DNA from: an uncultured Piscirickettsiaceae bacterium
GTDB lineage: Bacteria; Pseudomonadota; Gammaproteobacteria; Methylococcales; Cycloclasticaceae
Direction: 5' to 3'
NCBI GenBank assembly: GCA_913061075.1
Contig: CAJXSK010000006.1
Span: 62,001-126,000, forward strand
DNA length: 64,000 bases
Shown here piece after piece: positions 1 through 64,000 of the stretch. Under the pieces are notes generated by a model that saw only the letters and a program-made list of their open reading frames with translations, searched no databases and was not told the DNA's origin. Each line of letters begins with the position of its first letter. Position 1 is the stretch's first letter. The position numbers and the translations under genes are program-made.

Positions 1-142
1 GGCAGTGTTGCTTAAGTTCGCCTACTGTTACGCTATTGTCTGCTGTGGCCAATTGGTCCGATAGGCATGCTGTCATGCGGCTATTATCGATAGCAAACAA
101 AGGTGTGCAGAATAAAATAAGTGCGGTAATTAACGTTTTCAT
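1..142 (-). CDS. Secreted protein, N-terminal part only (possibly phospholipase A-like)
   Basis: Only the first 47 codons lie in the window; the gene runs off the left edge. It begins MKTLITALILFCTPLFA, a clear signal peptide, so the product is exported. The mature start has a Cys, an acidic stretch and then VGELKQHC. A short Cys...VxELxxxC N-terminus is common in outer-membrane phospholipase A homologues, but this is a weak resemblance and the function is unproven. It is followed by the terminator-flanked metallo-hydrolase gene on the same strand. Confidence 0.55.
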   Translation of the reverse strand, partial: MKTLITALILFCTPLFAIDNSRMTACLSDQLATADNSVTVGELKQHC

Positions 143-160
143 ATTGATTATTTGATGTAT

Positions 161-190
161 AAAAAAACGGCTGAAAAGTTCAGCCGCTTT
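161..190 (-). terminator. Rho-independent terminator of the metallo-hydrolase gene
   Basis: An 8-bp perfect stem (CGGCTGAA/TTCAGCCG) with a 3-nt loop is followed, read on the minus strand, by a run of seven T. It lies 28 bp past the stop of the metallo-hydrolase gene. Confidence 0.8.
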
Positions 191-217
191 ATTGTTATGG
201 AATATAGCTGCTTGGTG

Positions 218-1126
218 TTATTTAGGTAAGCTGTTATAAATTATTTTAATCCAATGTTCTTCATTAACAAAGCCGTCGCCCCAAGTGGTCCATTCGGTTG
301 GTAGACCGCCAAGCTGGATGTCTTCTAGTGTTTCGCCTTCGGCAGCTAAGTTTTTAACATGTTCTGTCGTGCTTTTTAACATGGCGTAATAGGCTTTAAG
401 GCCTTTCATATCAGATAAGCCGCCATGCCCCGGGATAACGAGTGCATCACTTGGTAAAGAGTCGATAATGTTGCCAATATTGCGCGTTAAGCTAAATGCA
501 TTTCCGCCAGTATCCATATCAACAAAAGGGAAAATACCGTTAAAGAAATGGTCACCTAAATGGGCGACGTTACTTTTTGGAAAATAAATAATACCATCGC
601 CATCGGTGTGGCCATTTGCATAATGAATAAATTGGATATCTTCATCATTAAAGTGAATATTAACGGCGTCCTCAAATGTAATTAACGGCCAAGCTTCTTT
701 GGGTGATGCTGGAGATTTGCCGAAGAAGTTATTTTGTTCCGCCATTAAACGCTTGCGTACATTTTTATGAGAAATGATGGTTGCGTCGCTGGAAAAATGA
801 CCATTGCTACCGGTGTGGTCGCCATGCCAGTGGGTGTTGAGTACGAAGCGCAGTTTGCCCGGATTAATATCAGCAAGAGCTGTATTTATTTTGCCAGGCA
901 TGGGGCTAAGTTGGTCATCGACTAATAGAATGCCATCCTTACCAGCCGATACGCCAATGTTGCCACCAGCAAATCCGCCCTCGCCTTCAAGCATGTAAAT
1001 ATTGCCACGTACGTGGGTGGTCTTTAAGGTGATTTTGGTAAAGTCTTGATCTAAGAACCCCGCAACGCTGGGAGTACAAAAAAAGACAAAAATTGATGCG
1101 ATAAGTAGTTTATTTGGTAATATCAT
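218..1126 (-). CDS. Secreted metallo-beta-lactamase-fold hydrolase
   Basis: 302 aa. A signal peptide (about residues 1-22) suggests a periplasmic location. The MBL-fold zinc motif HxHxDH is seen as THWHGDHTG (H99, H101, D103, H104). Further ligands fit AHLGDHFF and the late PGHG motif. Subclass B3-like and glyoxalase II-like secreted hydrolases look like this; the substrate cannot be read from the sequence. It is transcribed after the lipoprotein and DUF4202 genes on the minus strand, 20 bp from the former, and ends at a strong terminator, so the three may be one operon. Confidence 0.85.
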   Translation of the reverse strand: MILPNKLLIASIFVFFCTPSVAGFLDQDFTKITLKTTHVRGNIYMLEGEGGFAGGNIGVSAGKDGILLVDDQLSPMPGKINTALADINPGKLRFVLNTHWHGDHTGSNGHFSSDATIISHKNVRKRLMAEQNNFFGKSPASPKEAWPLITFEDAVNIHFNDEDIQFIHYANGHTDGDGIIYFPKSNVAHLGDHFFNGIFPFVDMDTGGNAFSLTRNIGNIIDSLPSDALVIPGHGGLSDMKGLKAYYAMLKSTTEHVKNLAAEGETLEDIQLGGLPTEWTTWGDGFVNEEHWIKIIYNSLPK

Positions 1127-1146
1127 AATGAGCTCTCCTTAGGTGG

Positions 1147-1758
1147 TTAAAGGTCGTCGCCTTTTGGTGCTGGGTGCCATCCAGAATACCACAGTTTTGT
1201 AGGTATTATTTCTGGCCCAATACCATTTTTATGAAACCAAGAATCAACGGCAAAAGCAGCGCCGGTTTGGGTGTCTGTCATCACGGCAGAGGTATGTGGC
1301 CAACCATTAAAGAAAAAGCCTCGGTTAATACGATGACCTTCTTTGTGAAAATTAATAAACCCGCGTTGGCGAAACAGCTTGAGATATACCGTCGTGTTGG
1401 TTGCTTCATCTACGCAATCCATCTGGTCGGTCAGGTCATGAAAAAGGGCTGCAAACGTGCCAGGTAAGTCATTTTTAGTTTGAGTAATATCGCCAATAAA
1501 GGCTTCCATTTGTGCGATGGCAAGCGATATTTGTTTCCGTTCTTGCTTTGGGGTTGTGGCCTTGGGTAAAAAGAGTGACTCAATAATAAGCCACTGCTCT
1601 TTATGGAGGGTAACAGTTTGGATTGTTTTGCAGCCATACGAATAACACACTGGAAATGATTCAATAGATTTTAAATCCTTTTGCTTGTTAAAAGAGGCGC
1701 AACCTGAAAGAGCCAGTAAGCCAGCACACGCCGATAAAAGAAGCAATAAAGGACGCAT
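1147..1758 (-). CDS. Lipoprotein of unknown function
   Basis: 203 aa. The N-terminus is a lipoprotein signal with lipobox LSGC (Cys19), so the protein is probably membrane anchored. The mature part contains two Cys (CYSYGC, about residues 38-43), another Cys in DQMDCVDEATN, and a C-terminal AFAVDSWFHKNG segment. I do not recognise a named family. Its ATG overlaps the stop of DUF4202 by one base (TAATG), which points to translational coupling. Confidence 0.75.
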   Translation of the reverse strand: MRPLLLLLSACAGLLALSGCASFNKQKDLKSIESFPVCYSYGCKTIQTVTLHKEQWLIIESLFLPKATTPKQERKQISLAIAQMEAFIGDITQTKNDLPGTFAALFHDLTDQMDCVDEATNTTVYLKLFRQRGFINFHKEGHRINRGFFFNGWPHTSAVMTDTQTGAAFAVDSWFHKNGIGPEIIPTKLWYSGWHPAPKGDDL

Positions 1759-2315
1759 TAGGCCAATGCTTTGCCAACAAGGTTCTGTAGGTGTACGGGC
1801 AACGTTAATGCTAAGGCGGCTTGATGTCCTTTATGTGACATCTTCCCCCACGTTTTTTGGACAATATCAATAACCCTTTCTTCAGAATGTTTGCTAGCAA
1901 AGGCATCAAAATAATAGTTTAAAAACACTAGGCAGGACACGTCTTCTAGCGCTTGTGATTCAGCGTCTGTTTTAAGTTTTCGTTTTTGAATAATGTGTTG
2001 TGCACGCTTAATATCGCCATTAGCATAACCGGCCTCCTGCATGGCTTCGCCCAGAATTTTTGCATGTAATTTCGCAAGGTCAGTGCGCCAGTTTAAATAA
2101 CCGTCTAAGCCTGCTGGATAGTCTTTACGTACTAACTTCCAGCGGCACACGTGTTGTGCGTAGCAAGCTAAGGTTAATGGTTCGGACGCTTGTGGCTCAA
2201 ACGCTTGCAATGTTTCTAGCATACGTTGGGAATATAAAGCCTCTGTGCTGTTTGTTGGGTCGGCGTCATTGGCTTGGTCGATGCCCTGTATTGCTGTTTG
2301 TAATGTTGATGTCAT
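1758..2315 (-). CDS. DUF4202 family protein
   Basis: 185 aa, cytosolic, no signal peptide or membrane segment. The pattern CYAQHVCRWKLVR followed by YPAGLDGYLNWR is the signature of the DUF4202 family, whose members are sometimes mislabelled as tRNA synthetase-related. No biochemical function is established. It is the promoter-proximal gene of the minus-strand group with the lipoprotein and metallo-hydrolase, and is divergent from the mddA-like gene with about 90 bp between the starts. Confidence 0.75.
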   Translation of the reverse strand: MTSTLQTAIQGIDQANDADPTNSTEALYSQRMLETLQAFEPQASEPLTLACYAQHVCRWKLVRKDYPAGLDGYLNWRTDLAKLHAKILGEAMQEAGYANGDIKRAQHIIQKRKLKTDAESQALEDVSCLVFLNYYFDAFASKHSEERVIDIVQKTWGKMSHKGHQAALALTLPVHLQNLVGKALA

Positions 2316-2405
2316 AATCTGAACTAGTTGTCTGTGTCTGTAGTGTATTATTACGTGTTATAGAATGAAAAAAAACAAGATTTATAATATTAAAGGGGAA
2401 AGGTT

Positions 2406-3128
2406 ATGAGAGCGTTAGTGATGTTATACGGGGTAGTTTGTTACTTTGCATTTTTTGTGGTGTTTGTTTACTTTATGGGGTTCGTTGGTGATGTGTTCGT
2501 GCCTGTTTCAATTTCATCAGAGGTGGAAACGTATTCACAAAATGCCTTAATGGTTAATATCGGTTTGATGTTGATGTGGGGCGTGCAACACAGTGTGATG
2601 GCGCGCGGTTGGTTTAAAGACATGATTGCTTCGGTGGTGCCGCATCATGTTGAACGCAGTACCTATTGCTTAGCATCGGCTATTGCTCTAGGTGCGTTAA
2701 TGTATTTCTGGCAACCAATGGAAGGCATTATTTGGCAAGTTGAAAACCCAATGGCTGTGAATGTGCTGTGGGGCTTTTTTGGCTTGGGTTGGGTGCTAAT
2801 TTTTGTATCAACGTTCTTAACGGATCACTTTGACTTATTTGGGTTGCGCCAGCCATGGTTACATTTTGTTAAAAAAACGTACACGCCGGTTGTGTTTACT
2901 GAAGTGCTTTTTTACCGTTGGATTCGTCACCCAATGATGCTGGGCTTGTTCATTGCATTTTGGTCGCTACCAACAATGACAGTTGGTCATTTGGTGTTCT
3001 CAATTGGCATGTCAATTTACGTGTTGGCGGGCATTCACTTTGAAGAAAGAGGTTTGGCAAGAGATTTAGGTCAAACGTATATTGATTACCAACAACGAAC
3101 GTCAAAAGTTATTCCTAAAGTTTATTAA
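2406..3128 (+). CDS. mddA: Methanethiol S-methyltransferase-like membrane protein (MddA/NnrU/ICMT fold)
   Basis: 240 aa with about five or six hydrophobic segments. The family hallmarks are GVQHSVMAR near residue 60, STFLTDHFDLFGLRQ in the middle, and the SAM-site motif RWIRHPMMLG with a late EERGLARDLG. These match MddA, the membrane enzyme that uses S-adenosylmethionine to methylate methanethiol to dimethyl sulfide, and more generally isoprenylcysteine methyltransferase-like proteins. A GGGG-AAAGG ribosome site precedes the ATG. The gene has its own terminator and stands just before the SAM-cycle operon, which fits a SAM-consuming enzyme. The exact substrate is inferred from motif similarity only. 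Confidence 0.75.
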   Translation: MRALVMLYGVVCYFAFFVVFVYFMGFVGDVFVPVSISSEVETYSQNALMVNIGLMLMWGVQHSVMARGWFKDMIASVVPHHVERSTYCLASAIALGALMYFWQPMEGIIWQVENPMAVNVLWGFFGLGWVLIFVSTFLTDHFDLFGLRQPWLHFVKKTYTPVVFTEVLFYRWIRHPMMLGLFIAFWSLPTMTVGHLVFSIGMSIYVLAGIHFEERGLARDLGQTYIDYQQRTSKVIPKVY

Positions 3129-3140
3129 GTATTAATTGTT

Positions 3141-3175
3141 CAAGGGCTTGGCATTGCTAAGCCCTTGATTTTTTT
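3141..3175 (+). terminator. Rho-independent terminator after mddA
   Basis: A 9-bp perfect stem CAAGGGCTT/AAGCCCTTG with a 9-nt loop is followed by seven T within nine bases. It separates the mddA-like gene from the riboswitch leader of metK. Confidence 0.85.
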
Positions 3176-3195
3176 GGGGCATGCTCTAAAATGCT

Positions 3196-3284
3196 CCTTC
3201 TTGAATAAGGAACGCTGCGACAGGGCTCCCCTGCTAGGCTTATTCAAGGTGTCGATTTTACATCGATTAGTTAACGGCGTTCAT
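3196..3284 (+). promoter_or_regulatory. S-adenosylhomocysteine (SAH) riboswitch
   Basis: The leader of metK has the SAH riboswitch architecture. P1 is CTTGAATAAG (3200-3209) paired with CTTATTCAAG (3239-3248). It encloses the conserved core AACGCTGCGAC, a small CAGG/CCTG hairpin and GCTAGGCT. A second small hairpin follows (3252-3266), then AACGGCGTTC (3273-3282), whose GCGTTC pairs with GAACGC (3210-3215) as the pseudoknot. The known class binds SAH and turns on SAH-recycling genes; here ahcY is the second gene. The match was made by eye, so a covariance search would be the formal test. Confidence 0.88.
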
Positions 3285-3375
3285 TATTAACAGGAAACTG
3301 AAATAGTGAGCGTGGTGTTTGGATGATTAAGTTCTTAATCATTCATCGGTAAGAATTCACTCAACCTATTTTCAG

Positions 3376-3399
3376 TGCCTATTTTTATAATGAGGCAGG
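3376..3399 (+). promoter_or_regulatory. Hairpin over the metK ribosome-binding site (possible expression platform)
   Basis: TGCCT (3376-3380) can pair with AGGCA (3393-3397), which holds most of the purine-rich Shine-Dalgarno stretch GAGGCAGG before the metK ATG at 3406. Upstream, ACTGAAATAG (about 3297-3306) can pair with CTATTTTCAGT (3366-3376) with one bulge, competing for the edge of the same element. This could let the riboswitch control translation; it is an inference from base pairing. Confidence 0.45.
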
Positions 3400-3405
3400 T
3401 TTATT

Positions 3406-4569
3406 ATGAGCAAAAATTTTATTTTTACATCTGAGTCGGTGTCTGAAGGGCACCCAGATAAAGTAGCGGATCAAATATCGGATGCGATGTTGGATGCGTT
3501 GTTAGCACAAGACCCGGCATCGCGTGTTGCGGTTGAAACCATGGTCAAAACTGGCATGGTTATTTTAGCTGGCGAAGTGACCACTGATGCGTGGGTGGAT
3601 ACCGAAGAACTGGTTAGGCAAGTGGTCAAAGATATCGGTTACGACAAGCCGGAAATTGGTTTTGACTGGCAAAGTTGTGCGGTATTGAATGCGATTGGTA
3701 AACAATCCCACGATATTGCTATTGGTGTTGATGATAGCGATGACCATGAGCAAGGTGCGGGTGACCAAGGTTTAATGTTCGGTTACGCTTGTGATGAAAC
3801 AGACGTGCTGATGCCAGCGCCAATCACGTATTCACATTTATTGGTACAGCGCCAAGCAGAAGTGCGCAAAAATGGCACGCTACCTTGGTTGCGTCCCGAT
3901 GCAAAAAGTCAATTGACATTCCGTTACGAGAATAACAAACCAGTTGGTGTTGAGGCGGTTGTTTTATCAACCCAGCATGCGCCAGATATTAGCTTAAAAG
4001 ACTTGCGCGAAGCGGTCGTTGAAGAAATCATCAAGCCAGTGTTGCCAGAAGAATGGTTTGCAGGCTGTAAGGCTGAAAACATTCACATTAACCCAACCGG
4101 GCAATTTATTATTGGTGGCCCCGTGGGTGACTGTGGTTTAACTGGGCGTAAGATTATTGTGGATACGTATGGCGGCATGGCTCGCCATGGTGGGGGTGCT
4201 TTTTCTGGCAAAGACCCTAGCAAAGTGGATCGGTCTGCTGCGTACATGGGTCGATATGTCGCTAAAAACATCGTTGCGGCTGGTTTAGCGTCTCGTTGTG
4301 AAATTCAAGTGTCGTATGCTATTGGTGTACCAAAGCCGACGTCAATTTCGGTTGAAACATTTGGTACAGAAACGATACCAAGCGCAAAAATTGAAACGCT
4401 AATTAGCGAATACTTTGATTTGCGCCCTAAAGCATTAATTGCTGAACTGGACTTATTGCGTCCAATTTACCAACAAACTGCGGCGTATGGCCATTTTGGC
4501 CGTGAACTTCCTGATTTCACATGGGAACGTACCGGTAAAGCAGACTTATTACGCGACGAAGCGAAATAA
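3406..4569 (+). CDS. metK: S-adenosylmethionine synthetase
   Basis: 387 aa, full length. Makes SAM from methionine and ATP. Hallmarks are [20 protein letters not shown] at the N-terminus, the [12 protein letters not shown] motif near residue 119, the P-loop-like [18 protein letters not shown] and the C-terminal HFG segment. It is the first gene behind the SAH riboswitch and is followed after 30 bp by ahcY and then metF, so synthesis and recycling of the methyl-donor cycle are co-transcribed. Confidence 0.97.
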
Positions 4570-4599
4570 CCTACATAACAAACAATACGAGAGATAACT

Positions 4600-6003
4600 A
4601 TGAGTTTTACAGATTATAAAGTAGCCGATATGTCATTGGCGGAATGGGGCCATAAAGAAATATCAATTGCAGAAAGTGAAATGCCGGGTTTAATGGCGTT
4701 ATGTGAAGAGTTTGGAGAAAGCAAACCATTGGCAGGCGCACGCGTTGCCGGTAGTTTGCACATGACGATTCAAACAGCGGTTTTGATTAAAACATTGGTT
4801 GCCTTAGGTGCCGAAGTACGTTGGTGTTCATGTAACATTTTCTCTACGCAAGACCACGCAGCGGCAGCGATTGCAGATTTAAATATCCCTGTGTTTGCTT
4901 GGAAAGGCGAAACCATCGAAGAATATTGGTGGTGTACAGAAAAAATGATGACATGGCCAGATGGCCAAGAAGCGAACATGATTCTTGATGATGGCGGCGA
5001 TGCAACCTTGCTATTACACAAAGGTGTTGAATTTGAAAAAGCTGGCGCAGTGCCAGATGCCAAAGCGAGCGATAACGAAGAATACGTAGCGATTCTTGAG
5101 GTGTTACGTCGTAATTTACCGGTTGCGCCAACGAGATGGCAAAACATGGCGGACAGTGTTAAAGGTGTCACAGAAGAAACCACGACAGGTGTTCACCGTT
5201 TGTATCAAATGCAAGAAGCGGGTGAATTATTGTTTCCAGCAATGAACGTGAATGATTCTGTTACAAAAAGTAAATTCGATAATTTATACGGCTGCCGTGA
5301 GTCCTTGTTGGACGGTATCAAGCGAGCAACAGACGTGATGATTGCCGGCAAAATTGCGGTGGTTGTGGGTTACGGCGACGTGGGCAAAGGCTGTGCGCAA
5401 GCATTTAAAGGCATGGGCGCGAGTGTTTGGGTCACTGAAGTTGACCCTATTTGTGCATTACAAGCGGCAATGGAAGGCTATCGTGTGGTACGTATGGATG
5501 ACGTGGCGAACCAAGGCGATATTTTTGTAACCACTACGGGTAACTTGGGCGTGATTAACCATGATCACATGATCGCTATGAAGAACGAAGCGATTGTATG
5601 TAACATTGGCCATTTTGATTCAGAAATCGATATTGCTTCTTTAGAGCAATATGAATGGGAAGAGGTGAAGCCTCAGGTAGATCACATAATTTTCCCAGAC
5701 GGCAAACGCATTACATTATTAGCGAAAGGTCGCTTAGTAAACTTAGGCTGTGCAACAGGCCACCCTAGTTTCGTGATGTCGGCATCGTTTACTAACCAAG
5801 TGATGGCGCAAATCGAGTTTTTCACTAATGGTGAGAGCTATAAAAATGAAGTCTACGTGTTGCCTAAAACACTGGATGAAAAAGTTGCGCGCTTGCACCT
5901 AGAAAAAATTGGTGTAAATTTAACCGAGCTATCGCAAGAACAAGCGGACTACATTAACGTGCCTGTAGAAGGACCATATAAACCACACCATTATCGCTAT
6001 TAA
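4600..6003 (+). CDS. ahcY: Adenosylhomocysteinase (SAH hydrolase)
   Basis: 467 aa, with the roughly 40-residue insertion typical of the longer bacterial form. It splits SAH to homocysteine and adenosine, removing the inhibitor of SAM-dependent methyltransferases. Visible motifs are the substrate-domain segment [13 protein letters not shown], the NAD-binding [11 protein letters not shown] near residue 260, and the C-terminal PYKPHHYRY ending. It lies between metK and metF, two bases from metF, and is the expected regulatory target of the upstream SAH riboswitch. Confidence 0.97.
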
Positions 6004-6005
6004 AT

Positions 6006-6854
6006 ATGAGTTTAGAACCATTCCAAAAAGTTAGTTTCGAGTTTTATCCGCCTAAAACGGAAGAAGGTCGGATTAAGCTTTTAAATGTAAGTAAAACGCT
6101 GGGTCAACTGGACCCAGCGTATTTCTCTGTGACCTTTGGTGCGGGTGGTAGTACGCAACAAGGCACGTTAGATACTGTGCTAGATATAAAACAGCAAGGT
6201 TTTTCAGCAGCGCCACACTTATCGTGTGTAGGGTCGACCAAAGAAAACATTCGCGCCATTTTAGGCAACTATAAACGTAACGGCATTGATCGAATTGTTG
6301 CGCTGCGTGGGGACATTCCATCAGGTACGCTAGACGCAGGTGAGTTTCGTTACGCAAATGAACTGGTCGGCTTTATTCGTGATGAAACGGGCGATCATTT
6401 TAATATCGAAGTGGCGGCCTACCCAGAAATACACCCACAAGCTGAAAACGCACATAAGGACTTAGCTAACTTTAAGCAAAAAATTGAGGCGGGCGCGAAC
6501 AGCGCGATTACCCAATACTTTTTCAACTTCGAATCATATGTTAGATTTGTTGAAGATTGTGACAAGATGGGGCTATATGTGCCGATTGTGCCAGGAATTA
6601 TGCCAATAACGAATTATTCACAATTGGCGAGGTTCTCCGATATGTGTGGCGCAGAAATACCACGTTGGATCCGTAAACGCTTAGAGGGTTTTGCGGATGA
6701 TCGCGAGTCAATCAAAGCATTTGGCGCGGATGTGGTGAGCGAATTGTGCCAATCACTATTAGATTACGGTAGCCCCGGCTTACATTTTTATAGCATGAAC
6801 CAATCAGAAGCCAGTTTGGTTATCTGTAACAATTTAGGTATTAAGCCAGTATGA
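6006..6854 (+). CDS. metF: 5,10-methylenetetrahydrofolate reductase
   Basis: 282 aa, usual length for MetF. A flavin enzyme reducing methylene-THF to 5-methyl-THF, the methyl donor for remaking methionine from homocysteine. Family motifs include FEFYPPK at the N-terminus, VTFGAGGSTQ, RGDIP, EVAAYPEIHPQA, ANSAITQYFF and a C-terminal GLHFYSMN. The gene starts 2 bp after ahcY and overlaps ycgL by 4 bp (ATGA), so it is part of the SAH-riboswitch operon. Confidence 0.96.
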   Translation: MSLEPFQKVSFEFYPPKTEEGRIKLLNVSKTLGQLDPAYFSVTFGAGGSTQQGTLDTVLDIKQQGFSAAPHLSCVGSTKENIRAILGNYKRNGIDRIVALRGDIPSGTLDAGEFRYANELVGFIRDETGDHFNIEVAAYPEIHPQAENAHKDLANFKQKIEAGANSAITQYFFNFESYVRFVEDCDKMGLYVPIVPGIMPITNYSQLARFSDMCGAEIPRWIRKRLEGFADDRESIKAFGADVVSELCQSLLDYGSPGLHFYSMNQSEASLVICNNLGIKPV

Positions 6855-7147
6855 CGGACGAAAAAATAGTCTCTTGCGCCATTTATAAAACAGTCAAGCG
6901 AGACGGTTTGTATTTGTACGTGAAAGAACAAAATGAGTTTTCTGATGTGCCAGACGAAGTGATGCAACAGTTCTCTAAACCTGAGCATGTGTTTGATTTA
7001 GAGTTGTCAGTCAGCAGACCTTTAGCACGTGCTGACGTGTTGGTCGTGATGAAGAACCTTGAAACAAAGGGGTTCTATTTACAAATGCCCCCTAAACTTG
7101 AAGACCCGATTGATACGATAACCTTACCGGACAGCTTGCACGGCTAA
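6851..7147 (+). CDS. ycgL: YcgL domain protein
   Basis: 98 aa, cytosolic. The pattern CAIYKTVKRDGLYLYV followed by LARADVLVVM and KGFYLQMPP is the YcgL (DUF1315) family signature. Function is not established. It overlaps the end of metF by 4 bp and sits 2 bp before rsmE. Confidence 0.85.
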   Translation: MTDEKIVSCAIYKTVKRDGLYLYVKEQNEFSDVPDEVMQQFSKPEHVFDLELSVSRPLARADVLVVMKNLETKGFYLQMPPKLEDPIDTITLPDSLHG

Positions 7148-7149
7148 CT

Positions 7150-7881
7150 ATGCGCATTTCTCGCCTGTATGTTGATCAGACGTTAGCAGAAGGGATGATG
7201 TTGCAACTTGATCCAGACGCAGCTCATTATCTACGCAATGTTTTAAGGCTAAAAAAAGGCTTCCAACTAACGGTTTTTAATGGTCAAGGTGGGGAGTATT
7301 CTGCGACGGTATCAGGTGTTAATCGAAAAGCGGTTGAGATTCATGTGAACACTTGGGAAAACGTAAATATCGAGTCACCGTTAGCCATCGAACTGGGATT
7401 AAGTGTGTCGCGTGGTGAACGTATGGACGTGGCCATTCAAAAGGCTACTGAATTAGGAGTCACAACAATCACGCCCATTATTACTCAACACTGTGTCGTT
7501 AAGCTCACGGAAGAACGCCGGCTTCAGCGCCACCAACATTGGCAGAATATTGTTTACCGAGCCTGTGAACAATGTGGCCGCAATGTTCCGCCAACATTAA
7601 ATGTAACGACCGACTTAGCACAATGGCTAGATGGAGATTTGTCTACTAGTCGAATCATTTTTGAACCAGGCAAAAATGATTCGTTAAAAACGCACGACCA
7701 GCCGAGCGATGGTGTTGCTGTGTTAATTGGCCCAGAAGGCGGTTTTTCAGAACAAGAAGTGTTGGATGCAGAACATGCAAGCTTTTCAGCACTAGGCTTT
7801 GGCCCCAGAGTTGTGAGAAATGAAACAGCTGCGATAGCTTCTATTGCAGCAATGCAGGTGCTTTGGGGAGATATGGGCTAA
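7150..7881 (+). CDS. rsmE: 16S rRNA (uracil-1498-N3)-methyltransferase RsmE
   Basis: 243 aa, SPOUT-class SAM-dependent methyltransferase that modifies U1498 of 16S rRNA. Seen are the N-terminal PUA-like part, RGERMDVAIQKATELGV, the SAM-knot motif LIGPEGGFSEQE near residue 193, and the closing LGPRVVRNETAA-type segment (GFGPRVVRNETAAIAS). As the last gene of the metK operon it is itself a user of SAM. Its 3' end overlaps the convergent nhaA by 4 bp. Confidence 0.94.
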   Translation: MRISRLYVDQTLAEGMMLQLDPDAAHYLRNVLRLKKGFQLTVFNGQGGEYSATVSGVNRKAVEIHVNTWENVNIESPLAIELGLSVSRGERMDVAIQKATELGVTTITPIITQHCVVKLTEERRLQRHQHWQNIVYRACEQCGRNVPPTLNVTTDLAQWLDGDLSTSRIIFEPGKNDSLKTHDQPSDGVAVLIGPEGGFSEQEVLDAEHASFSALGFGPRVVRNETAAIASIAAMQVLWGDMG

Positions 7882-9092
7882 GGCTCTTCCCCCCCTTTAT
7901 CTTGGATCTCCAAGATTGGTTTTTTAATTCTCTTCAAAACAAAATAGCCAATAATGCCGGAGGCAAATGAGCCTATTAGAACAGCGAGTTTTTCTGTGTA
8001 TTGATATTGCAAAGGGTCTTCAAAGGCTAAGCTAGCGACAAACAAGCTCATCGTAAATCCTATGCCAGTTAAAATGGAGGCCCCATAGATGTGAGTCCAT
8101 GTGCAACCGTTGGGTAGCTCTGCAATTTTTAATTTAATAGCTAACCAGCTGAAACCAAATACGCCTAATTGTTTACCAAAAAACAATCCGAACATGATGC
8201 CCAATGGAACACCACCAGTCATTTGATCAAGTGATATTTTTGTAACATCAACGCCAGCGTTAGCAAAGGCGAACAGTGGCAAGATAAAAAAGGCCACCCA
8301 GTAGTGTAAACCTTGTTCCACCACCCTCAGAGGATAAACGGTTTGTTGATCGCTTTTTCCGACCATTGGTATGGTGAACGCTAAAGCGACTCCAGCTAAT
8401 GTGGCATGAACGCCAGATTTCAGTACGCTAATCCAAAGCACTGTGCCAACAATAAAAAAGGCGGCTTTTTTTGCAACGCCAAGTAAATTCATTGCAATTA
8501 AAACGCCAAGTGAAACAAAGGCAATGGTTATAGAAAGCACGGATAGTTCATTTGTGTAAAACAACGCAATGATGACGATAGCCCCTAAATCATCAATGAT
8601 GGCGAGTGTCATTAAGAAAAGTTTTAGGGATATAGGCGCTCTATTGCCAAGCAACGATAAAACACCTAAGGCAAATGCGATGTCGGTAGCGGTAGGTATT
8701 GCCCAACCTTTAGATGCGAGGCTATCGTGTTGGTTGAACGCCAAATAGACGACAGCAGGCACAGCCATGCCGCCAATAGCTGCAATGACTGGTAATAAAA
8801 CTTTTTTTACAGATGATAATTGGCCTCTTAAAACTTCCCGCTTGACTTCAAGGCCAATGAGTAAAAAGAAAAGAGACATTAAGCCATCGTTTATCCAGTG
8901 ATGAAGTGATTTATCTAGCGACAATGAACCCACTCGGATTTCGACTGGAATATGCAAAAAATATTCATACACAGGTGACATGAACGTATTACTCAGTAGT
9001 AACGCTAACAAAGTAGCGATGACTAGTAAGATGCCACCCGATGACTCCTTTTTGATGAATTCTTCAATGGTTGTTTGCATAACTGTGTTCAA
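7878..9092 (-). CDS. nhaA: Na+/H+ antiporter NhaA
   Basis: 404 aa, about 12 membrane helices. Exchanges cytoplasmic sodium for external protons for pH and salt homeostasis. NhaA hallmarks are the early HHWINDGLMSLFFLLIGLE, then PTATDIAFALGVL and LAIIDDLGAI, the latter carrying the paired transport aspartates, and GFTMSLFVASLAF near the end. It ends convergently with rsmE. No NhaR-type regulator is visible next to it. Confidence 0.95.
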   Translation of the reverse strand: MNTVMQTTIEEFIKKESSGGILLVIATLLALLLSNTFMSPVYEYFLHIPVEIRVGSLSLDKSLHHWINDGLMSLFFLLIGLEVKREVLRGQLSSVKKVLLPVIAAIGGMAVPAVVYLAFNQHDSLASKGWAIPTATDIAFALGVLSLLGNRAPISLKLFLMTLAIIDDLGAIVIIALFYTNELSVLSITIAFVSLGVLIAMNLLGVAKKAAFFIVGTVLWISVLKSGVHATLAGVALAFTIPMVGKSDQQTVYPLRVVEQGLHYWVAFFILPLFAFANAGVDVTKISLDQMTGGVPLGIMFGLFFGKQLGVFGFSWLAIKLKIAELPNGCTWTHIYGASILTGIGFTMSLFVASLAFEDPLQYQYTEKLAVLIGSFASGIIGYFVLKRIKKPILEIQDKGGEEP

Positions 9093-9146
9093 ATAGTGTT
9101 CAAGGTTTGATAGTTTAATGTAAAAATTGATGCAGGGCTTTAAGAG

Positions 9147-9166
9147 TTGTTTAAAATGTTAAACAA
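9147..9166. repeat. 20-bp inverted repeat upstream of gshB
   Basis: TTGTTTAA and TTAAACAA form a perfect 8-bp inverted repeat around AATG, 35 bp before the gshB start in the nhaA-gshB divergent region. It could be an operator, but no T run follows, so it is not a normal terminator. Confidence 0.4.
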
Positions 9167-9200
9167 ATAAAGAGGTTGAGGTTCATATGATGGAGAAACC

Positions 9201-10142
9201 ATGCGATTAGGCGTAGTTATGGATCCGATTGGGTCAATTAATATTAAAAAAGACACCACATTTGCCATGCTGCTTGAGGCGCAAAGCCGAGGCTGGGACT
9301 TGGTGTATATGGAGCAAACTGATTTGTACCTTGATGAAGGCTTGGCGATGGCATCAAGCCGTTCTTTATCGGTACAAAGAGACTCAGAGAAGTGGTTTGA
9401 TTTGGGCGAAAAGAAAGACAAGCCTTTGTCCGACCTAGATGTGATTTTGATGCGTGTTGACCCGCCTTTCAATATGGATTATATCTACAGCACCTATTTG
9501 CTTGAGCAGGCCGAGGCACAAGGCGTGTTGGTAGTCAATAAGCCGCAAAGCTTGCGCGATGCTAATGAAAAATTATTTACAGCATGGTTCCCTGATTGTT
9601 GTGCGCCAACGTTGGTCACGGCGCAGCCAAGCAGGGTTCGTCAATTTTTAGCCAAACATGAAGACGTTATTATTAAGCCACTAGATGGTATGGGCGGTGC
9701 GTCGATATTCAGGCTTAAAAAAGAAGACCACAATTTAGGCGTGGTGCTTGAAACAATGACTGAGCACGGTAAAACCTTAGCAATGGTGCAAAAATTTCTG
9801 CCAGAGATTAAGGAAGGCGACAAACGCATTCTTATTATTAATGGTAAACCCGTACCCTATGGTCTGGCGCGCATTCCGGCAAAAGGGGAAACGCGAGGGA
9901 ACTTAGCCGCAGGTGGTAGAGGTGAAGGGCGTGAATTAACAGAACGCGAATATTGGTTATGTGAACAAATTGGCCCAACATTAGTTGAAAAAGGTCTACT
10001 CTTTGTAGGTCTGGATGTAATAGGTGATTTTGTGACTGAAATAAATGTAACCAGCCCAACATGTGTTCAAGAGTTGGACAATCAATACGGCCTAAATATT
10101 AGTGGTTTGTTGATGGACTGCATTGAGGAAAAACTAGCATAA
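9201..10142 (+). CDS. gshB: Glutathione synthetase
   Basis: 313 aa, ATP-grasp ligase joining gamma-glutamylcysteine and glycine to make glutathione. Motifs: GVVMDPIGSINIKKDT at the N-terminus, the VDPPFNMDYIYSTYLLE segment, IIKPLDGMGGASIF, and the C-terminal GLDVIGDFVTEINVTSPT. The ATG at 9201 is preceded by GATGGAGAAA. It starts the gshB-tonB-yqgE-ruvX-pyr cluster known in Pseudomonas-like gammaproteobacteria; the next start is 2 bp after its stop. Confidence 0.96.
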   Translation: MRLGVVMDPIGSINIKKDTTFAMLLEAQSRGWDLVYMEQTDLYLDEGLAMASSRSLSVQRDSEKWFDLGEKKDKPLSDLDVILMRVDPPFNMDYIYSTYLLEQAEAQGVLVVNKPQSLRDANEKLFTAWFPDCCAPTLVTAQPSRVRQFLAKHEDVIIKPLDGMGGASIFRLKKEDHNLGVVLETMTEHGKTLAMVQKFLPEIKEGDKRILIINGKPVPYGLARIPAKGETRGNLAAGGRGEGRELTEREYWLCEQIGPTLVEKGLLFVGLDVIGDFVTEINVTSPTCVQELDNQYGLNISGLLMDCIEEKLA

Positions 10143-10144
10143 CA

Positions 10145-10996
10145 GTGGTTTCTGCAACAGTTAGCGCGGCGGATAAGTTAGGCCTAACCATTTTTATGGC
10201 AGGCGTTGTTCATGCGCTTGTTATTTTAGGGGTTAGTTTTGAAGCGGATGTTCGCCCTGCTGCTGGAAAAATACTTGAAGTTGTTTTGGTACAAACGCCC
10301 GATAAAGAACGCCCTGAAAAGGCAGATTTTTTAGCGCAGGAAAACCAAGTGGGCAGTGGGGAAGCAGAAGAAAAAGCTTTAAACCAGCAACAAGCAAATA
10401 ATCAGCCGCAAGCCGAAGAGAAAGTAGTTGCTGACGATAGCAAGACTCAACAAGCCGCTGCGCAAGCTAAGAAGCTGTTGTTGCAAAAAAAATCTGATCT
10501 TGAAGTTGTGGCGTCTAATAAACCGGTGCCTGATGTGAAAAAGACTATTACAGCGGCTGAGTTGCTTGAGCAGTCAAAAGAAATAGAAAAATTAGAGGCT
10601 GAAATTCAACAATCATTGACCAGTTACTCTAAACGCCCGCGAAAGTTGCATATTAACTCAATTAACGCGCATAAATATAAAGCGGCGAGCTATGAAGCGG
10701 CCTGGCAACGAAAGGTAGAGCGTGTTGGGAATTTAAATTACCCTGGAGAAGTCAGACGCAAAAAACTCTCAGGCACCTTGGTTTTAAGTGTTGAGTTATT
10801 TGCCGATGGAAATTTAAAAAAAGTGATTATTAATCGTCGTTCGGGTCATAAAATTATTGATGATGCGGCGGTTAGTATCGTCAAGTTAGCAGCCCCCTTT
10901 GCGCCATTCCCAATAGAGCTTCGTAAAGAAGTGGATGTGCTTGTTATTACCAGAACTTGGCAATTTCACAATGAAGGCGGCTTGCGAACAAAATAA
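10145..10996 (+). CDS. TonB-family energy transducer
   Basis: 283 aa with GTG start 2 bp after gshB. One N-terminal membrane helix (about residues 13-30) is followed by a Gln/Glu/Lys-rich periplasmic spacer (about 55-150). The C-terminal TonB-type domain holds YPGEVRRKKLSGTLVLSVEL and GNLKKVIINRRSGHKIIDDAAV. The spacer is charged and not the Pro-Lys type of classical TonB. The gene occupies the slot of tonB3 in the Pseudomonas gshB-yqgE cluster, where the protein has been tied to surface motility; that role is not provable here. Confidence 0.85.
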   Translation: MVSATVSAADKLGLTIFMAGVVHALVILGVSFEADVRPAAGKILEVVLVQTPDKERPEKADFLAQENQVGSGEAEEKALNQQQANNQPQAEEKVVADDSKTQQAAAQAKKLLLQKKSDLEVVASNKPVPDVKKTITAAELLEQSKEIEKLEAEIQQSLTSYSKRPRKLHINSINAHKYKAASYEAAWQRKVERVGNLNYPGEVRRKKLSGTLVLSVELFADGNLKKVIINRRSGHKIIDDAAVSIVKLAAPFAPFPIELRKEVDVLVITRTWQFHNEGGLRTK

Positions 10997-11020
10997 ACGC
11001 ATTAATTAATGCGCGTTTTA
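10997..11020 (+). terminator. Weak terminator-like hairpin after the tonB gene
   Basis: The palindromic GCATTAATTAATGC, extended by ACGC...GCGT pairing, directly follows the stop codon and runs into TTTTA. The loop is tiny and the tail short, so it may only attenuate transcription into yqgE. Confidence 0.35.
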
Positions 11021-11057
11021 CTTGATGTCGCATGTAGAGAACGAGATACTAAAAACC

Positions 11058-11621
11058 ATGAATGAAACAACAACGTTAAAAAACAATTTTTTAATTGCAA
11101 TGCCAGGAATGGAAGGTTCTAGCTTTTCCAAATCGGTGACGTATTTATGCCAGCACGATGAAGAGGGTGCGCTAGGGCTGGTTATTAACAAACCAAGCAC
11201 ATTAACAATGGGTGATATTTTTAAACAGCTAGGTGTAGAAGCATATTCCCTTAATGTTGCTAAAATACCTGTGTTTTTGGGCGGGCCAGTGCAGCCAGAA
11301 CGAGGCTTCATCGTTCACACGCCTGTGGGCCAATGGGATTCTACATTGGAGGTTAATGATCAGCTTTCATTGACCAGCTCAAAGGATATTTTGGAAGCAA
11401 TAGCTCAGGACCGAGGGCCAGAAAAGTGGATGGTCGCTTTGGGTTATGCGGGTTGGGGTAATGGTCAGCTTGAAGGTGAAATTCAGCAAAATGCTTGGCT
11501 GCATGGGGTGGCAGATCAAGATATTATTTTTGATGAAGCGGTTCATCAGCGCTGGGAACTAGCAGCGCATAGAATTGGTGTTGATATTAGTTTAATGAGC
11601 ACCGATGCGGGCCATTGTTAG
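11058..11621 (+). CDS. yqgE: YqgE/AlgH family protein
   Basis: About 187 aa from the ATG at 11058 (MNETTTLKNNFLIAMPGM), where the family's conserved start begins. In-frame codons at 11022 and 11025 lie within a hairpin and add no family sequence. Conserved stretches are NNFLIAMPGM, ALGLVINKP, VFLGGPVQPERGFIVH and the late LGYAGWGNGQLEGEI. The function of the family remains unclear. It overlaps the GTG of ruvX by one base. Confidence 0.92.
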   Translation: MNETTTLKNNFLIAMPGMEGSSFSKSVTYLCQHDEEGALGLVINKPSTLTMGDIFKQLGVEAYSLNVAKIPVFLGGPVQPERGFIVHTPVGQWDSTLEVNDQLSLTSSKDILEAIAQDRGPEKWMVALGYAGWGNGQLEGEIQQNAWLHGVADQDIIFDEAVHQRWELAAHRIGVDISLMSTDAGHC

Positions 11622-12043
11622 TGGCAATATGTCTAGGGTTTGATTACGGCGTAAAAAAAATTGGTGTGGCTGTTGGTGACACTGAAACGGGTATAGCTAA
11701 TCCTCTAGCAACCGTGAAAGCAGTAAATCAAAAGACAGGCTGGGATGAAATTTCAGCACTTATAAACGAATGGCAACCAAAGCAAATGGTTGTGGGTGTG
11801 TCTCATCAAGAAAGTGGTGAGGAGAATGAGGTGACGCCTCGAATGGTTCGTTTTTCACGGCAATTGGAAGGTAGGTATCAGCGCCCAGTTGAATTATTTG
11901 ATGAGGCATTGACAACATTTGAAGCAAAACAGCTATTATTTGACGAAGTTCACGTGAGCGCGGATAAATTGTGGGAGGTTCAGGATCAAGTGGCCGCCCA
12001 GCTCATTTTACAAAGTTGGTTAAATACGAAAGCTCAGGCTTAA
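11621..12043 (+). CDS. ruvX: Holliday-junction resolvase-like protein YqgF
   Basis: 140 aa. RNase H-like fold protein thought to process pre-16S rRNA and named as a putative Holliday junction resolvase. The catalytic Asp is in CLGFDYGVKKIGVAVG. Also seen are MVVGVSHQESGEENEVTPRM and the late VQDQVAAQLIL. A GTG start at 11621 overlaps the yqgE stop (TAGTG) and is preferred over the upstream TTG at 11615. Confidence 0.92.
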   Translation: MAICLGFDYGVKKIGVAVGDTETGIANPLATVKAVNQKTGWDEISALINEWQPKQMVVGVSHQESGEENEVTPRMVRFSRQLEGRYQRPVELFDEALTTFEAKQLLFDEVHVSADKLWEVQDQVAAQLILQSWLNTKAQA

Positions 12044-12057
12044 AAGGTTAAGAAAAA

Positions 12058-12570
12058 ATGAAAATTGATGTGGCCACAATAGATGTTGAGGCAGTAATTG
12101 AACAAATGGCAGGCGACTTATCTGCTGAACTTAAGCATAAAAAAATTGATGCTCCTCTAATGATTGGCGTTCATACGGGTGGCTTGTGGGTGGCAGAACG
12201 GCTGCACGAACAGTTGAAAATAGCTAAACCATTAGGTGAAATTGATATCTCATTTTACCGAGATGATTTCACTCGAATTGGACTTAACCCACAAGTTAAG
12301 CCAAGTAATATTCCTTTAAGCGTTGAAGGTGAGAATATTATTCTTGTGGATGATGTGCTTTATACCGGTCGTACAGTGCGAGCGGCGTTGAATGAAATTT
12401 TTGATTATGGCCGGCCAAGTAGCATCACATTGGTGGTGTTGCTAGATAGAGGTGGGCGTGAATTACCGCTTCACGCGGATATAGTTGGTGTTGAACTGGA
12501 TTTATCACCCCAAAAACAGGTAAAATTGATTGGACCAGCGCCGTTAGCGCTAGAAACTAACCGGAATTGA
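12058..12570 (+). CDS. pyrR: Bifunctional pyrimidine regulator/uracil phosphoribosyltransferase PyrR
   Basis: 170 aa. The PRPP-binding loop [20 protein letters not shown] identifies the PyrR type of phosphoribosyltransferase. In Gram-positives PyrR binds pyr mRNA and controls attenuation. Here only 14 bp separate it from ruvX, and no leader hairpin set is seen before or after it, so control by RNA binding is not evident. It is followed by pyrB after 4 bp, as in Pseudomonas. Confidence 0.94.
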
Positions 12571-12574
12571 CTGT

Positions 12575-13588
12575 ATGAGCTCTAGCCAGCATGTTGCTAG
12601 CACGCCCTTCAAAGCACCCGATAGTTCCCGTTTGCAACTCAATGAACAGGGAAAGCTGCGCCATTTTCTAACGACCGAAAGCCTTTCTAAAGAAATTCTT
12701 ACCGAGATCATGGATGTCGCTGAATCATTTTCTAGCGTTGGCGACCAAGCGGTTAAAAAGGTGCCTGTGTTGCGCGGTAAAACCATCGTTAATTTGTTTT
12801 TTGAAAACAGCACAAGAACTCGAACAACATTTGAGCTGGCTGCAAAAAGATTATCAGCAGATGTTCTTAACATCAATGTTGCTACGTCTGCCGCATCAAA
12901 AGGTGAAAGTGTTTTAGACACGATTAGAAATCTTGAAGCGATGCAAGTCGACATGTTTGTCGTAAGGCATGGCGATAGTGGTGCTTCACACTTTATTGCT
13001 CAGCACGTAGCGCCACATATTAGCGTTATCAATGCGGGTGATGGCCGACATGCTCATCCAACGCAAGCGATGTTGGATATGTTTACGATTAGGCGTGTCA
13101 AAAAAGAGTTTGACGGTTTAAAAGTGGCCATTGTTGGTGATATTTTAAATTCTAGAGTGGCGCGTTCACAAATACACGCATTGAACACCTTGGGTGTAGA
13201 AGAAGTGCGTGTGATTGCCCCAAAGACCCTGTTACCTCTCGATACCAATACCTTAGGGGTGCACGTTTACGACAATTTGTTGGAAGGTATAACTGATGTG
13301 GATGTTGTTATCATGCTGCGGCTTCAAAAAGAGCGCATGAGCGGCGCATTATTACCCAGTGAGCATGAGTATTTTGAATGCTTTGGGCTAACACAAAAAA
13401 AATTAAAACAGGCAAAACCAGATGTCATGGTAATGCACCCGGGCCCTATTAATCGCGGTGTTGAGATGGATGCAGACGTAGCTGACGGAACGCATTCTGT
13501 GATTCTGCAACAAGTGACTAATGGCATTGCTGTTCGTATGGCGGTTATGACAATGGCAATGAACCACCAAGTGAGTGATCAACCTTGA
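12575..13588 (+). CDS. pyrB: Aspartate carbamoyltransferase catalytic subunit (class A type)
   Basis: 337 aa. Condenses carbamoyl phosphate and aspartate, the first committed step of pyrimidine synthesis. Seen are the carbamoyl-phosphate motif [15 protein letters not shown], the [14 protein letters not shown] motif and the late [12 protein letters not shown]. About 27 extra residues precede the usual start (the conserved part begins near [11 protein letters not shown]). This fits class A ATCases, in which an N-terminal extension and a dead dihydroorotase partner make a dodecamer. It overlaps pyrC' by 4 bp, which supports complex formation. Confidence 0.96.
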
Positions 13589-14856
13589 ATATACATATTA
13601 AACAAGGTTACGTTGTTGACCCGGCCAATGATATTACATCGGTGACCGATGTATTTATTGCTGATGGTCATATCGCATCGATAGATTCTTTGCCTGACGA
13701 TTTTCGTGCAGATAAAACTATTGATGCAACGAATAAAATCGTTTGCCCGGGGTTTATAGATGTTAATACAAGTTTACGTGAACCAGGGTTAGAACATAAA
13801 GCAACTATCGCGAGCGAAAGTAAAGCTGCCGTTTCTGCAGGCTTTACGACACTTTGCTGTTCGCCGAATACAATACCTGTTTTGGATTCGACTGCTGTTG
13901 CACAATTAATTATAGATAAAGCAGCCAATGCGAATTTTGCCAAGATTCTTCCGCTAGGTGCGTTGACGGTTGGGCTAAAAGGCGAAGCATTAAGTGAAAT
14001 GTATGCGCTAAAAGGAACGGGTTGTATTGCAGTTTCCCAAGCGCCCAGTACAAATATTAGCCCTCGTACGTTACGGTTAGCAATGCAGTATGCATCATCA
14101 TTTGATTTGTTAGTGATATTAAAACCGGAAGATGCCGGCATAAAAGGCGACGGCCTTGTTCATGAAGGTGTCATGAGTTCTCGGCTAGGGTTAACGGGCA
14201 TACCTGTTTCAGCAGAAACCGTGGCTATAGCGCAAGCAATTGCGTTAGCGGAGGAAACAGAGTGCCGTGTTCATTTAACGGGAATATCCACATCCAAAGG
14301 TGTTGCTATGTTGGCCCGAGCGCAGTATGAAGGCGTGCTTATTTCTGCAGATACATACGCTTACCAATTACAATTAACGGCATTAGATGTAGGTACATTT
14401 GATGCGAACTACCATGTGTCTCCTCCTTTGCGAACAGCCGAGTCAAGAGATGCGCTGAGGGCTGGTGTTGCGTCAGGCGTTTTACAAGTTAGTTCGGGGC
14501 ATAACCCGCATGATCTAGACTCTAAATTAGCACCTTTTACGTCCACAGAATCGGGAGTTTCTAGTTTAGAAACAACGTTATCGTCGATGATTAATTTAGT
14601 GAAAAGTGAGTTATTAGATTGGCATCAAATGGTCGTTGCACTGGCCGCAGGGCCTGCTAAAACATTAGGCTTAGAAGAAGGCCATTTGTCTGTTGGCGCT
14701 GTGGCGGATGTGACAATTTTCGATCCCGATGCTACTTGGATTGTTAATAATGAGCAATGGCATAGTAGCGGTTTAAATACGCCTTTTTGGGGCGAAACAA
14801 TGACAGGGCAAGTAACGCACACGTTCGTTAATGGCCGTTTAGTGTTCGAGAGATAA
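13585..14856 (+). CDS. pyrC': Inactive dihydroorotase-like subunit PyrC' (ATCase partner)
   Basis: 423 aa, amidohydrolase/dihydroorotase fold by overall sequence (PGFID near residue 56, then LREPG), but the metal site is gone. In active enzymes DxHxHLR holds two histidines; here it is DVNTSLR (N61, S63). The usual HVST is GIST and the usual TDHAPH is SSGHNPH, so a metal-ligand His and the catalytic Asp are also missing. It therefore cannot be the cell's dihydroorotase and probably acts as a scaffold for PyrB, as known for Pseudomonas pyrC'. TTG start overlapping pyrB by 4 bp. Confidence 0.9.
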
Positions 14857-15731
14857 TGTTAAAAGACTACCGAAATGCCATCTTCGTCGAAGAGGCGAAA
14901 GTTCTTGAGCATCATGCATTCGAAGAAGGACAATTTGTTTTACGTGTTGATGCGCCTAAATGTGCTGCAACAGCAAAGCCAGGGCAATTTGCACATATTC
15001 AATGTGACCTTCAGCGATTAATGCGCCGTCCTTTATCCATTATGCGTGTGTCAGTTGACGAAGGTTGGGTGGAGTTTTTGTATAAAACCGTTGGCGACGG
15101 CACTGAATTGTTATCCGCGAAAAAAGTGGGTGAGCTTGTCAATATTATGGGGCCAATTGGCCGGCCATTTGAATTGAATAAAGAAAAACCAAATGCCTTG
15201 TTGTTAGGTGGTGGTGTTGGCATTCCACCGATGGTTTGTTTGGCTGAGCAGATAAAGAACGAAGAAACGGCGATGTCGCCAACTGTCTTTATGGGGTCAG
15301 AAGTCCCTTTTCCTTTCGATAGAAAAACGTCCAATTTGCCAGTAAATGGCATTGGTTCAGACGTGAGCGACAGTCTGCCTTTATTGGAAGCTTGGGGCGT
15401 ACCCAGCCGCTTGGCTAGCTTGCAGGGGTATTCCGGCGTTTACGAGGGTTACATCACTGATCTTGCTCGTGATTGGCTAAGTGCATTGTCCGATGTAGAA
15501 AGGTCACAGGTTACAATCTATTCTTGTGGCCCAACACCGATGTTAAAAGCGGTAGCTGCGTTAGCTAAAGAGTTTGACCTTCCTTGCCAAGTGTCACTCG
15601 AAGAGTATATGGCGTGTGCCGTGGGTGGTTGTGCGGGTTGTGTGGTTAAGGTGACCACAGATGAAGGTGAGTCGATGAAACGAGTTTGTGTCGACGGCCC
15701 AGTTTTTGACGCAACAACTGTTTTTGCGTAA
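14856..15731 (+). CDS. pyrK: Dihydroorotate dehydrogenase electron-transfer subunit-like protein (PyrK)
   Basis: 291 aa ferredoxin-reductase-type flavoprotein. The FAD motif is RRPLSIMRV, the NAD-side motif LLLGGGVGIPPMV, and a C-terminal [2Fe-2S] cluster is held by MACAVGGCAGC and RVCVDGPVF (four Cys). PyrK normally pairs with PyrD type 1B to pass electrons to NAD+; no pyrD is in this window, so its partner lies elsewhere or it has another role. Its ATG overlaps the pyrC' stop by one base. Confidence 0.85.
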   Translation: MLKDYRNAIFVEEAKVLEHHAFEEGQFVLRVDAPKCAATAKPGQFAHIQCDLQRLMRRPLSIMRVSVDEGWVEFLYKTVGDGTELLSAKKVGELVNIMGPIGRPFELNKEKPNALLLGGGVGIPPMVCLAEQIKNEETAMSPTVFMGSEVPFPFDRKTSNLPVNGIGSDVSDSLPLLEAWGVPSRLASLQGYSGVYEGYITDLARDWLSALSDVERSQVTIYSCGPTPMLKAVAALAKEFDLPCQVSLEEYMACAVGGCAGCVVKVTTDEGESMKRVCVDGPVFDATTVFA

Positions 15732-15733
15732 GG

Positions 15734-16096
15734 GTGAGGTTTTTTTGGTTGGCCTTATTAGTAGGCTATTGCAGTTTTATTTTTTATTTATCTCACCAGC
15801 CTTCATTGCCCGTCCCTGCGCTATTCCAACACCAAGATAAGTTTTTTCATGCAGGGGCTTACGGCCTTATGGCACTATTAGCAATAAGCTTTTTTAAATA
15901 CCAGTTAAATAGATTTAGCGTTGCTTTGACGGTGGCATTTATTTTTTGTGCATTCTATGGCGTCACTGATGAATGGCACCAATCATTTGTGGAAGGTCGT
16001 CAAGCAGATATTTTAGATTGGTTAGCCGATTGTTTTGGTGCATTGTTGGCGTTGTGGTTTTACAATAAAGCTAAGCGTTACCTAGTTGCTTTCTAA
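15734..16096 (+). CDS. VanZ-like membrane protein
   Basis: 120 aa, GTG start 2 bp after pyrK. About four membrane helices, with SHQPSLPVP after the first and DKFFHAGAYGLMAL, then the conserved DEWHQSFVEGRQADILDWLAD. This is the pattern of VanZ-like/YfjD small membrane proteins, whose function is not known outside teicoplanin resistance. Its 3' end overlaps the convergent SRPBCC gene by 15 bp. Confidence 0.8.
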   Translation: MRFFWLALLVGYCSFIFYLSHQPSLPVPALFQHQDKFFHAGAYGLMALLAISFFKYQLNRFSVALTVAFIFCAFYGVTDEWHQSFVEGRQADILDWLADCFGALLALWFYNKAKRYLVAF

Positions 16097-16498
16097 TTGA
16101 GACTTTGCATTTTCAAACGCGCTGTCATAAATGGCCGTTAAAAACTCTACAGAAGATGCTTTGTTTTCATCTGACACGTTAATGGTTGCTCGATAGTTTA
16201 ATTGGGTGTTGCCATTCTCTTCAGAGACACTAACTGTCCCTAAATAATCGGTAAAAGGTAGTTCGCCAGCAATAATTTTGTAGCTGTATTCGCGTTCGCC
16301 TAGATGAGTCAGTTCATCAACAAAAACAGCATCTTCAGCCATGGTTATTTGCCGTGTTGCACCTATCCCTTGACCTTTAGTTTTATTATCCAAAATACCG
16401 GGAAACCAAAGATGAATGTTTTCAAAGGGTCCGATCAGTTGCCATGCATTTTGGCTTGAGCAGTTAACGGGTTTAGTGACAGAGATGTTGGTCATCAT
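16082..16498 (-). CDS. SRPBCC (START/polyketide cyclase-like) family protein
   Basis: 138 aa soluble protein. SRPBCC fold hallmarks are the start ISVTKPVNCSSQNAWQLIG, the GATRQITM strand, ELTHLGEREYSYKII and the long C-terminal helix. Such proteins bind hydrophobic ligands; the ligand cannot be told. It follows the broken SnoaL-like gene on the same strand, so two small ligand-binding proteins lie together. Confidence 0.75.
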   Translation of the reverse strand: MMTNISVTKPVNCSSQNAWQLIGPFENIHLWFPGILDNKTKGQGIGATRQITMAEDAVFVDELTHLGEREYSYKIIAGELPFTDYLGTVSVSEENGNTQLNYRATINVSDENKASSVEFLTAIYDSAFENAKSQLESN

Positions 16499-16527
16499 GA
16501 GGGCTCCTGAATTGTTGGTTAAATATG

Positions 16528-16898
16528 CTAAGTGAGTATGATCGCTGAGCCTACTTTAACACTGCGAATAAGTCCTTGTGAATAAAATTCAATTTCTTCG
16601 ATATCTGAGCGTGATACGCACACGCCGGACTTTTTATCAGTCCCTGTCATTTCAAAATTAAAACGAACAGTGTGTGGTTGTTTTAGTTGATAGTTACTGG
16701 TCTGCCAATGAACATCAGAAATAGATAAAAAAAATTTTGCATCATGCTTTTAATTGCAATAGTGCCTTTTGTTTCACCAACAAAAGAGGATGAATAATTA
16801 GCGCCCTCCGAAAATAAAAGCATGATTTCTTCAAGGTTATGTGCGTTTGATAAGGACACATATTGCTCGGCTAGAGAAATAGGGTGTTTTGAATTCAT
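16528..16898 (-). pseudogene. SnoaL-like domain protein, frameshifted
   Basis: The first 46 or so codons (MNSKHPISLAEQYVSLSNAH...KSMMQ) start a SnoaL/NTF2-like protein. The reading then breaks in a run of eight A on the plus strand (16730-16737) and ends at a stop near 16683. Adding one base there restores a continuous frame of about 123 aa with SISDVHWQTSNYQL, VRFNFEM and SRSDIEEIEFYSQGLI, a normal SnoaL ending, to the stop at 16528. Either a real one-base deletion or a homopolymer sequencing error. Confidence 0.7.
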
Positions 16899-17112
16899 GT
16901 CGAGTCAATGTTCCAAAATATTGGTTGGTAAAGGTATAACAAATTTCAATCAGGCATGTTAAATATTTTATGTAATTAATACGCTCTATTCAAAAATAAA
17001 AAATATTGTAAATTCACTTGAGGAATAACAAATATATTTAATATAATATTTAATTATAAGAAGGCTTTGTATTTGGCTCTTTAAGCGTCAACATTTTAGA
17101 GATGGGTGAGTT

Positions 17113-18282
17113 ATGTTAAGTATTTCAAACAATCAAGAGCGGATGTCATACACGCGTTTATTAACCGTTTGTGGGCTAACGTGCTTGAGCATCGGGTTCG
17201 TTTTTGAGCAAGCAGGGCAAAAACAAGCGGGTGTTTTGTTGTTAGGTTTCTTATTGGGGGTCGTACTTTTTTATACGACGTTTAGTTTTTCTAATGGCTG
17301 GCGTCGTTTAGTTGCTGAAAAAAAGAGCCTATGGTTTAGGGCTCAAATGCTGATGATTATTATTGCTTCTCTATTAATGTTACCTGCTTTAGGAGAAGGA
17401 AGTTTATGGGGAGGCTCCGTCCGCGGTTATGTCCGCCCACTGGGTTTATCTCTTGTGGTTGGTGCTTTTATATTTGGAGTAGGCATGCAATTGGCTGGCA
17501 GTTGCGCATCAGGTGCTCTTTATAATGCAGGTGGTGGAAGGCTGAAAATGCTTATAGTAATTTTCATGTTTGCCTTGGGCGCGTTACTGGGCACTGCACA
17601 TTATGAATGGTGGATGGAGCAAATAAACGTTGAGCCCGTTAATTTTCTAGCGCTATACGGGGTTTGGGGGGCGGTGGTTATTAATTTGGTTATTGCAGGC
17701 ATTTTGTATTACATTTTTAGGTTAATCGAAATGCGCAAGTATCAACGAGTAGAAGCTTTATGGGGGAAACAGGCTAACAGAACAGGCAAGCAATTACTTG
17801 GCGGGGCATTGGCGCTTGCCGTATTAAACTTTATTACGCTAGGTTATATTGGGCGGCCATGGTCTGTTGCCAATGCATTTCCGTTATGGGGAGCTAAAGC
17901 AACTGCGTTTTTAGGGATGGAATTAGATCTTGATTTTTGGACTTACTGGATTGAGCCTGCAGCTGAACAATCGTTATCAGGTGGTTTGCTGGACCATGTT
18001 GGGTCTGTCATGAACCTGGGTGTTGTCGGTGGGGCTTTGGCTATATCAGCGTTAACCGTTCGGTTCAATATAGATTATAAGGTGAAGCTGACGGAATTAC
18101 TGACAATAAGTGCCGGTGGTTTGATGTTAGGGTATGGCGCAATCATTGGTTTCGGATGCAATGTAGGTGCTTTTTTTAGTGGCGTAGTCTCAGGTAGTTT
18201 ACATGGGTGGGTTTGGTTTTTAGCTGCGTTACTGGGCACAACGGTGGTAGTGATGTTCAAAAAGACGCTTGCTAGAACGTAA
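17113..18282 (+). CDS. YeeE/YedE family sulfur (thiosulfate-type) transporter
   Basis: 389 aa, about ten membrane helices in two related halves. The two Cys motifs of the family are present: MQLAGSCASGALYNAGGG in the first half and GFGCNVGAFFSGVVSG near the end. Characterised members such as TsuA take up thiosulfate through these cysteines. The TusA-like partner (YeeD) often found next to it is absent; a DUF2132 gene follows on the other strand. It is preceded by about 200 bp of very AT-rich DNA with no gene. Substrate is inferred. Confidence 0.85.
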   Translation: MLSISNNQERMSYTRLLTVCGLTCLSIGFVFEQAGQKQAGVLLLGFLLGVVLFYTTFSFSNGWRRLVAEKKSLWFRAQMLMIIIASLLMLPALGEGSLWGGSVRGYVRPLGLSLVVGAFIFGVGMQLAGSCASGALYNAGGGRLKMLIVIFMFALGALLGTAHYEWWMEQINVEPVNFLALYGVWGAVVINLVIAGILYYIFRLIEMRKYQRVEALWGKQANRTGKQLLGGALALAVLNFITLGYIGRPWSVANAFPLWGAKATAFLGMELDLDFWTYWIEPAAEQSLSGGLLDHVGSVMNLGVVGGALAISALTVRFNIDYKVKLTELLTISAGGLMLGYGAIIGFGCNVGAFFSGVVSGSLHGWVWFLAALLGTTVVVMFKKTLART

Positions 18283-18513
18283 TTACTTTTTCCAAACACT
18301 CTGTTGTGTTGTTAGGTAAAGAGACTCCACTTTTCTTCTTGCCCACGGTGTTTTGCGTAAAAATTTCAGACTCGACTTTACTGATGGGTCGTTTATAAAA
18401 CACTGGATGCTGATTTGACGACCTAAATTGCTCCAGCCATAGTGCTCCACAAGCTCGGTCACTATCTTTTCTAATGTTAACCCGTGTAGTGGGTTGTTAA
18501 TCTGTTCAGTCAT
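18283..18513 (-). CDS. DUF2132 (VF530-type) small protein
   Basis: 76 aa. The sequence [20 protein letters not shown] and then [20 protein letters not shown] match the DUF2132/VF530 family almost residue for residue. These are small DNA-binding-like folds of unknown function. Convergent with the YeeE-type gene, which ends one base away. Confidence 0.85.
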
Positions 18514-18629
18514 AATAGCGAATGTGTTGGTCTAATTATGATTAGGAAAATAACATAATAAGGCCACATTACAAGAATACTTTTGTACGTAAAGTATTAT
18601 TTAAATTTTCATCTATAATTTCTTAAATA

Positions 18630-18890
18630 GTAGAGAAAGCGAATCAAGCGGGCGAGGTCATTAGTGAAATTGCACAGTCAGTAGCACAAATGAAAGAGTT
18701 AACAGATCGGATTGCAGATGAAGCGGAAAGCCAAAGTGCGGTGACCAAAAAAATATCATATAACATAGAAGCGATAGGTGGTGTAGCAGAGCAAACAGCT
18801 ATTGGTGGGCAAAATATTATTGAAGCGAATAATACGCTGGTTGCTTTGTCTAGAAAGTTGGAAAGTATGGTGGGTCAATTTAAGTTTTAA
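18630..18890 (+). pseudogene. C-terminal remnant of a methyl-accepting chemotaxis protein
   Basis: An open frame from about 18627 encodes VEKANQAGEVISEIAQSV, then IADEAESQSAVTKKI and GVAEQTAIGGQNIIEANNTL. This is the end of a chemoreceptor signalling domain (methylation-helix and C-terminal coiled coil). The hairpin tip, membrane and sensor parts are missing, and a stop codon stands just upstream. No start with a ribosome site is seen before it; an ATG at 18690 would give 66 aa. This is a truncated relic. Confidence 0.75.
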
Positions 18891-18916
18891 CGCTCGTTTT
18901 ATCAGATATTCAGTGA

Positions 18917-20797
18917 CTAATTAATACCTTCAATGGCCTGTTGTGCATCTAACCATTGTTCTTCTGCCGTTATAACGTCTTTATCAAGCGCACTCTTTTT
19001 TTCTAGCATTATTGCAAGTTCAGGTTTCCTCTCCGTACTATATAAGTCATTATCAGCCAGCTGCTTTTCAATCTGTTGCTGCTTGACGTACAAACCATCC
19101 AGTTTTTTTTCTGCTTTTTTTAGAGCATCATGGAGGGGTTTAAATTTTTGACGGTTTTTTGCGTCTAGCTGCTTACGACCTTTGCTGGGTAACGCATTCT
19201 TATTTGAATCGTCTTTTTTTGTATTTCTGGCTTGAGTCTTAACCCAATCAGCATAATCATCTAAATCGCCGTCGAATGGTGTAATAGCACCATTAGCTAC
19301 CAGTAAAAACTGGTCAGTGATGGTGCGTAATAAATGGCGGTCATGCGAAACAATAATCATCGCACCAGCAAATTCTTGTAATGCGGAACTTAATGCATGG
19401 CGCATTTCAATATCGAGGTGGTTCGTTGGCTCATCAAGTAGTAGAAGATTGGGTTTTTGATAAACCAGGATGGCTAAAGCAAGCCTTGCTTTTTCACCAC
19501 CAGAAAAAGGTGCAACCAGCTCAAGGGCTTTGTCACCGTGAAAGCCAAACCCACCGAGAAAATTTCTTAAATCACGTTCAGTGGCTTTTTTGTTAAGGCG
19601 CTGTATGTGCAGTAAGGGTGATGCTGCGCCATCAAGGTGCTCTAATTGGTGTTGGGCAAAGTAGCCTATTTTTAGGCTTTCAGCTGGTTCTAACGTACCG
19701 GTGGATGCAGTGCTTTCACCGGCTAGTAATTTAATGAGCGTGGATTTACCTGCACCATTAGGCCCGAGCAGGGCTAAACGGTCTCCGGGTTTTATGGACA
19801 ATGAAACGGAACTTAAAATAACGTTATCTCCATAAGCTAACGTCACTTTTTCTGCTTTTATCATGGGGTTAGAAACGCGCTCAGGTTGAAAAAACTCAAA
19901 ATGGAACGGTGAATCTATGTGTGCTGCGGAGATAAGCTCCATCCGCTCAAGTGCTTTAATGCGGCTTTGTGCTTGTTTGGCTTTAGTTGCTTGCGCTTTA
20001 AAACGACTCACATAACTTTGCATGTGCGCACGTTCTTTTTGTTGGCGTTCAAAGTTTGATTGCTGTTGAGCCAGACGTTCCGCTCTGGCGCGTTCAAACT
20101 GTGAGTAATTACCGGTGTAGAGCGTCGCGCTCTGCTGCTCCATGTGTAAAACATGGCTAACAACGGCATCTAAAAAATCTCTATCGTGAGAAATAAGCAA
20201 TAGGGTGCCGGCGTAAGACTGCAGCCATTCTTGCAGCCACATAACGGCGTCTAAGTCTAAGTGATTGGTTGGTTCGTCTAATAGCAAAACATCTGAACGA
20301 CACATCAGTGCTTTAGCTAAATTCAGGCGTACGCGCCAACCACCCGAGAAGCTAGATACAGAGTTTGTTAACTCAGACTGCTTAAACCCAAGGCCACTTA
20401 ATAAAATAGCCGCGCGCGAATTAGCAGTATAACCGTTGATAGTTTCAAGATTGGAATACAGCTCTGCTGCTCTTTCGCCGTTTTGTTGGCTTTCTGCATG
20501 AACTAATTGCTGTTGAATATCACGTAACTCTTTATCACCATCTATAACAAATTCAATGGCAGGCTGATCTGTAGCAGATAGTTCTTGCGCAACGTGAGCA
20601 ATGATAAAGCCAGATTGTATTGAAAACTCGCCTGTATCAGGATGGATGAGATCAAGCACCATAGCGAACAAACTTGATTTCCCGCACCCATTTGAGCCAC
20701 TAATACCTACGCGTTGACCATGATGCACGGTAAAAGATACTTTTTCGAACAAGAGTTTTGTTCCCCTACGAAGAGAAACATTGGTCAGTTTAAGCAT
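18917..20797 (-). CDS. yheS: ABC-F ATPase, YheS type
   Basis: 626 aa, two ATP-binding cassettes on one chain and no membrane part. First cassette: GISGSNGCGKSS, FSGGWRVRLNLAKAL, LLLDEPTNHLDLDAV. Second: LLGPNGAGKSTLIKLLAGES, FSGGEKARLALAIL, LLLDEPTNHLDIEM. The linker ATKAKQAQSRIKALERMELI and a charged C-terminal coiled coil match YheS. ABC-F proteins act on the ribosome. It has its own divergent spacing of about 90 bp from recQ. Confidence 0.93.
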   Translation of the reverse strand: MLKLTNVSLRRGTKLLFEKVSFTVHHGQRVGISGSNGCGKSSLFAMVLDLIHPDTGEFSIQSGFIIAHVAQELSATDQPAIEFVIDGDKELRDIQQQLVHAESQQNGERAAELYSNLETINGYTANSRAAILLSGLGFKQSELTNSVSSFSGGWRVRLNLAKALMCRSDVLLLDEPTNHLDLDAVMWLQEWLQSYAGTLLLISHDRDFLDAVVSHVLHMEQQSATLYTGNYSQFERARAERLAQQQSNFERQQKERAHMQSYVSRFKAQATKAKQAQSRIKALERMELISAAHIDSPFHFEFFQPERVSNPMIKAEKVTLAYGDNVILSSVSLSIKPGDRLALLGPNGAGKSTLIKLLAGESTASTGTLEPAESLKIGYFAQHQLEHLDGAASPLLHIQRLNKKATERDLRNFLGGFGFHGDKALELVAPFSGGEKARLALAILVYQKPNLLLLDEPTNHLDIEMRHALSSALQEFAGAMIIVSHDRHLLRTITDQFLLVANGAITPFDGDLDDYADWVKTQARNTKKDDSNKNALPSKGRKQLDAKNRQKFKPLHDALKKAEKKLDGLYVKQQQIEKQLADNDLYSTERKPELAIMLEKKSALDKDVITAEEQWLDAQQAIEGIN

Positions 20798-20885
20798 TAA
20801 AGGGCGTTTGTCGTTGGCAAAAGTGCATTATACCGCTCTAGTGGATGTGCGATAATTATTCGCTTACATTCCTTACAATAGCCGC

Positions 20886-23000
20886 ATGAATAACGCTCAA
20901 ACAATTTTACAAAAAACCTTTGGTTACGATGACTTTCGTCACCCTCAAGGTGAAATTATTAGCGAGCTTGAAGCGGGTAGAGATGCGTTTGTGTTGATGC
21001 CAACAGGTGGTGGTAAATCGCTTTGTTATCAAATCCCCGCCCTGTTGCGTGAAGGCACAGGTATTGTCGTTTCTCCGCTAATTGCATTAATGCAAGACCA
21101 AGTAGATGCGCTTAAACAACTTGGCATTAAGGCTGCGTATTTGAATTCCACACTGAAGGTTGGCGAAGCGCGTGCTGTGGAGCAGCAGTTGCTCAATAAT
21201 GAATTGGATTTGTTATATGTAGCACCCGAGCGGTTGCTAAATGAAGGTATGTTGTCGCTATTAGACCAGTGTGCATTAGCCTTATTTGCAATAGACGAAG
21301 CGCATTGTGTATCGCAATGGGGGCACGACTTTAGGCCAGAATACCAACAGCTCAGTTTACTTCATCAGCGTTATCCAGCAGTGCCAAGAATTGCGTTAAC
21401 CGCCACAGCAGACCAACGAACGCGAGATGAAATTATTTCGCAACTGCAGCTCGATAGCGCGCAGGTGTTCATCAATAGTTTTGATCGGGCAAACATTCAC
21501 TATGCAATCTCAGAAGGTAATAACCCCAAATTACGGCTGTGGCGATTTTTACAAGACAATCACCCACATGACGCAGGCATCGTGTATTGCTTGTCGCGAA
21601 AAAAAGTAGAAGCAACGGCAGAATGGTTGGTTGAGCAAGGGCGTACGGCTCTGCCCTATCATGCGGGTTTGCCTCAAGAAATTCGGCAAAAAAATCAACA
21701 ACGTTTTCTGCGTGAAGATAACGTCATTATTGTTGCAACCATTGCGTTTGGAATGGGCATTGATAAACCCGATGTGCGCTTTGTGGCGCATTTGAGCTTA
21801 CCTAAAAGCATTGAGGCCTATTACCAAGAAACAGGGCGTGCAGGTAGGGATGGTGAGCACGCAAACGCATGGATGGCGTATGGTTTGCAAGATGTATTAA
21901 CACTGCGGCAATTTTTACAAAACTCCAAAGCGGATGAGGCGCATAAGCGTGTTGAACATAATAAATTAGAATCAATGTTGGGCTTGTGCGAGTTGATCGC
22001 TTGCAGACGCCAAGCATTGCTGGCCTATTTTGACGAAGCATCAAATGAGCGGTGTGGCGCGTGTGATAATTGCATAAAGCCACCAGAAAAATGGGATGGT
22101 AGTGAAGCGGCTCAAAAACTACTATCAACCATTTATCGAACAGACCAACGTTTTGGGGTTAATTACATTATTGATGTGTTAAACGGTAAAGCGGATGAGC
22201 GTATAAAACAAAATGGTCATGATTCCATCAGTACGTTTGGGATTGGTAAGGAGCTTTCAGTAGCAGAATGGCGCACTATATTTAGGCAAATGATTGCCTT
22301 GGGTTATATTCATGTGGACGCAGAAAGCCATGGTGCATTAAAGCTAGCTGAAAAATGTAGAGCCGTGTTACGCGGCGAACAAACATTATTATTAAGAAAA
22401 CAAAGTAAAGAAGAAACGCTAAGCACAAAGAAACAGAAAAAAAGCCCCGTACGGCCACAAGATGAGCCACTATGGGAGGCGTTACGTACAATGCGTACGA
22501 ACTTGGCAGATGAAGCAGGCGTGCCGCCTTATGTCATCTTTCATGATGCCACGTTGCAAGAAATGGTATTAAAGCGTCCAAAAACACCAGCGGATATGCG
22601 CTACATCTCCGGCGTAGGCGATCAAAAGATAAAGCGTTACGGAAAAATGTTTTTGGCAGAAATTGCCAAATACCCTCTCGCTGATCTTCTTAATAATAAA
22701 CTGAGTTCAACCGTTAATGAATCATTACTGTTGTATCAAGAAGGACTAAGCGTTGAGCAAATAGCGATTAAACGCGATTCAAAAGAAAACACCATCTACG
22801 GGCACTTGGCAGATGCCATTGAGGTTGGTCTCTTAGATGTAAGGACGGTGTTGGACTTAGATGACAGTCAATATCAAGAGATAGAAATGATGATTGAGTC
22901 GCTAGAAGATGAATCTAAAGGCCGCATAAAGCCTATTTTTGATGCGCTGGAAGAAGAATATGACTACGGTATTATCAAGTGCGTACAAGCCGCTATGTAG
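20886..23000 (+). CDS. recQ: ATP-dependent DNA helicase RecQ with extra C-terminal helix-turn-helix
   Basis: 704 aa, longer than E. coli RecQ. Motifs in order: [49 protein letters not shown], the zinc site ([17 protein letters not shown]), the RQC winged helix (about 410-500) and an HRDC domain (about 530-600). After these, [20 protein letters not shown] and [15 protein letters not shown] form an added helix-turn-helix of the HTH_40 kind. It acts in recombination repair and replication-fork maintenance. Confidence 0.95.
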
Positions 23001-23033
23001 GCTTGGGAATATAAGCGCATTAAGGCAGGTAAG

Positions 23034-24593
23034 CTAAGAATCTAGGGCGTCATCTGCAACTTTATACTTAGGGTCTTCAATCACATTCACCTCAATGAGT
23101 TTTCTAGCCTTGTGCAATAACTTAATACACTCAGGGCTTAAATGACGCAAATGTAACTTTTTACCTAGCTTAGTATACCGCTCAGCCAAGGCATCAATCG
23201 CCTCAATACCTGAATGGTCAGATACACGCGAACGTACAAAATCAATAATCACTTCATCAGGGTCATTAGCAGGATCAAAGTGTTCGCGGAAATTATGGAT
23301 TGAGGCAAAAAATAACGGGCCAATTGGCTTATAAATTTTAACGCCATCTTTCTCTTCAATTTCAAAACGCATGTTTTTAGCGTTTTTCCAAGCAAATACC
23401 AAGGCCGACATAATAACGCCAACAATCACAGCAATCGCAAGGTCGGTTAATACGGTTACAACGGCAACGGTAATGCCAACGAGAGTGTCGGATGTTGGAA
23501 TACGGCCTAATAAACGAAAGCTAGCCCACTCAAACGTACCGAGAACCACCATAAACATCACGCCAACCAACGCAGCAACAGGAATCATTTCAATAAGAGA
23601 TGAGCCAACTAAAATGAAAGCTAATAAGAATAAAGCGGCGGCAATACCCGATGTTCGACCACGACCACCCGAATTAATATTGATCATGCTTTGCCCGATC
23701 ATAGCGCAACCACCCATGCCGCCAAAAAAGCCAGTGGCTACATTAGCAACGCCTTGGCCTACGCATTCTCTATTACTGCGCCCACGCGTTTCTGTTATTT
23801 CATCAATCAGCGTCAGAGTTAGTAAAGACTCTATCAACCCAATGGCAGCTAAAATAAGTGCATAGGGAAATATGATTTTGAATGTTTCAAAGTTAAACGG
23901 CACCGTTGGAATGTGAAACTGTGGTAAGCCGCCAGCAATGGTTGCCAATGGGTCACCGGTCATGTCTTGAAGCACGTCTTGTACCGTGCGTAAGTCCACA
24001 TCTAAGCCAACAGAAATGGCAACGATAGTACCAATAGCGACTAAAGAAGAAGGTATTGCTTTAGTTAGCTTGGGTAAAAAATGGATGATGCCCATGGTTA
24101 ATGCGACCATAGCCAACATCAACATCATTTGGTTGCCTTCTAGCCAAGTCAGCTTGTTAGTAATAGGGTCTAGGAATTGAAACTGTTGCAGCTGTGCCAT
24201 AAAAATAACAATGGCTAAACCGTTCACAAAACCGAGCATTACAGGGTGTGGCACTAGGCGAATAAACTTACCTAATCGAAACACCCCCGCCAGCACTTGT
24301 AATACGCCCATCAAAACAACCGTAGCAAACAAATATTCCACACCATGAACAGCAACCAGGCTAACCATAACAACCGCTAGTGCACCGGTTGCGCCAGAAA
24401 TCATCCCAGGTCGCCCACCAATAGCAGCGGTAATTAACCCCACCATAAAGGCGGCATACAAACCGACTAGTGGTTCAACGCCGGCAACAAAGGCAAACGC
24501 TACCGCCTCAGGAACAAGTGCAAGGGCAACAGTAAGTCCAGAAAGCACATCGGCTTTCAAGCTCTGAGAGCGCGAAATAATAAGTTGAAACAT
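23034..24593 (-). CDS. SulP family anion transporter with STAS domain
   Basis: 519 aa. About 12-14 membrane helices, then a cytoplasmic STAS domain (about residues 400-510, with [21 protein letters not shown]). SulP signatures are [20 protein letters not shown] at the start and [20 protein letters not shown] in the middle. Members move bicarbonate (BicA), sulfate or dicarboxylates; the length and STAS layout are like bicarbonate/sulfate types, but the substrate is open. It lies at the distal edge of the integron cassettes and has its own promoter. Confidence 0.9.
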
Positions 24594-24650
24594 GAGGGTC
24601 TTTTTAAAAAATTAGTTATGGCAACAATATTGTTACCTAGTTATAAGGGT

Positions 24651-24659
24651 ATTATAGCA
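24651..24659 (-). promoter_or_regulatory. Extended -10 promoter of the sulP gene
   Basis: On the minus strand TGCTATAAT, a full extended -10 box, lies about 58 bp before the sulP start. No good -35 is seen. A 7-bp inverted repeat (TTGCAGC/GCTGCAA, 24673-24697) lies just upstream and might be an operator. Confidence 0.5.
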
Positions 24660-24698
24660 GAATAATGTGCACTTGCAGCATGACGGCTTCGCTGCAAA

Positions 24699-24750
24699 AA
24701 TGAACGCTTAAACGGAGCGCATGGCTACCTAATGGATGGTCTTGTTAACG
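24699..24750 (-). repeat. attC-like site, distal end of integron array 1
   Basis: Read on the minus strand, CGTTAAC (with the TAA stop of the DUF3703 frame inside it) and a terminal TTTAAGC-GTTCATT have the order of attC R'' and R' boxes. Arms are poor and the boxes deviate from RYYYAAC and GTTRRRY, so this is a degenerate site. It marks the probable left boundary of the array. Confidence 0.4.
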
Positions 24751-25112
24751 ATTAGACTTGGCTTTATCAATTATTGTTTGAAACTCGGGTTTAATAGGCA
24801 TGGCCTTGAACGGGCTAACATTTGTGCCGCCCGTATTACCTTTAGGGCCTAGACCAAAAGCTGTTGTAACCGCAGCCCCAACGATACGTAATAGTTGGCC
24901 AAAAACTTCTTTGGGTTGTAAGCCGCGTAAGGCCCACAGCAACATCAGCACATGAACCTTCACGTGCCAATAGGTAGACTCCTGGTCGATGACATGAGCG
25001 TTTTCTAAATGTTGGAATTCGAGGCGTCTATTGCCGAGCCCCTAGCCTGACTAGCCAGCTCAATTGCGGCGTTCATAAACGGTGTGATATTTTTTGAAAA
25101 ACGACTAAGAAT
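24745..25112 (-). pseudogene. DUF3703 family protein, frameshifted integron cassette gene
   Basis: Two frames together encode a DUF3703 protein. The first is SRFSKNITPFMNAAIELASQ, the second LEFQHLENAHVIDQESTYWH continuing to VKVHVLMLLWALRG and GNTGGTNVSPFKAMPI. They join if one G is added to a run of four (25039-25042, C on the plus strand). There is no ATG at the expected start; the codon in that place is CTT after a good GAGGAG site, with ATT just before. Function of the family is unknown. The open part alone (from 24963) is 72 aa. Confidence 0.65.
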
Positions 25113-25128
25113 AAGGACTCCTCTAAGG

Positions 25129-25186
25129 GTATAACGTTTGAGATACGCGGCGTGTTATTTACGTCCGCTTGATTGACTTGTCATGT
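25129..25186 (-). repeat. attC site of the parDE cassette
   Basis: Minus-strand reading: R'' ACATGAC (one change from ACATAAC, the complement of the cassette's own start GTTATGT), an AAG spacer, GCGG/CCGC arms, then a CTCAAAC-GTTATAC end. It is 58 bp long and similar in plan to the 63-bp attC at 51236-51298. Confidence 0.65.
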
Positions 25187-25218
25187 GTTTTATACCATAA
25201 TTAGGTATATATTGGTAT
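25173..25218 (+). promoter_or_regulatory. parDE promoter with overlapping inverted-repeat operator
   Basis: TTGACT (25173-25178), a 17-bp spacer and CATAAT (25196-25201) form a good sigma70 promoter 33 bp before parD. The inverted repeat ATACCA (25192-25197) / TGGTAT (25213-25218) overlaps the -10 region, where ParD-type autorepressors bind. The -35 box lies inside the attC site. Confidence 0.65.
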
Positions 25219-25233
25219 TAAGTGAGGTGATTT

Positions 25234-25476
25234 ATGGCTAAAAACACAAGTATTACATTGGGTGACCACTTTGATGGATTTATAACCGGACAAGTTAAAA
25301 GTGGTCGTTTTGGCTCTGCAAGTGAAGTAATTAGAGCGGCGCTTAGATTGCTTGAAAATACTGAAACCAAGCTTGAAACTCTGAGGCATATGCTAACTGA
25401 AGGTGAGCAGAGTGGAATTGCTGACTATAACTACGATGAGTTGATGGAAGAACTTGATAGCGAAAATGATAAATGA
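25234..25476 (+). CDS. parD: ParD-family antitoxin (type II)
   Basis: 80 aa. The ribbon-helix-helix start NTSITLGDHFDGFITGQVKS and GRFGSASEVIRAALRLLE are classic ParD/CC2985 signatures, and the acidic C-terminus wraps the toxin. It represses its own promoter in known systems, matching the inverted repeat over the -10. A GAGGTGA ribosome site precedes ATG. It overlaps parE by 4 bp. It lies in an integron cassette but is oriented against the array, as is common for cassette-borne toxin-antitoxin pairs with their own promoters. Confidence 0.92.
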   Translation: MAKNTSITLGDHFDGFITGQVKSGRFGSASEVIRAALRLLENTETKLETLRHMLTEGEQSGIADYNYDELMEELDSENDK

Positions 25477-25775
25477 AAGCATTTGAGCTAACTAAAGTGG
25501 CAAAAGATGACTTGAGGAAAATTGCAAGATTTACTGAAAAACGTTGGGGAAGAGGCCAGCGTTTTTTGTATATTAAACAATTTGATGAAGCCTTTCATTT
25601 ATTAGCTGAGCCCCCTGCGCTTGGTAAGCAATGCGATTTTATTAAAGAAGGGTACAGGAAGTTTCCTCAAGGTGGTCATATCCTTTTTTATCGGGAGGCC
25701 TCAAAAAGTAAAATAATTATAATTCGCATACTTCATAAAAACATGGACGTAGAATCAAAATTTTTACACACATAA
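25473..25775 (+). CDS. parE: ParE-family toxin
   Basis: 100 aa of the RelE/ParE fold: LTKVAKDDLRKIARFTEKRW near the N-terminus and GYRKFPQGGHILFYREAS with the closing IIRILHKNMD. ParE toxins block DNA gyrase. The ATGA overlap with parD ensures co-translation. The stop lies inside the ACATAAC box that starts this cassette, so the reversed gene fills the cassette completely. Confidence 0.92.
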   Translation: MKAFELTKVAKDDLRKIARFTEKRWGRGQRFLYIKQFDEAFHLLAEPPALGKQCDFIKEGYRKFPQGGHILFYREASKSKIIIIRILHKNMDVESKFLHT

Positions 25776-25789
25776 CGGCTGAGTTATAC
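25770..25789 (-). repeat. Truncated attC (boxes nearly abutting)
   Basis: On the minus strand GTATAAC (R'', complement of this cassette's GTTATAC start) is followed after only six bases by GTTATGT (R' of the parDE cassette). The usual stem-loop arms are absent. It keeps cassette boundaries but probably folds poorly as a recombination site. Confidence 0.55.
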
Positions 25790-26104
25790 CGCGTCGGCTT
25801 GAAGATGTATCGCAGTAATTCCTTTGAGAGAGGGTTCGTTGGACCAAGCATCAAGTTCTTCCTCTATTGCTCCAGAAAGTTGCCAAGAACGGCCTAAGGT
25901 TTGTGCTTTGCCCAGAAGTGCAAACACTAGCTCTGGCCACGAACTAGCCCCCGTGTCGCAACGGAATACGCACGTATGCCCGCCTTTGTAGTATGGCTCA
26001 CATACGACGTTTCCTTCTACACTAAGGCGATGAGCCACGGTGCTGCCAATGCGCTCGGCCGTAACTCGCCTGTCGGATTCGATAAAGATTCGCCACTGCG
26101 CCAC
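25784..26104 (-). CDS. Integron cassette protein of unknown function
   Basis: 106 aa, begins MAQWRIFIESDRRVTAERIG and ends with LKGITAIHLQADAV; its TAA stop is part of the attC box GTATAAC. It looks like a small alpha/beta protein without signal or membrane segment. Codon use is clearly more GC-rich than the surrounding chromosome, which fits lateral origin. It stands alone in a 355-bp cassette oriented with the array, so it would need the integron promoter or its own. I do not recognise a family. Confidence 0.7.
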   Translation of the reverse strand: MAQWRIFIESDRRVTAERIGSTVAHRLSVEGNVVCEPYYKGGHTCVFRCDTGASSWPELVFALLGKAQTLGRSWQLSGAIEEELDAWSNEPSLKGITAIHLQADAV

Positions 26105-26124
26105 AGATGCAACCTACTTACGCG

Positions 26125-26207
26125 GTATAACGGCAGCCGACATTAGACGGAGCGCGAAGCGGCGTAGTCTCACAAAGACAATGCTTCATTGTCGGCTGCC
26201 GTTAAAT
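26125..26207 (-). repeat. attC site of the ORF-less first cassette
   Basis: Minus strand: R'' ATTTAAC, then perfect 11-12 bp arms (GGCAGCCGACA / TGTCGGCTGCC) around a loop of about 45 bases, then R' GTTATAC. 83 bp long. This is the strongest folded attC of array 1. Confidence 0.85.
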
Positions 26208-26241
26208 CGGACTGCTCGTGATAGCGAGCGGTCCGATTTAA
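26131..26241 (-). other. ORF-less 111-bp integron cassette
   Basis: The cassette next to attI has no room for a gene. Between its start box GTTAAAT and end box ATTTAAC lie only 28 bases, which themselves pair, so 26201-26242 is a 42-bp near-perfect palindrome (two mismatched bases, six-base loop). The rest of the cassette is the attC arms. It is two nested hairpins in tandem. Confidence 0.75.
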
Positions 26242-26336
26242 CTTGTTGTTAACAGGAATCATAATTCCCTTTAATTTTTATATATAGTGTGCATAAAATT
26301 CCTGTTAATATAATAATAAAGAGCAAACAGGGAATT
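26239..26336 (-). other. attI site (primary integron recombination site)
   Basis: Lies between the intI start and the first cassette. On the minus strand the crossover is CAAG|TTAAAT. It contains three copies of an AACAGG(G)AATT element: 26251-26259, the inverse 26297-26306, and 26326-26336. These fit integrase-binding repeats. A 78-bp part aligns without gaps to 52316-52393 at the head of the second array. Confidence 0.75.
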
Positions 26337-26341
26337 GTTTC

Positions 26342-27364
26342 ATGCCTCTACAAGGAAAGTCTAAAGCAAAGTCTCGATTCATACCACAGTCGCTTCGTTT
26401 GATGGATCAAGTTAAAGAAGTGCTGCGTTACCATCACTATGCTTCACGAACGGAAGAGTCTTATACACATTGGATTCTTGCTTTTATACGTTTTAATAAT
26501 AAGCAGCACACTAAGGAGTTAGGAAAAAAGCATATCGAAGCTTTTCTATCACATATGGCTATGAATAAGAATTATGCTGCTTCAACACAAAACTTAGCAC
26601 TTAACTCAATCGTATTTCTTTATAAGCAAGTTCTAGGGCTGCCAATAGCAGATGATTTGGCACCTATTCGGTCTAAAAAGAAGGTTCGACTGCCGGTTGT
26701 ATTAAGCCAAGGAGAAGTTCTTGAGGTGCTTAAGAATATGAATGGTGTTCATTACTTATTGGGACAATTGATGTATGGCGGTGGCTTACGCGTAATGGAA
26801 GCATTGAGGATGCGCGTACAAGATATTGATTTTGCCAATGGTTATTTATTAATTAGAGATGGCAAAGGCGGGCAGGATAGAACTACTATATTAGCACCAT
26901 CGGTTGTGTCACAGCTGGAATTACATTTGCAACAAACCCGACTCCAATTTGATATGGACAGAAAAGATGGGCTGCCAGGTGTTTTTTTACCGGGTGCATT
27001 AGAACGAAAGTACCCGAATGCGGCACTAACTTGGGGTTGGCAGTATGTTTTTCCTTCAAAGAGTTTGTCAAAAGACCCTAGAAGTGGAATAACAAGACGC
27101 CATCATTTAGATGACTCTACGCTGAGAAAAGCCATCAACTACGCGAAAAGAAAATCGAATATTGACAAAAGGGTAACGAGCCATACCTTTCGACATTCGT
27201 TTGCAACCCATTTATTAGAAGCAGGCACAAATATTCGTGTGGTTCAAAAGCTGTTAGGTCATAAGGATGTTAAAACAACGGAAATTTATACCCACGTATT
27301 ACAGCAAAACTTAGATAAGGTAATAAGCCCGTTAGAGCGACTTAAGGAGCTGGATAATGAATAA
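26342..27364 (+). CDS. intI: Integron integrase (tyrosine recombinase IntI)
   Basis: 340 aa. N-terminal SAM-like core-binding domain (HHYASRTEESYTHWILAF), then the catalytic domain with R in GGGLRVMEALRM, and HTFRHSFATHLLEAG, LGHKDVKTTEIYTHV giving the H-R-H-Y set. The integron-specific extra patch between boxes is present: YPNAALTWGWQYVFPS followed by DPRSGITRRHHL. That patch separates IntI from XerC/D. The frame looks intact, so the enzyme should be active. It ends overlapping the next gene by 8 bp. No LexA box of the CTGT-N8-ACAG form was found upstream. Confidence 0.95.
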   Translation: MPLQGKSKAKSRFIPQSLRLMDQVKEVLRYHHYASRTEESYTHWILAFIRFNNKQHTKELGKKHIEAFLSHMAMNKNYAASTQNLALNSIVFLYKQVLGLPIADDLAPIRSKKKVRLPVVLSQGEVLEVLKNMNGVHYLLGQLMYGGGLRVMEALRMRVQDIDFANGYLLIRDGKGGQDRTTILAPSVVSQLELHLQQTRLQFDMDRKDGLPGVFLPGALERKYPNAALTWGWQYVFPSKSLSKDPRSGITRRHHLDDSTLRKAINYAKRKSNIDKRVTSHTFRHSFATHLLEAGTNIRVVQKLLGHKDVKTTEIYTHVLQQNLDKVISPLERLKELDNE

Positions 27365-28166
27365 GCATAACTACGGTGCGCAACGGATTGTATGTTTAAC
27401 AGAAGAAACCACCGAAGCGTTGTACTTGATGGGCGAGCAAGATCGTATTGTTGGCATTTCTGGCTTTACGGTACGCCCGGCGATTGCACGTAAAGAGAAG
27501 CCTAAGGTGTCGGCATTTACGTCAGCCAAAATAGATAAAATTTTAGCGTTAGAGCCGGACTTGGTGCTGGCATTTTCAGACATGCAAGCGGATATAACGG
27601 CGGAGTTGGTGAAAGCTGGGTTACAGGTGCATGTGTTTAATCAACGATCTGTGACGGAAATTTTTAACATGCTGCATACCTTGGGCGCGTTAATTGGCGA
27701 GCCAGAAAAAGCCGCTGCTTTGATTGAGCAATATCAGCAAAACATTGATGATTGTGTTGAACTGGCGAAAGGCTTTACGAAGAAACCTAAAATTTATTTT
27801 GAAGAATGGGACGACCCGCTAATTTCCGGTATTCGCTGGGTGTCTGAATTGGCTGAAATTGCAGGTGGTGTGGATTGCTTTCCTGAATTATCTATTGAGG
27901 CGGGTGGTAAACAACGAATTATTGCAGACCCTCAACGCGTGATTGATCGTGCGCCAGATATCATTATTGGCTCTTGGTGTGGAAAGAAGTTTCGCCCGCA
28001 ACGGGTTGCAGAACGAGACGGTTGGGGCGATATTCCTGCGGTTAAAACCAATCAAATTTTTGAAATAAAGTCGGTAGATATTTTACAACCTGGCCCAGCA
28101 GCCTTAACGGATGGGTTGCGGCAATTACAAACCATTATTAAAAATTGGGTGGATTTGTATGGATAA
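27357..28166 (+). CDS. Cobalamin-binding (BtuF-like) periplasmic-binding-fold protein without signal peptide
   Basis: 269 aa with the helical-backbone metal/B12-binding fold of ABC substrate-binding proteins: RIVCLTEETTEALYLMG, KILALEPDLVLAFSDMQADI, then a late PGPAALTDGLRQL. There is no signal peptide at the start, so either it stays in the cytosol or the true start differs; such leaderless relatives are common among proteins annotated as cobalamin-binding. The ATG overlaps the intI stop by 8 bp, and the stop overlaps the DsbA-family start by 8 bp. Confidence 0.75.
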   Translation: MNKHNYGAQRIVCLTEETTEALYLMGEQDRIVGISGFTVRPAIARKEKPKVSAFTSAKIDKILALEPDLVLAFSDMQADITAELVKAGLQVHVFNQRSVTEIFNMLHTLGALIGEPEKAAALIEQYQQNIDDCVELAKGFTKKPKIYFEEWDDPLISGIRWVSELAEIAGGVDCFPELSIEAGGKQRIIADPQRVIDRAPDIIIGSWCGKKFRPQRVAERDGWGDIPAVKTNQIFEIKSVDILQPGPAALTDGLRQLQTIIKNWVDLYG

Positions 28167-28767
28167 GGTGTTGTACTACGTGCATGACCCAATGTGTAGT
28201 TGGTGTTGGGCGTTTAATAAAACATGGGCTGACATTCAGGCGCAATTGCCCGCGATTATTGATGTTCGGTATGTGATGGGCGGGTTAGCGCCCGACAGCG
28301 ATCAACCTATGCCAGAAAAGCTAAAAGAAATAATCAGTTCAGGCTGGTATCGCATTCAAGAACGTGTGCCGGGCACGCAGTTTAATCATGATTATTGGAC
28401 GGTGTGCCAACCGCGTCGGTCTACGTACCCAGCATCTCGCGCCATACTGGCGGCTAAGCAGCTTGATAACGCGTCTGAAAAGCCGATGTTGTTGGCGATT
28501 CAACAGGCGTATTATTTACAAGCTAAGAACCCGTCCGATGATGATGTGTTGATTGATTGTGCCAAAAGCCTTGGTTTGAATGGCTCAGCGTTTGCTGAGT
28601 TACTAAATAGCCCAGCGATACGCCAGCAACTACTGGCGGAGATAAAGTTTGCTAGGAGTATGGGCGTGAATAGCTTTCCTAGCTTAGTTTTGGAACAAGC
28701 CGGCGACTACAAGGTGCTAAATTATGATTACAATGACCCACGGGTGTTCCTAAGTCAGGTAAGCTAA
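28159..28767 (+). CDS. DsbA-family thioredoxin-fold protein
   Basis: 202 aa from the ATG at 28159 (MDKVLYYVHDPMCSWCWAF), which places the redox motif CSWC at the usual early position; upstream in-frame starts lie deep in the preceding gene. It continues as a DsbA/FrnE-type fold with PASRAILAAK and the cis-Pro region VNSFPSLVLE. No signal peptide, so cytosolic. Role likely in thiol-disulfide or oxidative-stress chemistry; the substrate is unknown. Confidence 0.8.
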   Translation: MDKVLYYVHDPMCSWCWAFNKTWADIQAQLPAIIDVRYVMGGLAPDSDQPMPEKLKEIISSGWYRIQERVPGTQFNHDYWTVCQPRRSTYPASRAILAAKQLDNASEKPMLLAIQQAYYLQAKNPSDDDVLIDCAKSLGLNGSAFAELLNSPAIRQQLLAEIKFARSMGVNSFPSLVLEQAGDYKVLNYDYNDPRVFLSQVS

Positions 28768-28789
28768 TGAACAAAGGTAGGTGGAAAAG

Positions 28790-29242
28790 ATGATGGATAT
28801 TCAGTATTGGCATTGGTTGGTATTGGGCATGGTATTGATTGGGTTTGAAATATTTATCCCCAGTTTTACAGTGCTTTGGTTTGGTTTGGGCGCATTAGTC
28901 GTGGCCCTTGCGTTGCTGGTATCCCCTGATTTACCAATGGGTTGGCAATTATTTAGTTGGGCGATATTGTCTACGGCGTTTGCGTTAGCGTGGTTTAAGT
29001 ATTTACGCCCTAAAATGACAGATAAAACCAACGCAGGTATTGCACGTGAGGCCATTGTAGGAGAAATGGGTATGGTAATTAAAGCACCCAGTGATGGAAC
29101 CAGGGGGCGAGTACGTTTTACAACCCCCGTTTTAGGTGATGATGAGTGGACGTTTATTTGCGACGAGCAAGTTGTTGTGGGCGATAAAGTTAAAATACAA
29201 GAAGCATCCGGGAATACATTGGTTGTTTTTAAAGCGAGTTAA
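28790..29242 (+). CDS. NfeD-family membrane protein (YbbK partner)
   Basis: About 150 aa from the ATG at 28790, placed just after AGGTAGGTGG. Two to three membrane helices (VLIGFEIFIPSFTVLWFGLG, then the LPMGWQLFSWAIL stretch) precede a C-terminal OB-fold (EAIVGEMGMVIKAP... DEWTFICDEQVVVGDKV). NfeD short forms work with a stomatin-like partner, which is the next gene. Confidence 0.85.
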   Translation: MMDIQYWHWLVLGMVLIGFEIFIPSFTVLWFGLGALVVALALLVSPDLPMGWQLFSWAILSTAFALAWFKYLRPKMTDKTNAGIAREAIVGEMGMVIKAPSDGTRGRVRFTTPVLGDDEWTFICDEQVVVGDKVKIQEASGNTLVVFKAS

Positions 29243-29263
29243 ATTAGTAATCAAGGAGTTAAC

Positions 29264-30115
29264 ATGGATGATGCAGCAGTAGTGGCGATAGTCTTTTTAG
29301 GCTTAGTATTTTTAACCATTTCTATGGGGGTCAAGCTGGTGCCCCAAGGGTCGAAGTGGGTCGTTCAGCGATTGGGTAAGTTTCATAAAACACTTGGGCC
29401 GGGCTTGAACCTTATTGTGCCGTATATGGACCAAGTATCCTATAGGGTGACAACCAAGGATATTGTGTTGGATATTCCATCGCAAGAAGTCATTACCCAA
29501 GATAACGTGGTGATTATTGCCAATGCGGTAGCGTACATTAACATTGTGGCGCCAGAACGCGCGGTTTATGGGGTAGAAGACTATGAGCTGGCGATCAGAA
29601 CGTTGGTGCAAACGTCTCTCAGGTCGATTGTGGGTGATATGAAGCTAGATGATGCTTTAACGTCGAGAGAATTAATTAAAGCACGTTTAAAAGAAGCCAT
29701 TTCTGATGATATCTCTGATTGGGGTATCACCCTTAAAACGGTTGAAATTCAGGATATTACGCCATCGGGAACGATGCAAAATGCCATGGAAGAACAAGCG
29801 GCTGCAGAAAGGCAACGCCGGGCGACGGTCACCCGTGCAGACGGTGAAAAATCCGCTGCTATTTTAGAAGCAGAAGGTAGATTAGAAGCGTCGAGACGAG
29901 ATGCTGAAGCGCAGGTGGTGTTAGCTGATGCGAGCAAGGCAGCGATTACTAAAGTGGCTGAAGCGATTCAAGATAAAGAGCTGCCCGTGATGTATATATT
30001 AGGTGAAAAGTACGTGGATGCGGTTCGCGATATGTCGACGTCTGACAATGCAAAAACCATTTTGCTGCCGGCAGACTTACCGGCAGCCATTAGAGGAATG
30101 TTAGGCGGTAAATAA
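29264..30115 (+). CDS. qmcA: SPFH/stomatin-like protein QmcA
   Basis: 283 aa. One N-terminal membrane helix, then the SPFH domain (VPQGSKWVVQRLGKFHKTLG, PGLNLIVPYMDQVSY, RSIVGDMKLDDALTSRE) and a long coiled coil (EEQAAAERQRRATVTRADGE). Such proteins form large membrane rings linked to microdomains and membrane-protein quality control. It follows the NfeD-like gene by 21 bp, the usual pair. Confidence 0.92.
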   Translation: MDDAAVVAIVFLGLVFLTISMGVKLVPQGSKWVVQRLGKFHKTLGPGLNLIVPYMDQVSYRVTTKDIVLDIPSQEVITQDNVVIIANAVAYINIVAPERAVYGVEDYELAIRTLVQTSLRSIVGDMKLDDALTSRELIKARLKEAISDDISDWGITLKTVEIQDITPSGTMQNAMEEQAAAERQRRATVTRADGEKSAAILEAEGRLEASRRDAEAQVVLADASKAAITKVAEAIQDKELPVMYILGEKYVDAVRDMSTSDNAKTILLPADLPAAIRGMLGGK

Positions 30116-30118
30116 CGG

Positions 30119-30592
30119 TTATTGAATAATGCGCGTTTTACTCGTTGCGCTTTCAATGATTTTTACGTGATCGCCTTTTCTAAAAAACACGTTGGGATTC
30201 ACTTCCTGTACGATTGAATGAACCTGTCCGTTATCTGTTTGCACAGTGATTTGAACGCCGTTAGCTTTGTTATATAGCTTGTCGGCAGTCGTGCCAACAA
30301 TGCCACCGACAACAGCCCCTGCTACGGCTGCTGCAGCACTGCCTCTGCCACTACCTACACTGCTACCAGCGATACCGCCTATAAGTCCCCCCGCCACTTT
30401 TCCTACAACATTGCCATCGGAATCGATAGTGACCGGTTGCACATCCAAAACGGTAGCGTTTGAGACATGCATGGGTTGATTGGACTCACTTTCAGAATAG
30501 TTTTCCGTGGCATTTCCATACGGGTTAGGCCCTGCACAGGCTGTTAATGCAAGGGTTAATATACTGATTAAAACGATGTTAATTGTTTTCAT
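30119..30592 (-). CDS. Glycine-zipper outer-membrane lipoprotein (SlyB-like)
   Basis: 157 aa. Lipoprotein signal with lipobox LTAC (Cys19), then a glycine-zipper 2TM segment (GGLIGGIAGSSVGSGRGSAA, AVAGAVVGGIVGTTADK) and a small C-terminal SH3-like part. This is the layout of SlyB/PcP-type lipoproteins that protect the outer membrane. Convergent with qmcA, 3 bp apart. Confidence 0.85.
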   Translation of the reverse strand: MKTINIVLISILTLALTACAGPNPYGNATENYSESESNQPMHVSNATVLDVQPVTIDSDGNVVGKVAGGLIGGIAGSSVGSGRGSAAAAVAGAVVGGIVGTTADKLYNKANGVQITVQTDNGQVHSIVQEVNPNVFFRKGDHVKIIESATSKTRIIQ

Positions 30593-30649
30593 GTTGATAC
30601 CTCTTGGTTTGTCTTAATAATGTCTTCGACGGTTTGAGTGTTGATAAGT

Positions 30650-31156
30650 TTACTTTTTTAATATTTTTCCAAAGTTGAGCGTGCCCGTTTTTTCGAAAGG
30701 AATAGCAAAAACCGACGTGGCATATTTGCGTGCTTCATACCCAACTTTAGATGTGCCCAAGCTAACTTTTCCACTTAACCGGTAATTAAAACTTTGATTC
30801 GGGTTGTAGCCGAGCTCTCTAAGCTGCTTGACGATGCCAAATGTGCTACTTACTAGCGTTACAGCCAGTAGCTGTTCAGAATAGGCGGGCACTTCAATGT
30901 GTTGATTAGACACGCCCGTGGCAAACTCTGAACTGTTGATATGAAGGGTATAACTTAAGCCGTTAATGTAAAGTGCCGTATCATTAGGGTTTTGGATACG
31001 TAAGGTCAGCGCATAACTTTGCTCTAACATTTGGGCGTCTATTAGCTCAATACCCGCGATACTAACGTTGGGTGGCGTTGCGTGGTAAGTAACGCCGGCG
31101 CATGCGACCAGTAAGAAACTGCTAATGGCTAATAATAAGGTCTTAAGGTGTTTCAT
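30650..31156 (-). CDS. LEA type 2 (WHy-domain) lipoprotein
   Basis: 168 aa. Lipobox LVAC (Cys19) and then a single LEA14-like domain: VSIAGIELIDAQMLEQSYAL, LRIQNPNDTALYINGLSYTL, and a late SYR-like FNYRLSGKVSLG. Related bacterial proteins are linked to desiccation or stress, without firm function. Same strand as the SlyB-like gene but about 57 bp upstream of it. Confidence 0.8.
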   Translation of the reverse strand: MKHLKTLLLAISSFLLVACAGVTYHATPPNVSIAGIELIDAQMLEQSYALTLRIQNPNDTALYINGLSYTLHINSSEFATGVSNQHIEVPAYSEQLLAVTLVSSTFGIVKQLRELGYNPNQSFNYRLSGKVSLGTSKVGYEARKYATSVFAIPFEKTGTLNFGKILKK

Positions 31157-31268
31157 ATAGATCTCCGTTGTTACGAATATCCTACCGTGTGCGGCTGAGT
31201 CATTGAAGCATTAATATAAAAAGTATGCTGCTTAGAGCCTGAACAGGGGCTTAATAAGACGAGTGCGC

Positions 31269-31910
31269 TTATAAAAATATAGCGTCGTCTTGTGGGGACC
31301 ACGGCGTGTATTTGTTCATAATGCTATTGAACACAGTTGAGTTCAAGAAGCCATCCATCCATTGTATGAGGTGGGGGTATGGCGCTTGCCTAAACCATTG
31401 GATATCCACATGGGCAAATTGACGGACGAATGGAAAAATACCAATGTCAGCAAGGCTAGGAGTGCCGCGCAGCAGATAGGTATTTTTTGATAGTAATTCT
31501 TCTAGAGTTTGTAAGAAGATACCGGCTTCAGTACGGTAATGCCCTGCCGGGTTCTCAGGGAAACGGTCCGCGTATTTGTAATGGTCTAAGTGCGTTTTGA
31601 ATTCATTATCATTACGATGAATGAGCTCATTGGTGTCGTCAATTTGTTGGTCGTTACCACGCAGGTTTAATGGATCGTTTAGCTTACTTGCCCATTGAAT
31701 TATGTCCCAGCTTTCTTCTATTACGGTGCTGTCAGGTAATTGTAAAACGGGCACTGTGCCTTTGGGTGAAAGGGCCAACATTTCTTGAGGCTTGTTACGT
31801 AAAGTGATTTCTCGTAACTCAACCGTTATATCGCATTGCTTAATGGCCAGCCTAGCTCGCATTGCATAAGGGCAGCGTCGAAATGAATATAAAACGGGGT
31901 GTGTTAACAC
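31269..31910 (-). CDS. Glutathione S-transferase family protein
   Basis: 213 aa. N-terminal thioredoxin-like half with LYSFRRCPYAMRARLAI, where the CPYA motif makes it Cys-type like omega/GrxB-like transferases, and the GSH-binding VPVLQLPDSTVIEESWDIIQ. The helical C-terminal half includes PSLADIGIFPFVRQFAHVD. It probably carries out thiol transfer or deglutathionylation; substrate unknown. It starts 10 bp after the slyD-like stop on the same strand. Confidence 0.88.
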   Translation of the reverse strand: MLTHPVLYSFRRCPYAMRARLAIKQCDITVELREITLRNKPQEMLALSPKGTVPVLQLPDSTVIEESWDIIQWASKLNDPLNLRGNDQQIDDTNELIHRNDNEFKTHLDHYKYADRFPENPAGHYRTEAGIFLQTLEELLSKNTYLLRGTPSLADIGIFPFVRQFAHVDIQWFRQAPYPHLIQWMDGFLNSTVFNSIMNKYTPWSPQDDAIFL

Positions 31911-31919
31911 GGAAAGTGG

Positions 31920-32402
31920 TTAGTGGTGATGCCCGCCAGCACCGTGAACGTGTTTATGCGCAATTTCTTCTGCGGTGGCTTCACGAATATCAACTATTTC
32001 AATGTCGAAATGCAACGTTTGCCCGGCTAATGGGTGGTTATTGTCTACTTCGGCCATAAACTTACCGGGCTTAACGATGGTTACTTGTTTTTGGCCTTGC
32101 TCAGTTTGTACTGTTGCGACCATTCCAGGGCGCCAACGTTTTGCGCCCATCAGGTGCTTTATTGGCACACGTTGTGTTGAGCCTTCTGTTCGTCGCCCAT
32201 AGCCCTCTTCAGGGCTCACTATGGTGCTGAACGTTTCACCTATTGATTTACCTTCCATGCCGGTTTGTAAGCCAACAATAATGTTGCTATAGCCATGAAG
32301 GTAAGCCGTAGGTTCTTGGCCTGCCGAAGACTCAAGTATCTCTCCGGCTGCGTTTTTTAGGGTGTAATGGAAATTGACGACGTGGTCTTTAGTGATATTC
32401 AT
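31920..32402 (-). CDS. slyD: FKBP-type peptidyl-prolyl isomerase, SlyD type
   Basis: 160 aa. FKBP strands VNFHYTLKNAAGEILESSAG with YLHGYSNIIVGLQTGMEGKS, an inserted IF chaperone flap (VPIKHLMGAKRWRPG), and the closing DNNHPLAGQTLHFDIEIVDI. The C-terminus is a short His-rich tail (HKHVHGAGGHHH) like the metal-binding tail of SlyD. Likely protein folding and nickel handling. Confidence 0.92.
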   Translation of the reverse strand: MNITKDHVVNFHYTLKNAAGEILESSAGQEPTAYLHGYSNIIVGLQTGMEGKSIGETFSTIVSPEEGYGRRTEGSTQRVPIKHLMGAKRWRPGMVATVQTEQGQKQVTIVKPGKFMAEVDNNHPLAGQTLHFDIEIVDIREATAEEIAHKHVHGAGGHHH

Positions 32403-32547
32403 GAGAGATTAATGTTTGAAATTTTAATTTGAAGTTTTGCTCTTCTCGTAACGGACTGAAATTTACTGTACGTTAACTATAATGATATGTATGGTACAAA
32501 GTTTCAGAATTTTAACAATATAAGGTTGCTACGGGCAGAAAAAAATC

Positions 32548-34536
32548 ATGAAAATAAAATTAATAATCGTGCTTTTGCTAACTGGGGTTTTGTCGACGTA
32601 TTCTGCGTTAGCCAACGAAGAGGACGATGATATTGGAAAGGCAGATATCGCTTTTACTAGTCTTGAAGAGTTGGGTTACTCGAATGGATATTTGTTTGAA
32701 GGTGTCAGTGGCTCAAATGGGCACACAATGTACTTCCCTTCTCCACGGGCGGCAGAGATTAAATCAGGTGTGTTAAATATTGACTACATTGCGTCTTCTG
32801 AGCTCAATGAAAATTCGATCTTACGAGTCGATGTTAATGGGCAACCGGTACATTTAAAAGCGGTTGATCGCAGTGGCGACAAAATTAAATTAACTGTTCC
32901 CATTGAAGCGGATGACTTACGTAGCAATGAGCCTATCCGGATTGCCTTGCGAAGCTCTTTAATAGCGTCCGATGATAGGTGCTTGGATACACGTTTGGCA
33001 GCAAACTTTTTACATATTTTACCAACGACTGCTTTGCAACTAAGTCTGACGTCGACAAAAAACAGCGTTGCGAGCACGTATGAGTTGTTACCAAAAAAGG
33101 TAACGATCTCTTTGCAAAAAGATATTTCACCTGAGTTATATAAAAGTGCGCTGGTGCTTTCGCATCATTTAGCCAAACAGGGGAAACAGGTAAGTTTTGT
33201 GGACCTACCTCAAATAGGCGATATTTTGATTGCTTCGAATAGCCATATTCACGATGCTTTAGAAGGTGTTTATGTGGATTCGAACGGTGAAGCAATACGC
33301 TTTACGCAATTGGACCAAAAGGCAAATTTAATCAGTCTAAAGTTGCCAGATCGAACAGTGTTGGTTAATTCTGAACCCCTAGAAAACTTACCTGCTAACT
33401 TTGGTTCAGGACAGTGGGCTAGGTTTGCGGTAGGTTCGCATTATTCGGTGAATGAAATTGATTACAAAAGTGCGTTCGCGGGAGATTCTCAATATATATC
33501 GTTGGATGAAAGGAATATGGATCTTTCAACGCATTACTTTACGGATAAAACTGAATGGAACTTAGCAACGAACGCACTTGGTGTACCTGCAAATAGGCTA
33601 TTAAGCCGGTTGCAACTAAATCTAATTAGTACGCCCAATAATAGTGATCTGACAACGTTCCTTCATGTCTATTTAAATAATAAGTTACAAGAAGTTGTAA
33701 CTCTGGGTAATGATGGGAAGAGTCAGGCTGTTTCAATAGCGTTAGCAGAACAAGATTTATATCCAGTCAAAAACTATATTCAAATTGTCGCGCAACGGCC
33801 TTTTGAAGAAGGGGACTGTAAAAGCAACAAAGATAGCTATCCTATACAAATAGCTAAAGGCAGCTATGTGGAAACGGTTGCTCGTGCAAATGTTGAACCA
33901 GCTTATTTTAAGGACATGCCTGCTTATTTTGCTGAAGGGCTAACCCTATTTTTACCTGAAGCAGTGCTGCAAAACCCAGGACAAAGTTTAAGTTTCATTG
34001 GCAATATGATTGCTTTAAATGAATTGCCGCTAGCTAAAATTAACATTAGTTACGTGAAAGAAGGTGGCTCTATTCAGGCTGCTAATCCGTTTCTTTATTT
34101 TGGTTCCGCTGGTATGGATTTTAGTGAAGTAGGTGTGCACTTTGATCAAGGCCACGTGAAGATAGTGGATTATGCTGGGAAAGGCCTTCTTGATGTTGAT
34201 CAGTTGCCTAATATTTTAACGACACAAGTTGTTAAAAGTGGTGAGTTTTATGGGGTTTGGATTCGGTCTGTTGAAGGGTCTACCATTGGGTTGTCTAAAC
34301 CAACGTTGTTACAAGGAAGAAATAATGTCAATTTTTCAGATAATAAAGGCACGTTACTAACACTTAATACGCGTAATCCTAGCCTGTCAGAAGTTGAATA
34401 TAAAGAATTTGAAACTTGGAGTGATTGGTTTGATCGTTATCGTTTTTGGTTGGCGGCATTAGCTTGGATGGTATTAACAGTGTTATTCGTTGCAATATAT
34501 TTAATGCTTCGAAGGCACAACGTTACAACAAAATAA
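32548..34536 (+). CDS. BcsB-like periplasmic polysaccharide-synthase partner
   Basis: 662 aa. Signal peptide (about 1-22), a large periplasmic region and a single C-terminal membrane helix (about 635-655, FWLAALAWMVLTVLFVAIYL), as in BcsB. Similar segments are SGSNGHTMYFPSPRAAEIKS, DDRCLDTRLAANFLHILPTT and the carbohydrate-binding-like folds after. BcsB guides glucan leaving the synthase. It is the first gene of the polysaccharide cluster, 31 bp before the glycosyltransferase. Confidence 0.8.
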   Translation: MKIKLIIVLLLTGVLSTYSALANEEDDDIGKADIAFTSLEELGYSNGYLFEGVSGSNGHTMYFPSPRAAEIKSGVLNIDYIASSELNENSILRVDVNGQPVHLKAVDRSGDKIKLTVPIEADDLRSNEPIRIALRSSLIASDDRCLDTRLAANFLHILPTTALQLSLTSTKNSVASTYELLPKKVTISLQKDISPELYKSALVLSHHLAKQGKQVSFVDLPQIGDILIASNSHIHDALEGVYVDSNGEAIRFTQLDQKANLISLKLPDRTVLVNSEPLENLPANFGSGQWARFAVGSHYSVNEIDYKSAFAGDSQYISLDERNMDLSTHYFTDKTEWNLATNALGVPANRLLSRLQLNLISTPNNSDLTTFLHVYLNNKLQEVVTLGNDGKSQAVSIALAEQDLYPVKNYIQIVAQRPFEEGDCKSNKDSYPIQIAKGSYVETVARANVEPAYFKDMPAYFAEGLTLFLPEAVLQNPGQSLSFIGNMIALNELPLAKINISYVKEGGSIQAANPFLYFGSAGMDFSEVGVHFDQGHVKIVDYAGKGLLDVDQLPNILTTQVVKSGEFYGVWIRSVEGSTIGLSKPTLLQGRNNVNFSDNKGTLLTLNTRNPSLSEVEYKEFETWSDWFDRYRFWLAALAWMVLTVLFVAIYLMLRRHNVTTK

Positions 34537-34567
34537 TGCAGTTCAAAAACTAGTCTGAGAATGTGAG

Positions 34568-36436
34568 ATGAAACAGTTCTTTGAGCACAAGACACCGTTA
34601 GGCGAGCATCTGATAAAGTTGAAAATTCTGACAGCAGGTGAGCTTGAAGAGTCGCTAAGTCTGCAAAAAAAATGGGGTACTCGTCTTGGAGATATTATTC
34701 TTGCGAAAGGGTTTTGTCGTGCTTATGATTTTTATTCGGCATTGGCAGACCACTTTAATTGCCCCTTTGTAGATTTGTTGAAAAACAACCCAGAGCCTTC
34801 GTTGTTCAATACAAAAGACCTTGCAGAATATGCGGATTTATTGGTTATACCTTGGAAGAAAGAAGGGGGTACTACCGTTTTGGCGGTGGCAGACCCAAGT
34901 CAGAAGGCAATTGATTTTGCTTTAGAACGTTTTGGTGAAAATATTGATTTTGTTATTACGTCAAAATTTGACATCATTTGGCTTCTACAAAATAACGCGG
35001 ATGAGTTTTTTAGTAAGAGTGCAGTTAATGAGCTTGCTGAAAGAAAACCGATGCACTCGGCGAGGCAGGTATTTACTCACCCGCAATTGATCGGTCTAGC
35101 GCTGACTTGTTATCTGTTGGTCTTGTTAATATGTTTATGGCCAGTTGAAACTCTGATTGTGGTTAATCTGTTAATTTCAGTGTTTTTGTTGTTGAACTTT
35201 GGTTTAAGGGCCGTTTTAACATGGGTAGGCGGCGATAGAAGTATTGACGTAAAAGTGACTCAGCACATGGTTGATATGCTAGATGAAAATACGTTGCCTA
35301 CGTATACAATTCTGGTGCCAATGTACAAAGAAGCAGAGGTGTTGCCTGCGCTTACAAGGGCATTACGCCAACTTGATTACCCGCTCTCTAAATTGGATAT
35401 CAAGTTGATTCTTGAAGAAGATGATACGGAAACGATAGAAGCGGCAAAGACATTGGGGCTTGAGGGTATTTTCGAAATTATCCGTGTGCCAATTTCGCAG
35501 CCTAAAACAAAGCCCAAAGCCTGCAACTATGCGCTAAATTTTAGTCGAGGAGAATTGGTAACAATTTATGATGCGGAAGATAAGCCAGAGCCTGATCAAT
35601 TAAAAAAAGTCGTTGCGGCGTTTAATATGGCCCCTGACAACACGGTTTGTATTCAATCACGTCTCAACTATTTTAATGCCAACGAAAACTGGCTAACTAG
35701 AATGTTCACTCTTGAGTATTCATTGTGGTTCGATTTTTACTTGCCTGCACTTGAAGCGTTGAAAATTCCAATACCATTAGGTGGAACATCAAACCATTTT
35801 AAAATGAAGGTTTTAAGAGAAGTAGATGCTTGGGATCCATATAATGTAACTGAAGATGCTGACCTTGGGGTGCGAATCACGCAACTTAAGTATCGTGTGG
35901 GCGTCGTTAATTCAACAACGTATGAGGAGGCCAACAGCCAAGTTGGGAACTGGATTAGGCAACGTTCACGTTGGATTAAAGGCTATATGCAGACTTATTT
36001 AGTGCATATGCGTAACCCTGTTCACTTGTATCAGTCATTAGGGCATATAGGGTTTTGGGGGTTTCAGTTTTTTATTGGCGGGACGATTATCAGTGCGTTG
36101 GTGGCGCCAATTCTTCTAGGGCTTTATGTGTTTTGGTTAATAACAGATACCACTGTTTTAAACCCTATATTTCCGCCTTTGGCGCAGTATTTAAGCCTAT
36201 TTAACCTCTTATTTGGTAATGGGTTTTTTATATATATTTCCATGTTGGGTGCATTTAAGCGGCATTATTATTCATTAATTCCGTATGCGCTCACTATTCC
36301 TGCCTATTGGGTTTTACTGTCTATAGCCGGCTACAAAGCGTTGTGGCAGTTAATTACGAACCCTTTTTATTGGGAAAAAACAGTCCATGGAATCAGTTCA
36401 TATCAAGTAGATGAGAAGCAAGAGGCGGAGAAATGA
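34568..36436 (+). CDS. Family 2 glycosyltransferase with N-terminal MshEN c-di-GMP-binding type domain
   Basis: 622 aa. Residues about 8-70 form an MshEN (T2SS protein E N-terminal) domain with two tandem motifs, LGEHLIKLKILTAGELEESL and RLGDIILAKGFCRAYDF, the type that binds cyclic di-GMP. Two membrane helices (about 172-215) lead to a processive GT2 core with EEDD (283-286), DAED (335-338), TED (428-430) and QRSRW (465-469). Four or more helices follow. There is no PilZ domain, so regulation would go through MshEN. The order matches XagB-type synthases. It overlaps the next gene by 4 bp. Confidence 0.88.
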   Translation: MKQFFEHKTPLGEHLIKLKILTAGELEESLSLQKKWGTRLGDIILAKGFCRAYDFYSALADHFNCPFVDLLKNNPEPSLFNTKDLAEYADLLVIPWKKEGGTTVLAVADPSQKAIDFALERFGENIDFVITSKFDIIWLLQNNADEFFSKSAVNELAERKPMHSARQVFTHPQLIGLALTCYLLVLLICLWPVETLIVVNLLISVFLLLNFGLRAVLTWVGGDRSIDVKVTQHMVDMLDENTLPTYTILVPMYKEAEVLPALTRALRQLDYPLSKLDIKLILEEDDTETIEAAKTLGLEGIFEIIRVPISQPKTKPKACNYALNFSRGELVTIYDAEDKPEPDQLKKVVAAFNMAPDNTVCIQSRLNYFNANENWLTRMFTLEYSLWFDFYLPALEALKIPIPLGGTSNHFKMKVLREVDAWDPYNVTEDADLGVRITQLKYRVGVVNSTTYEEANSQVGNWIRQRSRWIKGYMQTYLVHMRNPVHLYQSLGHIGFWGFQFFIGGTIISALVAPILLGLYVFWLITDTTVLNPIFPPLAQYLSLFNLLFGNGFFIYISMLGAFKRHYYSLIPYALTIPAYWVLLSIAGYKALWQLITNPFYWEKTVHGISSYQVDEKQEAEK

Positions 36437-37944
36437 GGGCACAAGCAAATTCTAGACTGCTTGCGTTGTTTGTTTTTTTACCCATTTTGGTTGGGCTGTC
36501 AATGGCCACAATTTGGGTTATTGCCCACCAATATACGAACGACATTGCTTATATGAATTGGGCGCGAATTTCTGCAATATTGAGTGCGCCAGAAGTTAGG
36601 CTTGAAGATTTAGGTTTGATCTATCCACATATACCTTTATACCAGTTAATTCCGTTTTATTATTTGCCTGGTTTGAATAGTTTTGACGCACCTTTTTTTG
36701 CAACAGTTTTCGTCGGCTCGGCATTATTGGCTGTTTGGTTTCGCCATTTGCAACAAAGAGGGTATTCATTAACTATCAGCCTGGTGTTATTAGTAACAAT
36801 TGTGCTGCACCCGCAATTTTTATGGGCAATTACTTCAGGTACTGAAAAAGCATTGAGCCTTTTCTTATTTTATTTGCTTTGCTATAGCTGTGTGAGAATG
36901 GTGCATGTGGGTGATGTTCGAGCATTCATTATGCTGGGTTGTGTGATGGCGATATTTTTCTTCGTTGATCAGCGAACATTTTACCTTTTTTTGGCGTTAT
37001 TACCGATGATTGTTTTAATAGCGCCACAACGGATGTTAAAAGATTCTATTTTAAGTGTTTATGCATCGATTAGCCTGCCGCTGCTCATTGCATTGTGCTC
37101 ATGGATGTATCTGAATTGGCTTTTTACCGGAGACTCTTTGCAGTTTATTCATGACGAAGGCTCTGGTTTTTTAGGGGCGAAACATAAGGCTAATGAGTTT
37201 CAGTGGCTACAACTCACAGGCGGACAGTTTTTCGAACCTTTGGTGTTAGCGAGTATTTACTCGTTACTTTCGTATCCAGTGTTAATTTGGTTCTTGTATA
37301 AGTCATATAGACATAAGTTGCTGTTACGCGGGGCTTTGGTGATATTGTTGCATCCGCTAATCGCTATCGCTTTAGCAACACAATATTTTTTTCTGAACCA
37401 CCCTGCTAATATCACTTTTCTCTACAGTGCAGGTTTGATGGCTTTCTTTATTTTAATGCCTAGATTAAAAAAAACAGATCAAAAAGTAGTCATCGTATTG
37501 TTGCTGCTTAGTAATTTAAGTGGCTGGGCTACCTTTTCATGGTGGTCTACAGATGAAATGAAGAATTGGCAAACGGCTTTAGTCGGCGAGATGGTTGAAC
37601 CGAACCATCTCGCAGATAAAAAGCTGGGAAAATGGTTAAGAGATAACCCTGAACAAACAATGATAGACCTACGAGTAGGGTATCGAGCTGTTGTTGAACG
37701 GCGCAGCATGGATCAATTAGTGCTACCGTTTATGAAAGAGTTTAAAGTGGCAGTGAAAAAGAGAGACGCGCAAATTGAGCAAATTGTGGTAATAAACCCA
37801 GAGCACGATGAGGCCCGTCGTGACCGTGTTTCACAACATTTTAATACACTCTACTTAAATGGAATTGCAGGTTATAAAAGAGTTTATGATCAAGATTATT
37901 GGCGTGTTTATAGACGTATTGATGCTGTAAAAAGGGAAGGTTAA
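36433..37944 (+). CDS. Polytopic membrane protein of the polysaccharide cluster (GT-C-like)
   Basis: 503 aa with about ten membrane helices and a soluble C-terminal part of roughly 120 residues. An early extracytoplasmic loop bears acidic residues (YTNDIAYMNWARIS), and the overall shape resembles GT-C glycosyltransferases, but no diagnostic motif proves it. Translationally coupled to the GT2 gene, so it probably modifies or exports the same polymer. Confidence 0.6.
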   Translation: MRAQANSRLLALFVFLPILVGLSMATIWVIAHQYTNDIAYMNWARISAILSAPEVRLEDLGLIYPHIPLYQLIPFYYLPGLNSFDAPFFATVFVGSALLAVWFRHLQQRGYSLTISLVLLVTIVLHPQFLWAITSGTEKALSLFLFYLLCYSCVRMVHVGDVRAFIMLGCVMAIFFFVDQRTFYLFLALLPMIVLIAPQRMLKDSILSVYASISLPLLIALCSWMYLNWLFTGDSLQFIHDEGSGFLGAKHKANEFQWLQLTGGQFFEPLVLASIYSLLSYPVLIWFLYKSYRHKLLLRGALVILLHPLIAIALATQYFFLNHPANITFLYSAGLMAFFILMPRLKKTDQKVVIVLLLLSNLSGWATFSWWSTDEMKNWQTALVGEMVEPNHLADKKLGKWLRDNPEQTMIDLRVGYRAVVERRSMDQLVLPFMKEFKVAVKKRDAQIEQIVVINPEHDEARRDRVSQHFNTLYLNGIAGYKRVYDQDYWRVYRRIDAVKREG

Positions 37945-37955
37945 GGGAGTATTCG

Positions 37956-38960
37956 ATGTATATTCTCCTGCCCATTTTATTGATAACAACCATCGTTGCG
38001 GTGCTGATGCCTGAAGATAAAATACGAGGGGTCAACCTTCTGCAAAGCCGCACAGTTCCAATGACTGATATTAAGACGGGTATTTCCCTTAAGCGCTTAA
38101 AAAGCATTGGCGTTAATACAATAGCGGTTATACCTTTTCTTGAACAAGCGTCGACTAATTCACCCACCATAGTGGTTTCGCTAGTGATGACTGAAGATCA
38201 GTTACTAAGCGCAATTCGACAAGCCAAGCGTGAATCGTTTAGAACAATATTAAAGCCCCAAATTTTGTTAAAAGATGGCTGGCATGGAGATGTGGTATTT
38301 ATGAACGATGCTGATTGGCAGGAATGGTTTGCTAATTATCAGCGTTTAATAGTTGCTTATGCGAAGTTGGCAGAGAGGGAGTCCGTTGATATTTTTGTGG
38401 TTGGGACTGAGCTTAAAAAAACAACTCATCGGGATGAATGGTCGGCTTTGATTGCTAATGTTCGCGAGCATTATTCGGGCGAAATAAGTTATGCAGCACA
38501 TAACCTGTCTGGTTTTCGTGCAGTTAAATTTTGGCAACTATTAGATAGCGCTTCATTGACGATGTATCCAGCGTTAAGCAAAGATGATGATCTTGCTGAA
38601 GCTGAGACTGTCATCTTAAAAATGGTTGATGAGCTTAGGCAAGAAACAAGCATATTAAATATGCCCGTTTGGGTGGCTGAGGTAGGTATTCCTTCGTATC
38701 AAGGTGCAACGGCAAAGCCATGGGCTTGGAGGCACTTAAATGACGTCGGGCTGGTTCAAGATCAAGATATGCAGTCCCATATTGTTGAGATATGGATAAA
38801 AGCATTAACTCAAAAGTGGAATAAGGGCGTATTGCTATGGAGCTGGTTTAACGACCCTGAAGCTGGAGGCATTGGTGATACGGGTTATACCATTCAAAAT
38901 AAAAAAGCTGAAGCAGTTGTTAAATGTTTATGGAAGGATGATTGTGACGTTAATGTCTAA
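37956..38960 (+). CDS. GH113-like glycoside hydrolase, membrane anchored
   Basis: 334 aa. A hydrophobic N-terminus (MYILLPILLITTIVAVLMP) anchors or exports it. The TIM-barrel has VVGTELKKTTHRDEWSALI, with the candidate acid/base Glu in GTEL, then FWQLLDSASLTMYPAL and VWVAEVGIPSYQG with the candidate nucleophile in AEVG. This fits GH113/beta-mannanase-like enzymes. Within the cluster it likely trims or processes the polymer, as hydrolases do in other synthase-dependent systems. Confidence 0.65.
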   Translation: MYILLPILLITTIVAVLMPEDKIRGVNLLQSRTVPMTDIKTGISLKRLKSIGVNTIAVIPFLEQASTNSPTIVVSLVMTEDQLLSAIRQAKRESFRTILKPQILLKDGWHGDVVFMNDADWQEWFANYQRLIVAYAKLAERESVDIFVVGTELKKTTHRDEWSALIANVREHYSGEISYAAHNLSGFRAVKFWQLLDSASLTMYPALSKDDDLAEAETVILKMVDELRQETSILNMPVWVAEVGIPSYQGATAKPWAWRHLNDVGLVQDQDMQSHIVEIWIKALTQKWNKGVLLWSWFNDPEAGGIGDTGYTIQNKKAEAVVKCLWKDDCDVNV

Positions 38961-39831
38961 TTACTCATTTAATAATAGTCGGTTGTATTTAAAAGACAGT
39001 TTTAGGTTTTTTCTTTTATTGTGTGCGCTACTAACTGTTCTGCAAACTGCGAATGCCAGCCCATGGATGCGCTCATCTGGAGAGTCCCACATCGTGACAA
39101 TGATGGGTCAGTCGAGGGCCGATGAATTCTGGGATAAGAACAGGCGTCTACAAAGAGATAATTGTGAATCAAAAGATGTTGATGCTTTTATTAGGTATGA
39201 GTATGGATATAGTTATTACCACACATTGTTTACCGATGTGAAATGGGAGTCGGACCAATGTGGGGGTTCTGAATCTAAAGGAATTCCAGATATAAAAATT
39301 GGACTTCGTGGGAGATTGAACCCGTATAGGAATGGCCGCACATGGCAAGCGTCTCTTACCATTCCAATACAAGGTGACATTAGAAATAGGTCGGAACCGG
39401 GACATGGGCAATTCGGACTAAATGTTGGTATGTATTTTCAGTTTAAACCAGATCCTTACTTAAATCCTGCGGAGTTAGGTCAACGTGGTTACTGGAGTTG
39501 GGCGCTGGGCACAAAGCTTTTTACTGGAGGAGTCGCCCATAAAGCTTGGACTAATTTAAAGTGGTCTGACAGTTTGTTCAATACATCTTTTGATTACGGA
39601 ATAAAGCTTAATGCAGAGTATTCATTTGGTGGAGACGATAACAGTGATTCTTTCTCAGGCGGTGAAAATAAACGAGTTGAGGACTATGATGTTATTACTG
39701 GCACATTGTCTTTTAGCCACAAATTATCAAAAAAAGTAAGAGGACGTGTGTCGTTAAGTCAAGACTTTGCGGGTAGAAATACTATCAAGAGTACAGCCCT
39801 AAAATTTGGGTTATCAAAAACGTGGAAATAA
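38953..39831 (+). CDS. Outer-membrane beta-barrel-like protein of the polysaccharide cluster
   Basis: About 292 aa from the ATG at 38953, which overlaps the hydrolase stop by 8 bp; a longer frame begins inside the hydrolase gene and is unlikely. Signal peptide FFLLLCALLTVLQTANAS near residues 18-36. The mature part alternates aromatic-rich strands (YEYGYSYYHTLFTDVKW, WQASLTIPIQGDI, TLSFSHKLSKKVRGRVSLSQ) and ends in KTWK, suggesting a barrel. It may be the export pore or surface anchor (compare XagA); this is inferred from position. Confidence 0.65.
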   Translation: MSNYSFNNSRLYLKDSFRFFLLLCALLTVLQTANASPWMRSSGESHIVTMMGQSRADEFWDKNRRLQRDNCESKDVDAFIRYEYGYSYYHTLFTDVKWESDQCGGSESKGIPDIKIGLRGRLNPYRNGRTWQASLTIPIQGDIRNRSEPGHGQFGLNVGMYFQFKPDPYLNPAELGQRGYWSWALGTKLFTGGVAHKAWTNLKWSDSLFNTSFDYGIKLNAEYSFGGDDNSDSFSGGENKRVEDYDVITGTLSFSHKLSKKVRGRVSLSQDFAGRNTIKSTALKFGLSKTWK

Positions 39832-39832
39832 A

Positions 39833-41557
39833 ATGAAAAAAAGAAGTTTAATAACAGCTTGCACGATATTTCTTTTATTGCTCGGTGTTACAACTCAGGT
39901 ACAGGCAGTAAGTCAGTTTAAAGAAATTTACCTTGTAATGGATGAGCTGGATGCAAAGGTGTTATTTAGAAAAGAGCCCCATGATAAATCCTCTTTTTCT
40001 GTCAAGGTTGGCATTAATTCCCAAGAAACTTTTTTACCCGCTAGTATCTCTGTCAAAGGAAGCTTTACGCGTAATTTTCTGAAAAAATCGTTAATGATAA
40101 AGTTTAACGAAGGTGCTAGTTGGCAAGGAAAAATTAAAGTTTCTTTAAATTCAATGGTAACGGATGATTCCAATCTTCGTGAGTGGTTAGCCTGGGATTT
40201 GATTACTAGTTTGGGGATGGTTTCACCGAGTGTTGAGCATTACAAAGTCTTTATCAACAAAGAATATATTGGCTTGTATTTATTTGTTGAATGGATTGAT
40301 AAGACACTGTTTGAACGATTTGGCATGGGAACACAAGGTGAGCTTTTTCACCCCGTGGATAGAGAGTTTTGTGGTGACATGGATATTAAGCATGTTGATA
40401 AAACGGACGATTGTTGGCTTAAATTATTTCCATCTAAACTCGGTTTTTCACCTTTAGAGCAATTGATTAACGATATTAATAATGCTGATGTTAATCAATT
40501 TGACGAATTCTTGGAGGAGAATTTTGATGTCGATTCGGTGATAAATTGGTTTGTGGTGAACACTGTTACTAGCAATGGTGATACATACAATAAAAACTAT
40601 TTTTTATTCTTAGATAATAAGACATCTAAGTGGTCAATTATTCCTTGGGATTATGATTTGTCTTTTGGCCGAAATGCTGACCCCGTCTACAAATTCCCAA
40701 AAAATATTTTAAATGATAATTTCCAATATTATTATCCACCCAACTTAGGAAGCCCAAACGCATTAAAAACAAAGTTTTTTAAGAACCCAAAACTATATGC
40801 TCTCTATCAACAAAGGTTGCGGCGGGTTATGGGGCTTGATGTTGCAGAGCAAGGACTAGGAGCATACGCGTGGTTTAAGCCAGAAAACTTCTCCGAACTT
40901 GTTGCAGAACGAAAAGAAAATGTTCGAACCAGTGTATTTAATGGATTGTATGATAAAACATCAAAGAGGGCATTTGATGAGCATGTGGAAAGTATCCAAT
41001 TCTACAGTCTCATGCGATATCACTTATTAAAACAGTTGGTATTAACGCCTACAGTTTTCAATACGTGGCACTGGCAACCTTATATTAGTTATCCAGTCAT
41101 AAATAATCAGGGAGATGGTGCAACTATTGAGAGTAGTACGGCTACCATACATCACCCCTTGTTATTGTCGGATATACAGGCTATCGATGGTGATCAAAGG
41201 GTTGTTCCTATTGATGGTCAGTATAGTCGTCCACTTGGTGTTATTAAAATTGTTAAAAGAAATAAACCATTGCGCTTACGCATGTCAGTTGAAACAGAGC
41301 ATAAACCAGCTTCTTTGCCCCCACAATTCCACTTTCAACAATGTATCCAAAGGGATTGGTATATAGATGTGTTAACGGATGAGGCGGTGCTAACAACGAA
41401 TATAACGTTGGACTATATTCAAGAGAGTTCGATTCATCATGAATTAGGCGAAAAGGTCAGGAATGAGAAACTATTGCAATTATGGCTCTCGGTCGATGGG
41501 GAAGGTTACCGGCAAAAATTAATAGTTATGCGAATACGTTGTATACGGCAGCGTTAA
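39833..41557 (+). CDS. CotH-kinase-like secreted protein
   Basis: About 574 aa from the ATG right after the previous stop, with a signal peptide ending in VQA (about residue 26). CotH-type motifs: IKVSLNSMVTDDSNLREWLA, HYKVFINKEYIGLYLFVEWI, NGDTYNKNYFLFLD and IIPWDYDLSFGRN with the catalytic-type Asp. CotH proteins are extracellular kinases of spore coat or surface proteins; here an exported one sits in a polysaccharide operon. Substrate unknown. The last 150 residues have no clear family. Confidence 0.8.
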   Translation: MKKRSLITACTIFLLLLGVTTQVQAVSQFKEIYLVMDELDAKVLFRKEPHDKSSFSVKVGINSQETFLPASISVKGSFTRNFLKKSLMIKFNEGASWQGKIKVSLNSMVTDDSNLREWLAWDLITSLGMVSPSVEHYKVFINKEYIGLYLFVEWIDKTLFERFGMGTQGELFHPVDREFCGDMDIKHVDKTDDCWLKLFPSKLGFSPLEQLINDINNADVNQFDEFLEENFDVDSVINWFVVNTVTSNGDTYNKNYFLFLDNKTSKWSIIPWDYDLSFGRNADPVYKFPKNILNDNFQYYYPPNLGSPNALKTKFFKNPKLYALYQQRLRRVMGLDVAEQGLGAYAWFKPENFSELVAERKENVRTSVFNGLYDKTSKRAFDEHVESIQFYSLMRYHLLKQLVLTPTVFNTWHWQPYISYPVINNQGDGATIESSTATIHHPLLLSDIQAIDGDQRVVPIDGQYSRPLGVIKIVKRNKPLRLRMSVETEHKPASLPPQFHFQQCIQRDWYIDVLTDEAVLTTNITLDYIQESSIHHELGEKVRNEKLLQLWLSVDGEGYRQKLIVMRIRCIRQR

Positions 41558-41628
41558 CATTGTATGCAGGAAAAGTGTATCACTTTGTAGCTTGCCAACC
41601 GCAAACAATGAAATAACTGTCGCCTGTT

Positions 41629-43062
41629 ATGGATATCTTATCGAGGCTAGCGAGTTCCGACTTCTTTGAAATATTCAATCAGCAAGTTTGGGATTATAGT
41701 TTATTGATTGGTATCGTGTTTTTTATTCTAATAATTTTTAAAGTGACAAAAATTGAAGCTAGTGAGCGTCTTGGAGCGGTGCTGATGTTCTTTTATTTCT
41801 TCTTAGTTATAGCTGGTTTTTGGATAACTAAGCCACTTAAAAAAGGTTTTTTTCTTGAGTACTATACAGCTCATCCATTCAGCCTATTCGGCTTTTCTTT
41901 TAATCCAGCACAGGTTGAGTTGTTAGCGAAAGAGGTTAATGTATTTGTGGCAATTTGTGCATCATTGATTTTTATAAAGTTAGTCGGTAACTATAGGAAA
42001 GAAAAGCTTAGCGTCATTGTCACATCGTTTTTTATTGTTCAGTTTGTACTGCTAGGTGGATTGTTGTCGATGCCTACGGCAACCACGGCGTGGCTTTACT
42101 ATTTATCGGGTGACTTATTTAGCACAGTGATGGTCGCAACCTTTTTTGCTTTTTTGAACGCTACAAAAGCACCTGCTCAAGCAAGGAGCATGTATGCTTT
42201 TATTGGTTTAGGCGGAGTGTTGGGGGGCTTTTTTGGAAGTACTATGATTGCGAATAATGCACATTCAATTACGTTACCTAACGCCGCTTACTTATGTGCT
42301 CTGATATGTGTGTTGATTTTGGGAATATCGATGTGGTTAGGAGGTATTACTAAGGAGCAGCATATTCTTGGTGCTGCTGCTCCAGAAGAATATGGTAAAA
42401 GTGGGTGGTTACATGAGTTGTCGCAAGATATCAACATTATCATACGTTCGAAGTACTTAGTTTCTGTTGCGATAATTGTCTGTTTGTATGAGGTTATATC
42501 CACGTTGGTGGATTACCAATTCACAACAACTATTTTACATTTTGTTGAAGGTCCTGAATTAGGTGGGTATTTTTCTAACGTGTTTGGTTTTACAAACTTC
42601 GTATCGTTGGTAACCCAATTATTTATCACAGGTTTTATTATGTCTAAATTTGGCGTGCTGACGGCGCTGATGGTATTGCCTATTATGTTAGCAATGGGAT
42701 CTTTGGCGTTTTTTACTATGCCAATATTAATTTTTGGAAGCTTGTTAAATACGTTCGATAATGGGTTTAGCTATTCAATAAACCAGTCTGCTAAAGAGGC
42801 TTTATATGTTACTGTCCCAATGGAGAAAAGATATAAGGCGAAAGCTTTTGTTGATATTTTTCTTATAAGATTTTCTAAAGGGTTCGCGGTTATATTGAGT
42901 TTATTTCTCACCATTATTTTTGCCGAATTTGAAAGTGTTCGTTGGCTATCATTGCTTGTTTTTATACTATTGCTGGTTTGGGTAAAAGCAGTGTTTTATG
43001 TTGGTAGAATATTTAATGATAAAGAGGCGGCGATTATTAAAAATATAAAAGTTGATGCATGA
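41629..43062 (+). CDS. NTP/NDP exchanger (NTT/TlcA-like) family membrane protein
   Basis: 477 aa, about 12 helices. The stretch FWITKPLKKGFFLEYYT near residue 65, the AFIGLGGVLGGFFGS helix and NQSAKEALYVTVPMEKRYKAKAFVDIF near residue 385 are the hallmarks of the ADP/ATP translocase family of plastids and intracellular bacteria. Free-living members exist and need not carry ATP. It starts 71 bp after the CotH gene and could be transcribed with it. Confidence 0.75.
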   Translation: MDILSRLASSDFFEIFNQQVWDYSLLIGIVFFILIIFKVTKIEASERLGAVLMFFYFFLVIAGFWITKPLKKGFFLEYYTAHPFSLFGFSFNPAQVELLAKEVNVFVAICASLIFIKLVGNYRKEKLSVIVTSFFIVQFVLLGGLLSMPTATTAWLYYLSGDLFSTVMVATFFAFLNATKAPAQARSMYAFIGLGGVLGGFFGSTMIANNAHSITLPNAAYLCALICVLILGISMWLGGITKEQHILGAAAPEEYGKSGWLHELSQDINIIIRSKYLVSVAIIVCLYEVISTLVDYQFTTTILHFVEGPELGGYFSNVFGFTNFVSLVTQLFITGFIMSKFGVLTALMVLPIMLAMGSLAFFTMPILIFGSLLNTFDNGFSYSINQSAKEALYVTVPMEKRYKAKAFVDIFLIRFSKGFAVILSLFLTIIFAEFESVRWLSLLVFILLLVWVKAVFYVGRIFNDKEAAIIKNIKVDA

Positions 43063-43066
43063 AGCT

Positions 43067-43891
43067 ATGAAAATAGATTTACATTCACATACGTTGGTAT
43101 CAGACGGTTCATTGGCTCCTATTGAGCTGGTATCGAGAGCGATATCTCAGGGTGTTGATGTGCTCGCGGTTACTGATCATGACTCCATTGGTGCTTATGA
43201 CGTACTTGGTGATTTATCGGCTTATCCCATAAAAATTATTCCTGGAATCGAATTTTCTACGCAATGGCGAGGTATTGGAATACATATTGTGGGACTGAAC
43301 CTAGATTTAACGAACCCGTCTATTTTGCAGGGCGTGGCGAGTCAAGAAAGTGCTAGGCGGAATAGGGCTGAATTAATTGCCGAAAAATTAGTAAAAACAG
43401 GATTACCCGTTGATATTGAGAGGGTTCGTATTATTGCCAATGGATCTAACGTTGGACGCCCTCATTTTGCTCAGCATTTGGTCGAGCTGGGTTGCGTAAA
43501 AGACATCGCAACGGCTTTTAAGAAATACTTGGGAAATGGCAAGGCGGGTGATGTGAAGCAGGGCTGGGCTGAATTGCCACAAATTGTTAAATGGGTGACA
43601 GACTGCGGAGGCATAGCGGTGGTGGCGCATCCATTAAAATATAAATTAACGCGCTCTAAATTATCGAATTTGTTAGATGATTTTGCTGAAGCGGGTGGCC
43701 GGGGAATAGAAGTTGTGTCCGGTCAGCAGTCGGCTGATAAGACGCAAATGCTAGCTAAACTATGTGAACAGAAGGGGCTATTAGCATCTTGTGGTTCAGA
43801 TTTTCACCAGCCCAGTTCATGGAGTGAATTAGGAAAAATGTCACCGTTGCCAAAAAGTTGCAAACCTGTTTGGGATGACTGGTTTAGCTAA
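43067..43891 (+). CDS. PHP-domain phosphoesterase (RNase AM/YciV type)
   Basis: About 274 aa from the ATG at 43067 (MKIDLHSHTLVSDGS), where the family start lies; a TTG and an ATG 12-15 bp upstream give a few extra residues. Metal-site motifs are DLHSHT, AVTDHDSIGAY, IPGIEFST, GRPHFAQHL, VVAHPLKYKL and SCGSDFHQPS. E. coli YciV is a 5'-3' exoribonuclease maturing rRNA 5' ends and also acts on short oligonucleotides. It partly overlaps the exchanger gene region if the earlier start is used. Confidence 0.88.
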   Translation: MKIDLHSHTLVSDGSLAPIELVSRAISQGVDVLAVTDHDSIGAYDVLGDLSAYPIKIIPGIEFSTQWRGIGIHIVGLNLDLTNPSILQGVASQESARRNRAELIAEKLVKTGLPVDIERVRIIANGSNVGRPHFAQHLVELGCVKDIATAFKKYLGNGKAGDVKQGWAELPQIVKWVTDCGGIAVVAHPLKYKLTRSKLSNLLDDFAEAGGRGIEVVSGQQSADKTQMLAKLCEQKGLLASCGSDFHQPSSWSELGKMSPLPKSCKPVWDDWFS

Positions 43892-43894
43892 CTG

Positions 43895-44554
43895 TTAGTA
43901 GCGATTTAGACGAAACTCTATTTTTTGCTTAAAGCTGGATAAAGAATTAAATTGGCTGGCAGGAAATTGCCAAGTTTTAATGGCTTTTAGTGCAGATCTG
44001 TCTAGGGCTGATGAGCCGGAAGATCGAGTAATAAGCGCATTGGTAACATGCCCGTTGTTAGCAACAAACACATCAAGAATCACGCTGCCTTCTATGCCTC
44101 GCCGTCGGGCGATGGTCGGATATTTTGGTTTAGGTTGATAGGTGGGCTGTGGTGATGCAAATGCAGCTGGACTCTTTACGGGGGTTGGTAAGGGGGATGA
44201 AGCTATTTTTTTCACTTCTTTTGGTGGCGCTGGTTTAACTACTTTTTTTACTGGTTTTGGTTCACTTCTAATAATTTTTTTAGAAGGTGCTTGAGTGACG
44301 ATTTTCTTTTTTTTGATGGGCTTGAGTATTGGCTTAGGTTTCGTTATAGGCGGAGGCACAATGGGCGTAGGTTCCACTAGCGAAACACTGATAACTTTAG
44401 CGGGCATGCTATCAATATCCTTATCCGTAAACACGCCCGCTTTGTAAGCAAAAAAAAGAATAAATGCGTGAATGAGTAGTGACGTGAAAACGAAGGTAGG
44501 GATAGACGTTGGTTTATAGCGTTGAAGTGCCCAAGAATTAGCGATACTAGCCAT
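43895..44554 (-). CDS. tonB: TonB-like energy transducer at the end of the rnf operon
   Basis: 219 aa. One N-terminal membrane helix (about 17-36), a long Pro/Lys-rich spanning region (about 60-125) and the TonB C-terminal domain (PKYPTIARRRGIEGSVILDV, ALDRSALKAIKTWQFPAS). This is a classical TonB. It is 8 bp from rnfE with the same direction, so it should be co-transcribed. No ExbB/ExbD genes are near. Confidence 0.88.
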   Translation of the reverse strand: MASIANSWALQRYKPTSIPTFVFTSLLIHAFILFFAYKAGVFTDKDIDSMPAKVISVSLVEPTPIVPPPITKPKPILKPIKKKKIVTQAPSKKIIRSEPKPVKKVVKPAPPKEVKKIASSPLPTPVKSPAAFASPQPTYQPKPKYPTIARRRGIEGSVILDVFVANNGHVTNALITRSSGSSALDRSALKAIKTWQFPASQFNSLSSFKQKIEFRLNRY

Positions 44555-44562
44555 GGCTTAAT

Positions 44563-45246
44563 CTATGCTTTTTTAGGCGTCAGTGGCAATTCAACAATCT
44601 GTTTTCTAGGTTCTTTAATACGCTTATCAATAACGTTTTTTAGCGCAATAATTAACCCTAAGCCGATAAATGCCCCTGGCGGTAAAATGGCTAATAAGAA
44701 ACCTTCGTAATCTGAAATAACGTGGATTGTTATGTCTCGAGCGGCTTCTCCAAACATTAAGTGGGCGTTGGCAAGCAACGTGCCAGACCCTAATATTTCG
44801 CGCATGGCGCCTAATATAACAAGTGCGGCGGTAAAACCTGTTCCCATGGCGAAACCATCAATGGCAGATGCGCCAACGGGGTTTTTAGATGCATAGGCCT
44901 CAGCTCGGCCAATGATGGAGCAGTTGGTGACAATAAGTGGAATGAAAATGCCAAGTATTAAATACAGTTCGTAGAAAAATGCATTCATAATTAGCTCAAT
45001 TGCCGTCACAATCGACGCAATTATCAACACAAACACGGGTAATCGAATTTCATTACCAACGTGATGGCGAATGATAGAGACGATGGTATTAGACAGAATT
45101 AGCGTTAATGTAGTTGCTATGCCAAGGCCTAACCCATTGATAACTGTGTTGCTAACGGCTAATAATGGGCACAATCCGAGCAGCGCAACGAACGCTTGGT
45201 TGTTGGCCCAAAGCCCATTTTTTAATATTTGCGTGTAACTATCCAT
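44563..45246 (-). CDS. rnfE: Rnf electron transport complex subunit E
   Basis: 227 aa, six membrane helices, homologous in plan to RnfA. Conserved are [19 protein letters not shown] near the start, [20 protein letters not shown] and the late [14 protein letters not shown]. With RnfA it shapes the membrane core of the ferredoxin:NAD+ oxidoreductase that pumps Na+ or H+. Its start overlaps rnfG by 8 bp. Confidence 0.95.
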
Positions 45247-45859
45247 CGGTTAATTCGGCTTTATGTGCCTGATAATATTGTAATGTTTTTAATACCGCTT
45301 TGACGACTGCGCGTGGCGTAATAGTTGCGCCGGTAAACTGGTCAAACTCACCACCGTCTCGTTTCACTCGCCAGTATTTACTATCGAGATTGCTTAACGA
45401 TCGGCCGTTAAATGAAAACACCCACTCGCTTTTGTTGGTGTCTATTGCGTCACCTAGCCCAGGTGTTTCGTGGTGTGAGACAGCACGGACACCCATTAGT
45501 TCGCCGTTTTCTTTAATAGCAACAAGTAGTTTTATGGAGCCATTGTAACCATCGGGCGCCGTGGGTGTAGCAATTAAGGCGATGAGTTTTTCATTTTTCT
45601 TGGCGCGATAAATGGTTATTTCATTGTTCTGCCCAAACGCTTCTGCGTTAGAAACCTGAATAGTGTCTGCTAATAAGTCGTTATCGTGTATGCTTTGAGG
45701 CACGAGTTCTTGTAGGTTTTTTAAAAGAAACAGTCGTTCATTTTCGGCAATTTTTTCATGAGTAACCGAGTAGGTAAGTGACACAAGCCCGATGCCGACG
45801 AGCGAGAACAGGCCTAGTACCAAGCCCGCTTTGATCATGGAGGTTTTTTTCTCAGCCAT
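45239..45859 (-). CDS. rnfG: Rnf electron transport complex subunit G
   Basis: About 206 aa from the ATG at 45859 ([16 protein letters not shown]); a longer frame reaches back into rnfD and is not used. One N-terminal membrane helix and a periplasmic FMN domain. The covalent flavin site is [12 protein letters not shown], matching the S/TGATxT motif, and [11 protein letters not shown] is the usual FMN-binding stretch. It passes electrons within the Rnf complex. Confidence 0.95.
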
Positions 45860-45860
45860 T

Positions 45861-46886
45861 TTATTTGTGCCCGTACACGCGTGGAGGCGTGTAGTAGTCA
45901 ATAAGCGGTACGGTCATATTAATTAAAATAACGGCAAACGCGATACCTTCTGGGTAGCCGCCCCATGTACGAATAATGTAGGTTAATAAACCAATTAATA
46001 CGCCATAAATAAATCGCCCTTTAAGTGTTGTTGCGGCTGTAACTGGGTCTGTGGCAATAAAAAATGCACCTAACATTGCGCCGCCACTAAATAGGTGAAA
46101 AAGAGGTGAAGGCGTTGAGCCAGGTTCAAAAATATAAAAAACTAAACTGATAGCAAATAATCCTGACAAAACGCCCGCAGGGATATGCCAGCTAATAACT
46201 TTTTTGAATAGTAACAGTATGCCGCCGAGTAAGTAGGCGAGGGATACTGACTGCCATCCAGTGCCCGAAATGCCGCTAAATATGGCGCTAGATTGAATCT
46301 CTGATACTGTTTTATTTAAGCCGAGTTGTGTTTTTAATTCATCTAACGGTGTTGCTGCTGTTATGGCATCAACTACGCCGCTAGCTGGCGACGAACCAAA
46401 TATATACGGTAAGAGGTCGGCAAAGCTTGAGCCACTAGGAATGAGTGATTGCGGTAATGTCCATACCGTCATGCTTTTAGGGAATGAAACCATTAATACG
46501 GCAAACGCAACCATCGCTGGATTAAATGGGTTGTAACCTAGGCCGCCGTATAGGTGCTTGGCTAATACGATAGCGATAATCGCACCTACAAATGGTATCC
46601 ACCAAGGCGCCAGTGTTGGTAGTGCCAACGCGAGTAACAAGCCGGTTACAACGGCGCTTAAGTCACCTATAAACGGAACAATAGGGCGGCCTCGGATGTA
46701 TAGCATAAGGGCTTCCGCGACGACTGCTGTTGAAACGCAAATAAGGATGTTAAACAGTACGCCAAAACCAAATTGCCAAATCATCGTGATAATGCCAGGT
46801 GTTAATGCGAGCAACACCCATAACATCATTTTTTGGATGCTATTTTGAGGTGCGATGAAGGGCGAGTTGGACGTTAAAAAATGCAC
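45861..46886 (-). CDS. rnfD: Rnf electron transport complex subunit D
   Basis: 341 aa, about ten membrane helices. Motifs include MHFLTSNSPFIAPQNSIQKMM, LYGGLGYNPFNPAMVAFAVL and ATDPVTAATTLKGRFIYG, whose Thr residues are near the covalent FMN site of the family. It is 3 bp from rnfC and 1 bp from rnfG. Confidence 0.95.
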   Translation of the reverse strand: MHFLTSNSPFIAPQNSIQKMMLWVLLALTPGIITMIWQFGFGVLFNILICVSTAVVAEALMLYIRGRPIVPFIGDLSAVVTGLLLALALPTLAPWWIPFVGAIIAIVLAKHLYGGLGYNPFNPAMVAFAVLMVSFPKSMTVWTLPQSLIPSGSSFADLLPYIFGSSPASGVVDAITAATPLDELKTQLGLNKTVSEIQSSAIFSGISGTGWQSVSLAYLLGGILLLFKKVISWHIPAGVLSGLFAISLVFYIFEPGSTPSPLFHLFSGGAMLGAFFIATDPVTAATTLKGRFIYGVLIGLLTYIIRTWGGYPEGIAFAVILINMTVPLIDYYTPPRVYGHK

Positions 46887-46889
46887 GGG

Positions 46890-48419
46890 TTAGTTCTCAC
46901 CAATTTCGTTGGATTGTTTCTTTTGTTTTGACCGAGTGATGGCGGCATCAATCTCCTCTTTAGCGGGTTTGCTTTTCAACGCCGCTTTCTTTTTACGTGA
47001 ACGTTCTGCGCGTTCCGCTTTATCTCTTGCGAGGCGTGTTTCGCGTGATTCAAAACGCTCACGCGCTATATCAGATAAATGCTTTTCATGTTTCTGAACT
47101 TTTAGGGCGCTTTTGGCATAACGAAAATGTTGAACTAAAGGAATATGGCTAGGACAGACCACATCGCAGCACCCACACTCGATACAATCGAATAAATTCA
47201 ATTTTTCAGCTTTTTCTAATTGCTCAGATTGGCTATGCCAATACAGTTGTTGGGGCAATAGAGTGGCAGGGCATGCGCTGGCGCAAAGGCCGCAACGAAT
47301 ACAAGGCATCGCTTGCTTGCTGGTAATCGCTTCATGTTGGCTGGCAACCAATATGCAATTGGTTGCTTTTACGACAGGTATTTCATCATTAAGCAAAGCA
47401 AACCCCATCATGGGGCCGCCCATAATTAAGCGCTCGGCATGTTTAGTATAACCATCACAAAAGGTTATGAGGTGTTGAATCGGTGTGCCAATACGTACCT
47501 CTAAGTTATGAGGTTTTGTAACGCCTTCACCCGTAACGGTAATAATTCGAGAAGTAAGCGGTTTGCCTTCTATAACGGCTTGTTGAATCGCGTGTACAGT
47601 GCCCACATTGATTGAGACGATGCCAATATCTGCGGGGATGCAGCCGCTCGGTACTTCTTTACCCGTGAGTGTTTTTATAAGCTGTTTCTCGCCACCGGTA
47701 GGGTAAATTGTTGGGATTTGTACGCCTGTGATGGCTGAATTATGATTATTTTCAACCGCCGTTTGGATAGCGGTAAAGGTATCGGGCACATTGTCTTCAA
47801 TAGCGAGGATGGCTTGTTTGGCACCCAGCATATGCAAAAGGATTTCTACGCCTTCAATAACGCGGTCAGCGCGTTCTTTTAGCAAGCGGTCATCACACGA
47901 TATATAAGGTTCGCATTCCGCGCCGTTTAGAATTAGGGTTTCAATGTGGCGAGACCTGCTTTGGTTGTCTAACTTAATGGCGGTTGGAAATGCCGCGCCG
48001 CCTAAGCCGACGATGCCGGCTTCTCTAATAATATCAACCAATGCTGAAATGGACAGTTCCCTAAAGTTTGTGCAAGGCGTTGGTACTATTTCATTATCCA
48101 AACCATCCGTTTCAATGGTAATAGAGGGCGCTGAAAATCCAGACGGGTGAGGAATAAGGTGATCGGCAATGCTAGTGACCGTACCGGAACTTCCTGCATG
48201 AATTGGTGCGCTTATTAAGCCTTGGGCATCTGCAATTTTTTGACCACGCAACACGCTGTCGCCAACGTTAACTAAAGAGGCGGCAGCATTGCCAATATGT
48301 TGGCGTAAGGGGTAAATAAGTTGGTGAGGAACAGTCGCTACTTCAATCGGTAAATTTACTGACTCATTTTTATGTTCAGCCAGCGATGGTAGCCCCCCAT
48401 TAAATCGCCAGAGCTTCAT
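46890..48419 (-). CDS. rnfC: Rnf electron transport complex subunit C
   Basis: 509 aa peripheral subunit that takes electrons from NADH or passes them to NAD+. The NADH/FMN half has [13 protein letters not shown] and the [17 protein letters not shown] segment. Two [4Fe-4S] sites are [17 protein letters not shown] and [17 protein letters not shown]. The last 80 residues are a charged Arg/Lys-rich tail ([20 protein letters not shown]), as in other gammaproteobacterial RnfC. It overlaps rnfB by 4 bp. Confidence 0.96.
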
Positions 48420-48964
48420 GATGCCTTCCTTTCACTTGGCGCGTCTGGTTTGTCCCACTGCCATAAGGCTAATGTTTTAGCAATGGGCTCCATCGTAATG
48501 CACTCAACAGGGCAAGGTGGAATGCACAATTCGCAGCCCGTGCATTCGGATTCAATCACGGTATGCATTTGTTTTGGCGCGCCTAAAATGGCATCGACAG
48601 GGCAGGCTTGAATGCATAATTTGCAACCAATACAAACGTCTTCATCAATAACCGCAACTAGAGTGGTTGCTTCTACGCCATTTTCTTCGTTAAGTGGCTT
48701 GGCTTCTACGCCCAACAAATCTGCCAAGGCTGCAATTCCTGCCTCTCCGCCGGGTGGGCATTGGTTAATATCGGCCTCGCCATTAGCAATTGCCTCTGCG
48801 TATGGGCGGCAACCAGGAAAATTACATTGACCACACTGAGTTTGAGGTAACACAGCATCAATTTGATCAACGATCGGATTGCCTTCAACCTTAAAACGAA
48901 TGGCCGCGTACCCCAGTAAAATACCGAGGCCTGCAAACAATAGGATGAGTACAAAAAAAGACAT
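48416..48964 (-). CDS. rnfB: Rnf electron transport complex subunit B
   Basis: 182 aa. One N-terminal membrane helix, then a 4-Cys cluster domain ([19 protein letters not shown], with CPPGGEAG) and two ferredoxin [4Fe-4S] motifs ([32 protein letters not shown]). RnfB is the entry point for ferredoxin electrons. 3 bp after rnfA. Confidence 0.96.
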
Positions 48965-48967
48965 GGC

Positions 48968-49549
48968 CTAAAATTTCACCAAGCCAGAAAAGCCCATAAA
49001 AGCAACGGACATTAAGCCGGCTGTAATGAGCGCAATGGCGTTGCCTTTGAAGGGTTCTGGTACATCAGATACGCTGATGCGTTCACGCATGGTTGAAAAC
49101 AAAACAAGCACTAATGAGAAACCTACCGCCGCACCAAAACCATACAAGGCAGATTCTATAAAGTTGTGGTCTTCTTGAATATTGAGCAAAGCAACGCCCA
49201 GTACCGCACAGTTGGTGGTAATCAATGGCAAATAAATGCCCAATACTTGGTATAGCAATGGGCTTGTTTTATGCACGATAGCCTCAGTTATTTGCACAAC
49301 TACCGCTATCACGACGATAAACGTGATAGTTCGTAAATACTCTAAACCGAGTGGGTCTAATAAATATTGGTTGGCAAGGTAACTACAAATGGACGCTAGC
49401 GTTAATACAAATGTTGTTGCAAAGCCCATGCCCATAGCGGTTTCTAGCTTGTTTGAAACGCCCATGAAAGGGCACAAACCAAGAAACTTTACCAACACGA
49501 AGTTGTTAACCAGTATGGTGCTAACTAAAATGAGTAAATAGTCGGACAT
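48968..49549 (-). CDS. rnfA: Rnf electron transport complex subunit A
   Basis: 193 aa, six membrane helices, first gene of the rnfABCDGE operon. Motifs: [37 protein letters not shown] and the membrane Cys residues that hold a [2Fe-2S] cluster in the family. The 180 bp upstream is an AT-rich divergent region shared with the TMEM220-like gene, with no clear operator. Confidence 0.96.
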
Positions 49550-49733
49550 AGTGTCTGCGTGTTTGGTATCGAACTGAAGGCTTAAGTATAAAGTATGATG
49601 CGATTATACGTTGTTAATCAAACATATAAATGCTTCGGCGCTATTTTGGATTATTTCGAATTATAGTCGCCATTTTATATAATTAAAAAGAATAACAAAT
49701 TATTTTATTATAACAATTAGGATTAATATACGA

Positions 49734-50105
49734 ATGATATTTAAAATTTCCAACCTTTTAATGGGGCTCATGTTTATTATGTCAGCGTTATTGCAGCTTA
49801 ATGATCCAGACTCCATTAGCTGGGTTGTAATTTATGTTTGTTGTGGCGGGTGCTGCCTATTGGTATTTACAAACGTAAATGTTGTTTATCCTTGTTTGTT
49901 GCTAGCGTTAGTATCGTTGTTATGGGGTACAGGGCTTTTTTCTGACCTGCTGTTAAACCCAGCCCCTATAGACTGGCGTGAGGTAATGACCTTATCCAGT
50001 ATGAAATCTATCCAAACAGAGTTAACTCGAGAAGTTGGCGGCTTATTGATTTGTTTTGTTTGGATGCTGTATTTAGCGTGGAAATATCGAATTAAGTTGA
50101 CCTAG
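49734..50105 (+). CDS. TMEM220-family small membrane protein
   Basis: 123 aa with four membrane helices. The pattern MSALLQLNDPDSISWVVIYV and a late EVGGLLICFVWMLYL match the TMEM220 family; function unknown. It begins divergently from rnfA and is the last plus-strand gene before the second cassette array. Confidence 0.75.
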   Translation: MIFKISNLLMGLMFIMSALLQLNDPDSISWVVIYVCCGGCCLLVFTNVNVVYPCLLLALVSLLWGTGLFSDLLLNPAPIDWREVMTLSSMKSIQTELTREVGGLLICFVWMLYLAWKYRIKLT

Positions 50106-50116
50106 AGATAATACTT

Positions 50117-50155
50117 GGGTAACGCGTGCGAGGGGCTTTGACGCACTTGTTAGTT
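50117..50155 (-). repeat. Short attC site of the relBE-like cassette
   Basis: Minus strand: R'' AACTAAC, complement of the cassette's own start GTTAGTT; then AAG, a GTGCG/CGCAC stem, and R' GTTACCC. At 39 bp it is short, with a small loop. Confidence 0.6.
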
Positions 50156-50173
50156 GCCCATATAAACACTTGA

Positions 50174-50413
50174 TCAGTGAGCTACTTTAACGACACTTAC
50201 AACAAGTTGATCATCTTTTATCTCATATATTATTCGATATAAACCTTGTCGAACTCTATAGCTTTCTTTGCTTGATAACTTTATACAACCTTTACCGCGC
50301 GGATTTTCTGCTAAAGAATTAATTTTACTTAAAATTTTTTGAATATCGCTTTTCGCTATAACCCGTAAATCTTTAGCTACGGACTTTTTAAAAGTGACTT
50401 TATATTTTGCCAT
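50174..50413 (-). CDS. RelE/ParE-fold toxin
   Basis: 79 aa. KVTFKKSVAKDLRVIAKSDI, LAENPRGKGCIKLSSKESYR and RQGLYRIIYEIKDDQLVVSV follow the RelE pattern, including the late YRIIYE. RelE-type toxins cut mRNA in the ribosome. It overlaps the antitoxin gene by 14 bp and lies in a cassette oriented with its array. Confidence 0.88.
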   Translation of the reverse strand: MAKYKVTFKKSVAKDLRVIAKSDIQKILSKINSLAENPRGKGCIKLSSKESYRVRQGLYRIIYEIKDDQLVVSVVKVAH

Positions 50414-50633
50414 GTAACTTCAAATCGTTTAGCAGGTCTTCATACGATATTTCAGACTCGTTAACCCTGTCTGATACTGCTGCCAAATCTTCCTGATCTT
50501 CACGCATTAATAATCGAACAGCTTCATCAATTAACTCAGAAATGGATAGATGTGCAGAGGCTGCACGCATTTTTAAAGCTTGATGTATGTCGGGTTCAAA
50601 ATAAACAGTCGAACGTTTAGATAAGTTACTCAT
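50400..50633 (-). CDS. Ribbon-helix-helix antitoxin of the RelE-like pair
   Basis: 77 aa. KRSTVYFEPDIHQALKMRAA and HLSISELIDEAVRLLM are a CopG/RHH DNA-binding fold, followed by an acidic tail that would bind the toxin. It likely represses the promoter overlapping the inverted repeat upstream. Confidence 0.85.
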   Translation of the reverse strand: MSNLSKRSTVYFEPDIHQALKMRAASAHLSISELIDEAVRLLMREDQEDLAAVSDRVNESEISYEDLLNDLKLHGKI

Positions 50634-50662
50634 GGTAATAGCTCCGTTGATTCAATAACAAC

Positions 50663-50691
50663 ATTATAGAATTGTAACGTTATGATGTTAC
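50663..50691 (-). promoter_or_regulatory. Promoter and operator of the relBE-like pair
   Basis: On the minus strand TATAAT (50663-50668) follows the inverted repeat GTAAC-N8-GTTAC (50674-50691), which covers the -35 area, 30 bp before the antitoxin start. The -35 box itself is weak. This would let the cassette be expressed without an integron promoter. Confidence 0.5.
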
Positions 50692-50706
50692 CGAGCACCG
50701 AGGAGC

Positions 50707-50796
50707 AACTAACGTTTGAGTTAACCGGCCTTTTTATACAGAGCAGAGTGAAACGACGCGCCGTATAAAAAGGTCGGGTTGAATGGCTTGTTAGCT
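50707..50796 (-). repeat. attC site of the 144-aa cassette
   Basis: Minus strand: R'' AGCTAAC, AAG, the arms CCGACCTTTTTATAC and GTATAAAAAGGCCGG with one mismatch in 15, then TTAACTCAAAC and R' GTTAGTT. 90 bp. The best-formed attC in the window. Confidence 0.92.
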
Positions 50797-51225
50797 GTTG
50801 TTATATGCATTTAGTATTTTTTTACTTAACTCTACTAGTTCAAGATAAGTCATATCATTTTTAGCATCATTTGTACGCCATGCACAAATTTTAAAATATG
50901 CCTCGCCTGTACCATCACCGACATGATCTACTGAAGGCAGTAATGCAAATTGCTTTTTGTAATAGCGCCCATGTTTTTTAGATTGCTCGTTATTGTATTT
51001 ACTTAATAAAGACCAATCGAGTTGTTCATTGGTATATGCATCTTTTCCTTTTGATTCACACACAGCTTTATGAATTGCAATTTTGTATGATTCGTTTGTT
51101 GCTGTTGTATTACCACGTGCCTTATCTCTTTTTACGTGCGCTACAGCTTTACGAGACAACCACCGTTCATATGTCTCTTGCTCTACAAATTCTAATAGTT
51201 CATTGTTAAGTTGATATTTACGCAT
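50791..51225 (-). CDS. Cassette protein of unknown function with a DH...N..K pattern
   Basis: 144 aa, Lys-rich, soluble. Starts MRKYQLNNELLEFVEQETYE and ends in LSKKILNAYNNS. The stretch LLPSVDHVGDGTGEAYFKIC then WRTNDAKNDMTYLEL has the spacing of a degenerate HNH-like fold (DH, N, K followed by an acidic helix), but one of the usual histidines is missing, so nuclease activity is only a thought. The TAA stop is inside the attC R'' box. Confidence 0.65.
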   Translation of the reverse strand: MRKYQLNNELLEFVEQETYERWLSRKAVAHVKRDKARGNTTATNESYKIAIHKAVCESKGKDAYTNEQLDWSLLSKYNNEQSKKHGRYYKKQFALLPSVDHVGDGTGEAYFKICAWRTNDAKNDMTYLELVELSKKILNAYNNS

Positions 51226-51235
51226 GTTTTTATAC

Positions 51236-51298
51236 AGCTAACGTCTTAGCTAAAGTGCGCGGGGCTTTTTCCGCGTCGCTTTGAGCTGCTTGTTATGT
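51236..51298 (-). repeat. attC site of the 315-aa cassette
   Basis: Minus strand: R'' ACATAAC, AAGC, the arms AGCTCAAAGCGACGCGG and CCGCGCACTTTAGCT (small bulges), then AAGAC and R' GTTAGCT. 63 bp. Confidence 0.88.
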
Positions 51299-51314
51299 AG
51301 CGATTTCTCCACCA

Positions 51315-52262
51315 CTAAAAACACCCCCTCACGTAACCAGAAATCTTATTATACATTGGGGTGAGTTCGTCCAAACTTCCGAGTGCCGTTAAAAATGTTG
51401 CGATCACCAATAAGAATGTAAGCCAAACCATTTTATTTTGAATACTTACCTGCTGACTCTGTATTTTCCTATTTTCTTCTTCGCTTTTTATCTTCTCTTT
51501 TGTCAAAGTGAAGTAATGTATTCCTTTACCCTTAACTTTGTATGTTGGATTTGTATCGTCAATACCCCTTACTTTCTCAATTTCCCCGTCCTCAAGGCAA
51601 GCATCCATAATCCAATCTACAGATTGATTTACCTTCTGGTAAATCTCGTACTCCCCAACGAAGTGATCCCCAAAAATCAGCCTAGAAATATCGCTTTTCT
51701 TGAAAGTACCTCTCCTCAAAAAATCGTCATTATTCATTAACGCTTCGTAAATCTCGAATTTTGACCTGAAGGGTGTTTTTAGCCGTTTTGAAACCTTCCG
51801 TTTCTTGAAGAAGGTTGTAACTTTATGAAACAAAATAACGAAATAAATCGTTCTAAATACTCTATTTGAAAACAGCTTGAATAGAGTAAAAGTCGAACAA
51901 TCGTCCTCCCTTACGCTCCATTTTCCATAGTAGTAATAGACATCGATACGGGCAAACCTTAATGAGTCTCTATTAAGATAGAATTCTGAACTTTCTACAT
52001 CACCTCTAATCCAGCGCCTTCCTTTTATATGCCTATTAACAACAACGCTCGGTTTGGCAGGAATGAACTGAAAATATACGTTTAATGCACCACGACTTAT
52101 TTTTTCTAAATCCCTTATTTCGTCGTCGGTTCCACAGGGGACAATAATATGGACTTCATAGAAGTCGTTTTTATCAGCCTCATCAGAAGTCAACGAGAAT
52201 CTATCAGGACACAAATTATCGGCAAAGTAAGAAATGAATCTTAGTCTTATAGAGCTAATCAT
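51315..52262 (-). CDS. Cassette protein of unknown function with a C-terminal membrane helix
   Basis: About 315 aa from the ATG at 52262 (MISSIRLRFISYFADN), 6 bp after AAAGAG; a longer frame from 52298 has no better site. A first soluble part (VHIIVPCGTDDEIRDLEKIS) is followed by a basic segment near residue 150 (FHKVTTFFKKRKVSKR) and a winged-helix-like region (about 175-245). A single C-terminal helix is at about 275-295 (MVWLTFLLVIATFLTALGSL). It looks like a tail-anchored protein with a cytosolic domain. The cassette is unusually long (1077 bp). No family recognised. Confidence 0.65.
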   Translation of the reverse strand: MISSIRLRFISYFADNLCPDRFSLTSDEADKNDFYEVHIIVPCGTDDEIRDLEKISRGALNVYFQFIPAKPSVVVNRHIKGRRWIRGDVESSEFYLNRDSLRFARIDVYYYYGKWSVREDDCSTFTLFKLFSNRVFRTIYFVILFHKVTTFFKKRKVSKRLKTPFRSKFEIYEALMNNDDFLRRGTFKKSDISRLIFGDHFVGEYEIYQKVNQSVDWIMDACLEDGEIEKVRGIDDTNPTYKVKGKGIHYFTLTKEKIKSEEENRKIQSQQVSIQNKMVWLTFLLVIATFLTALGSLDELTPMYNKISGYVRGCF

Positions 52263-52315
52263 GAACATCTCTTTAATTACCTGAAATCTAAATACCATAC
52301 GGTGCCAGAGCTACA

Positions 52316-52410
52316 TAACTTGTCATTAAGGGGAATGGGTTTTCCCTGTAATTCTTATGCATAGATGGACTATAGTTCCCTGTAATATGATAATCAAGCA
52401 TAAAACAGGA
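52316..52410 (-). other. attI-like site heading the second array
   Basis: The 78 bp 52316-52393 align without gaps to 26239-26316 at intI; by hand count about 54 positions match, including the crossover CAAG|TTA and the ATTA-AGGGA core. It carries an exact 11-bp direct repeat TTCCCTGTAAT (52342-52352 and 52376-52386) and AACAGGAGTTATTG further on, like the integrase-binding repeats of the first attI. Confidence 0.75.
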
Positions 52411-52437
52411 GTTATTGAAATTCCCATAGTAAAGGGC

Positions 52438-54483
52438 TCATTTTATTTTCATACCGGCTTTGGCCCCATCATCTGGCGATAGTAACCAAATATTCTCACC
52501 ACCGGGCCCAGCGGCCAGCACCATGCCTTCTGATACGCCAAAGCGCATTTTTCGGGGCGCTAGGTTGGCTACCATAACAGTAAGGCGGCCTTCTAAATCT
52601 TCAGGTTGGTAAGCGGATTTAATGCCGGCAAACACTTGTTTTGTTTCTTCACCTAGGCTGAGTGTTAGTTTTAATAGCTTATCTGCACCTTCTACGTGTT
52701 CTGCTTTTTCTATTAACGCGACGCGTAGGTCTATTTTGGCAAAGTCATCGAATTCGACGGTGTCTAGTTTCGTGTCAGAATCAGGTGCTTTTTTTGTGTT
52801 GCTCTTTTTTACCGTGGTTGGTTTGGTCGCCGTTAAGGTTTCTTTTGATGCCTCTATCATTGCAGCAAGTTTGTCTGCATCCACACGTGTTAACAAGGGT
52901 TTGAATTTGTTAACAACATGGTCGGTTAACGGTGTAAGTTTGTTTGGCCAAGGTAGCGTTTCAATGTTTAAAAACTGCTCGGCTTTTTCTACCATTTGCG
53001 GCACAACGGGCTTTAGGTAGGCAGTAATGGCATAGAATAAATTAATGCCTACGCTGCAAATGTCGTGTAACTCAGCATCACAGCCTTCTTGTTTGGCGAC
53101 TATCCACGGTTGTTTGTCATCAATGTATTGGTTGGCTTTGTCAGCTAATGCAGAAATCGCACGCATGGCTTTGCCGTATTCGCGTGCTTCGTATAGTTCT
53201 GCAATGTTGACGTTAGCATCCACAAATTCTTGAAACAGAGCCGGTTCGGCGCAGTCGGCGGATAGCTTTCCATCGAAACGTTTTTTAATAAAGCCACTAC
53301 AACGGCTGGCGATATTGACCACTTTGTTGACTAAGTCGGTATCGACTCGCTGACTAAAATCTTCAAAATTCAGGTCTATATCTTCAACTTGGCTGTTTAG
53401 CTTTGCTGCGAAGTAATAACGTAAGTATTCTGGGTTGAGGTGGTCTAAATAAGTGCGTGCTTTAATGAAAGTGCCACGCGATTTAGACATTTTCTCGCCA
53501 TTAACGGTTAAAAAACCGTGGGAGAAAATCGCACTAGGTGTTCTAAACCCAGCGCCTGTTAACATCGCAGGCCAGAATAACGCATGGAAGTAAACAATGT
53601 CTTTACCAATGAAGTGGTACAGCTCGGTTTCGCTGTCTTTGTTCCAGTATTCATCAAAGCTTAGGCCGGTTCTGTCGCACAGGTTCTTGAAGCTGCCCAT
53701 GTAACCCACAGGGGCATCTAACCATACGTAAAAGAATTTACCTGGCGCGTTAGGAATTTCAAATCCAAAGTAAGGCGCGTCGCGTGAAATATCCCAATCG
53801 TGTAGGCCGGTTTCGAACCATTCATTTAGTTTATTGGCCACTTGATCTTGTAGGTGGCCTGAGCGTGTCCATTCTTTAAGCATGTCTTCAAAATCTGACA
53901 ATTTGAAGAAATAATGTTCAGAATCTTTTTCAATAGGTTTTTCGCCAGACACCGCGGAGAAAGGGTTAATTAGATCGGTGGGTGAATAAGTAGCGCTGCA
54001 CATCTCGCAATTGTCGCCGTATTGATCTTTTGCGTGGCATTTTGGGCATTCACCCTTAATGAAACGGTCGGGCAAAAACATTTCTTTAACGGGGTCATAG
54101 GCTTGGGTGATTACTTTGCTATGAATGTGCCCCTGTTCGTGTAAACGGTTGTATATAAGTTCTGAAAACTCACGGGTTTCATCTGAATGAGTGGTGTAAA
54201 AATTGTCAAAACCAACGCCAAATTCGGCGAAATCAGCATTATGTTGCGTCCAAGTGTCGGCAATAAGCTGTTCTGGCGTAATGTCTTCTTGTTGCGCCCG
54301 CAACATAATGGGGGTGCCGTGCGCATCGTCTGCACAAACATAATGGCAGCTATGACCACGTTGTTTTTGAAAACGTACCCAAATATCAGTTTGAATATAT
54401 TCAACTAGATGACCAATGTGAATGGGGCCATTAGCGTAAGGTAGGGCGCTGGTAACGAGAATTTTTCTTTTTTTGGAAGCCAT
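52438..54483 (-). CDS. metG: Methionyl-tRNA synthetase
   Basis: 681 aa, long form with a C-terminal tRNA-binding domain. Class I motifs: [20 protein letters not shown] at the start, the zinc-site Cys set ([17 protein letters not shown]) and KMSKSRGT near residue 333. The last 110 residues ([20 protein letters not shown] onward) are the OB-fold EMAP/Arc1-type domain. Its stop lies next to the attI-like site, so the array was inserted just past metG. Confidence 0.97.
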
Positions 54484-54541
54484 AAAAACTAACTAAATGA
54501 AGTTGAGGTTTGAATGGCGGTATTGTCCCATAAAATGAGGA

Positions 54542-54582
54542 CTAATTCAGGCATGAAACGGGGAATTGCACGCCTGAATTAG
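54542..54582. repeat. Long inverted repeat between metG and the PEP-CTERM-like gene
   Basis: CTAATTCAGGC (54542-54552) and GCCTGAATTAG (54572-54582) are a perfect 11-bp inverted repeat around a 19-bp loop containing ATGAAACGGGGAATTGCA. There is no T run. It may be a REP-like element or a degenerate cassette end. Confidence 0.5.
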
Positions 54583-54654
54583 CGTTATATGTAATCGCTT
54601 TTGTAACCTAGTTAATGAGCAGCGCTAAAGCCACCGCGAGGCGATAAAGGTTAA

Positions 54655-55235
54655 TTATGTACGAATCGAATGTTTGATTGCTTTGGTTTTGTCTAGAAAT
54701 GTTCGTCGATAGACGAAAAACATAGCGCCTAAACAGAGCAGTAATAAGCTATTAGCAACCGGAACGCGGTTAAAAAAGCGCTTTCGATTTGAATATTGGC
54801 ATCGCGACGGAGAGGGTCGTTCCGCCCGCCCCATTTATCGTTTAACCAAGTGTACCGAACGGTTAATAGTTCGCTAGATGCTATGTCGAACGATGTAAAA
54901 TCATAATAAGCGTCGGTTTGGCTAGCGGTGATATTTAATAAATCATTATTGATACTAGAACGAACATTAAAGCTGTCGTACCAATTGGTGCCTAAGTTTC
55001 CATAGTTTTTAACATTCAAGCCGATGTTCCATTTTCCAGGCGTTAAGAAAGCCGTGTATTCAACCCATTGTCTGGACCAATAGGTGCGGATGATGCCGCC
55101 ACCAGGCTCGAACCATCGCCCACCTTTGGCTGAGTATTCATCACCTTGTTGAAATATAGTGGCACTGGTAATGGGCATAGCAAATGATTGGCCAGGCAAT
55201 ATGGCGAATAGTGCGAGTAACACTAATGCTTTCAT
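54655..55235 (-). pseudogene. PEP-CTERM-like secreted protein, frameshifted near the C-terminus
   Basis: A signal peptide (MKALVLLALFAILPGQSFA) leads a beta-rich body (GGRWFEPGGGIIRTYWSRQW, SFDIASSELLTVRYTW). The reading ends early, but adding one base to the run of six A (54773-54778, plus strand) gives ESAFFNRVPVANSLLLLCLG and then AMFFVYRRTFLD. This is a PEP-CTERM-like tail: a Pro motif, a hydrophobic helix and Arg residues. The motif reads VPVAN and not VPEP. Exosortase-type processing is inferred. Confidence 0.65.
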
Positions 55236-55389
55236 GGTAAATATCCTTTTTATTGAAGATAATGAAAGGTTAGCTTGGTTAGGTGTAAAAACTGTGACGT
55301 GCTAGACAATCAATAAAGAAAAAATGGAATAGTGGTAAGCTTGTGATTCACGTTAAACCATACACAAACAGGTGGAAAGCATATAAAAT

Positions 55390-56508
55390 ATGCCGTTCAT
55401 AAAATATAACGGTTATCGCGAAATGAGTAATTTGTCAGTTGCGGATATAGAAGAACATTTAAAAGAGTTTATTGACCCATTAACGGGCAAAACAATCATG
55501 TCTGGTAAGGCGTTAAAGAATGTCACGCTGGTTAATGACGAGCTAGGTGTTGAGGTTGTTCTGGGTTACCCGGCGGCTGGTATTAAAGACGCGTTAGCGG
55601 CAGATATTAAAGAGCATTTGATGCAGCTTGGCAGCATAAACAAGGCTTCAGTAGAAGTCACTTGGAATGTTAATCCACACGCTGCTCAAAAGGGCGTTAA
55701 GCTGATGAAGGGCGTAAAAAACATGATCGCTGTTGCTTCTGGTAAAGGCGGCGTTGGAAAATCCACCACATCGGTTAACCTGGCACTGGCACTATCTGCC
55801 GAAGGTGCGCGAGTAGGCATTCTAGATGCGGATATATACGGGCCAAGTCAGCCAACAATGTTGGGCATAACCGGTCGCCCAGGCTCACCCGATGGTCGCA
55901 CCATTGAGCCAATGGAGGGCCATGGATTACAAGTGATGTCCGTGGGCTTTTTGGTTGATGAAGATACCCCAATGATTTTGCGTGGACCCATGGTGACGCA
56001 GGCATTAGGCCAGCTATTAAACGATACAAATTGGGATGATTTGGATTATTTGGTGATTGATATGCCGCCGGGCACAGGCGATATCCATTTAACATTGGCT
56101 CAAACAGTGCCAGTAACAGGGGCTGTGATTGTAACGACGCCTCAAGACATCGCGTTAATAGACGCTAAGAAAGGCCTGAAGATGTTTGAGAAAGTAGATA
56201 TCCCTGTGTTGGGTTTAATTGAAAACATGAGTTTGCACATTTGTTCAAATTGCCAGCATGAAGAGGCTATTTTTGGGCAAGGCGGCGGGGAAACAATGGC
56301 AAAAGAATTCGGTATTGAGTTTTTAGGCGCATTACCATTAGATATGTCTGTCCGTATGAGTGTGGATGATGGCGTACCAACTGTTGCGGCCGATCCAGAT
56401 GGTCAAATTTCTATGATATACCGTGGTATGGCAAGGAAGCTAGCGGCCACCTTATCGGCTAAAGCAAAAGATTTTAGCGGCAAAATTCCAAATATAGTTT
56501 TTAAATAA
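55390..56508 (+). CDS. mrp: Mrp/NBP35-family iron-sulfur carrier ATPase
   Basis: 372 aa. N-terminal DUF59-like domain (VADIEEHLKEFIDPLTGKTI), then the deviant P-loop VASGKGGVGKSTTSVNLALA, VIDMPPGTGDIHLTLAQTVP and the CxxC pair CSNCQHEEAIFG for a bridging [4Fe-4S] cluster. It delivers clusters to other proteins (ApbC). The ATG at 55390 follows AGGTGG at 13 bp; an in-frame ATG at 55423 starts nearer the conserved domain and is also possible. Confidence 0.94.
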   Translation: MPFIKYNGYREMSNLSVADIEEHLKEFIDPLTGKTIMSGKALKNVTLVNDELGVEVVLGYPAAGIKDALAADIKEHLMQLGSINKASVEVTWNVNPHAAQKGVKLMKGVKNMIAVASGKGGVGKSTTSVNLALALSAEGARVGILDADIYGPSQPTMLGITGRPGSPDGRTIEPMEGHGLQVMSVGFLVDEDTPMILRGPMVTQALGQLLNDTNWDDLDYLVIDMPPGTGDIHLTLAQTVPVTGAVIVTTPQDIALIDAKKGLKMFEKVDIPVLGLIENMSLHICSNCQHEEAIFGQGGGETMAKEFGIEFLGALPLDMSVRMSVDDGVPTVAADPDGQISMIYRGMARKLAATLSAKAKDFSGKIPNIVFK

Positions 56509-56521
56509 ATCAAAGGGTTAA

Positions 56522-57088
56522 ATGGGTATTAAATCTGACGGTTGGATTCGGCGCATGGTGGAGCAAAAAGACATGATCTCACCCTTCGAGCCAGGTCAAG
56601 TGAGAGAGTCTGATGGTGGGCGTGTTATTTCATACGGCACATCAAGTTATGGCTACGACGTACGTTGTTCAAACGAATTCAAAGTGTTCACAAACATTAA
56701 CTCGGCGGTGGTAGACCCCAAAAACTTTGATGAAAACAGTTTTGTCGATGTGCAGTCAGATGTTTGTATTATCCCTCCTAACTCTTTTGCATTGGCAAGA
56801 ACGGTTGAGTACTTAAAAATTCCGCGTGATGTGCTAACGGTTTGTTTAGGTAAATCGACCTATGCGCGTTGCGGTATTATTGTGAACGTGACGCCACTTG
56901 AGCCAGAGTGGGAAGGGCATGTGACGTTAGAGTTTTCAAATACGACAACCTTACCAGCAAAAATTTATGCCAATGAGGGCGTGGCGCAGTTTTTGTTTTT
57001 CGGTGCAGATGAAATTTGCGAAACATCGTATGGTGATCGTGGTGGCAAATATCAGGGTCAAACAGGCGTTACCTTACCGAAGACTTAA
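56522..57088 (+). CDS. dcd: dCTP deaminase
   Basis: 188 aa, normal length. Deaminates dCTP to dUTP in thymidylate synthesis; a homotrimer. Motifs: [36 protein letters not shown] and [20 protein letters not shown] with the catalytic Glu. It lies 13 bp after mrp in the same direction. Confidence 0.97.
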
Positions 57089-57813
57089 TCATCAAATGAG
57101 GCTTTGATAAGCCTCATTTCAAAGGTTCCATAAGTTTTTTTACGTTGAAGCAAGATGGGTAAGTTGTGTAATTCCGGTGCGCACCAATAGTAAGTTATCA
57201 ATGGTTTGTCGCCTTTTTTACGGGCAAGCTTTACTGTTTGGTAGGTTGACCCTTTAATTTTGATTTTTTCGGTACCCAGTGTTTTAAAACGATACGTTTT
57301 TAGTTTTCCGCCATCTGCGATCTCATAGGTTAGCGTTTTGTCGGTGTTCAAGTCTTGCATTAGTGCTATTTGCATTAATGCCTTGTCTAAAACACCGTCG
57401 CTAATAGCTAATTTCCAAACAGTGCCTTTTGAACGATTTGTGACATTCAAACCTTGCCAGTCAAACGTGAGGCTGACGTTTTTACGGCCATCACCTAGGT
57501 GTTCTTTATACTGGTACGACGTTGGGCGGGGGCGCTGGTTGGAAATTTCGAAGTTGCTAATTTCCTCAGCAGCATCATCTCGTATAAACGATAGCATGCC
57601 GCTGGTTTCAGTTATGGACTTGAGTTCAAAGTTGTTTGGCGTGGTTTTTTTTAGGGATAACGTAACGCGCCCAATTTCTATGCCATTATGTTTGATTTGG
57701 TATTCGGCTTGAAAGGGAGGTATTGAATAATTGTTTGCAATACTCGTTTCTAAGAAAGTAGCAAAGAAGATGAAAAAGAACAGTGAAGCGAGAATTTTCG
57801 ATGAATAACGCAT
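57085..57813 (-). CDS. DUF3108 family exported protein
   Basis: 242 aa. Signal peptide (about residues 1-26, ending TSIA), then the DUF3108 beta-barrel-like domain: [35 protein letters not shown], and the late [20 protein letters not shown]. Function unknown. It is the third gene after purM-purN and convergent with dcd, overlapping by 4 bp. Confidence 0.85.
57094..57119. terminator. Bidirectional hairpin at the dcd/DUF3108 junction
   Basis: AAATGAGGCTT and AAGCCTCATTT form a perfect 11-bp stem with a 4-base loop (TGAT). It lies inside the last codons of DUF3108 and just past dcd, flanked by A and T bases on both sides, so it could stop transcription both ways. Confidence 0.6.
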
Positions 57814-57822
57814 GCTTTATTC

Positions 57823-58461
57823 TTACATATAATCCATTACCACGGGACCATTCATTTTTTGATCATCCATATAGATGTTGTTATCAATTAATTTAATTCT
57901 GCCTTCTGCAAACCAGCTAATGGCGGTTGGATAAATTAAATGTTCTTTGGTTTTGATACGTAACTCTAGACTCTCTACGCTGTCAGTGGGTAACACAGGC
58001 AGTCGAGCCTGTAATAATACCGGGCCACCATCTAGTTCTGAATTAACGAAGTGTACGCTGCTACCATGTAACGGTTCCCCATCATTCATCACGCGTTGGT
58101 GGGTATGCATGCCTTTATATTTAGGTAATAAAGATGGGTGAATATTAATCAAACGACCTGCGTAGTGAGATACAAACTGGTTGCTTAATATGCGCATAAA
58201 GCCGGCTAGTACGACCAAGTCTGGTTGGTGTTGGTCTATGAGGCGTTGAAGCTCGGAGTCGAATTTTTCACGTGATTCGAAGTGCTCGTGTTCGAGTACT
58301 TGTGTGGGAATGTTGGCTTCTTTAGCGCGTTCCAGTCCAAACGCATTTTTTTTATTACTTATGACAGCAGCGATGTTAGCGGGTAGCTCAGCATCAATCA
58401 TGGATTGTAACGTGGTGCCTGACCCAGACAGCAACACGACTATGCGATAATCAGCGCCCAT
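57823..58461 (-). CDS. purN: Phosphoribosylglycinamide formyltransferase
   Basis: 212 aa. Transfers formyl from 10-formyl-THF to GAR in purine synthesis. Motifs: VVLLSGSGTTLQSMIDAEL, VLAGFMRILSNQFVSHYAGR, LINIHPSLLPKYKGMHTHQR (catalytic Asn and His) and the HFVNSELDGGPVLLQ Asp motif. It follows purM after 7 bp. Confidence 0.97.
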   Translation of the reverse strand: MGADYRIVVLLSGSGTTLQSMIDAELPANIAAVISNKKNAFGLERAKEANIPTQVLEHEHFESREKFDSELQRLIDQHQPDLVVLAGFMRILSNQFVSHYAGRLINIHPSLLPKYKGMHTHQRVMNDGEPLHGSSVHFVNSELDGGPVLLQARLPVLPTDSVESLELRIKTKEHLIYPTAISWFAEGRIKLIDNNIYMDDQKMNGPVVMDYM

Positions 58462-58468
58462 TTCTATA

Positions 58469-59509
58469 TTAAACGTAGTTGACGACAGGTTCTTTTGTAT
58501 CAGAAGGGCCTATGTCCCCAACGACATAAGCGTCCTCATTGTTTGCTGCTAGTTCGGCTAATACAGCATCTGCGTTTTCAGAGGCAACGCAAAGAACCAT
58601 GCCAATGCCGCAATTGAAGGTTTTTAGCATTTCCTCGTCTGTAATATTGCCTTCTTCTTGAAGCCAATCAAACACTGGTTGTGTTGGCCAGCTGCCTAAT
58701 TTAACGTTAGCAACAGTAAAGTCGGGCATTACTCGTGGAATGTTCTCTGTAAAGCCGCCGCCGGTAATGTGGGCTAATGCATGTACAGGGTGCTTGCTAA
58801 TCAGTTTGAGTAGTGATTTTACATAAATTCGGGTGGGTTCTAATAGGGCTTCTGCTAACGGTTTGCCACCAACAGTTTGCTGTAAGTTATCTTGGAGCTC
58901 CAATACTTTTCTAATGAGTGAATAGCCATTGGAGTGTGGGCCAGATGAAGCTAAGCCTATTAATACGTCACCCGCTGCGACGTTCGAGCCGTCGATTATT
59001 TGGTCTTTTTCGACGAGCCCCACACTAAACCCGGCTAAGTCATAATCTTCACCTTCGTACATGCCGGGCATTTCTGCTGTTTCTCCACCAACAAGGGCGG
59101 CACCAGCCAGTTCGCAGCCTTTGCCTATGCCTGCAATAACATCGCTGGCCACATCCAAATTAAGCTTTCCAGTGGCGTAGTAATCTAGAAAAAACAACGG
59201 CTCTGCGCCGGTCACGATAATATCGTTAACGCACATAGCGACAAGGTCAATGCCAATGGTATCGTGTTTATCAAGCATCATGGCGAGCTTGAGTTTGGTG
59301 CCAACACCGTCTGTACCTGATACAAGCACAGGTTTTTTATATTGGTCCATTGGAAGTTCGAATAACGACCCAAATCCACCCAGACCAGACATGACGCCAG
59401 GTCGTTGTGTACGTTTTGCTATGGGTTTAATACGTTCTACGAGTTGTGCACCGGCATCAATGTCAACGCCAGCGTCTTTGTAGCTTAGGCTGCTTTTAGA
59501 GTCGCTCAA
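58469..59509 (-). CDS. purM: Phosphoribosylformylglycinamidine cyclo-ligase
   Basis: 346 aa, usual length; makes AIR. Motifs: [60 protein letters not shown] and [16 protein letters not shown]. First gene of the purM-purN-DUF3108 unit, divergent from DUF2066. Confidence 0.97.
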
Positions 59510-59561
59510 AATCAGATTTTTAGAGTTAAGAAAAGGGTAATTATATCAGTTAGGGTAAATG

Positions 59562-59589
59562 TTGGCAGTATTGGGTCTTTCTATATTAT
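59562..59589 (+). promoter_or_regulatory. Candidate sigma70 promoter of the DUF2066-pgsA-like-perM operon
   Basis: TTGGCA (59562-59567), a 16-bp spacer and TATTAT (59584-59589) lie 40 bp before the DUF2066 ATG in the purM-divergent region. Confidence 0.45.
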
Positions 59590-59628
59590 GCTATACACAT
59601 TAATTAGTTGAAATTGGTTGTTAAACGT

Positions 59629-60720
59629 ATGCGTAATGTTGGGTTTTTTGTTGTATTAATGTTGGTATCTACTCTTAGCTTTGCCGTGCAAGTGGATGGG
59701 TTATATAAAGCGATAGTGCCAGTGGCGACTCAGTCGGCCAATGAGCGAAAGGCAGCGACAAGGAAAGCAATCAATAGCGTTGCGCAGAAGGTGTCAGGTC
59801 GGCGCGAGGTGTTGAATAACGCCGCACTTCAACAGACATTGTCGAATGTAGATGCGTTCGTAGAGCAATTCCAATACATTCAGCCGGAGACTGAGAAGTC
59901 GTCTTTACAAGTAGAAATTACTTTCCAAAAAGCAGCAATAGACAGGGCGCTTCAACAGTTTGATATACCTGTTTGGGGTGCAAATCGTCCGGCCATAGCA
60001 GTTTGGTTGGCGGTGGATAATGGTAATAAACGGTATTTGATTGGCGAAGGTGCGACAAAAACAGCAGCGTTGTTACAAAAGGTCGCTTTTCAATCAGGTT
60101 TGCCTATTGTGCTGCCATTGTTGGATTTGGAAGATCAGCAGGCTGTTCAATTTAATGATGTATGGGGGCTATTTTCTGAACGCATTGTTCAAGCATCGGC
60201 ACGGTATGGTGCTAAACAAGTGTTGTTCGGGCGGTTGTTGAAAGAACAAGGAAGTGTTTGGAAGCTACGTTGGGTGCTGGTCAACACAAATGGTAAGTTT
60301 GAGGGAGAGAGCCGGCAAACTTATTTGAGCGAAGCTTTTAGAGAGAGCTTAAGTTCAAGTTCGGAAATGCTTGCAGAGATTTATGCGCCTCGGGGCAATA
60401 TGCATGTTAGTGAGCTGACATTAATGGTTGATGGTATTACTAATTTGGCTGAATTTTCACGTGTTTCACAATACTTATCGTCGCTTGATGTAGTGAGTAA
60501 GGTTAGTTGGCAACGTGTTGATGCGAATAAAGCATCTTTTGTGATTGGGTTGACCGGTGATGTGCAAGGTTTAAAGGAGCAAATAGCGCTAAATAATGTG
60601 CTGGCAGAGACGCATCCTATTGCGCCAATAATGCCTGTTCAGATTCAAAAACCTCAAGCATTGGGGCAACAAGTCATGCCGTATATCTCTCAACAAGTGC
60701 TTTCTTTTAGAGTTAGGTAA
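59629..60720 (+). CDS. DUF2066 family exported protein
   Basis: About 363 aa from the ATG at 59629 (MRNVGFFVVLMLVSTLSFA, a signal peptide); the earlier TTG at 59608 would spoil the leader. Conserved stretches are VDGLYKAIVPVATQSANERK, AINSVAQKVSGRREVL and VDAFVEQFQYIQPE. Function unknown, but this gene commonly precedes a CDP-alcohol transferase and perM, as here. Confidence 0.85.
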   Translation: MRNVGFFVVLMLVSTLSFAVQVDGLYKAIVPVATQSANERKAATRKAINSVAQKVSGRREVLNNAALQQTLSNVDAFVEQFQYIQPETEKSSLQVEITFQKAAIDRALQQFDIPVWGANRPAIAVWLAVDNGNKRYLIGEGATKTAALLQKVAFQSGLPIVLPLLDLEDQQAVQFNDVWGLFSERIVQASARYGAKQVLFGRLLKEQGSVWKLRWVLVNTNGKFEGESRQTYLSEAFRESLSSSSEMLAEIYAPRGNMHVSELTLMVDGITNLAEFSRVSQYLSSLDVVSKVSWQRVDANKASFVIGLTGDVQGLKEQIALNNVLAETHPIAPIMPVQIQKPQALGQQVMPYISQQVLSFRVR

Positions 60721-61292
60721 TGACAAGAAAAGATCTGCCCAATGCAATAAGTGTACTAAGGATTGTATTGGTGGTGCCTATTGTTTACTTGCTTCTAAAT
60801 AAGCAATTTAACCCTGCTTTGGCCTTGTTTGTGATTGCCGGTGTATCTGATGCATTAGATGGCTATTTAGCTAAAAAGTATAATTGGACGAGTCGCTTAG
60901 GGTCATTTTTAGATCCGCTAGCAGATAAGTTGTTGTTAGTTTCTTGCTTTGCTGTTTGTGTGGTTATTGAATTGATACCAGTGTGGTTGTTTGCGCTTGT
61001 GTTATGTCGCGATTTACTCGTGGCTTTTGGAGCGTTAGCGTGTCACTTTTTGCTCGAAAAATTCCACGGAGACCCACCATTTTCAAGTAAGTTAAATACC
61101 GCGTTGCAAATTGTTTTGTTGGTTATGGTATTTTTCAGTCAATCCTTAGTTCCTATTCCAATCACCTGGATTGAGTTTATGTTGTACTCAGTGGCGGCAA
61201 CAACAGTAGTAAGTGGTGCTGAATATATTTGGAAATGGGGTTTAAAGTATTGGGATACAACATCAGAGAATAAGGAACAAGATGAACAGTAA
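60720..61292 (+). CDS. CDP-alcohol phosphatidyltransferase family protein (PgsA-like)
   Basis: 190 aa, about five membrane helices. The family motif is seen as DALDGYLAKKYNWTSRLGSF then LDPLADKL, with Lys in place of the usual Arg after DGxxA. It likely makes a phosphatidyl-glycerophosphate-type lipid at the inner membrane, but the alcohol is not certain. Overlaps DUF2066 by one base (TAATG) and perM by 11 bp. Confidence 0.85.
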   Translation: MTRKDLPNAISVLRIVLVVPIVYLLLNKQFNPALALFVIAGVSDALDGYLAKKYNWTSRLGSFLDPLADKLLLVSCFAVCVVIELIPVWLFALVLCRDLLVAFGALACHFLLEKFHGDPPFSSKLNTALQIVLLVMVFFSQSLVPIPITWIEFMLYSVAATTVVSGAEYIWKWGLKYWDTTSENKEQDEQ

Positions 61293-62322
61293 ATGGTTGA
61301 TTGTTTTTGCAGTTTTCCTTGGGATGCTTTATGTGCTGGCGCCGATATTGATGCCCTTTTTAGTTGCCGCGTTATTAGCCTATCTAGGGACTGGGTTGGT
61401 TGATAGTTTGACGATGCTAAAGTGGTCAAGAACATTGAAAGTAACGCTTGTTTTTTCAATTATTCTATTAGGATTGATTTTAGCGTTATTAGTGGTTCTA
61501 CCTCTCGTTGAACAACAAATTAGTGCCTTAATTGCAAAATTGCCAGCAATATTAAATTGGTTAAAAGAAACATTGATACCTTGGCTACAATCTCGTTTAG
61601 GGGGCATTGTTTCTATAGATGCTGGAAAAATTCAGCAGGGTTTACAAAACAATGTTGGAACAGCGGGTGGCTTTGCTGTGGATATCCTGGGCTCACTGAG
61701 TGCAACTGGCATGGCCTTTTTTGCGGGGGTAGCAAATATTGTGTTGATTCCCGTATTAACGTTTTATTTTTTACGTGACTGGCACACGATGGTAGACCGT
61801 ATTTATGATGTGGTTCCGCTTAAATATAAGCAGCAAACGGCGAGTATTGCAGCGGATATCGACATAGTGCTAAGCGAGTTTTTCAAAGGGCAACTTTTGG
61901 TCATGTTTTCGTTGGTTATTATTTATAGTATTGGGTTAAGTCTAATAGGCTTGGAGTTTGCGCTCATTATTGGATTGGTAGCAGGGTTGGTAAGCTTTGT
62001 GCCATATTTGGGGCTTATTGTTGGCATACTGTTGGCAAGCGTGGCGGCGCTATTCCAGTTCCATGACATTACGTTATTAGTACCTGTTTTATTGGTATTC
62101 GTCGTTGCTCAAGTGCTTGAAAGCGTGGTGTTAACGCCGTTATTAGTCGGCGATAAAATCGGCCTTCATGCTGTCGCTGTAATTTTTGCTGTAATGGCAG
62201 GTGGCCAATTATTTGGTTTTACAGGTATTTTAATAGCCTTGCCAGTTGCTGCGGTATTGATGATTTTTTTACGTTATGGGATTAAGCGTTATAAAGACAG
62301 TGATGCGTATTTTGGACAATAA
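61282..62322 (+). CDS. perM: AI-2E/PerM family transporter
   Basis: 346 aa, about eight membrane helices. PerM-type motifs: YVLAPILMPFLVAALLAYLG near the start, VLTFYFLRDWHTMVDRIYDV in the middle, and VPYLGLIVGILLASVAALFQ late. Members export small signals such as AI-2 or other solutes; the role here is open. Last gene of its operon, before a strong terminator. Confidence 0.9.
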   Translation: MNSKWLIVFAVFLGMLYVLAPILMPFLVAALLAYLGTGLVDSLTMLKWSRTLKVTLVFSIILLGLILALLVVLPLVEQQISALIAKLPAILNWLKETLIPWLQSRLGGIVSIDAGKIQQGLQNNVGTAGGFAVDILGSLSATGMAFFAGVANIVLIPVLTFYFLRDWHTMVDRIYDVVPLKYKQQTASIAADIDIVLSEFFKGQLLVMFSLVIIYSIGLSLIGLEFALIIGLVAGLVSFVPYLGLIVGILLASVAALFQFHDITLLVPVLLVFVVAQVLESVVLTPLLVGDKIGLHAVAVIFAVMAGGQLFGFTGILIALPVAAVLMIFLRYGIKRYKDSDAYFGQ

Positions 62323-62349
62323 TATCTTAGGGTAAAACCAATAAGCATA

Positions 62350-62375
62350 AAAAAGGCGCCTAATGGCGCCTTTTT
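62350..62375. terminator. Bidirectional terminator between perM and sodB
   Basis: A perfect 11-bp stem (AAAAAGGCGCC/GGCGCCTTTTT) with a TAAT loop, with A and T tracts giving T runs in both directions. It serves both convergent genes. Confidence 0.95.
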
Positions 62376-62390
62376 ACGTAGCAGGGTTTG

Positions 62391-62963
62391 TTACAGATTA
62401 GATCCAACAAAGTCCCAGTTTACAAGTGCCCAAAATTTATCCATATAAGCAGGGCGAGCATTACGACAATCTATGTAATAGGCGTGCTCCCAAACGTCAC
62501 AGGTTAAAAGAGGTGTTTGGCCAGACGTTAGTGGTGTTCCAGCGTTGCTTGTTTGTACAATTTCAAGAGAGCCATCGGCATTTTTTACTAACCAGCACCA
62601 GCCAGCACCAAATAAGCTGACTGATTTATCGGTGAATTCTGCTTTAAATGCATCAACAGAGCCATACGCGCCATTAATTGCAGCTAATAAATCGCCAGAA
62701 GCTTCTGTACTATTCGGTGTTAAACAGTTCCAGTAAAAGGTGTGGTTCCAGATTTGTGCTGCATTATTAAAAATTGGGCCAGAAGATTTTTTAACGATAT
62801 CTTCTAAGCTTGAATTTTCAAATTCAGTACCGCCAATCATACCGTTTAACTTAGTTACATAAGTTGCGTGGTGTTTGCCGTGGTGAAATTCTAACGTCTC
62901 TTGAGAAATATGTGGTTCTAATGCATTGATTGCATAAGGTAAATCAGGTAATTCATGTGTCAT
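62391..62963 (-). CDS. sodB: Iron superoxide dismutase
   Basis: 190 aa. Turns superoxide into peroxide and oxygen. Metal ligands lie in [34 protein letters not shown] and [20 protein letters not shown]. The AAQxWNHxFYW segment, with Gln in the N-terminal half, is the iron-type signature. No signal peptide, so cytosolic. Confidence 0.96.
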
Positions 62964-63066
62964 GATGGTGATCCTTATTGTTTAGTTATGCGCGTCGCGC
63001 AGGAGAAATTTGATTTACTAAGATAGTGCTGTTGAGTAAAAAAATCAATATTATTCAATAATAAGC

Positions 63067-63909
63067 TTATTTTTCACACGGTGAATTGTGTAAGTGAAGG
63101 TCTTGTTGAGGGTAAGGGATGCTGATGCCGTCTTTGTCAAAACGAAGCTTAATGCTTTCCAATAGGTCGAAGTGCACGCCCCAATAGTCTGCAGATTTAA
63201 CCCACGGCCGAACGGCGAAATTAACGCTGCTGTCAGCCAATTCTAGTAATCCAATGACGGGTGCAGGGTCTTTCAAAATACGGTCATCATGTTGCATGAG
63301 TTCATTTAATACATTTTTTGCTTTTTTTATGTCGTCGTCATAACCAATGCCAATAACCAAATCGAGCCGGCGAGTTGGTTTACTAGAGTAGTTGATAATG
63401 TTGTCGTTCATTAAGCTGCCATTCGGGATGATGATGGTTTTATTGTCGCCCGTACGCATAATAGTATTAAAGATACGGACTTCTTCTACTACGCCGGATA
63501 CCCCGCCGCCTTCTATAAAATCACCTTGTTTAAATGGGCGAAGAATAATCATCAAAACACCGGCTGCAAAATTCGCTAAAGACCCTTGTAATGCTAAGCC
63601 AATGGCTAAACCCGCTGCGCCTAAAATGGCAATAAAAGAGGTGGTTTGTATGCCAAGTTGGCCTAACGCTGCAATAATTATAAATGCTAATAGTGCGGCG
63701 TAAACCATATTGGTAGTAAAAGAAATCAGAATAGGGTCTGAACCAGCTTTTGCCATGGTTTTAGCAATACCAGCCTTGACAAGTTTGGCGATAATTTTAC
63801 CGACGATAAATATTGCTATAGCGGCGATAACTTTTAAACCATACACAGCCAATATTTCTTTGATTTGGTTAATGGTTTCTTCGGAGAAAAGGTTTAATAG
63901 AAAGTCCAT
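63067..63909 (-). CDS. mscS: Small-conductance mechanosensitive channel MscS
   Basis: 280 aa, E. coli MscS size. Three membrane helices; TM3 is GAAGLAIGLALQGSLANFAA followed by GVLMIILRPFKQGDFI, the pore helix and start of the beta domain; then the C-terminal cage. It opens on osmotic downshock. The remaining 90 bp to the window end hold no gene I can support. Confidence 0.95.
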   Translation of the reverse strand: MDFLLNLFSEETINQIKEILAVYGLKVIAAIAIFIVGKIIAKLVKAGIAKTMAKAGSDPILISFTTNMVYAALLAFIIIAALGQLGIQTTSFIAILGAAGLAIGLALQGSLANFAAGVLMIILRPFKQGDFIEGGGVSGVVEEVRIFNTIMRTGDNKTIIIPNGSLMNDNIINYSSKPTRRLDLVIGIGYDDDIKKAKNVLNELMQHDDRILKDPAPVIGLLELADSSVNFAVRPWVKSADYWGVHFDLLESIKLRFDKDGISIPYPQQDLHLHNSPCEK

Positions 63910-64000
63910 GTTGATTCCTGTGTGCTGTTGATAAAAGGCGGTTTATTTGGGCCGGCGATAATATTTTATCGATAGCGATAGTTTTTAACTAGAGTTGCAA

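Follow-up and report, generated by a model that had tools for sequence, protein, structure and literature searches.

The cassette array lying just past metG carries no integrase of its own, and the question that it raises is whether the attI-like sequence at its head is a true attI and how it came to stand there. The window, a stretch of 64,000 nucleotides from a Cycloclasticus species, contains an apparently intact integron integrase gene, intI (26342..27364, plus strand, 340 aa), whose product matches the integron-integrase subfamily TIGR02249 with 423 bits against a curated cut-off of 265. The resident attI lies beside it (26239..26340, minus strand), with its crossover between 26242 and 26241. 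We observed that 52316-52393 on the minus strand aligns with the reverse complement of 26239-26316 at 54 identical positions of 78, this being the best ungapped 78-bp match, and no second place with at least 44 of 78 positions identical to the resident attI was found on either strand of the window. These results confirm the first-pass annotation, which had reported about 54 identities over 78 bp without gaps, the crossover CAAG|TTA and paired repeats. The two sites are 26 kb apart on one contig and both lead cassettes leftward.

The likeness to attI reaches about 52413, which is 25-30 bp short of the metG stop codon (52438-52440), and the unit is therefore about 95 bp long, not 78, and fits as a whole between metG and the first cassette. 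This satellite attI (attI', 52316..52413, minus strand) comprises an inverted copy of the outer repeat, TCCTGTTTT, at ~52402-52410, two direct repeats ATTACAGGGAA at ~52375-52386 and ~52342-52352, a ATTCCCCTTAA box and the core GACAAG|TTA, with the crossover CAAG|TTA between 52319 and 52318. It also holds a predicted Pc-like promoter directed into the cassettes (52369..52397, minus strand, TTGATT-17-TATAGT), which matches the consensus at 9 of 12 positions and may be active. As regards the properties of an attI, the homology to the intI-side attI includes both the core and the repeats, and the first cassette is joined at G|TT, the likeness stopping at CAAG|TTA where cassette 1 begins. By contrast, the neighbour of the site is metG and intI lies 26 kb off. 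Therefore, we named the site a satellite attI homologue and not the attI of a complete integron.

Three real cassettes follow at 50.1-52.3 kb, all on the minus strand and each ended by an attC. Cassette 1 consists of an ORF of 327 aa without a family match (51315..52298) and an attC of the TAACAA...CGTTA type, recognized by its sequence (51235..51299); stretches homologous to this attC are present near intI in the genomes G008 and G014, and also in G004, G009 and G015. Cassette 2 encodes 144 aa, again without a family match (50791..51225), and its attC (50707..50796; predicted fold of -28 kcal/mol, with 7 of 7 core boxes paired) has homologous stretches at 9 other places within the genus. Cassette 3 is a toxin-antitoxin pair, with an RHH antitoxin (PF20605, 50400..50633), a ParE-family toxin (PF05016, 50174..50413) and a short terminal attC (50117..50159), and it recurs with 91% DNA identity in G011, at another locus and between different neighbours. 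With three attC at 50.1-51.3 kb and no neighbouring intI, the array is a CALIN, that is, an attC cluster away from any integrase gene. The earlier statement that an attI homologue heads an integrase-less array is right.

We then compared the flanking genes, metG upstream (52438..54483, minus strand) and its original downstream neighbour rnfA (rsxA, 48968..49549, minus strand), with those of ten relatives. In nine of them metG is directly followed by rnfA without an attI, indicating that the metG array is an insertion; G005 has other DNA there. The first-pass annotation had taken a relative with metG and no cassettes as an argument against an attI; such relatives do exist, nine in number, and what they reveal is the insertion of attI together with cassettes, not a refutation of the attI. 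No match to the metG site was found in plasmid or phage collections, and the contig bears housekeeping genes. Elsewhere in the window, a SAH riboswitch (RF01057) scored above the gathering threshold at 3201-3289.

Several observations concern the resident integron. Immediately after the resident attI lies a micro-cassette of ~110 bp (26130-26241), made of a hairpin (TTAAATCGGACCGCTCGC...) and an attC. A relative, in reversed orientation, interrupts the type B attI at C1:319304 of the host genome (G000:C1:319360-319534, L054) with TAG|ATA junctions, which would be consistent with IntI acting on a secondary site, and hairpins similar to that of the micro-cassette follow attI sites in G012 and G015. 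The region of the resident array also includes a probable toxin-antitoxin pair (25234-25775, plus strand) formed by an 80-aa ORF and a ParE-family toxin. Two more intI-like genes were detected in the host genome, at G000:C1:92229-93179 (L052) and C1:365692-366639 (L053); they are 45-46% identical to the IntI of the window, one has an internal stop and the other lies at a contig end, and their upstream sequences differ.

To place the metG site among its homologues, we used two models, R1 built from three sites of the host genome and R2 built from 25 sites of the type B subfamily, all from other genomes. With these models, attI-like sites were present in 18 of 18 Cycloclasticus genomes examined, with a maximum of roughly twelve in one genome at the thresholds applied; beyond Cycloclasticus, 3 of approximately 233 genomes of the order gave an attI-model match. 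Over the core, 72 of the sites form a nearly gapless alignment; 11 of them adjoin intI and 61 are satellites without intI. They fall into two subfamilies, type A with ACAGGGA repeats and AACAAG|TTA, and type B with ACATGG/ACGTGG repeats and AACACTG|TTA. Cassettes might instead have landed at metG through a site unrelated to attI, an attG event, the likeness to attI being due to chance or convergence. Such integration is documented (PMC12901181), and the interruption of another host-genome attI by a micro-cassette looks like an attG event. This explanation is refuted, and left with practically no probability, by ~95 bp of homology in near-gapless register with the 71 other sites and by the detection of the metG site by model R2, independent of any host-genome sequence, at E = 1.6e-8. 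Judged from sequence, the metG site is a genuine second attI, belonging to a genus-wide family of dispersed satellite sites.

The host genome has about six of these satellites: at metG, at mnmE (C5, cassette-free), at C1:217728, at C19:9622, at C4:66526 (degenerate) and at C1:319304 (type B, interrupted by ~175 bp). Across the genus, the nearest upstream gene is oriented toward the site in 46 of 58 satellites and many lie within 30 bp of its stop codon; a satellite usually occupies an intergenic region just 3' of a host gene pointing at it. A repeat of ~210-250 bp, 85-90% identical between copies, adjoins three host-genome satellites and is inverted at one (L050:8727-8980, L051:10634-10886, L049:12962-13169). 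Many type A satellites, for example L050 and L055, are preceded at a distance of 30-40 bp by a motif like CTATGTTATCTTAA; in a search for upstream motifs, suggestive only, 25 of 61 flanks had CATGTTA with one mismatch, against 6.9 expected. We also noticed attI variants with 25-50 bp of extra sequence near the same mid-site position (G006:C20:7049, G013:C20:2452, G005:C20:309855 and G008:C1:2005342, and, as split matches, G004:C4:23083 and G011:C3:196).

The presence of two sites on one contig, 26 kb apart and with cassettes running leftward from both, had led the first-pass annotation to propose that an integron split or that the resident attI was duplicated to metG. Over the core, the metG site is 85% identical to a satellite of G011 and 81% to one of G001, as against 67% to the resident attI. 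Moreover, intI and metG are ~11-14 kb apart in G008, G014, G005 and G004, with no attI at metG in these four relatives, and many satellites are found elsewhere in the genome. A search for intI remnants beside metG found none. Consequently, neither the split nor the copying from the neighbouring attI is supported, and we consider this origin very unlikely. The resident intI could nevertheless serve the metG site, but the two attI differ at a third of positions and recognition by this IntI is therefore not assured.

The association of satellites with cassettes was evaluated with a home-made heuristic detector of attC based on fold scoring, which finds attC at 6 of 9 intI-adjacent attI. Hairpins resembling attC were observed within 3 kb on the cassette strand at 23 of 51 satellites compared to 17 of 159 control strands (p = 4e-7). 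The attC detectable by this heuristic concern only about half of the satellites, and the central region of attC aligns badly. The sigma70-like promoter of the metG copy could suggest a dispersed repeat with a promoter or regulatory role that has nothing to do with integron recombination and that attI happens to contain. We hold this to be extremely unlikely, because the likeness stops at the crossover, the attC that follow are mostly on one strand and the satellites belong to the family of the intI-adjacent attI.

We also compared the DNA beyond the crossover between species sharing both the upstream gene and a satellite. None of the 22 comparisons, some of which repeat a locus and a few of which pair type A with type B, showed common DNA past the crossover. 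For instance, the left flanks of G014:1409583 and G001:C55 are 97% identical and the cassette-side DNA is different. Within G015, two satellites with different attI have ~361 bp of cassette side in common, including 120 codons at 100%, the shared stretch extending to both contig ends. Insertion was also visible at other junctions. In G017, two genes which we take, from their reading frames, to be moeB and pqqA are separated by a type B attI with cassettes; the junction is bare in G001, with the pqqA promoter, and intact in the relatives without a satellite there. The mnmE|tgpA junction is devoid of attI in G009, G005 and G003. The host genome (G000) has an attI without cassette there, whose crossover coincides with the tgpA stop codon, and in G011 and G006 other DNA comes after the attI. 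At one place 3' of an HI0933-like gene (G000:C1:217728 and relatives), one species has a type A attI and another a type B, and the same alternation occurs 3' of a 397-aa gene common to G015:C231, G017:C12 and G001:C3; it suggests repeated colonisation or replacement. No relative has a satellite at the metG locus with which this one could be compared, and turnover is therefore proposed for other satellites and not for that at metG.

These comparisons bear on a further explanation, in which entire integrons have lost their intI and satellites are what is left of them, with a dead attI remnant and a frozen array. Scraps of the 5' part of intI lie beside 4 of the 61 satellites (G003:C10, G001:C32, G016:C61 and G009:C8:36342) and are compatible with plain decay of whole integrons, intI fragments occur elsewhere in the genus, and the host genome has degenerate and interrupted sites. 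However, the other 57 satellites have no detectable intI scrap, many lying within 30 bp of the upstream stop codon, the repeats and core remain conserved, and the cassette-side DNA differs in all 22 comparisons. Overall, we regard decay as a rather unlikely explanation, and it is probable that the metG site is genuine, one of the satellites found throughout the genus, and that the chromosomal IntI acts on such sites in trans.

As to how satellites arise, three of the four intI scraps are closest to the intI of their own genome, and the occurrence of such scraps suggests the copying of integron heads. One satellite of the host genome, that at C1:217728, does look copied from the resident attI, with 92% identity. 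An excess of similarity within genomes was clear for type B (p = 0.001) and not for type A (p = 0.12). Another possibility considered was that attI moves as a mini-cassette, the copied stretch being flanked by G|TTA at either end; a pair of sites in G005 fits, but most copies do not and in a few the left end runs into intI. We favour a scheme in which integron heads, made of attI and variable scraps of intI, would be copied to new places with a variable left end, most of them later keeping only attI. The chromosomal IntI would then act in trans on these distant sites, integrating circular cassettes at G|TT and cutting them out again, and one integron would run several small arrays round the chromosome. 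In its broadest form, that of a distributed integron whose single IntI maintains active sites of attI plus promoter throughout the genus, placed 3' of host genes and each serving to express captured cassettes, and whose attI multiplies in the genome, possibly through IntI itself, we judge this scheme to have an even chance of being correct.

In the usual description an integron has one integrase, one attI and one array, so that good expression is limited to the first cassettes, those near Pc. If the distributed organization is true, many attI per genome mean many first positions, and some integrase-less arrays would be live outposts, not relics. Both the action of IntI in trans on a distant attI and the way in which attI spreads can be tested now. 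As searches based on attC clusters would miss single-cassette and empty outposts, such outposts may be under-counted elsewhere.

Compared to known systems, the Cycloclasticus integron resembles sedentary chromosomal integrons in its chromosomal intI, which belongs to the TIGR02249 family, and in having attI, attC and toxin-antitoxin cassettes, but it has many attI per intI, whereas one attI per intI is, to our knowledge, the rule. The integron of a Cycloclasticus symbiont is listed as In0 in one paper, and our search of the open literature returned neither multiple attI in Cycloclasticus nor dispersed attI populations. The attG sites are likewise chromosomal positions that receive cassettes away from intI (PMC12444791, PMC12901181), but they do not resemble attI, and the Cycloclasticus sites are attI homologues. 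In the Delta-attI-type cassettes of class 1 and 2 integrons, an attI away from its intI is recombined by IntI1; this attI, mostly truncated, takes the place of the cassette's attC (PMC12901181), whereas those of Cycloclasticus are full-length sites at the head of arrays, situated in intergenic DNA of the host. CALINs are found at recurrent loci in Xanthomonas (PMC12444791), and those of Xanthomonas and other genera are similarly cassette arrays apart from intI that recur at a few loci (PMC12444791, PMC9668308). They are defined by attC clusters, the Xanthomonas study requiring two or more attC, and no head attI appears to be reported for them; in contrast, many Cycloclasticus satellites have one or no detectable attC and would be missed by such a definition. 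Finally, the Shewanella prophage M16-3 includes a CALIN with its own attI, a Shewanella-type attI heading both the intI-side array and the integrase-less array of one element (PMC9892861). That is a single case in a cryptic prophage, whereas the Cycloclasticus sites occur in several copies per genome and throughout the genus, in host intergenic regions, with cassette-side DNA that differs at shared loci.
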